Below the pieces are notes generated by a model. It was not told where the DNA came from. It did not search any database and saw nothing but the letters and a program-made list of their open reading frames with translations. From the IMG/VR virus record IMGVR_UViG_3300043773_000405, positions 1 to 24,547 of that record: 24,547 nt of DNA; one strand, given 5' to 3'. The position numbers were made by a program, and so were the translations under genes. How positions within the stretch are numbered: the stretch's first letter is position 1; the number at the start of each line of letters is the position of its first letter. The DNA comes from a virus. This document shows positions 1 through 24,547 of this stretch, one piece after another.

Positions 1-232
1 TGTGGATACTATCCATTGCCCATTTGGTACAGGGATGATTACGAAACGCACCCTTTTCAGTTCTGTAGGGAGTGTTATCAGTCTTGTACAAAGGACCATA
101 GTTATGACCCCATTTTTCAGATGCCACAATGGAAAGCATTTGGCAGCATTCCAGAGGCATCTTGACAATGTGTTTATCGGGAAGACAGATAGCACTCTCA
201 GCAGGCCAAGGAGATGTGGCGAATATATTCAT
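1..232 (-). CDS. Conserved phage protein, N-terminal part (runs off window)
   Basis: The ATG at 232-230 overlaps the TGA of the preceding gene (ATGA overlap), and an open frame of 77 codons continues to the window edge. The visible protein begins MNIFATSPWPAESAICLPD and contains DKHIVKMPLECCQML followed by an aromatic/basic stretch (KWGHNYGPLY). I recognise this start, with its DKH-VKM-LE-CQ core, as a pattern that recurs in tailed-phage hypothetical proteins, but I cannot name a function with confidence. It is translationally coupled to the HExxH gene and lies in the gp45 cluster. In T4-like phages the clamp-loader genes gp44 and gp62 usually follow gp45; this protein has no visible Walker motif in the part seen and is not obviously either of them. 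Confidence 0.75.
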   Translation of the reverse strand, partial: MNIFATSPWPAESAICLPDKHIVKMPLECCQMLSIVASEKWGHNYGPLYKTDNTPYRTEKGAFRNHPCTKWAMDSIH

Positions 233-657
233 CAGAAACAATACTTTTGAAGTACATATTTAACCTTTTCTGGTTTATCTTCCATCCAATATGCTTCGTG
301 TTCTATGAGATAGGAAGCAGTAGATGATTTTACAGAATTGCGAACATCTTGAAGTTTGTTGGGTGGAAGAAACATATCATTTAAAGATATTCCAAAAGGT
401 CTGTACCCATTACACAAATGACCAACATGAGTAGCTTCGTGATAAACGGTTTCATTTACATAATGTTTAACATCAAACCCACTGATTTTGATGTTCTTTG
501 TACAGATGACAAACTTATTTCCAAAATCTGCATATCCAAAAATATTTTTATTACTCCTACAATACCCAACATTTTCACGAACAGAATATTTTGCTCTATA
601 AATTTGATTGAGAATGTCTTTTGCTTGAGGAGTAAGGTAAAGAAGAAATTCCATCAT
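232..657 (-). CDS. Small HExxH protein, putative metallopeptidase-like
   Basis: A 141-residue protein whose ATG overlaps the stop of gp45 (ATGATGG). Its central segment VYHEATHVGHLCNG has the HExxH zinc-binding motif (H-E-A-T-H at about residues 73-77). A later acidic/His segment (IEHEAYWMED) could supply a third metal ligand, as in zincin folds. There is no signal peptide or membrane segment. The protein is close to a bare catalytic-domain size. What it would cleave is unknown; a non-proteolytic metal protein is equally possible. It is coupled on both sides, to gp45 upstream and to the partial gene downstream, which suggests expression with the replication genes. Confidence 0.75.
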   Translation of the reverse strand: MMEFLLYLTPQAKDILNQIYRAKYSVRENVGYCRSNKNIFGYADFGNKFVICTKNIKISGFDVKHYVNETVYHEATHVGHLCNGYRPFGISLNDMFLPPNKLQDVRNSVKSSTASYLIEHEAYWMEDKPEKVKYVLQKYCF

Positions 658-1319
658 CCAAAGGTTGAATCGGGTTCCAGAGCAATATAATACTTCAGAT
701 TGTACTTGGTATTACTGAATTGTGACAAAAGTTTTTCTGATACAACAACATCATAAGCACCAGGAATAATCTTAATATTTTCTACTTTAAAGTTGAAGGT
801 AAAGTCTTTATCGGTATCACCAACCACGATGGAATATTCGTTGGAAGTATCATTCTTCTTATCACGAACAACAAGACGAATCACACCTGCCTCACCAACT
901 GCAGATAGGTCAGGAAGTTGATAGACCGCTGCTGCCTTGACCAATTTCTCTAGAGAAGCACTCTCAAGTTGGAAACAAACATCTTTAGAAGGAAGTTGAA
1001 TCTCTTTATCAGGAGGAGAAATAATTACATTCGGGTCAGCATAGAAATACTTTACCCGCCGCTTACCTTCACGAATGGTGATGTAAGAATCTTCAGTAAA
1101 GTCCAGATCAGGGTCTTGATGAAGACTTAAACCATTCAGGAACTGATTGAGGTCATAAACTGCAAAGTCACGAGGAAACTCTTCAGTAATATCTGCTTCA
1201 GCAAGAATATTTTTAGCAACAGAAATAGTGCGAAGACGAGTCCCTTGCTTTACCAGAATCGAATTATTAATTCCAGCGAAGTTCTTGAGAATAGTCAGAG
1301 AGTTATCAGAGAGTTTCAT
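654..1319 (-). CDS. 45: Sliding clamp, DNA polymerase accessory protein gp45
   Basis: A 221-residue protein (T4 gp45 is 228) beginning MKLSDNSLTILKNFAGIN, aligning with the T4 start MKLSKDTTALLKNFATIN. It keeps the YDLNQFLNGLSL segment (T4 YDLNGFLGILSL), the TFNFKVENIKI segment and the terminal YIALEPDS (T4 YVVALEADS). The trimeric ring tethers DNA polymerase to the template. In T4 it also acts as the mobile activator of late transcription with gp55 and gp33. The frame opens earlier, with a TTG at 1346 and an ATG at 1340, but the T4 alignment favours the ATG at 1319. No clear Shine-Dalgarno is seen at any of the three. The start region nearly abuts the DUF3310-like stop at 1343. Confidence 0.95.
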   Translation of the reverse strand: MKLSDNSLTILKNFAGINNSILVKQGTRLRTISVAKNILAEADITEEFPRDFAVYDLNQFLNGLSLHQDPDLDFTEDSYITIREGKRRVKYFYADPNVIISPPDKEIQLPSKDVCFQLESASLEKLVKAAAVYQLPDLSAVGEAGVIRLVVRDKKNDTSNEYSIVVGDTDKDFTFNFKVENIKIIPGAYDVVVSEKLLSQFSNTKYNLKYYIALEPDSTFG

Positions 1320-1342
1320 AGTTTTGTTTTGGAGTTTCATAA

Positions 1343-1705
1343 TCAACGGAATTCAGTAAGACCATTATCTTTACGGGTATAGTGCCCGTCGAAATGGAGG
1401 AGAAGCATAGCATAATGAATGACTTTGAGGAGGTCACGCTTATTGCGTCCATCTTTATCACCATAGCGGCTACCATACTTGAGAATATTTGCCTGACAGA
1501 AAGGCACTGCCAAGTCTTTTGCTGCCATCAAATCAATCGTTTGAATATCATTTTGATTGTGACCACAATAGTGACTGCCATAAGTGCTGGTCACATAATC
1601 TTCAATATCTTTAAAAATTTTATCTTCGTTGTATTTCCAGAGATGATTTGTGTTTTCAGTCATAGTAATAGTAAAGGTTGAATCACTCATAAAGGGAAGG
1701 CACAT
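1343..1705 (-). CDS. DUF3310-like protein (T7 gp1.7 nucleotide-kinase family relative)
   Basis: The core SHYCGHNQNDIQTIDLMAA, CQANILKYGSRYGDKDGRNK and DLLKVIHYAMLLLHF follows the DUF3310 pattern (HY...IEVID...F..GN.IKYL.R.G.KD...DL.K...YL), common in phages. As I recall, the family includes T7 gp1.7, a dGMP/dTMP kinase; activity here is only a guess. I chose the ATG at 1705 (120 residues) because GGGGAAGG lies 5 bases upstream. The frame opens with a TTG at 1720, and an ATG at 1690 is also possible but has no ribosome site. The chosen start codon sits in the loop of a hairpin (1694-1717), so translation may be structure-controlled. The gene lies between the CobS-like gene and gp45. Confidence 0.75.
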   Translation of the reverse strand: MCLPFMSDSTFTITMTENTNHLWKYNEDKIFKDIEDYVTSTYGSHYCGHNQNDIQTIDLMAAKDLAVPFCQANILKYGSRYGDKDGRNKRDLLKVIHYAMLLLHFDGHYTRKDNGLTEFR

Positions 1706-1717
1706 TTTTACCTTCCC
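1694..1717 (-). terminator. Hairpin after CobS-like gene, covering the next start codon
   Basis: On the minus strand GGGAAGG and CCTTCCC form a perfect 7-bp stem around a 10-base loop, followed by only TTTATG. It lies just past the CobS-like stop at 1726, so it could be a weak terminator. The Shine-Dalgarno-like GGGAAGG is one arm and an ATG (1705-1703) is in the loop, so a translational switch is the alternative. Confidence 0.5.
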
Positions 1718-1725
1718 CAATTATA

Positions 1726-2838
1726 TCAGAAAGGGGCGGGTTGGTCAACTTCCTCAGTAGGAAGTTTGAAGTCAACATCAATCTTGTCATAAAGTTCCAA
1801 AAACGATTGTTTGGTCTCATCATCAAAACGATTGACACATACTTGGATTGCTTTTGCCTTATCGTTAAAGATGCTATAAGCACGGACGATATGAACCAAG
1901 CGACGAGTGCTAATGATTTCCTCAATACCACCATCATAGAAGGTTTTACGGATCACGTCCGCCCAATCAACCAGACGCTTACAGAAGTCGCGGTCTTCCA
2001 CACCAAGGTCCAGAGCGATGCCCTCAAGGATCTTCTGCTCCACAGAGGGGGCAGGATAAAACTGCTCAAAGGTCACAGGAAAACGCTCAAGGAATGCTTC
2101 ATTGAGCACATTGGTGCCGATGAAGCGACCATCATCAGAACCCTTACCCTTGGTGTTAGCGGTGGCAACCACATTGAAACCAGCAGCAGGTTTCACAAAA
2201 CGACCGATCTTTTTCAGGAAAACACCCTTACCTTCAAGCACAGACTGGAGACACAGAATCTTGTTAGAAGCAAGGTCAATCTCATCCAGAAGCAGAATCG
2301 CCCCCCGCTCCAGTGCTTCAATCACGGGACCATTGTGCCAAGCAGTTTCACCATTCACAAGACGGAAACCACCAATCAGGTCATCCTCGTCGGTTTCAAT
2401 CGTGATGTTAACACGAATCAGTTCACGCTTTAGTTGAGCACAAGCTTGCTCCACGCCGAAAGTTTTACCGTTACCAGAAAGACCCGTAATAAATGTAGGA
2501 TAAAAGATACGGGACTGAATAATTTTTTTAATATCGTTAAAGTTACCAAACTTGACGAAGGTATCATCTTTATCAGGAATAAGGTTTTGTTCAGCAGAAG
2601 GAATAACAGCGGGAGAACTAAAAGAACGCTCAATCTCTTCAACACGCTCCTGAGTAACTTCCAGGTTCCAACGACCACGAGCAGTTTTGTAGTTCTCCAG
2701 GCGACGAGTAACAGTTTGATAGTTCAAACCACGAGAAGCACAAAAACCTTTGAGGTCACCAGAAGTAATTTCAGAACCATAAAGTTCTTTGATACTATCA
2801 AAAAGGGCTTCGTCGTTCACAGAGGATTTGCGAGGCAT
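1726..2838 (-). CDS. cobS: CobS/MoxR-like AAA+ ATPase
   Basis: A 370-residue AAA+ ATPase. Residues 1-60 form a helical, basic region with a helix-turn-helix look (LKGFCASRGLNYQTVTRRLE). The ATPase core has Walker A GLSGNGKT (119-126), the GGFRLVNGETAWHNGP segment, Walker B ILLLDEID (181-188), sensor-1 ATANT (225-229) and an ERF arginine region (251-253). This is the MoxR/CobS branch, whose members act as hexameric motors paired with a VWA-domain partner; the CobT-like gene just upstream provides that partner. Cyanophage copies are usually annotated as cobS (the cobaltochelatase subunit), but no CobN-like subunit is visible, so a general remodelling role is equally plausible. It has its own promoter-like box (2872-2877). 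Confidence 0.9.
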   Translation of the reverse strand: MPRKSSVNDEALFDSIKELYGSEITSGDLKGFCASRGLNYQTVTRRLENYKTARGRWNLEVTQERVEEIERSFSSPAVIPSAEQNLIPDKDDTFVKFGNFNDIKKIIQSRIFYPTFITGLSGNGKTFGVEQACAQLKRELIRVNITIETDEDDLIGGFRLVNGETAWHNGPVIEALERGAILLLDEIDLASNKILCLQSVLEGKGVFLKKIGRFVKPAAGFNVVATANTKGKGSDDGRFIGTNVLNEAFLERFPVTFEQFYPAPSVEQKILEGIALDLGVEDRDFCKRLVDWADVIRKTFYDGGIEEIISTRRLVHIVRAYSIFNDKAKAIQVCVNRFDDETKQSFLELYDKIDVDFKLPTEEVDQPAPF

Positions 2839-2871
2839 AATGTAGTTAGGTGGTTTTGTTTAACTAAAGTA

Positions 2872-2877
2872 ATTATA
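2872..2877 (-). promoter_or_regulatory. Candidate sigma70-type -10 box for CobS-like gene
   Basis: The minus strand reads TGTATAATTA, with a perfect TATAAT 34 bases before the CobS-like ATG. It begins a few bases after the T-tract of the terminator at 2882-2906. A poor TTTAAC lies 16 bases further upstream, inside the terminator loop. A host-type early promoter is likely, but the -35 is weak. Confidence 0.45.
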
Positions 2878-2881
2878 CAAG

Positions 2882-2906
2882 AAAAAGGGGGCAGTTAAAT
2901 GCCCCC
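2882..2906 (-). terminator. Rho-independent terminator
   Basis: Minus strand: GGGGGC, 8-base loop, GCCCCC, then TTTTTC. It lies 22 bases after the stop of the short acidic peptide gene and separates it from the CobS-like gene. Confidence 0.85.
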
Positions 2907-2927
2907 CTGTGACAGTTTGGAAAGTGG

Positions 2928-3095
2928 TTACTTAATTCCCTTTTTTGCCGATGCCTTTACAGGTGTTGGTCTTTCAAAGGGTGTTCCTTCCTGAACCAAT
3001 CCATCACCATCACGATCTCTTGCATTTGGATTAAATCCAGATTCTGGTTCTGGAGATGGTGCTGGTTCTTGAAATAAGTCTGTAAATCTGCTCAT
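2928..3095 (-). CDS. Short peptide with EF-hand-like DRDGDGLVQEGTPFERP motif
   Basis: A 55-residue protein starting MSRFTDLFQEPAPSPEPE and ending in a basic tail (KASAKKGIK). The middle, NPNARDRDGDGLVQEGTPFERP-like segment, carries D-x-D-x-D-G, the core of an EF-hand/dockerin-type calcium loop. I recall the RDxDGDGLVQEGTPFERP phrase from other marine T4-like phage proteins, so it is probably a shared short module. I chose the ATG at 3095, not the upstream TTG at 3128, because a GATAAATA late box (3119-3126) and GGAAGAG lie between them. A strong terminator follows, so this is a single-gene late unit. Function is unknown; its late expression suggests a virion or assembly role. Confidence 0.65.
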   Translation of the reverse strand: MSRFTDLFQEPAPSPEPESGFNPNARDRDGDGLVQEGTPFERPTPVKASAKKGIK

Positions 3096-3118
3096 TGTTG
3101 AAATGAAACTCTTCCAAA

Positions 3119-3126
3119 TATTTATC
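3119..3126 (-). promoter_or_regulatory. T4-type late promoter box GATAAATA
   Basis: Minus strand GATAAATA, one base from the T4 late consensus TATAAATA, 23 bases before the ATG of the 55-residue gene. It overlaps the stop codon of the CobT-like gene. Confidence 0.6.
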
Positions 3127-5275
3127 AAGCAACAAGTTCCATAAACTCTCCGAGAATCTTTTTGTTCATTTTTTTGGATTTTAGACTCTTGACAAAAGCA
3201 GACTTGATTTGAGTCTTGGTTGCATCTTCAGCAACTTCAAACTCTGTGTCTTGAGAAAGGGCAGTGGCAGAAAGACCAAAATAAGAATGATAACCAGACT
3301 TTTTCAAGGTAAATGCCTTTTCTTTTTTCCAAGCACTCATCGCTTTTTCAAGGTCTGGACCATAATAACCACAATATCGACGAATAAAGTTACCAGCATC
3401 ACGACTTTCCAGAACACGAATACCAATGAAGTTAATGTCAGCAAACTTCTCACGCAGATTGCGAAGAAAAACATCAGTCATTTGATGCCATTCGCAGTCT
3501 AGAGAATAAGTGCTCCCAGTTTTACGGTCACGCAAGAATGAACCAAAACCAATACCAGCGGTTCCCATAAAAGGACCATCTTCCCATTGACGCTTCACTT
3601 CACGGTGATACTTAATACCACACGCTTCACCATCAGTCAGAATCACACACTGAACTTTCTGAAGTTTATTCTCCTTCTGGAACTTGGGTAGAATCTGATG
3701 AAGAGAAATCATTGCCTCATTCAAAGGAGTTCCTGAGAGAGAAAGACCCAAAGGAATCTGATAAGAAGTGTAGCAGTTACGCCCAAACGAATAAGCAAGG
3801 CGGAAGATGTTCTTCATCTGCTCCTCCAGATTCTTACCATTCACTTGACTGGTCAGCAGGTTCATCATTGAAAACCATTCACCAACTTGAATCAAACCAT
3901 CTTTCTTCTGATAAGCAAGTTCACGCATATTTGCCTTACCATTTTCGTCATAAGAAACCAAAGGATAGTCAGTCGTGAAAGCATAAACCTCAAACGGGAT
4001 CGCAACTTTCTTACAGAACCAAACAAGGTTGAAGAGTTGCTTAACCGTATCCAGCATCACATCACACATTGAACCAGACCAGTCCAGAACAAACACTAGA
4101 CCGTGATTCTTGCCGTTAGCGAGTGTCGTGACCTTCTTGAACAGGTCTTCGTTGTATTTGTAAGTGTGAAGTTTGGAGCAGTCCAGAACACCAGTGCGGG
4201 CAGTCGTAGCACGGGCATAGGAGTCTGCTGCCTTACGACACTCAAACTCTTTAACCAAATAGTTGACTTCTTTCTGAGCAGAACGCTTGAACTCTACAAA
4301 CTGTCGATCAACTTCACCAAAAATATCTTCGTGCTTATATTCACGATCTACAATAAAAGTATCCCAGGTATTTTTACAATTAGAATGAATCTGAGCATTC
4401 GGGACAATTACTTTTTTCAAATCAAGTTTAGGCAGTTCTAGATAAACATTTTCGGGACCACTATTATTGACGAGTTCTTTGAGTGCCTCTTCCAAGGAAT
4501 CCATCGTCTTCACTTCTGGTTCTTCATTCTTCTCGCCACCCCGTTCTTGAGTGGTTTCACCCATTTCTGGGGTGGTTTCACTAGAAGCAGAACCTTCAGA
4601 ATCATTAGACTCAGGTTGGTCGTTCTCACCTTCTTGTTGGTCACTAAAATCAGAAGCAGGTTGATTGTCAGCACCACTCTGCTGAGACTCAAGATTATCC
4701 AGAGAAATCTTGGTTTCTTCCTGTTGCTTGTGCTTACAATACTTATAGAGTTCTTCTGCAGCAATCAGAACATCAGCAAAGGTTTCTGTATCGGCAATCA
4801 GATTGATGATTTCAGTCTCTTCACCGCGCTCAATAGGAATATCAATATAGTTTCCAATTTTGAACCACAGGTTCGCACGGTCGGCAAGATTATAAGTTTC
4901 CAGTTTATCATCACCAATCTGGAAGAAATCATCATCGGCAAGTTCCCGATAACCAGCATAGAAGGTCTTAGCGAGACCAGCATAACGACGCTTCATCAGT
5001 TTCTCAATACGGGCATCTTCCACCACATTCACAAACTGCGGGGGAACTTTTACCTTCTCCAACCAATCTTCATCAGGCGTATAGAGAGCGTGTCCGACCT
5101 CATGCCCCACCAGAAGGTCATACACAGTGTTACTTGCCTTCTCCCACATAGGCAGAGTCAGCACACGGGTATGAACATTAAAGCAGGCAGTCTCCACCTT
5201 CTTGTGCTCAACCACAAGGTCTTCGGTGGCAAGAAGTTTAGCAAGTTGGGACTTGATTTCGTGGCGGACGGTCAT
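3125..5275 (-). CDS. cobT: CobT-like VWA protein with N-terminal HExxH zincin-like domain
   Basis: A 716-residue protein. The N-terminal part has LLVGHEVGHALYTPDEDW (HExxH at 58-62) and NVVEDARIEKLMKRR (E86 as a possible third zinc ligand), which also resembles the EQARVEA segment of CobT. Residues 190-260 are a strongly acidic, Q/S/E-rich linker typical of CobT-type proteins. The C-terminal VWA domain has the MIDAS motif DWSGS (398-402), a GTPLNE threonine motif (515-520) and ILTDGE (545-550). VWA proteins of this type couple a MoxR/CobS AAA+ motor to a target. The CobS-like ATPase is encoded two genes downstream, with a short late gene between. Whether the zincin part cleaves anything is inference. 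The gene is long and cleanly open, and is flanked by terminators. Confidence 0.9.
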   Translation of the reverse strand: MTVRHEIKSQLAKLLATEDLVVEHKKVETACFNVHTRVLTLPMWEKASNTVYDLLVGHEVGHALYTPDEDWLEKVKVPPQFVNVVEDARIEKLMKRRYAGLAKTFYAGYRELADDDFFQIGDDKLETYNLADRANLWFKIGNYIDIPIERGEETEIINLIADTETFADVLIAAEELYKYCKHKQQEETKISLDNLESQQSGADNQPASDFSDQQEGENDQPESNDSEGSASSETTPEMGETTQERGGEKNEEPEVKTMDSLEEALKELVNNSGPENVYLELPKLDLKKVIVPNAQIHSNCKNTWDTFIVDREYKHEDIFGEVDRQFVEFKRSAQKEVNYLVKEFECRKAADSYARATTARTGVLDCSKLHTYKYNEDLFKKVTTLANGKNHGLVFVLDWSGSMCDVMLDTVKQLFNLVWFCKKVAIPFEVYAFTTDYPLVSYDENGKANMRELAYQKKDGLIQVGEWFSMMNLLTSQVNGKNLEEQMKNIFRLAYSFGRNCYTSYQIPLGLSLSGTPLNEAMISLHQILPKFQKENKLQKVQCVILTDGEACGIKYHREVKRQWEDGPFMGTAGIGFGSFLRDRKTGSTYSLDCEWHQMTDVFLRNLREKFADINFIGIRVLESRDAGNFIRRYCGYYGPDLEKAMSAWKKEKAFTLKKSGYHSYFGLSATALSQDTEFEVAEDATKTQIKSAFVKSLKSKKMNKKILGEFMELVA

Positions 5276-5297
5276 AGGTTTGATTTCTTATGGAACC

Positions 5298-5303
5298 ATC
5301 ATA
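5298..5303 (-). promoter_or_regulatory. Candidate -10 box for CobT-like gene
   Basis: Minus strand TGTATGATGG, with TATGAT 22 bases before the CobT-like ATG, directly after the T-tract of the terminator at 5303-5330. The layout matches the CobS-like promoter. There is no good -35; the hairpin loop contains CTAACC. Confidence 0.35.
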
Positions 5304-5330
5304 CAAAAAAAGAGGGTGGTTAGACCCTCT
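5303..5330 (-). terminator. Rho-independent terminator
   Basis: Minus strand: AGAGGGT, loop CTAACC, ACCCTCT, then seven T. It lies 24 bases after the stop of the putative head protein gene. Confidence 0.85.
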
Positions 5331-5354
5331 TGTGTGCCAGTTTGAGAAGTGGAC

Positions 5355-5870
5355 TCAAACTCCTTTTACAGGCATTCCTGGTTTTGAAAGTATTTTATTA
5401 TTGAGTTCTATTGCGTTTCTTTTCTGCTTATTTGTTTTTGGACCCTTATCTACAAACTGCTCAAAATCATCAAGAGGGTCCTCAGCATTATACCCAAAGG
5501 TTGCGTGTTTTTCAACAATACTCTCTCTCCACTCTTCGCTCATATTTGCCATAATAGCGAGAGCTGCCTTATTAGTATCAGCATAACCTTCAGCAACTAG
5601 GTGCTCAAGAATGTAGTCGAAGAGGTCGGTTTCTTCCCTGACTCTACTCTTTCCGCCGTGCTTTGCAGCAACTGAACGCATTCTATCTGCTCTACCATAA
5701 TCTCTTTTTTCTTTAGCACGATTACCAGCATCACCTGCAGTTTCTCCAGAATCCATAGCATCATAAACTTGTTTATCAACTTTCTTATGTGGAAATTCTT
5801 TTTTTCCTTCATCAAGTTCACAAACCTGATTATAAGCTTCTTGAAGGGCACGAAGTTCTTGTGAGTTCAT
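5355..5870 (-). CDS. Putative packaged or internal head protein of marine T4-like phages
   Basis: A 171-residue charged protein. The N-terminus MNSQELRALQEAYNQVCELDE (about 21 residues) is a short amphipathic helix ending in L-D-E followed by G. That resembles the capsid-targeting peptide plus (L/I)-x-E cleavage site used by T4 internal proteins and gp21 protease. The middle is basic (NRAKEKRDYGRADRMR). Residues about 80-120 (DLFDYILEHLVAEGYADTN then IMANMSEEWRESIVE) are a helical module I recall from several marine T4-like phage proteins. A perfect TATAAATA lies 20 bases before the ATG and a terminator follows, so it is a single late gene. The head role is inference; a host-takeover or structural hypothetical is the alternative. 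Confidence 0.7.
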   Translation of the reverse strand: MNSQELRALQEAYNQVCELDEGKKEFPHKKVDKQVYDAMDSGETAGDAGNRAKEKRDYGRADRMRSVAAKHGGKSRVREETDLFDYILEHLVAEGYADTNKAALAIMANMSEEWRESIVEKHATFGYNAEDPLDDFEQFVDKGPKTNKQKRNAIELNNKILSKPGMPVKGV

Positions 5871-5884
5871 TTTACAACTACTTT

Positions 5885-6031
5885 TTAGTTATTTATAAAA
5901 TAAGAAGCGTCCCCGTGTTGGAGACGCTTCTTGAGTGCCTGGCGACGTGCCTTTGCTTGTCGGAGTGCTTGCGGTTTCAGTTTCCGCTTCTGCTCCTTCT
6001 TAGAATGGTGATAGCGGTTGGGGACTTGCAT
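5885..6031 (-). CDS. 48-residue highly basic protein
   Basis: The frame runs from the ATG at 6031-6029 to the TAA at 5887-5885. The ATG shares its A with the stop of the GIY-YIG gene (TAATG overlap). The product begins MQVPNRYHHSKKEQKRKLKP and is dominated by Lys/Arg/Gln helices (QALRQAKARRQALKKRL), suggesting nucleic-acid binding. The stop-codon end overlaps both a 10-bp hairpin and the late promoter of the next gene. It fills the only otherwise empty stretch in this region, and its codon use resembles the neighbouring conserved genes more than the AT-rich endonuclease. Function is unknown. Confidence 0.5.
   Translation of the reverse strand: MQVPNRYHHSKKEQKRKLKPQALRQAKARRQALKKRLQHGDASYFINN
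5890..5897 (-). promoter_or_regulatory. T4-type late promoter TATAAATA
   Basis: A perfect TATAAATA on the minus strand, 19 bases before the ATG of the putative head protein and inside the 3' end of the 48-residue frame. Confidence 0.8.
5902..5932 (-). terminator. Strong 10-bp hairpin, probable terminator inside the small basic gene
   Basis: AAGAAGCGTC and GACGCTTCTT are perfect inverted repeats around an 11-base loop. On the minus strand the hairpin is followed by TTATTTTAT, a broken U-tract, then the TATAAATA box. A terminator for upstream transcripts that ends just before the late start is the simplest reading. The hairpin also codes for the C-terminal end of the 48-residue protein. Confidence 0.55.
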
Positions 6032-6687
6032 TACTCTTGTGATTGTGAGGACAGATTACTATCTGTATTTACGGAAGTCAAGGAGTCCAGTTGAGAAAGT
6101 GTCCTATTCTTATATCTGTTTAGTGCTGACTGTCTCATTTTTTCTTTTGCTTCTGGTGAGTGGGTTTTACCTTTCATAGGATTATTCTCACTCATTTTTA
6201 AACTCATATTTTTTTTAAACTCATCACTTTGAGTTTTACCATACATTCCATTTTTTTCTCCAGAATTTTTTCTTCTGGGATCACCTTTCATTTTTTCAAT
6301 AGTTTCTTGGGAATGTTTTTTTCCCAACATAGGTGGCATCTTTTCTTTTAATTTTTCTATTGTTTCTGGGGAGTGTTTCCAACCAGAATTTATAGTCATC
6401 CCTCCACCACCAAGAGAAACATTTAATAAATTAGAATTTTCAGAAATATACTTTATTTCCAAATTTTCAATATAAGAAGCATCTTCACTTTGCTCTAAAA
6501 TAGATAATTCAAAATTTTCAATTCCATATTTTCTAATAGAGTTGTAAAATTTAGGACAATCATTTTTCTTCTTTTCAGTTTTATAAGCATACTGATGCTT
6601 TTTCCACCTTTCTTCTGGTTTAAGAGAAGTTATACCAATGTATTTTTGTCCCGTAATTTTATTTTCAATACAATATAAACTATACAC
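6031..6687 (-). CDS. Free-standing GIY-YIG homing endonuclease (Seg-like)
   Basis: A 218-residue protein starting from GTG. The GIY-YIG nuclease domain occupies about residues 1-95: SLYCIENKITGQKYIGIT at the front, an Arg in EERWKKH and a catalytic-type Glu in IENLEIKYI. Four NUMOD3-type DNA-binding repeats follow (HSPETIEKLKEKM, HSQETIEKMKG, QSDEFKKNMS, HSPEAKEKMRQSA), each after a GK/GW turn, as in I-TevI and T4 Seg proteins. It lies just downstream of gp46 and has its own TATAAATA 27 bases before the start. It is more AT-rich than its neighbours. It would cut a related phage's DNA to spread itself; its target site is unknown, although the adjacent gp46 gene is a usual choice. Confidence 0.92.
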   Translation of the reverse strand: MYSLYCIENKITGQKYIGITSLKPEERWKKHQYAYKTEKKKNDCPKFYNSIRKYGIENFELSILEQSEDASYIENLEIKYISENSNLLNVSLGGGGMTINSGWKHSPETIEKLKEKMPPMLGKKHSQETIEKMKGDPRRKNSGEKNGMYGKTQSDEFKKNMSLKMSENNPMKGKTHSPEAKEKMRQSALNRYKNRTLSQLDSLTSVNTDSNLSSQSQE

Positions 6688-6714
6688 TGAACTAAATGAG
6701 AACTGAACTATAAT

Positions 6715-6722
6715 TATTTATA
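6715..6722 (-). promoter_or_regulatory. T4-type late promoter TATAAATA
   Basis: A perfect TATAAATA on the minus strand in the 40-base gap between gp46 and the GIY-YIG gene, 27 bases before the GTG start. Confidence 0.8.
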
Positions 6723-6727
6723 AAATA

Positions 6728-8443
6728 CTAAAGTTCAGTTTTATATGAAAACCCACTTTTCTTTTCAAATTTAATAGTGGAATCAAACTTATCTTGAAGA
6801 TCTGTTTTATGAGAAATTACAAAAACATTAGTATCTTTAACTACATATCTAATAATTTTTAAAAACTCATCCGCACCAAAACCATCAAGAGAAGAGTCAA
6901 AAACTTCATCAAATAAAAGAATATTACAATTTACGGAGTTTTTGACTCTTGCAACTTCACGCCAAGCAAACAGCAAACTCAAATCAATTCTTGCCTTTTC
7001 ACCTTCAGAAAATGAAGAGTATGAGAAATCTTCGTGAATAGGAGACTTAACACTTTCATTAAATTCAGAATCCAATTCAAAATTAATATAAAAATCCATC
7101 ATCTGAAGATATCGATTCACCTGCTGATTTATGAACGGAAGATACTTCTTGATTATCTTCGTTTTAACGCCATCGTCCTTGAGTAAGGAGTAGGCAAAAT
7201 CGTAATAAACGATTTCTTCTTTTTTCTTTGAAAGGTCTTCGAATGTTTTTTGGAGATTGGTTTGAAATTCTTCTAACTTCTCATGCTCAGTATTTCTGTT
7301 TGCAAGGTTTTGGGTAATAGTTTGAATTTCAGATTCAAGGTCTCGTATTTGTCTCTGGTTGAGGGAAATCCGAGTATTGTTTTGAGAAATCTCATAGTTG
7401 AGTTTCGTAATCTCCTTAGATAGAACTGTGAATTGACGCTCTCTCTCCTGTTCTAACTTTATAGTCTCCTCAAGTTCTTGAAAACCTTTCTGGAGTTCCT
7501 TTGCCTTATTTTGAGCGTCTGTAATTCTATTTAACCGAAACTCTTCTTCTATATTCTGAGTGCAAGTGGGGCATACCGTATTTTCTGTGAAAAACTTATG
7601 CTCTTTGGTAATAGCAGATACTTTCTGTGAGATTTTACCCTTAAGATTGTTAAGCTTTACTAACTTATCATCAGCACCAATAAGTTCTTCCTGTTCTTTA
7701 GTATAGGCAAAGATCTGCTCTTCGGTTTTGGCACTTTCATCCATATAAATGCCAACTTCGGCATCTAAATTGGCAATCTTTTCTTTATTGGCATTTATAT
7801 TGGCATTACCACGATTCTCAAGTTCCTCAATAAAACTCTGCTGCATCTTCATCTTGTCCTTAAGAGTTTCTTTCTTAAGTTCAAGAGATTTAATCTGATC
7901 TTTTTTCTCACGAATCTTATCCTTGATAAGATTATTCATCGCAGAGAAAATACGAATATCCAGAAGGTCCTCAATCACTTCACGACGATTCGAAGTCGTC
8001 AATTGCATAAACGGCACGAATGTACTAGAACCCAGAATCACAATCTGAGTAAAAGACTTGTAATTGACCTTGAGAATATTCTCTTCTAGAATTCTTTGAT
8101 TTGCTCGGTCATCTGCTTCCTTATGCAGAGGAACTCCGTTTACCTCAATATCAAAGATGTTTGGTTTGATACCACGACGAACAAGATAATCTCGACTATT
8201 CACAGAGAATTCAATCTCTACAAGACAATCTTTTTCATTCGTAGTATTAACCAGTTGAGGTTTGTTAATCTTACGAAATGGTTTATTAAAAAGAACAAAA
8301 GTAAGTGCATCCAGAATTGTGGATTTACCCGCACCATTTGTTCCGATAATTAAATTTGTATGGTGTTTTTCAAAATCAACTTCTGTCCAATGGTTCCCAG
8401 TAGAGAGGAAGTTGCGCCATTTAATCTTGTGAAATACTAACAT
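6728..8443 (-). CDS. 46: Recombination endonuclease subunit gp46 (Rad50-like ATPase)
   Basis: A 571-residue SMC/Rad50-type ATPase (T4 gp46 is 560). Walker A is GTNGAGKST (34-42). Long coiled coils flank a zinc hook, TVCPTCTQN. The signature SFSEGEKARIDLSL and Walker B NILLFDEVFD are near the C-terminus, followed by VFVISHK, the switch histidine. With gp47 it resects DNA ends for recombination-dependent replication and degrades host DNA. Its ATG lies inside the end of the DUF3110-like gene (23-base overlap), so translation is coupled. Confidence 0.96.
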   Translation of the reverse strand: MLVFHKIKWRNFLSTGNHWTEVDFEKHHTNLIIGTNGAGKSTILDALTFVLFNKPFRKINKPQLVNTTNEKDCLVEIEFSVNSRDYLVRRGIKPNIFDIEVNGVPLHKEADDRANQRILEENILKVNYKSFTQIVILGSSTFVPFMQLTTSNRREVIEDLLDIRIFSAMNNLIKDKIREKKDQIKSLELKKETLKDKMKMQQSFIEELENRGNANINANKEKIANLDAEVGIYMDESAKTEEQIFAYTKEQEELIGADDKLVKLNNLKGKISQKVSAITKEHKFFTENTVCPTCTQNIEEEFRLNRITDAQNKAKELQKGFQELEETIKLEQERERQFTVLSKEITKLNYEISQNNTRISLNQRQIRDLESEIQTITQNLANRNTEHEKLEEFQTNLQKTFEDLSKKKEEIVYYDFAYSLLKDDGVKTKIIKKYLPFINQQVNRYLQMMDFYINFELDSEFNESVKSPIHEDFSYSSFSEGEKARIDLSLLFAWREVARVKNSVNCNILLFDEVFDSSLDGFGADEFLKIIRYVVKDTNVFVISHKTDLQDKFDSTIKFEKKSGFSYKTEL

Positions 8444-8696
8444 TCTTAGGAGGAATAACGATATCGTCAGGTGTGATCACAGCATACTTGTAATTATAAG
8501 TCTTACAGGTCTTTATTGCAAGCTCATCGTCAACTTCTACAACTTCCATTTCAGTTTCTTCTTGATCTTCTAGCATTAAAGCATAACGAGTTGCATCGTC
8601 TTCGTCCTCAAACAGAAATAAGACTTTATGACCATATTGGTCTTGAACTGCATATGCTCCGTCGTCTTTTCTGTCTTTAAGTGTAAGGAGAAACAT
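8421..8696 (-). CDS. DUF3110-like small protein between gp47 and gp46
   Basis: A 91-residue protein. YAVQDQYGHKVLFLFEDEDD followed by ATRYALMLEDQEETEMEVVE matches the pattern I know from DUF3110, a small family of cyanobacteria and their phages (GI/Y-Q, F-E-DDAxRYALxLEAQ). Function is unknown. Its ATG directly follows the gp47 stop (TAAATG) and its end overlaps gp46, so it is made together with the Mre11/Rad50-like complex. An accessory role there is a reasonable but untested idea. Its presence supports a cyanobacterial host. Confidence 0.75.
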   Translation of the reverse strand: MFLLTLKDRKDDGAYAVQDQYGHKVLFLFEDEDDATRYALMLEDQEETEMEVVEVDDELAIKTCKTYNYKYAVITPDDIVIPPKNVSISQD

Positions 8697-9734
8697 TTAC
8701 TCTACTTCGCAAGCTTGTTTGTAAAGGTCCTGAAAGATTCCCTTGATGACATTCTTGTCAAACTCAAACTCTGCCTCATCAATATATCTATTCAAAATTG
8801 AAATCGTGCTCTCTTCTTCATCAATCTCAAAATCTTCACTTTCTTGAATATCAAAGTTCTCAACAATCTTGAGTTCTTGAATACCAGCAGTATAAAGTTT
8901 GTCGATAAACTTCTCAAAATCTTTTGGTTTCGATTTCTTACGAACAATTACCTTAACAATCTTATTTTCATATTCAGTTGCATCAAACAATTGGTAAGGA
9001 GTGTCCTCATAATAAATGTGATAGAACAATTTATAAGGATTGTTGATTGGAGTGTGAGTGAGGGTTTCCGTATCAAAGATATGAAATCCACGGGTATCAT
9101 TCACATCGGTCCAATACATTTCGTAAGGATTACCCAGATAAAAAACCTTACCATTATCAGAGCGAGTATGATAATGCCCAGAAAATACTTTAGTGAATTT
9201 ATCAAAAATCTTTGGATCCGTTCCGTGATCTTCCATAATTAGATTCCGATTCACACGGAAACCTTGAAGTTCTAGATGACCCATTGCAACTTTTGCTTTG
9301 GACTTCTTGATTTGATTGAGAGTTTCTTCATAGTTCTCACTACAAATCCAAGGCACCATCATAATATCCAGACCACCAACTTTAATGGTCTGCGGAGAAC
9401 TATAGGTCCGAACATTAGGATAAGTCTGAAGAAGCAGACTTGGAGAATTGACGCTATTGGTATTCTTATAATAACAATCGTGATTACCAACAACCATATG
9501 AACCTCATAATTCCTCATAGGTTCAAATACAACTCTCTTTGCCCATTCCAAACTTTGATAATCAATTGACTTACGACTATCAAAGGCATCACCCATGTGA
9601 ATGACTGCTTCTACCCCATGTTCTTTGAGAGCAGGGAAGAAAACATTATTGTAGAAGAGTTCAAAATGGTCGTGGAGATATTTTGAACCTTTTCTTGCCC
9701 CATAATGGGTGTCAGTGATAATGGCGACCCGCAT
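8697..9734 (-). CDS. 47: Recombination endonuclease subunit gp47 (Mre11-like nuclease)
   Basis: A 345-residue metallophosphoesterase (T4 gp47 is 339). All phosphoesterase motifs are present: DTH (8-10), GDAFD (48-52), GNHD (83-86), a lone His in MGHLEL and FSGHYHTR. The C-terminal half is the capping/DNA-binding part. With gp46 it forms the phage Mre11-Rad50 complex. The ATG lies 2 bases after the stop of the HNH endonuclease gene, so the endonuclease has inserted directly in front of it. Confidence 0.96.
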   Translation of the reverse strand: MRVAIITDTHYGARKGSKYLHDHFELFYNNVFFPALKEHGVEAVIHMGDAFDSRKSIDYQSLEWAKRVVFEPMRNYEVHMVVGNHDCYYKNTNSVNSPSLLLQTYPNVRTYSSPQTIKVGGLDIMMVPWICSENYEETLNQIKKSKAKVAMGHLELQGFRVNRNLIMEDHGTDPKIFDKFTKVFSGHYHTRSDNGKVFYLGNPYEMYWTDVNDTRGFHIFDTETLTHTPINNPYKLFYHIYYEDTPYQLFDATEYENKIVKVIVRKKSKPKDFEKFIDKLYTAGIQELKIVENFDIQESEDFEIDEEESTISILNRYIDEAEFEFDKNVIKGIFQDLYKQACEVE

Positions 9735-9736
9735 AA

Positions 9737-10156
9737 TTAAGAGTATTTTTCCAAGTATAGCACAGCAGATCTGAGTAAGTCAAGATTATCAGAAAAATTG
9801 CCTAATCCGCGATTACATTTACAACAAAGCAATCCTCTCACCTTTCCATTATCGTGATTATGATCTACTGCCAATTTTTTCCCAGACACACATTCATTTT
9901 TACATATGGCACAAACATTTTTTTGTTCAGAAAGAATATCATTATATTCCTCCAAAGAAATACCATAAGTCCTACCTATAAGTCTGGAATGCCACTCATC
10001 TTTATTATTTTGATAATACTCCGCCTGCTTATCTTTTCTCCTTTGCCATTGCTGTTTATATTTTTCTGGATTATTTTTTCTCCATTTAGCAAGTCTTTCT
10101 TTATCACGCATTTTTTTTCTGCGGTCTGCTTCACCAGGAGGTAATTTTTTAGGCAT
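9737..10156 (-). CDS. HNH / endonuclease VII-type homing endonuclease
   Basis: A 139-residue protein. A strongly basic N-terminal half (MPKKLPPGEADRRKKMRDKE and following) leads to a His-Me-finger domain: CAICKNECVSGKKLAVDHNH, then GKVRGLLCCKCNRGLGNF. This gives two CxxC zinc pairs and the DHNH active site, the fold of T4 endonuclease VII (gp49). T4 gp49 resolves Holliday junctions, but a short basic-tailed copy wedged between gp55 and gp47 fits a free-standing homing endonuclease better. It has its own TATAAATA 22 bases upstream and is AT-rich. Confidence 0.88.
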   Translation of the reverse strand: MPKKLPPGEADRRKKMRDKERLAKWRKNNPEKYKQQWQRRKDKQAEYYQNNKDEWHSRLIGRTYGISLEEYNDILSEQKNVCAICKNECVSGKKLAVDHNHDNGKVRGLLCCKCNRGLGNFSDNLDLLRSAVLYLEKYS

Positions 10157-10177
10157 TTTTATATGTATCGTTAAAAA

Positions 10178-10185
10178 TATTTATA
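10178..10185 (-). promoter_or_regulatory. T4-type late promoter TATAAATA
   Basis: A perfect TATAAATA on the minus strand in the short gap between gp55 and the HNH gene, 21 bases before the HNH ATG. Confidence 0.8.
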
Positions 10186-10197
10186 AAAGATACACAT

Positions 10198-10674
10198 TTA
10201 ACGATTATTACGATATTGGATATTATCCTTAATAGTATTATAGTCCGAACTGCTACCAGAAAGCAAGCTATCGTCAATCATCATTACCTCATCAAACCCA
10301 GTGCGTTCGATAATCTTAGTCTTAATTTCTAATTGCTTTTTCTCCTTCTGAATACGGCGGAGAAATGCATAGTGAATAATTTGTGTAAAATAAGCAAACG
10401 GATTTTGAGACTTCTCTGGATTGAAATTATGAATGTACTGCACACAATTCTCAATACCATCAGAAATCATATCCTCACGAAACATATAATTCACAAAGTT
10501 TGGTTTATATGATAAATGAGTCGCAATTTTCAGAAAACACTCTCCCAAGTAATTTGTAATACGCGGTTTAGGAAGACCTGCTTCTTTAGCGGCAGCAACC
10601 TTTGTGCGATAGACAATTAGTGCTTCTAATAATTCTTTGTTATTTACATAGTGCTCTGATTTCTTCTTGGGCAT
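10198..10674 (-). CDS. 55: Late-transcription sigma factor gp55
   Basis: A 158-residue small sigma factor (T4 gp55 is 185). It has the conserved segment YLGECFLKIATHLSYKPNF, then REDMISDGIENCVQYIHNFN, NPFAYFTQIIHYAFLRRIQ and KEKKQLEIKTK, which correspond to sigma region 2 as in T4 gp55. It directs host RNA polymerase to TATAAATA boxes, helped by gp45 and gp33. Many such boxes occur in this window. No gp33-like gene is visible here. It has its own strong host-type promoter (10707-10735), consistent with being needed before late transcription. Confidence 0.95.
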   Translation of the reverse strand: MPKKKSEHYVNNKELLEALIVYRTKVAAAKEAGLPKPRITNYLGECFLKIATHLSYKPNFVNYMFREDMISDGIENCVQYIHNFNPEKSQNPFAYFTQIIHYAFLRRIQKEKKQLEIKTKIIERTGFDEVMMIDDSLLSGSSSDYNTIKDNIQYRNNR

Positions 10675-10706
10675 AGCATCGGACTCATTTAATATATGTT
10701 TTACTT

Positions 10707-10735
10707 ATTATATCATAGATTCAGGGGCTTGACAA
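10707..10735 (-). promoter_or_regulatory. Strong sigma70-type promoter for gp55
   Basis: Minus strand TTGTCA (10735-10730), a 17-base spacer, then TATAAT (10712-10707) with the extended -10 TGA before it. Only one base differs from the full consensus. It sits 33 bases before the gp55 ATG in the only sizeable gap of this region. This is the best host-type promoter in the window. Confidence 0.85.
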
Positions 10736-10783
10736 GATATACAAATATGTGTAGACTAGGTTTGTCTCCGTTGAAGATAAAAA

Positions 10784-11197
10784 CTAGTTTTCTTTAAGAC
10801 CATTAAAGAGATTTTCAAGTCTTTTACGAGCATCTTTTACTGAAGAAATATATCCCATCTTTTCAGAAGGTTTAACGGCACCACCTCCAGGTTTATAGAC
10901 TTCAATCGAATCATTATCTTCGGAAAGATATTGATTATAAAGTTCTATAACTCTTTCATCTTTAGATTCAGTCATAGTAATAACTTTATCGAGTTTAATT
11001 AAAAAGATATCATCACTTGCTATTTCCATCCAAGGTTTAATCTTCACATAAGATGTTGGACCATTGTGAAGCACCTTCATTATAACAGGATTTTGTAGCA
11101 CTATAATAGGATCTCCATCATTCTCATCTACAGATATTAGAGAGAATATTTCTTCACCTGATGTAAGTTTTATAATAGAGTAAAATTCGTCTCCCAT
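10784..11197 (-). CDS. Conserved phage protein of unknown function, Sm-like N-terminus
   Basis: A 137-residue protein. It begins MGDEFYSIIKLTSGEEIFSL, and the strand pattern IIKLTSGEEI, then PIIVLQNPVIMKV resembles an Sm/LSm-like small beta barrel, though I see no diagnostic Sm2 motif. The second half is acidic, with a Gly-rich turn (YKPGGGAVKPSEKMGY) and a basic amphipathic C-terminal helix (DARKRLENLFNGLKEN). Its ATG shares a base with the uvsW stop (TAATG), so it is coupled to UvsW. It precedes the gp55 promoter gap. I cannot assign a function; RNA or replication-fork roles are guesses from neighbours. Confidence 0.8.
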   Translation of the reverse strand: MGDEFYSIIKLTSGEEIFSLISVDENDGDPIIVLQNPVIMKVLHNGPTSYVKIKPWMEIASDDIFLIKLDKVITMTESKDERVIELYNQYLSEDNDSIEVYKPGGGAVKPSEKMGYISSVKDARKRLENLFNGLKEN

Positions 11198-12660
11198 TAG
11201 TTTTTAAGAGGTATGTTTACAATATCGTAGTTAAAGTTTTCTTCATTATAAATTTTAATTCTTTCGATTAAGTGATTAAGTGTATAATTCTTTCTTGATT
11301 TATAACTGATATCATCGGCAATATCATATAAAGTTGCTTTTATTTTGCTTTCTCCTTTTCTAAGAACTCTTCCGATAGATTGGAGATTTCTAATTCTAGA
11401 TTTCGATGGTGACGCAAACACAACATTATGTAAGTTACGAATATTAATACCGGTAGAAAAAGTTCCATAGGATGCTACGATAATTGCGTTATTTTCTTTT
11501 TCTGTTATTTCACGAACTTTTTCCCTTTCTTCAGTATCCACTCCACCGTGAACAAAAAATACATGACGGTTATCATGCTTACTACTATTTATCAGTTCGT
11601 ATAAAGGTTGTCCGTGACCTTCTACTCTACTGAAAAGAATTAAAGTATTTCCTTTTAAGTCAAGAGCAAGATTTCGAATAAATTTATTTCTCCTTTCGTG
11701 TCCGATGATATATTGAACTTCATCTTCAAAAGTTTCAAATCTATTGGGTGGATGTTTCAGTAGTAAAATATTAATATCAAGTTTTGCAAGATGACCTTTT
11801 TGCATCAGTTCATCCGTTTTAATAATTTTATAAGAAGGACCAAATAATCCTTCTAGAACCCATTTATGAGTTTGACTACCATCTAGTGTTCCAGTAAATC
11901 CAAAGCGATATTTTGCATCACAAAGTTTAGTCATTATAGATATTAATGACTTGGATTTAAACTGGTGTGCCTCATCTCCTACGACTACATTAAATCTAGA
12001 AAAATACTGTTTAGGCAATTTGTAAATACTTTGCCAGGTAGTAATAATGACTTGGGAATCAGTTTCTCTTTCTTTTCCCGCATAGATTTTGTGGCAAAAT
12101 GAACCAACATCCCATCCATAATCTGCAAAATCTTTATACATTTGTTCTACAAGGGAAGTCGTTGGGACAACTATCAGAATATTTTGCTGTTTCTCAACAT
12201 AATATCTCACAACAGAATATATCATTAATGACTTTCCAGATGCAGTTGGAGATATCAATAACTTTCGATTATGTCGCAAAGCGTCGAATACTCCCTCAAC
12301 TTGGTAATCGCGTGGGGCGTGTCTACTGATAGTAGTCATATAATCTTTCACACCTTCTTTGGAAATACCTTCATTCACTTCAAAAGGTAATCCATAGAAT
12401 TTATTATTTCTAAATTCGTATGTGTAGTTGTGATCTTCACAAAATTTTATAATTCTATCTAAGAGTCCAATGTAAATCTCACCTGTTTGTGTAGAGAACA
12501 GGCGAATTTTTCCGTCCCAGTATTTGTTGCGAAACTGGGGGCTGAATTTTGCATTTGGAACATCAAAAGTAAATTGGTCTTGAAGTTCATAATATACATG
12601 AGGTTCTGCTTCTACCTGCAAGTAGACCTCATTCTTTTTAGATATAACCAAATGTGACAT
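11197..12660 (-). CDS. uvsW: UvsW helicase (RNA-DNA / branch migration)
   Basis: A 487-residue superfamily 2 helicase (T4 UvsW is about 500). An N-terminal small domain contains FSPQFRNKYWDGKIRLF. RecA-like motifs follow: Q-motif/Ia region APRDYQVEGV, Walker A ISPTASGKS (136-144), DEAH (229-232), FGFTGTLDG (motif III) and QSIGRVLRKGE (motif VI). UvsW unwinds R-loops and regresses forks, switching replication from origin-primed to recombination-primed. In T4 it is a late gene; here too AATAAATA lies 22 bases before the ATG. Confidence 0.96.
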   Translation of the reverse strand: MSHLVISKKNEVYLQVEAEPHVYYELQDQFTFDVPNAKFSPQFRNKYWDGKIRLFSTQTGEIYIGLLDRIIKFCEDHNYTYEFRNNKFYGLPFEVNEGISKEGVKDYMTTISRHAPRDYQVEGVFDALRHNRKLLISPTASGKSLMIYSVVRYYVEKQQNILIVVPTTSLVEQMYKDFADYGWDVGSFCHKIYAGKERETDSQVIITTWQSIYKLPKQYFSRFNVVVGDEAHQFKSKSLISIMTKLCDAKYRFGFTGTLDGSQTHKWVLEGLFGPSYKIIKTDELMQKGHLAKLDINILLLKHPPNRFETFEDEVQYIIGHERRNKFIRNLALDLKGNTLILFSRVEGHGQPLYELINSSKHDNRHVFFVHGGVDTEEREKVREITEKENNAIIVASYGTFSTGINIRNLHNVVFASPSKSRIRNLQSIGRVLRKGESKIKATLYDIADDISYKSRKNYTLNHLIERIKIYNEENFNYDIVNIPLKN

Positions 12661-12681
12661 TCATAAAATATCAGTTATGAA

Positions 12682-12689
12682 TATTTATT
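12682..12689 (-). promoter_or_regulatory. T4-type late promoter box AATAAATA
   Basis: Minus strand AATAAATA, one base from consensus, in the 32-base gap between uvsY and uvsW, 21 bases before the uvsW ATG. Confidence 0.65.
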
Positions 12690-12692
12690 TGG

Positions 12693-13124
12693 TTAGTTAA
12701 ACCCTGCCTGGAACCTATGCCACTCAATAGCATTTTTGATTTGATAAGTGCGATTCGAAATTGTCTTGATAACTTCTTCAAGAAACTTCAACATAATATC
12801 ATAGTATCTGATCTTAAGTTCTACCTTACTTAGTTTCTCATCACCATCCATATGCCTCTGTAGTGCCTCTTTGTCCCTAACTTTATATGGGAAAGGTTCT
12901 TCCTCGTAGACCTCTATAGGTGCCTTTCCGGTGTAGTAATTGTAGCGTTCTAGTTTGACGCGATTGTAAGTTTCTCTTGCCTTTTCGCGCAACAAAGTAA
13001 TTGTATTATAGATTGTATAATACTTAGAATGAAGTTGAGGAATTTTTAAAGATTCATCATGTAAGTTGTCAGGGTCAATGACAGAATCTCTCTGCCACAT
13101 TTCCTGAATTTCATCAAGATTCAT
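12693..13124 (-). CDS. uvsY: UvsY recombination mediator
   Basis: A 143-residue protein (T4 UvsY is 137). The segments MNLDEIQEMWQRDSVID, HSKYYTIYN, KLERYNYYTGKAP, DEKLSKVELKIRYYDIML and IKNAIEWHRFQAG match T4 counterparts (MRLEDLQEELKKDVFID, YSKWLNKHS, LKARLDYYSG, DKDVLKVDTSLQYWGILL and IKHIQDMRAFEAG). UvsY loads the UvsX recombinase onto gp32-coated single-stranded DNA. Its ATG overlaps the stop of the tail gene (ATGA). It is nearly all helical. Confidence 0.95.
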   Translation of the reverse strand: MNLDEIQEMWQRDSVIDPDNLHDESLKIPQLHSKYYTIYNTITLLREKARETYNRVKLERYNYYTGKAPIEVYEEEPFPYKVRDKEALQRHMDGDEKLSKVELKIRYYDIMLKFLEEVIKTISNRTYQIKNAIEWHRFQAGFN

Positions 13125-13687
13125 GTACTTGTAAATGGATAGAGTGGTTTGCCGTCTGTACCTAGTATATCATAAATGGTGTATTTGAAAGCCACCTCTG
13201 CCGTAAAATAATTGATATCCGTAACCGTTGAATCAAAATCCAATGAAGTTAAAGATACTGGAAAGAGATTTTTAAATTTTACAATTGCTGTTGAACCATA
13301 ATTACTATTTAAAACATAAAGAGATCCATCACTATATGCTCTATCATAATCCACGGTCCCATTTGCATCTCTAATTAACACTCTATATTCTTCAAGACTT
13401 CCAGAACCACTAAAAGCAGTAATCCAGTTGTGGACCACCATATAGTTTTCCAAATTTTCATCGACAAGGAATCTTAAATTTAAATCACCAAAAGTCATTT
13501 TCCCACCAGGTTGTGGAATATCATTTAGATAATCTGGTTGGATTAATGTATTGAGAGTTATTTCTGGTATCTTAGCAGAATTGCAAAAGAAAGCAACCTT
13601 TGGATACTTTGCTAAAGTGAATTTAAATCCAGTCGGAGATAAAAAATTGCGATTGGATATTTGATTAGCAAGGGCATTTGTTGCCAT
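13121..13687 (-). CDS. 3: Tail protein, gp3 position, gp19-like fold (tail completion / sheath stabiliser)
   Basis: A 188-residue beta-rich protein between gp23 and uvsY, where I recall T4-like cyanophages carrying gp3, the tail-completion and sheath-stabiliser protein (T4 gp3 is 176 residues). It begins after a short tail with FLSPTGFKFTLAKYPKVAFF, then SAKIPEITLN, GGKMTFGDLNLRFLVDENLE and NYMVVHNWI. That pattern resembles tail-tube family proteins: N-terminal strand, 'epitope' hairpin, then a long helix. So the name gp3 rests on position and length; a second tube-like protein is the alternative. It follows the gp23 terminator and has a weak CTAAATA box. Confidence 0.75.
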   Translation of the reverse strand: MATNALANQISNRNFLSPTGFKFTLAKYPKVAFFCNSAKIPEITLNTLIQPDYLNDIPQPGGKMTFGDLNLRFLVDENLENYMVVHNWITAFSGSGSLEEYRVLIRDANGTVDYDRAYSDGSLYVLNSNYGSTAIVKFKNLFPVSLTSLDFDSTVTDINYFTAEVAFKYTIYDILGTDGKPLYPFTST

Positions 13688-13700
13688 AATGTTTTATTTG

Positions 13701-13708
13701 TATTTAGA
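13701..13708 (-). promoter_or_regulatory. Weak late-promoter-like box TCTAAATA
   Basis: Minus strand TCTAAATA, 13 bases before the gp3/gp19-like ATG and just after the gp23 terminator T-tract. A start is needed here if the terminator is efficient, but the box differs from consensus. Confidence 0.35.
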
Positions 13709-13710
13709 TA

Positions 13711-13737
13711 AAAAAAGAGGGTCCCGAAGGACCCTCT
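13711..13737 (-). terminator. Strong terminator after the major capsid gene
   Basis: Minus strand: AGAGGGTCC, tetraloop TTCG, GGACCCTCT, then six T. It has a 9-bp perfect stem and a UUCG loop, 19 bases after the gp23 stop, and closes the head-gene transcript. Confidence 0.95.
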
Positions 13738-13755
13738 GGAGAAATGTGAACTAAC

Positions 13756-15156
13756 TCACATAAGGTTGGTAACCTTGACTCTTCTGTAGTAAACATTAGA
13801 GTTGGTTGAGATGATACCAGGATCGCTGGTGGTAGCACCCTTAGCGAATGGGTTGGCAACCAGACCATATCTGGTCTTAAAGCCAATCTTAGGTTGGAAG
13901 GTTTGCTCACCAACGGCACGAACCATCTGGAGAGGAACATATGGGCAATAGAAGAGACCAGCATCATAAGGATTAGCACCCTTATATCCAACAACATAGT
14001 ACTGGTTAGCAGCAACGTTTGCCGAATATGGGTCGATGTAGACTCTAAACTTACCTTGGAGAACACCTGCGAAGGTGTTGCCAGTGTCATCAACATTCAG
14101 GTTAGCGTTGAGTGCAGGGGTGTAATCGAGAACACCAGCCATTGCAAGTGCTGAAGCAACGTCAGCAGAGCAAACGATAGTGTTGCCCTTCCCTCTACGA
14201 GTTTGCTGTGCAATTGCGTTTGCATCGCGCTCGATTTGGAAGATAAGACCCTTGAACTTCTCAACCGACCAACGACCGTTGGAGTCAACATCAAGGTCAA
14301 AAGTACCAGCAGTAGCAGTGTTGGTTTGAGCACCAGGAACAGCACTCTTATAGATGGTACGGATAACTTCGCGGTTGATTTCAGCGAGGATTTCAGTGCT
14401 GAGGATGTTAGCAAGCTCAGCTTCAGCGTTCAGACCGTGGATTGCCTTGAGGTCTTGGGCGAGTTCTAATGAGTACTCAGCTTTCAGAGCTCTTGACTTA
14501 GCGGTAACAGTAACTTTTTCAATCGAGAATGCCATCTCGTTGAAATAGTTGGTATTGCCGTCGCCAAGTGCTTCAGCATTACCAGTGCTCATACCTTCGC
14601 CAACATTGTACTGGTTAGCACCAGTTCCTGCGTTGGTTGATTGATCAGTTGGGCTGAGGATTGAAGGATTGCTTCCACCCTGAGCAGTAGTACCAAGACC
14701 AACAGCACCGTCGATGAAACCTGCAGACAGGTTAAGGCTGTTGTTCTGACCAGAGAATGCGGAATTTACTTCGTTATAGAAGGTTTCTGCACCAGACTGG
14801 TTGGTGTAGCGTGAACGCATTGCAAAGATGAGTCCAGTAGGACCATTCATTGGTTGAACGCCACAGATATCATAGGCGATCAGGTTAGGCATCGAACGAC
14901 GGATCAATGAGATCAGTACGGGGTCGAAACCTGCGGTAGGTGAAGAAGCAGTGCCACCAAAACCACCGGTTCCAGCCGAGTTGGTTGGTGAAGCTTCGTA
15001 AAGGAATTCACGCTCTTCGCGGATTGAATTCTCCTGGTTTTCTAGCAGGATTGCGGTTACAGCTCTACGATGAGAATCTTTGATTGGATCAAGACCTTCA
15101 TAGTCGAGGAGCGGTGCCCACTTCTCCTGCAGATGTTCTGCATTGAACATTTGCAT
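13756..15156 (-). CDS. 23: Major capsid protein gp23
   Basis: A 466-residue T4-type capsid protein. It begins MQMFNAEHLQEKWAPLLDYE, followed by LDPIKDSHRRAVTAILLENQE, and contains RRSMPNLIAYDICGVQPMNGPTGLIF-type segments (RSMPNLIAYDICGVQPM), MAFSIEKVTVTAKSRALKAE and EQTFQPKIGFKTRYGLVANPF, all hallmarks of marine gp23. A (L/I)-x-E cleavage site for gp21 is visible at FLYE/ASP (after E54), which would remove a propeptide slightly shorter than the 65 residues of T4. The ribosome site AAAGAGGT lies 8 bases upstream. It is followed by a strong terminator. Confidence 0.97.
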   Translation of the reverse strand: MQMFNAEHLQEKWAPLLDYEGLDPIKDSHRRAVTAILLENQENSIREEREFLYEASPTNSAGTGGFGGTASSPTAGFDPVLISLIRRSMPNLIAYDICGVQPMNGPTGLIFAMRSRYTNQSGAETFYNEVNSAFSGQNNSLNLSAGFIDGAVGLGTTAQGGSNPSILSPTDQSTNAGTGANQYNVGEGMSTGNAEALGDGNTNYFNEMAFSIEKVTVTAKSRALKAEYSLELAQDLKAIHGLNAEAELANILSTEILAEINREVIRTIYKSAVPGAQTNTATAGTFDLDVDSNGRWSVEKFKGLIFQIERDANAIAQQTRRGKGNTIVCSADVASALAMAGVLDYTPALNANLNVDDTGNTFAGVLQGKFRVYIDPYSANVAANQYYVVGYKGANPYDAGLFYCPYVPLQMVRAVGEQTFQPKIGFKTRYGLVANPFAKGATTSDPGIISTNSNVYYRRVKVTNLM

Positions 15157-15207
15157 TTGTTTTTACCTCTTTTTAAAACGTGTTAGTTTGACTTTATGAT
15201 TAAAAAA

Positions 15208-16401
15208 TCACTTTTTAGAAACTCTTTGGAGAGTCTGAAGATAAGCACTCATTGTGCCATTAACTGATTGACCTTGGGTATAATCAGTTGATTCAGACAG
15301 ATTTTCACTAGCGTTTCTTTGAGTACCAGCAGTTCTGGTTGGGAAGTATGATTCCCTCAGAGTTACTAGTTTCTCACGATAGCTCTCTTCACTATCAAAC
15401 TCAACATTTTCTGCAAGAGAAGCGAGTTTGTCCTTCTGAGAAAGTGCAAGACCCTCAGTGACTTCTGCAAAGATTACATCGGCAACTGACTCTGCTAATC
15501 TTCTATTAAGAGCAACATTTCTTTGAATTTGCTCGTTGAGTTTTTCTTCCATTTCATCAAGTTTATCTACCATGCTCTCGATGACATCATATCTATCTTC
15601 AGGGATTGTTACATAATGATCTTCAAAAAGACTCTTCATACCTTGGAGGAATGATTCGGTCATTTCAGTCTTAAGACCGTGCTCAACTGCGAGTGCATTT
15701 TCGGAAATCCACTCGTCAGCAACATACTCCAGGTAAGCATCAACACGGTCGGTAAGACCTTCTTTGATTGCTTCGATTTCTTCTACGAGTGTTGCCTCGT
15801 AAGAAGCCTGGAGTTGCTCTTTGATTTCAGCAACCTTAGATTTGATTGCTGCCTCAAAGATGGTGCGAGCCTTCTCTTGGAATTCCTCGGAGAGCTCTTC
15901 ACCAGCAAGGAGAGCATTGACATCTTCTTCGATATCAAACTCTTCCTTCATATCTTCTTCTTCGTCTTCACCTTTTTCGTGACCCTTACCTTCCTTCTTT
16001 TCGCCTTTTTCTTTTTTGCCTTCTTTATGAGGAGCCTCACCAGACTCTTCATCATCTTCCTTCTCTTCTGCTTCAGCAATCAAATCCTCTTCATCCTCCT
16101 CGGTCTCTTCCTTCATACCTTGACCAGGTGCCGAAACTGGAGTCGCTGAAGTGTGAGCAGCTTCTGCTGCGCCAGCTTTAGCATTAACTACATTTCTTAC
16201 CTGAGCAAGAGTTTTGCCAGGAGTGTTAAGTTTTGCTGAATCATCGTCTGTGCGATAATTTTCTGGAGTAGGACCACCTAAATCCTCCCAACCACCAGTT
16301 TGTCCTGGAGTTGCTCCATCCAGGTGATGCATTGGTTCGGCAGCTGCAGCCCCTTTGGTTACTACGTTTTCCATTTCTTGTAAATTTCTACCAACGGACA
16401 T
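15208..16401 (-). CDS. 22: Prohead core scaffolding protein gp22
   Basis: A 397-residue, highly charged, largely helical protein. The N-terminal third is low-complexity and Ala/Gly/Thr-rich. A Lys/Glu tract (about residues 105-160, e.g. KEGKKEKGEKKEGKGHEK) follows, then long helices (EFDIEEDVNALLAGEELSEE, EEIEAIKEGLTDRVDAYLEY). T4 gp22 is 269 residues; the extra length is mostly in the N-terminal region. Position between gp21 and gp23 and composition give the identity. gp22 builds the prohead core and is digested by gp21. TATAAATA lies 30 bases before the ATG. Confidence 0.9.
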   Translation of the reverse strand: MSVGRNLQEMENVVTKGAAAAEPMHHLDGATPGQTGGWEDLGGPTPENYRTDDDSAKLNTPGKTLAQVRNVVNAKAGAAEAAHTSATPVSAPGQGMKEETEEDEEDLIAEAEEKEDDEESGEAPHKEGKKEKGEKKEGKGHEKGEDEEEDMKEEFDIEEDVNALLAGEELSEEFQEKARTIFEAAIKSKVAEIKEQLQASYEATLVEEIEAIKEGLTDRVDAYLEYVADEWISENALAVEHGLKTEMTESFLQGMKSLFEDHYVTIPEDRYDVIESMVDKLDEMEEKLNEQIQRNVALNRRLAESVADVIFAEVTEGLALSQKDKLASLAENVEFDSEESYREKLVTLRESYFPTRTAGTQRNASENLSESTDYTQGQSVNGTMSAYLQTLQRVSKK

Positions 16402-16430
16402 TTTAGATTGATTGTGTTATAATCTATATT

Positions 16431-16438
16431 TATTTATA
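16431..16438 (-). promoter_or_regulatory. T4-type late promoter TATAAATA
   Basis: A perfect TATAAATA on the minus strand between gp21 and gp22, 29 bases before the gp22 ATG. It allows extra scaffold and capsid transcripts. Confidence 0.8.
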
Positions 16439-16440
16439 AT

Positions 16441-17091
16441 TTATAGATTTGAAAGAAATTCTTGGAACAATTGTACTTTGTTCTCTTGAAGTGTTCTTTC
16501 ATCAATAAGAGTATTAATTCTCTTCTGAGTTTGTTCGGCAAGTTTTTCACGAAGAATACCACCTTCCCAAACCCACTCTTTACCTTCCATAATTCCCTGA
16601 ACAAAAGCGTCAGGAGCAGAAGGGTCGGCAACGATATCAGCAGCGGTTGCTAGCATAAAATCTTCACCAACGATTTTGTGACCTTCGTTAGTCATTTTTA
16701 ATGAACCAACACCACGAGAAGAAACACCAAGACAAACTCCCTCACCAATAAGAGATTTTGCAATCTTACCCATTGGAGTTTCAAGAAGTTGTGCTTTACC
16801 TCTGAAGTTTGTTCCATCTTGCTCAAGAGAAACAATCTTGTGAGAAACACGGTCAAGATTTACAGTTGGACCATCAGGGTGACCAAGTTCTCCAAGAGCA
16901 CGACCCTTAGAAACAAATGCTTCATTATATCTGCTTACCTCTTTTGCAAGAGTTTGCATTGGATACATTCTCCCATTACGGTTGCAAATGTCTCCTTGAA
17001 GGAAAATACCTTCAATAAACATTTTCTTATCGGCACCTTTACCTTCTGTAATAAATTCTACTTTTTGAATTTCTTCTGTGATGAGTTTCAT
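16441..17091 (-). CDS. 21: Prohead core protease gp21
   Basis: A 216-residue serine protease (T4 gp21 is 212), peptidase S77 type. The N-terminal strand MKLITEEIQKVEFITE leads to NGRMYPMQTLAKEVSRYNE, the catalytic-His segment GELGHPDGPTVNLDRVSH (H71), and GVCLGVSSRGVGSL with the catalytic Ser (S124/S125). The later IVADPSAPDAFVQGI is typical of marine gp21. It cleaves scaffold and capsid precursors after (L/I)-x-E. ITE/GKG at residues 14-16 is a candidate self-cleavage site. It starts 5 bases after the upstream stop, with no clear Shine-Dalgarno. Confidence 0.94.
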   Translation of the reverse strand: MKLITEEIQKVEFITEGKGADKKMFIEGIFLQGDICNRNGRMYPMQTLAKEVSRYNEAFVSKGRALGELGHPDGPTVNLDRVSHKIVSLEQDGTNFRGKAQLLETPMGKIAKSLIGEGVCLGVSSRGVGSLKMTNEGHKIVGEDFMLATAADIVADPSAPDAFVQGIMEGKEWVWEGGILREKLAEQTQKRINTLIDERTLQENKVQLFQEFLSNL

Positions 17092-17095
17092 TTTT

Positions 17096-17638
17096 TTATT
17101 CTGCTGCTAGGGTGACAACTTCTGCAATATTGAAGAAAGTATCTGGTTCATAAGTAATGCAAGATACTCTTACACTTTTAGCCAATGTTGCTCCAGTAAC
17201 TGCAACACTACTAAGTGCTGAACTGTTGAAGTTAATTGTTACTGAAGAATCAGTCATCGACACAATTGAATTGTGTGTAGTATTAATACCCGCTGTGGGA
17301 GCATTTTCAATCGTCACATAATCTGTAGGAAGGAATGGATTACTAGCATTGTTATCAAATATAACTGTAGTAGTTGTTCCTGTAGTTACTCCAACAATTC
17401 TTTGTCTTCTCAGAGTTTCCTTGATAATGTCTGTGCTATAAGAAGTGATATGAAAATTATCTTGCGTTGCCACTGGATTTGTTCCAATAGCAATATATCC
17501 ACCAGAACTTCCAGTGGTTGAACCAATAGTAATTCTCAAATATCCAGTCTTAAGTGCAATAGGAACACTAGTCGCAGCAACACCAACAGATGGTGCTAGC
17601 CTTGGAATTTGTGTATCCTGAATAATTTTTGTTGCCAT
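17096..17638 (-). CDS. Unknown beta-rich protein in the head operon
   Basis: A 180-residue protein rich in Thr, Ser, Val, Gly and Ile with alternating beta-strand patterns (YLRITIGSTTGSSGGYIAIG, RIVGVTTGTTTTVIFDNNA, SSVTINFNSSALSSVAVTGA), few charges and no membrane helix. Its ATG shares a base with the gp67-like stop (TAATG), and gp21 follows within 5 bases, so it is made with the prohead genes. T4 has gp68 at this place, but gp68 is a small core protein with a different look. A decoration, vertex or other surface head protein is my inference. I recall a hypothetical gene here in other marine T4-like phages. Confidence 0.85.
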   Translation of the reverse strand: MATKIIQDTQIPRLAPSVGVAATSVPIALKTGYLRITIGSTTGSSGGYIAIGTNPVATQDNFHITSYSTDIIKETLRRQRIVGVTTGTTTTVIFDNNASNPFLPTDYVTIENAPTAGINTTHNSIVSMTDSSVTINFNSSALSSVAVTGATLAKSVRVSCITYEPDTFFNIAEVVTLAAE

Positions 17639-17829
17639 TATTCGTCGTCCTCGGTGGATTCTTCATCATCAACTTCATTTTCAATTTCATCATTAAACAT
17701 TGCTGAAGCGACATAAGGACGAGCATCATCTACTCTTTGTGCCGCTTTTGTATAGAGAAGTTCTTTAATCCTACTAGAAATATCCGCAGGGGAACTATCA
17801 GTCGCAATCAAATCGATAAGTTCTTCCAT
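17638..17829 (-). CDS. 67: Prohead core protein, gp67-like
   Basis: A 63-residue protein starting MEELIDLIATDSSPADISSR, followed by a basic helix and ending in an acidic tail (NEVDDEESTEDDE). T4 gp67 (80 residues) has the same design: MEGLIEAIK start, basic helix, long acidic tail. It also occupies the same position between gp20 and gp21. It is part of the prohead core and digested during maturation. TATAAATA lies 25 bases upstream. Confidence 0.8.
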   Translation of the reverse strand: MEELIDLIATDSSPADISSRIKELLYTKAAQRVDDARPYVASAMFNDEIENEVDDEESTEDDE

Positions 17830-17853
17830 AAAATTGTTTTATTATTATAAGAT

Positions 17854-17861
17854 TATTTATA
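17854..17861 (-). promoter_or_regulatory. T4-type late promoter TATAAATA
   Basis: A perfect TATAAATA on the minus strand, overlapping the gp20 stop, 24 bases before the gp67-like ATG. Confidence 0.8.
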
Positions 17862-19542
17862 TCTTCCCACCTTTGGGCTCTTCTGGAATTTCAGGTGCTG
17901 CTGGTTCCATTGGAACTTCTCCCATCGCAGGTTGCTCTGCTGCCATAGGTGCTGCTTCTCCTTCTGGAATTGGATTACCCATCTCATCTACTGGGGCATT
18001 AGGGTCTGGAAGAATACCTTTTTGAATCTCATCCTCAATCTGTTCATCAATTTCAATAATTTCAGAATCAGTTTGACGAAGAATTTTTTTGCGAACATAC
18101 TCGGTAGAGTAATATTTACCGATATAAGGTTCCATTTGAGTCATTAAAGTCAAACGATTGGTAATCAGTTCGGATTCTTTAAGTTCTGCAAAATGATTGT
18201 CATATAAGAAATCATACTGAATATGATCACTCATTCTATCCCAATCTTCTGGGGATACAATATTCTTCAGAAGAAGTTGAGTGCGAAGTAAGTCATTGAA
18301 CATATTTGCAAAACGCTTTCTTAGGCGTCCTACAAATTTGGAGAACTTCAGTTCATCTCTTAAAATTTCTGATGAACGACCAAGATTGAATCCATCTCCT
18401 CCACCAGCAATTCTAGTTTCGGGAACTGCGAGTGCTCTGTAAAGTTTCTTTTGAAAATATTCAATATCCGAAAGTTCGCCAAGATTCTGACCGCCAGGAA
18501 GAGTTGTGATTTCTGTACCACGACCACCTTCACGGCGAGGTAACCAGAAATCCTCAAGCATACTCATAAACTTGCGGTCATCACGAACTTCACCTGTGTT
18601 TGCATCATACACAAGCTTGTTACGATAACGACTCATAACATCCTTAAGATATTGCTCCGCTTTTACCTTAGGAAGGTTGCCCACATCAATATAAAAGATT
18701 CTTCTTTCAGGTGCTCTTGATAGTCTATAAATTACTAGAGAATCCTCAATCATACGAAGTTGATTGAGTGCCTTGATTGCTTTATGAAGATATGATAAAA
18801 CTGTTCCTTTATTTCTGTCGATTAATCCTGATGTGCAATATGTGATGGAATCTTTAGCAATCTTTACTCCACCTTTTGCCGAACCAGAGATTGTCCCTGA
18901 TGGATAATTTGGAGTTGGACTATAAATGAAATACTCTTCAATTTCTGGGAAGTTAGTTTGCTCATTACTGAAGTTCCCACTCATAATAGTTCTATTAGTC
19001 AAAAGAGAATTTCGGTCATTTGGATCTGCCTTTTTCTCTTGACGAACATGCTTCATCTTCATCGGATCAATGTACCTGAGTTCCTTGATTCCTTCCTCAG
19101 GTTTCTTTATATCAATGACTTTAAGATAGAAAACACGACCATCTACATACCAATTTCTGAAGATTTCGTGGCACTTCTTATCGAAGTCCATAATTTCTTT
19201 AATATATTTAAATTCGTCTCTAATAATTTGCTTTAACTTATCACTAGCATTTAAATTTGATAATTCAATTTCTACCGGAGAATCGTAAAGATCGCTTACA
19301 ATTGCTTCATTGACGATATCTTCAATCGCAGAATCACATTCTGGATGAAGAGACATCTCACGATATCTGCGAATCAAATCATATTCAGTTCTGTAGACAC
19401 CTTCAATATCTACATACTGCCCATAAAAACCCGATTGAATATAATAATCAACCCCGTCCTCGTTGTTAGGAGGTACGGGGGAAACTATAGATTTGGATTT
19501 TTTTTCGTTATCCTCAATCGAAAAACCAAAAAGTTTCGCCAT
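17857..19542 (-). CDS. 20: Portal vertex protein gp20
   Basis: A 561-residue portal (T4 gp20 is 524). Typical T4-type segments are YIQSGFYGQYVDIEGVYRTE, LIRRYREMSLHPECDSAIED, IVNEAIVSD, LRYIDPMKMKHVR, LYRALAVPETRIAGG and LRDELKFSKFVGRLRKRF. The C-terminus is extended and Pro/Glu/Ala-rich (from about residue 515), beyond the conserved crown. The 12-mer forms the DNA entry channel, initiates head assembly and docks the terminase. It starts 30 bases after the gp19 stop with no clear Shine-Dalgarno; a CTAAATA box precedes it. Confidence 0.96.
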   Translation of the reverse strand: MAKLFGFSIEDNEKKSKSIVSPVPPNNEDGVDYYIQSGFYGQYVDIEGVYRTEYDLIRRYREMSLHPECDSAIEDIVNEAIVSDLYDSPVEIELSNLNASDKLKQIIRDEFKYIKEIMDFDKKCHEIFRNWYVDGRVFYLKVIDIKKPEEGIKELRYIDPMKMKHVRQEKKADPNDRNSLLTNRTIMSGNFSNEQTNFPEIEEYFIYSPTPNYPSGTISGSAKGGVKIAKDSITYCTSGLIDRNKGTVLSYLHKAIKALNQLRMIEDSLVIYRLSRAPERRIFYIDVGNLPKVKAEQYLKDVMSRYRNKLVYDANTGEVRDDRKFMSMLEDFWLPRREGGRGTEITTLPGGQNLGELSDIEYFQKKLYRALAVPETRIAGGGDGFNLGRSSEILRDELKFSKFVGRLRKRFANMFNDLLRTQLLLKNIVSPEDWDRMSDHIQYDFLYDNHFAELKESELITNRLTLMTQMEPYIGKYYSTEYVRKKILRQTDSEIIEIDEQIEDEIQKGILPDPNAPVDEMGNPIPEGEAAPMAAEQPAMGEVPMEPAAPEIPEEPKGGKI

Positions 19543-19568
19543 TTTATAAATTTAAACTGTTATTTTAC

Positions 19569-19576
19569 TATTTAGT
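19569..19576 (-). promoter_or_regulatory. Weak late-promoter-like box ACTAAATA
   Basis: Minus strand ACTAAATA, 26 bases before the gp20 ATG and overlapping the gp19 stop. The spacing fits the other late boxes, but two positions differ from TATAAATA. Confidence 0.35.
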
Positions 19577-20162
19577 TAATATCTTCACCACCAGCTTTTT
19601 CTGATGTGCCCTTCATAGCTTCCCACCAGAGGACTTGCATTTCTACAGTAAACTCTTGAATTGAATCAGTTCCGTAGTCGAGAGCAATATTACTGATGCT
19701 TGTTGGGAAGATATCATAGAAATGATATGCTCTTAGAGTAGATCCATCACGGTCTAACTGATAGACAAATGCATCTGCCGTATATGCTGCTGGATCGGTT
19801 TCACCAGTGTTATCAGAAACTCTGTTGATTTTGTTCATCCAATTCTCAAATGCGGAACGGATTGCAAAATCAGTATCGTTCAGAACACCGATTGTCCAAG
19901 ATTCGAAAGTACGGTCTCCTGCCAACTTCAGAGTTCTTCCTCTAAAAGAAACTTCGAGAGGAGTTACATTCGATGCTGGGAGTGCAGCAGACTTGACGAG
20001 CAATCTTGATTTATCAAGAGTATTAACGTCTGTAGGAGCTACGTCTGGGAAAGAAAGAACAACTTCAAATAAATTGCTTCTGGTGCCACCACCCGACAGT
20101 TTGCTCTTGAAGTCGGTAATCTTCCTTAAAGGAGGTGGATTTAGTTGTTGTCTGGTTGCCAT
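19572..20162 (-). CDS. 19: Tail tube protein gp19
   Basis: A 196-residue protein (T4 gp19 is 163). RSNLFEVVLSFPDV is the tube N-terminal strand. SAALPASNVTPLEVSFRGRT is the typical 'epitope' loop, followed by FESWTIGVLNDTDFAIRSAFENWMNKIN with the family's W-T-x-x-x-x-N-D signature. HFYDIFPTSISNIALDYGTD and QEFTVEMQVLWWE end the fold. It polymerises into the inner tail tube. AGAGG lies 11 bases before the ATG. The gene lies directly downstream of gp18, as in T4. Confidence 0.95.
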   Translation of the reverse strand: MATRQQLNPPPLRKITDFKSKLSGGGTRSNLFEVVLSFPDVAPTDVNTLDKSRLLVKSAALPASNVTPLEVSFRGRTLKLAGDRTFESWTIGVLNDTDFAIRSAFENWMNKINRVSDNTGETDPAAYTADAFVYQLDRDGSTLRAYHFYDIFPTSISNIALDYGTDSIQEFTVEMQVLWWEAMKGTSEKAGGEDIN

Positions 20163-20181
20163 AATTGTTTAAACCTCTAAA

Positions 20182-22332
20182 TTAAAAGTTTCCGATTACT
20201 TCTTCAAAATCAACACCAGTCTTGGTGGCAACAAAGGTAAGACCAATGAAGTTGATTGATCTTGCAGGTTTGATATAAATGTCAGCAACAAATTCATTAT
20301 TATCTATCACAGCAGCAGTGTTGTTTGTTTCATCACAAACTACAACATAATCAAAAATACCTCTCTTTGCTTGAACATCACGAAGGAATGGTTCAATCGT
20401 ATTTACAAAGTTGGTTCTTGTAAGTTCATCGTTGAATTCGAAGAGTTGATCTTTTGCTGCCTGAGAAATTGCATTCTCAAGATAGACAAACAGACGACGA
20501 ATGTTAATTCTATCAAATGCTGATGCCTTAGCATATCCAGTCTTATCACCGAACAGAATGATTCCTGCACCAGGCGAGAAGATGACTGGATTGATTCTGC
20601 TTGAAAAGAGACGGTCTCTTTGAGTCTTAGTTGGATTGTAAGACAGTTTTACAGCATTCAGGATAGCACCTCTTGAGGTTCCAGCAGGTGAATACCAGGG
20701 GAAGTTATTGATATCGTTACGAGCGCAAAGACCCGCAATATCACCGTTTAGAGGAACATATCTGAAGGTATTTGCAAATCTATCGTACATATACTTATAA
20801 CCACTATCAAAGACCGCATAAGACGAAGATGTGATGGGAGCATAGAAACTAATTACATTATCAGTAATATCTGCTGCCGAATTGACTGTTACTGCAGTTT
20901 GTGATGAGGTATCAGTGAGAGCAGCACCTCTATATGGTGAGATGAATGCGAGTGCATCTTTTCTCAACTCAGCGACAGAAATCAGTTTATTTGCAAGTGC
21001 TTGTGCAGTTTCTTTTGCATATCCAGCAGAACCCATTAGTAGAAAATCTACCTGGAAATTTTCTGTGCTTTCAAACAAATCATAACCTGCTGAAAGTTTT
21101 GTGAGAGATGAAGTAAGTGCCCCAGATGTTGCAATATTTGTTCCACCATCATAATTTTTACCACCATCTAACGCATTAGTTGAAGATCCAGTAGCGGCAA
21201 AATTAATTCCATCTGCTGGTTGATCCCAACCTACATCAGTTGATGGAGTAAATCCAGAACTAAATCCTGTCGTTACAATACCTGCAGGTGCTCCACCAGC
21301 AAAGATATATTGTGAGTTAGTTGCAATATACTTTCTCCAGTATGCAGGGCTTCCTGCGGAGAATTCTGCATCAGTTGCTTTAGAAAGACTTAAATGCTTT
21401 TCAAGAATAGTTCCAGCATTTCCAGTTACATTTCCAAGAGAATCGATAACTACAATGTGAACCTCATCAAATCTTGCGTTTCTTGCAGCAGCGAATGCTG
21501 AAGTTCCAGGTCTTGGAGCAATATTATTCCAAGAAATTGTTGATGATGTTGTTAATCCAACTGTTTGTTGATCGAACCAATCTAATTTGGAAGATACTGC
21601 AATAGTTGCAACTCCAACTGAAGCAGAGGTTCTGATAGTCAGATTACCTGTGGTTCCGAATGCATAAACTCCACCTTGCTGATAATCAACTACTGTTTCA
21701 GTTCCAGCGGCAGAAACTTGACTTAAAACTTTTACTCCAAGAGTTCCAGCACCAATTTCAGTAATAATTCCCTTGAGATGACCATCTAAAACTGAAGTTG
21801 AACCAGCACCAGGAAGAACTGAACTAATTGCTTGAGTTACACCATAACCAACTACAGCACCTGCAGTTGTAACGCCAAGAATTTGATCTGCTTTAGCATC
21901 AATAATTGCTACTCTGATTCCATTCGACCAAGAACCAGGATTCTTAGCGGCAACTACTACATCAGTGATGGTATTCTCGTCATAACCAAGTTGCTCATAA
22001 TGCTCTAGGCTCTTAATTTTTACGCTGGAGGCAGTTCCTACAAATCCGTTTCTTAAATCATCATCATCTGCTCTTACAACTCTTGCAGAACCACCATAAG
22101 CAAGATATGATGAGGTAACTAACCAATCCTCATATTGTTTATCTGTTGCATATGGTCCACCAAAAGTTGTTAGCAAGTCATTCTCATTCTCTACTAAAGT
22201 TGGAGAATCTACAGGTCCTTGTGCAAAAGGTGCAACAATAGCACCAACTTTGTTTGACGAAGGAGTAACTCTTCCAACTGTTAAATCAACTTCCCTTACT
22301 ACAATTCCAGGAGATGCTAAATTTAGCGGCAT
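20182..22332 (-). CDS. 18: Contractile tail sheath protein gp18
   Basis: A 716-residue sheath protein (T4 gp18 is 659). It starts MPLNLASPGIVVREVDLTVG, the usual sheath N-terminus, and has LLTTFGGPYATDKQYEDWLV and GSARVVRADDDD near the front. The C-terminal polymerisation core contains YSPAGTSRGAILNAVKLSYN, NPVIFSPGAGIILFGDKTGY, FDRINIRRLFVYLENAI and DIYIKPARSINFIGLTFVAT. The middle (about 130-400) is a variable, Thr/Ser/Gly-rich surface insert. GGAG lies 8 bases upstream of the ATG. Confidence 0.97.
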   Translation of the reverse strand: MPLNLASPGIVVREVDLTVGRVTPSSNKVGAIVAPFAQGPVDSPTLVENENDLLTTFGGPYATDKQYEDWLVTSSYLAYGGSARVVRADDDDLRNGFVGTASSVKIKSLEHYEQLGYDENTITDVVVAAKNPGSWSNGIRVAIIDAKADQILGVTTAGAVVGYGVTQAISSVLPGAGSTSVLDGHLKGIITEIGAGTLGVKVLSQVSAAGTETVVDYQQGGVYAFGTTGNLTIRTSASVGVATIAVSSKLDWFDQQTVGLTTSSTISWNNIAPRPGTSAFAAARNARFDEVHIVVIDSLGNVTGNAGTILEKHLSLSKATDAEFSAGSPAYWRKYIATNSQYIFAGGAPAGIVTTGFSSGFTPSTDVGWDQPADGINFAATGSSTNALDGGKNYDGGTNIATSGALTSSLTKLSAGYDLFESTENFQVDFLLMGSAGYAKETAQALANKLISVAELRKDALAFISPYRGAALTDTSSQTAVTVNSAADITDNVISFYAPITSSSYAVFDSGYKYMYDRFANTFRYVPLNGDIAGLCARNDINNFPWYSPAGTSRGAILNAVKLSYNPTKTQRDRLFSSRINPVIFSPGAGIILFGDKTGYAKASAFDRINIRRLFVYLENAISQAAKDQLFEFNDELTRTNFVNTIEPFLRDVQAKRGIFDYVVVCDETNNTAAVIDNNEFVADIYIKPARSINFIGLTFVATKTGVDFEEVIGNF

Positions 22333-22367
22333 CTTTATTCTCCGTGCTATCCAGAATTATCTAAAAG

Positions 22368-22375
22368 TATTTATA
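22368..22375 (-). promoter_or_regulatory. T4-type late promoter TATAAATA
   Basis: A perfect TATAAATA on the minus strand in the 64-base gap between the terminase C-half and gp18, 35 bases before the gp18 ATG. Confidence 0.8.
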
Positions 22376-22396
22376 AATTCCTACGACTTCACAGAA

Positions 22397-23611
22397 CTAT
22401 CCGTATTCCCACATATGAGAACGGTCTCCATATTCGTCAACATTCCATATTTCGGTACTTTCTAATTGACTCTGAGCATTTGCAAATACCCATCTATCAC
22501 CTGTTTCAATATCTACAGTTACTTCCATATCATCTAAACCATCAACAATGAATCCAAATGGAGACATATCTTGTTCAATTTGATTCTTTTGTTCTTCATA
22601 AATTCTCTTACGAACATCGTTGTCCGTCATTTCTTTAAAATAGTCCTGAGCAACTAACCAAGAAAAAATTACAAGGCACATTGCTAGGTCATCATTACAA
22701 CCTTCTTCTGCCTCAAATGAATTACCTCTCTGAGCAAATGTTGTAAGTTCGCTAATAATCTCATAATCACTTGTAAGTAGTTTATCGTCTTCTAATAAAG
22801 TTTTGAGGTTAGAACATCCCAACTTTTTAACTGCAGCAGTCATTCTCACACCAAGTTGAGATTTTTTACCACTAAATCCAGAACCTACAATCTGACCTGC
22901 ACGACCTCTCATCGCACACATCAAAACATTATCATACTCCAAATCAAAGTGTAAAATACTTGCTACCTGGTCACCAATATCATTGACCTCAATTAATAAC
23001 CAAGCATCGTTATAACCTTTTGCTACTTCGTGAATGATACTTGGGAATAGCATCGGTTTAATTTCATTATTTCGATATTTTGCTACTACTTTATATGGGA
23101 AGTTTGTAATATCAAAGACTACAAATGCAGAATAGTCATTACCCAAACCACGGGCAACATCGACCGTGATTAGATAATTATTCTCTTCTTTTGGGTGCTC
23201 ATACACATCCAGTCCAGCATTTCTTTTAATCGGATCGTCATAAACAAGATTGCGAAGTTTTGATGCATTAATAAGAGTATTTACAGAACCTAAAAATTCG
23301 CAGTTATGAGATACTATATTATTTGAATAGTATAAATTATCTTCACCAACATCCAATAAATCGTAAAGATATATTCCTTCTTCTACTATTTCATTATATA
23401 CAATTTTTTTTTCTTGTAAGACATCATCCACTTTGATTGTGGATGCTTTAATTTTTTCGGACCCAAACGAATGATTTTCGGAGCATTTTATTTCCGTTCC
23501 ATCCTCAAAAATTATCCAATGATAAAATGGTTTATAAACTTTCTGAATACCTGAGAAAGATTTAAACCCAGTGGGGGTTTTTACTAATAAATCTTTATTA
23601 AGTTTAAACAT
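22397..23611 (-). CDS. 17: Split intein C-half (about 103 aa) fused to terminase gp17 nuclease domain
   Basis: A 404-residue protein. Residues 1-103 are an intein C-fragment: MFKLNKDLLVKTPTGFKSFS, a block-B-like SENH (44-47), block F LYDLLDVGEDNLYYS and block G NNIVSHN with terminal His102-Asn103, then Cys104 as the +1 nucleophile. It resembles, from memory, the split TerL intein described from Ace Lake. From CEFLGSVNTL onward it is T4-type terminase: LITVDVARGLGNDYSAFVVFD (T4 D401 region), LLIEVNDIGDQV (E458 region) and AEEGCNDDLAMCLVIFSWL (D542 region), so the nuclease site is complete. Protein trans-splicing to the N-half should rebuild gp17. The ATG overlaps the GIY-YIG stop by 8 bases and AAAGGAG lies 10 bases upstream. 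Confidence 0.95.
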   Translation of the reverse strand: MFKLNKDLLVKTPTGFKSFSGIQKVYKPFYHWIIFEDGTEIKCSENHSFGSEKIKASTIKVDDVLQEKKIVYNEIVEEGIYLYDLLDVGEDNLYYSNNIVSHNCEFLGSVNTLINASKLRNLVYDDPIKRNAGLDVYEHPKEENNYLITVDVARGLGNDYSAFVVFDITNFPYKVVAKYRNNEIKPMLFPSIIHEVAKGYNDAWLLIEVNDIGDQVASILHFDLEYDNVLMCAMRGRAGQIVGSGFSGKKSQLGVRMTAAVKKLGCSNLKTLLEDDKLLTSDYEIISELTTFAQRGNSFEAEEGCNDDLAMCLVIFSWLVAQDYFKEMTDNDVRKRIYEEQKNQIEQDMSPFGFIVDGLDDMEVTVDIETGDRWVFANAQSQLESTEIWNVDEYGDRSHMWEYG

Positions 23612-24173
23612 TTTTCCAACACTCCTTTAAAACTATTCTTTTAAGTCCTTGTGATGTTAAATTATACTTATCAGCATATTCTTTACAAAATGCTTGGATG
23701 TATGACATTTTTTTTCCATTTTTCATAATCAATCCTACCAATGGTAAATCTGGTTTTGTATCAAATAAAATGCGTATCTCCTTTACTTGGTCATCGGTAA
23801 GTTTTCTACTAAAAACTCTACCTTTCCTAACTTGCTTCATTTTTGAGATTGTTTCTTCCGAGAAGCAATTTTTCATACCTTTATTCCAGGGGATGTTCCC
23901 TTTATCTACACCACCTATTCCAGTTCTATTGTAATTATCAAAACCTTCTCCTCCTGTGGATTTATTCCATCCATTTTTATAGGTATCAAATTGTTTTATA
24001 TAATTAATTTCCAAATTTTTTGCATCTTCGGCAATATTGGTTTCTTCTACAATCTCAAAAATATGTTGAGGTTTGCTATTTTTATGGTCCCTTTTTCTGG
24101 TGTTAGGGTCCTGAGTCTGACCAACATATTTAATATTATCGTCCAAATCTTTAAGTAAGTAGATATAATACAT
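23604..24173 (-). CDS. Free-standing GIY-YIG homing endonuclease inside the split terminase locus
   Basis: A 189-residue protein. The nuclease domain has YYIYLLKDLDDNIKYVGQT (GIY-YIG core), an Arg in TRKRDHK and a catalytic-type Glu in AKNLEINYIKQFD. A NUMOD3-like segment follows (GMKNCFSEETISKMKQVRKG), then a helical DNA-binding tail (LTDDQVKEIRILF, LTSQGLKRIVLKE). It is encoded between the two intein halves, in the same direction, with its own TATAAATA only 10 bases before the ATG. It most likely cuts intein-free terminase genes and spreads the whole split arrangement. It is AT-rich. Confidence 0.93.
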   Translation of the reverse strand: MYYIYLLKDLDDNIKYVGQTQDPNTRKRDHKNSKPQHIFEIVEETNIAEDAKNLEINYIKQFDTYKNGWNKSTGGEGFDNYNRTGIGGVDKGNIPWNKGMKNCFSEETISKMKQVRKGRVFSRKLTDDQVKEIRILFDTKPDLPLVGLIMKNGKKMSYIQAFCKEYADKYNLTSQGLKRIVLKECWKNV

Positions 24174-24182
24174 TTTTATTAT

Positions 24183-24190
24183 TATTTATA
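24183..24190 (-). promoter_or_regulatory. T4-type late promoter TATAAATA in the terminase break
   Basis: A perfect TATAAATA on the minus strand within the 28-base gap between the terminase N-half and the GIY-YIG gene, 9 bases before its ATG. The very short leader leaves no room for a good ribosome site. Confidence 0.7.
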
Positions 24191-24208
24191 ATCCAAAAAA
24201 CTCACATT
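24186..24208 (-). other. Relic-like copy of the intein-free terminase junction
   Basis: Read on the minus strand from 24208, one frame off the N-half, the codons GAA TGT GAG TTT TTT GGA TTA TAA give E-C-E-F-F-G-L-stop. The rebuilt terminase junction reads E|C-E-F-L-G-S (N-half ends ...VEFE, C-half starts CEFLGS). Five of six residues from E to G agree across the splice point. It overlaps the last codons and stop of the N-half and the late promoter. Confidence 0.5.
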
Positions 24209-24547
24209 CGTTGATAGAGTTCTTCCATAGAAATATTATGAGTGTTACCTTTATCATCAATTATTTCTATTTTAGTTTCTCCACTTAGACACTCAAACTC
24301 AACCTTAAACTGTTGTTCACTGGTGTTTGCAATCGTCTGCTCCTTCCAGGCTTCGTCTCTACCAGGCACCTCAGACCAATGGACATCTGTAGGCACATAT
24401 TCGTTCTTGCCCTTCTCGGCGTCGTGCCACATACGGTAGAAGTGATTCATACCGCGTGGAGTAGATACAATGATTACCTTCGTGCTTTGTCCAGAAGAAA
24501 TAGTAGGATAAACAGAGGCAAAGAAGTCATCAGCAATGTGATTCGGG
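24202..24547 (-). CDS. 17: Terminase gp17 ATPase part (5' truncated by window) fused to split intein N-half
   Basis: The frame is open from the window edge (upper coordinate 24547) to the TGA at 24204-24202. Visible extein: PNHIADDFFASVYPTISSG, STKVIIVSTPRGMNHFYRMW and NTSEQQFKVEFE. This matches the T4 gp17 ATPase end (PVISSGRRSKIIITTTPNGLNHFYDIW ... LAQFRQEHT). It is followed by Cys1 and a 29-residue intein N-fragment, CLSGETKIEIIDDKGN then THNISMEELYQRM. Such a short N-half is the atypical split class. The ATG at 24450 is internal (it aligns inside the ATPase domain), not a start. Trans-splicing with the C-half would join E to CEFLGS at the ATPase-nuclease linker. Confidence 0.93.
   Translation of the reverse strand, partial: PNHIADDFFASVYPTISSGQSTKVIIVSTPRGMNHFYRMWHDAEKGKNEYVPTDVHWSEVPGRDEAWKEQTIANTSEQQFKVEFECLSGETKIEIIDDKGNTHNISMEELYQRM

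What the first reader, a model, noticed from the sequence alone, without database searches (positions are those of the whole stretch)
22397..24547. Terminase large subunit broken by an atypical split intein with a GIY-YIG endonuclease gene in the break
The gp17 reading frame is interrupted after ...VEFE by Cys1 and a 29-residue intein N-fragment ending in a stop. It resumes in a second gene with a 103-residue intein C-fragment ending SHN, followed by C-E-F-L-G-S. Between them lies a complete GIY-YIG gene on the same strand. All intein splice residues (Cys1, block-B-like SENH, penultimate His, Asn, Cys+1) and the three nuclease acidic motifs are intact, so trans-splicing should restore packaging. 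Split inteins with free-standing endonucleases ('fractured genes') and the Ace Lake TerL intein are known classes. This appears to be a new member with its presumed mobility gene in place. Because packaging cannot work without splicing, the phage is tied to the element.
Basis: partly seen in the sequence, partly recalled or inferred. Interest (0 to 1): 0.9.

Follow-up and report, generated by a model that had tools for sequence, protein, structure and literature searches.

The report
Split terminase with self-regulating homing gene
In T4-like cyanophages the DNA-packaging motor gene is cut in two by a protein-splicing element that carries its own mobility gene, and next to that gene's promoter sits a copy of the DNA site the mobility enzyme probably targets, which may let the enzyme switch itself off.

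Summary
terL (gp17) of a T4-like cyanophage is broken after VEFE by a 29-residue intein N-fragment, a 189-aa GIY-YIG gene and a 103-residue intein C-fragment ending SHN|CEFLGS. Both fragments match the Cat consensus of atypically split TerL inteins, so the kind is known; GenBank already notes an intein/GIY-YIG terL in Aeromonas phage PX29.

Sampling IMG/VR gave 88 distinct cassettes. Cassettes move between phages (one pair 97% identical with flanks at 68-73%). The endonuclease gene gets lost: 4 of 61 cassettes lack it and the intein stays split. In one lineage HNH replaces GIY-YIG on the same C-terminal region.

New here is a conserved block between IntN and the endonuclease, TGTRARTTYNNNGG-AT-TATAAATA. 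It resembles the first 14 bases of the uninterrupted terL site (CEFLG) and runs into a T4-type late promoter. It is in 57 of 57 endonuclease-bearing and 0 of 4 endonuclease-less cassettes and persists through the HNH swap. This is the layout of the I-TevI operator of phage T4. I infer that the endonuclease binds both its target and this copy and represses its own promoter. Binding and repression are untested.

The parts
24292..24546 (-). TerL (gp17) N-extein, 5' end cut by the contig end
   Evidence: Terminase_6N; phrog_2
24205..24291 (-). IntN, 29 aa, Cys1; atypical split near the N-terminus
   Evidence: CatN, 6dsl_A, E=1.5e-8
24193..24206 (-). Homing-site copy TGTGAGTTTTTTGG (putative operator); overlaps the IntN stop codon
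24183..24190 (-). T4-type late promoter TATAAATA
   Evidence: cyanophage late promoter NATAAATA in PMC2984593 (passage)
23604..24173 (-). GIY-YIG homing endonuclease, 189 aa: catalytic domain about 1-80, putative DNA-binding region about 83-184
23303..23611 (-). IntC, 103 aa, block B SENH, ends SHN
   Evidence: (CatC, 6dsl_B, E=1.2e-51)
22397..23302 (-). TerL C-extein (nuclease domain), begins CEFLGS
   Evidence: Terminase_6C; gp17

Best explanation
This is a mobile split-intein cassette in terL. The two TerL halves are made from separate genes and joined by protein trans-splicing (inferred from intact, constrained residues). The GIY-YIG enzyme cuts intein-free terL at the VEFE|CEFLG site, and repair copies the whole cassette into the cut gene; movement is shown by sequence, cutting is inferred. 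The C-terminal region of the enzyme reads the right-hand half of the target (TGYGARTTYYTNGG; inferred). A copy of that half-site lies directly upstream of the late promoter in front of the endonuclease gene, without the left half. The enzyme is inferred to bind this copy without cutting it and so to repress its own transcription, as I-TevI does in the T4 td intron.
For: Intein identity. Precise empty site. Horizontal movement: L123/L143 cassette 97.2% versus exteins 67.6% and 73.0%; L010/L246 99.9% versus 82.2% and 76.3%; L278/L311 99.5% versus 82.9% and 73.1%. Block: in 57 of 57 endonuclease-bearing and 0 of 4 endonuclease-less distinct cassettes fetched by terL or IntC queries (Fisher p=1.9e-6 if cassettes were independent); in 84 of 84 endonuclease-bearing cassettes overall, 15 of them first fetched by the block pattern. 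A PWM of +1..+14 from 54 intein-free terL junctions ranks the block second of 49,068 positions in the window, behind the real extein; the left half and +15..+28 show nothing there. All 243 occurrences of the exact pattern in the loci held (71 distinct contexts) lie next to IntN, or next to the endonuclease start at a contig end. The six other TATAAATA sites in the window lack it. Over 17 representatives it is more conserved (0.82) than endonuclease third positions (0.54) or the spacer (0.58). Domain swap: L247/L339 carry HNH_3 (E=1.6e-15) on the same C-terminal region (51% over 103 columns), with the block kept and IntC only 41% identical. Precedent: the I-TevI operator matches its homing site at 15 of 20 bases and overlaps a late promoter (PMC2988022, passages).
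Against: Nothing was measured: no splicing, cutting, binding or repression. Part of the block is explained otherwise: positions 3-5 are the IntN stop in 75 of 84 cassettes, and the last part is promoter. Conservation alone is not exceptional: 5.4% of 14-base windows inside the endonuclease coding sequence are as conserved as the 14 bases, and 1.3% of 24-base windows as the whole block. In 15 of 69 cassettes the block matches its own extein at only 9-10 of 14 bases, a level other places in the same cassettes reach. Mismatches between block and own extein fall mainly at codon third positions (35, against 15 at first and 1 at second), which also suits a former coding copy. In L235 and L273 the copy is read in frame as CEFIGL/CEFLGL. 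It scores weakly in L247 (8th of 10,614) and L160 (third). The hairpin that hides the I-TevI start is not seen (z -0.32, 1.36, 0.90). The four endonuclease-less forms lost block and promoter with the gene, so that association may be mechanical.
Confidence: 0.66

Rival explanations
1. The block is a relic: when the endonuclease gene first entered the intein it brought along a short piece of terL (CEFLG) that was next to it, and the copy has no function now.
For: It starts in register with the insertion point; it reads CEFIGL/CEFLGL in frame in L235 and L273; mismatches lie mostly at third codon positions.
Against: It is more conserved than endonuclease third positions across 17 divergent representatives (0.82 versus 0.54), is present in the lineage whose nuclease domain differs, and keeps a fixed distance to the promoter while its distance to the IntN stop varies (offsets -2, +4, -18).
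Confidence: 0.22
2. The block is only the IntN end, stop codon and late-promoter context; the likeness to CEFLG is chance.
For: Stop codon and promoter fix about half of the 24 bases in most cassettes.
Against: Rank 2 of 49,068 against the homing-site PWM, with silent controls; 54 of 69 cassettes match own extein at 11 or more of 14, seen at only 4e-5 of 137,788 other positions, and 20 of 69 at 12 or more, seen at none; the other late promoters of the window lack it; in 7 of 84 cassettes it lies wholly after the stop codon and is still kept.
Confidence: 0.08
3. terL is joined at RNA level (an intron) or works as two separate proteins, and the intein-like ends are dead.
For: ICP1 terL is spliced as RNA (PMC10448857, passages).
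Against: No Rfam intron in the region at E<=1; the only match is a sub-threshold snoRNA hit outside the break. Splice residues are conserved in the cassettes that can be read to the end, and IntC dN/dS is 0.088. Cassettes that lost the endonuclease keep constrained IntC (dN/dS about 0.05-0.14 in the three with amino-acid changes).
Confidence: 0.04

Closest known systems
Cat / AceL-TerL / GOS-TerL atypically split inteins
   Same: Same host gene and class: Cys1 (Ser1 in GOS-TerL), short IntN (29 aa against 25-37), IntC 103 aa (104-115), 83 of 102 aligned IntC residues shared with the CatC stretch (sizes from PMC11766414 passages)
   Different: Here the surrounding locus is read: endonuclease, promoter, homing-site copy, loss forms, movement between phages
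Fractured genes (Dassa 2009; paper not held, recalled)
   Same: Enzyme gene broken by a split intein with a free-standing endonuclease between
   Different: terL host, GIY-YIG enzyme (HNH in one lineage), homing-site copy at a late promoter
Aeromonas phage PX29 gp17A/17B and Vibrio phages VP-1, 1.244, EniLVp02
   Same: terL split intein in the same region; GIY-YIG in PX29 and VP-1 and, by reading only, in 1.244
   Different: PX29 fuses the endonuclease to IntC, VP-1 and 1.244 fuse it to IntN, EniLVp02 has no gene between the halves; no TATAAATA upstream of the endonuclease inside those genes
I-TevI operator in the T4 td intron
   Same: GIY-YIG enzyme, homing-site-like sequence overlapping a late promoter just upstream of its gene (PMC2988022 passages)
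   Different: Intron there, split intein here; only the right half-site is copied here; no proof of binding here

Membership tests
Atypically split TerL intein (Cat/AceL/GOS) | Sequence relation of both halves to the characterised family | tested here: met
Atypically split TerL intein (Cat/AceL/GOS) | Split near the N-terminus, IntN 15-37 aa, IntC about 104-115 aa | tested here: met
   29 and 103 aa; ranges from passages of PMC13014065 and PMC11766414
Atypically split TerL intein (Cat/AceL/GOS) | Residue 1 nucleophile, block B His, penultimate His, Asn, Cys+1 | tested here: met
Atypically split TerL intein (Cat/AceL/GOS) | Trans-splicing activity | not testable with these tools
   needs co-expression
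Fractured gene | Conserved gene broken by a split intein with a free-standing endonuclease gene between | tested here: met
   definition recalled from Dassa 2009 (not held)
GIY-YIG homing endonuclease | GIY-YIG domain with conserved catalytic positions | tested here: met
   Pfam 3e-7; Y5, Y16, G18, R26, E55, N70 invariant in 20 (catalytic role recalled); best fold hits are I-TevI and UvrC GIY-YIG domains, prob 1.00, E 0.017-0.039, none at E<=0.001, model pLDDT 69.6
GIY-YIG homing endonuclease | Spread of the element into empty alleles | tested here: met
   cassette/flank discordance, exact empty site
GIY-YIG homing endonuclease | Cleavage of the empty site | not testable with these tools
   needs purified protein
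I-TevI-type autorepression | Homing-site-like sequence overlapping or abutting the endonuclease's late promoter | tested here: met
I-TevI-type autorepression | Hairpin hiding the endonuclease start on long transcripts | tested here: not met
   three sequences folded
I-TevI-type autorepression | Enzyme binds the operator and lowers expression | not testable with these tools
   needs gel shift and reporter

The most novel reading that the evidence does not exclude
A split-intein homing endonuclease has independently acquired the I-TevI control logic. Its C-terminal region reads the target half-site and a conserved copy of it at its own late promoter, so one protein both spreads the cassette and limits its own dose. 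The copy follows that region even where the nuclease domain is exchanged (GIY-YIG to HNH).
Probability: 0.58. Interest if true: 0.76.

Novelty: new variant of a known kind. Interest (0 to 1): 0.62.

Why it matters
Split inteins with endonuclease genes in the break are known mostly as protein-splicing tools (my impression from the papers listed); how the mobility gene is controlled inside an essential late gene is open. Here 17 natural variants of one short DNA element and one protein region make target recognition and self-repression directly testable. The four endonuclease-less forms show what remains after the mobility gene is lost: a phage packaging gene left as two genes. The HNH/GIY-YIG difference suggests that the target-reading part of a homing enzyme can be inherited separately from its cutting part.

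Tried and rejected
Assembly join: rejected. RNA intron: no Rfam intron at E<=1. I-TevI-like hairpin hiding the endonuclease start: not found in three sequences. Ribosome-site control of the C-half: an SD-like 4-mer lies before IntC in only 6 of 17 and before the endonuclease in 2 of 17 representatives, so I dropped it. The idea that the -1 Glu codon belongs to the block: dropped, since 11 of 84 cassettes lack GA- there. Sequence search of the endonuclease against PDB gave only a weak UvrC GIY-YIG hit (E=0.032) and chance matches. Co-conversion tracts to place the cut: flanks are at background from the first 30 bp in L123/L143, so nothing can be said. Plasmids hold no match to IntC at E<=1e-3. 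A claim that the endonuclease has no relatives elsewhere was dropped: four Klebsiella phage records hold one at 27-28% identity; in the one looked at, FKP14, it is a free-standing gene between tail sheath and tail tube, and one search gave ten contigs whose likeness to the HNH form is confined to a stretch of 22-53 residues. Literature on a homing-site copy in intein endonucleases: the searches showed none in the listings; I saw passages of five papers and no whole text. The library lacks most subscription papers, and Dassa 2009 is not held, so absence from print is not shown.
Full report
OBSERVATION. On the minus strand, terL of a T4-like cyanophage is broken into an N-half (24202-24546) ending VEFE|CLSG...YQRM*, a 189-aa GIY-YIG gene (23604-24173), and a C-half (22397-23611) that opens with a 103-aa IntC ending SHN|CEFLGS. 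The window is the complete IMG/VR record, so the terL start is missing. Contig L082 is identical over 1,845 bp and supplies the N-half from its ATG. The best phage record is Synechococcus phage S-SRM01: C-extein 88.8% in protein, and 78.2% in DNA over 78% of a 4.5-kb query. IntC alone matched 89 of 50,697 phage records at E<=1, all below 60% identity and none of Synechococcus. IntN and IntC match CatN and CatC of PDB 6dsl, the consensus of AceL-TerL and GOS-TerL (PMC11766414 passages).

SAMPLING. Four scans of IMG/VR gave loci of which 236 hold both intein halves; many are overlapping fetches of one contig. They collapse to 88 distinct cassettes. The scans are capped: searches kept the best 80 of 599 or more, 132 and 161 relatives. 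Among the loci then held, each endonuclease match lacking IntN or IntC is cut by a contig or locus end. Distant relatives do exist elsewhere: 27-28% identity in four Klebsiella phage records, free-standing between tail genes in FKP14. Cys1 is in 88 of 88. The tail reads SHN in 81 of 88; L247 ends SHN when read in full, and the other six are cut short. Median dN/dS is 0.088 for IntC (746 pairs) and 0.18 for the endonuclease (836 pairs). One cassette, L132, has an in-frame stop in its endonuclease.

EMPTY SITES AND MOVEMENT. The window's joined exteins align to intein-free L016 at 85.5% over 1,155 bp with no gap across the junction. Among 73 cassettes with enough flank, several pairs have near-identical cassettes in divergent terL genes: L123/L143 97.2% against 67.6% and 73.0%; L010/L246 99.9% against 82.2% and 76.3%; L278/L311 99.5% against 82.9% and 73.1%. 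The opposite is seen too (L003/L089 cassette 64.1%, exteins 79.0% and 78.3%). Chimeric assembly across such a shared cassette is possible for single contigs (L328 looks like a recombinant of L246 and L012), but it too requires the cassette to be shared between different phages.

LOSS OF THE ENDONUCLEASE. Of 61 distinct cassettes found through terL or IntC, 57 carry the endonuclease and 4 do not (L011, L098, L142, L159). In all four the halves stay separate, by a stop codon or a frame change, and IntC remains constrained (dN/dS about 0.05, 0.14 and 0.08 for L098, L142, L159; L011 has no amino-acid change in IntC against L012 or L010).

THE BLOCK. Between IntN and the endonuclease lies TGTRARTTYNNNGG + AT + TATAAATA. 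It is in 57 of 57 endonuclease-bearing and 0 of 4 endonuclease-less cassettes of the set above (Fisher p 1.9e-6, treating related cassettes as independent), and, allowing small changes in the promoter part, in 84 of 84 endonuclease-bearing cassettes of all 88, 15 of which were first fetched by the block itself. Its first 14 bases resemble the terL sequence right of the insertion point. A PWM from 54 intein-free junctions places it second of 49,068 positions in the window, after the real extein; PWMs of the left half and of +15..+28 find nothing there. In 17 representatives (5 of them fetched by the block pattern) the number of better-scoring positions in the own locus is 0 in two, 1 in thirteen, 2 in L160 and 7 in L247. 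Matches to own extein in the 69 cassettes counted are 13 (3), 12 (17), 11 (34), 10 (13) and 9 (2) of 14; elsewhere in the cassettes 11 or more occurs at 4e-5 of 137,788 positions and 12 never, but 9-10 is reached elsewhere. In the loci held, all 243 occurrences of the exact pattern (71 distinct contexts) lie next to IntN (240) or, at a contig start, next to the endonuclease (3); four IntN-linked ones lack an endonuclease start within 120 bases: two contig ends and the two HNH contigs. TATAAATA is the T4 late promoter and NATAAATA that of the cyanomyovirus S-PM2 (PMC2984593 passage). The window has seven, all on the coding strand, against 1.5 expected; only the one at 24183 has the block. Mean pairwise identity over 17 representatives is 0.82 for the 14 bases and 0.99 for the promoter part, against 0.54 at endonuclease third positions and 0.58 in the spacer; 5.4% of 14-base windows in the endonuclease coding sequence are as conserved. 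The offset of the block to the IntN stop varies (-2 in 75, +4 in 7, -18 in 2), but its distance to the promoter does not. The IntN stop codon explains positions 3-5 in 75 of 84.

DOMAIN SWAP. L247, fetched by the block pattern, and L339 carry the same HNH_3 endonuclease (E=1.6e-15), whose residues 83-184 are 51% identical to the window enzyme's C-terminal region, with no reliable similarity in the N-terminal part. Its IntC is only 41% identical to the window's, yet TGTAAATTCACTGGATTATAAATA stands upstream. The shared features are the C-terminal region, the insertion site and the block. That this region binds DNA is inferred from its helical, partly low-confidence model and the precedent of I-TevI; NUMOD3 similarity is sub-threshold in the HNH form (E=0.53) and was not reported for the window's protein.

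MECHANISM. Shown by sequence: split, intact splice residues, constraint, exact empty site, movement, loss, block, different nuclease domains on one C-terminal region. Inferred: trans-splicing, cutting, binding and self-repression. The model follows I-TevI, whose operator matches the homing site at 15 of 20 bases, overlaps a late promoter, is bound as tightly and is cut about 100-fold less (PMC2988022 passages). Here the block copies only the right half-site; the left half, where the cut may lie, is replaced by IntN coding sequence, which would explain why the cassette does not cut itself.

AGAINST. A relic of the founding insertion is the main rival: mismatches sit mostly at third codon positions (35 of 51), and two cassettes read the copy in frame. 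Deletion of the endonuclease may remove the block mechanically. The I-TevI start-hiding hairpin is absent.

KNOWN OR NEW. The intein family and the fractured-gene layout are known. GenBank record GU396103 (PX29) already notes an N-intein and a GIY-YIG plus C-intein in terL. Related isolates vary the layout: endonuclease fused to IntC (PX29), fused to IntN (VP-1; 1.244 by reading), or none (EniLVp02). Not met in the listings and passages seen here are the homing-site copy at a late promoter in a split-intein endonuclease, the HNH form that keeps it, and the endonuclease-less forms.

Noticed in passing
L338 (OQ515481.1) and L354: A Campylobacter Fletchervirus terL is split at the Walker B region (IDE|CVAGDTKITV... 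and ...SHN|CAFID) with the two halves about 25 kb apart on opposite strands: an atypical split intein with separated halves.
   Followed up: partly
L337 (MH363700.1) 816-3032: Vibrio phage VP-1 terL N-half is one open frame of TerL-N, IntN and a GIY-YIG enzyme; the same gene has a contiguous mini-intein at Walker A.
   Followed up: partly
L004:26-1906: A terL N-half with a second, contiguous intein-like insert at Walker A with a LAGLIDADG-like stretch (by reading), upstream of the split intein.
   Followed up: no
window 6031-6687 and 9737-10156: Two more endonuclease-type genes (GIY-YIG with NUMOD3; endonuclease VII type), each just downstream of a TATAAATA (6715, 10178) that by eye lies inside a short inverted repeat.
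   Followed up: no
L328: Upstream flank like L246, downstream flank like L012, cassette shared: a recombinant or an assembly chimera through the cassette.
   Followed up: no
L356 (PP974339.1) 2462-3636: Klebsiella phage FKP14 has two neighbouring homing endonuclease genes between tail sheath and tail tube, downstream of terL; the first is a 27.8% relative of the window's enzyme.
   Followed up: no
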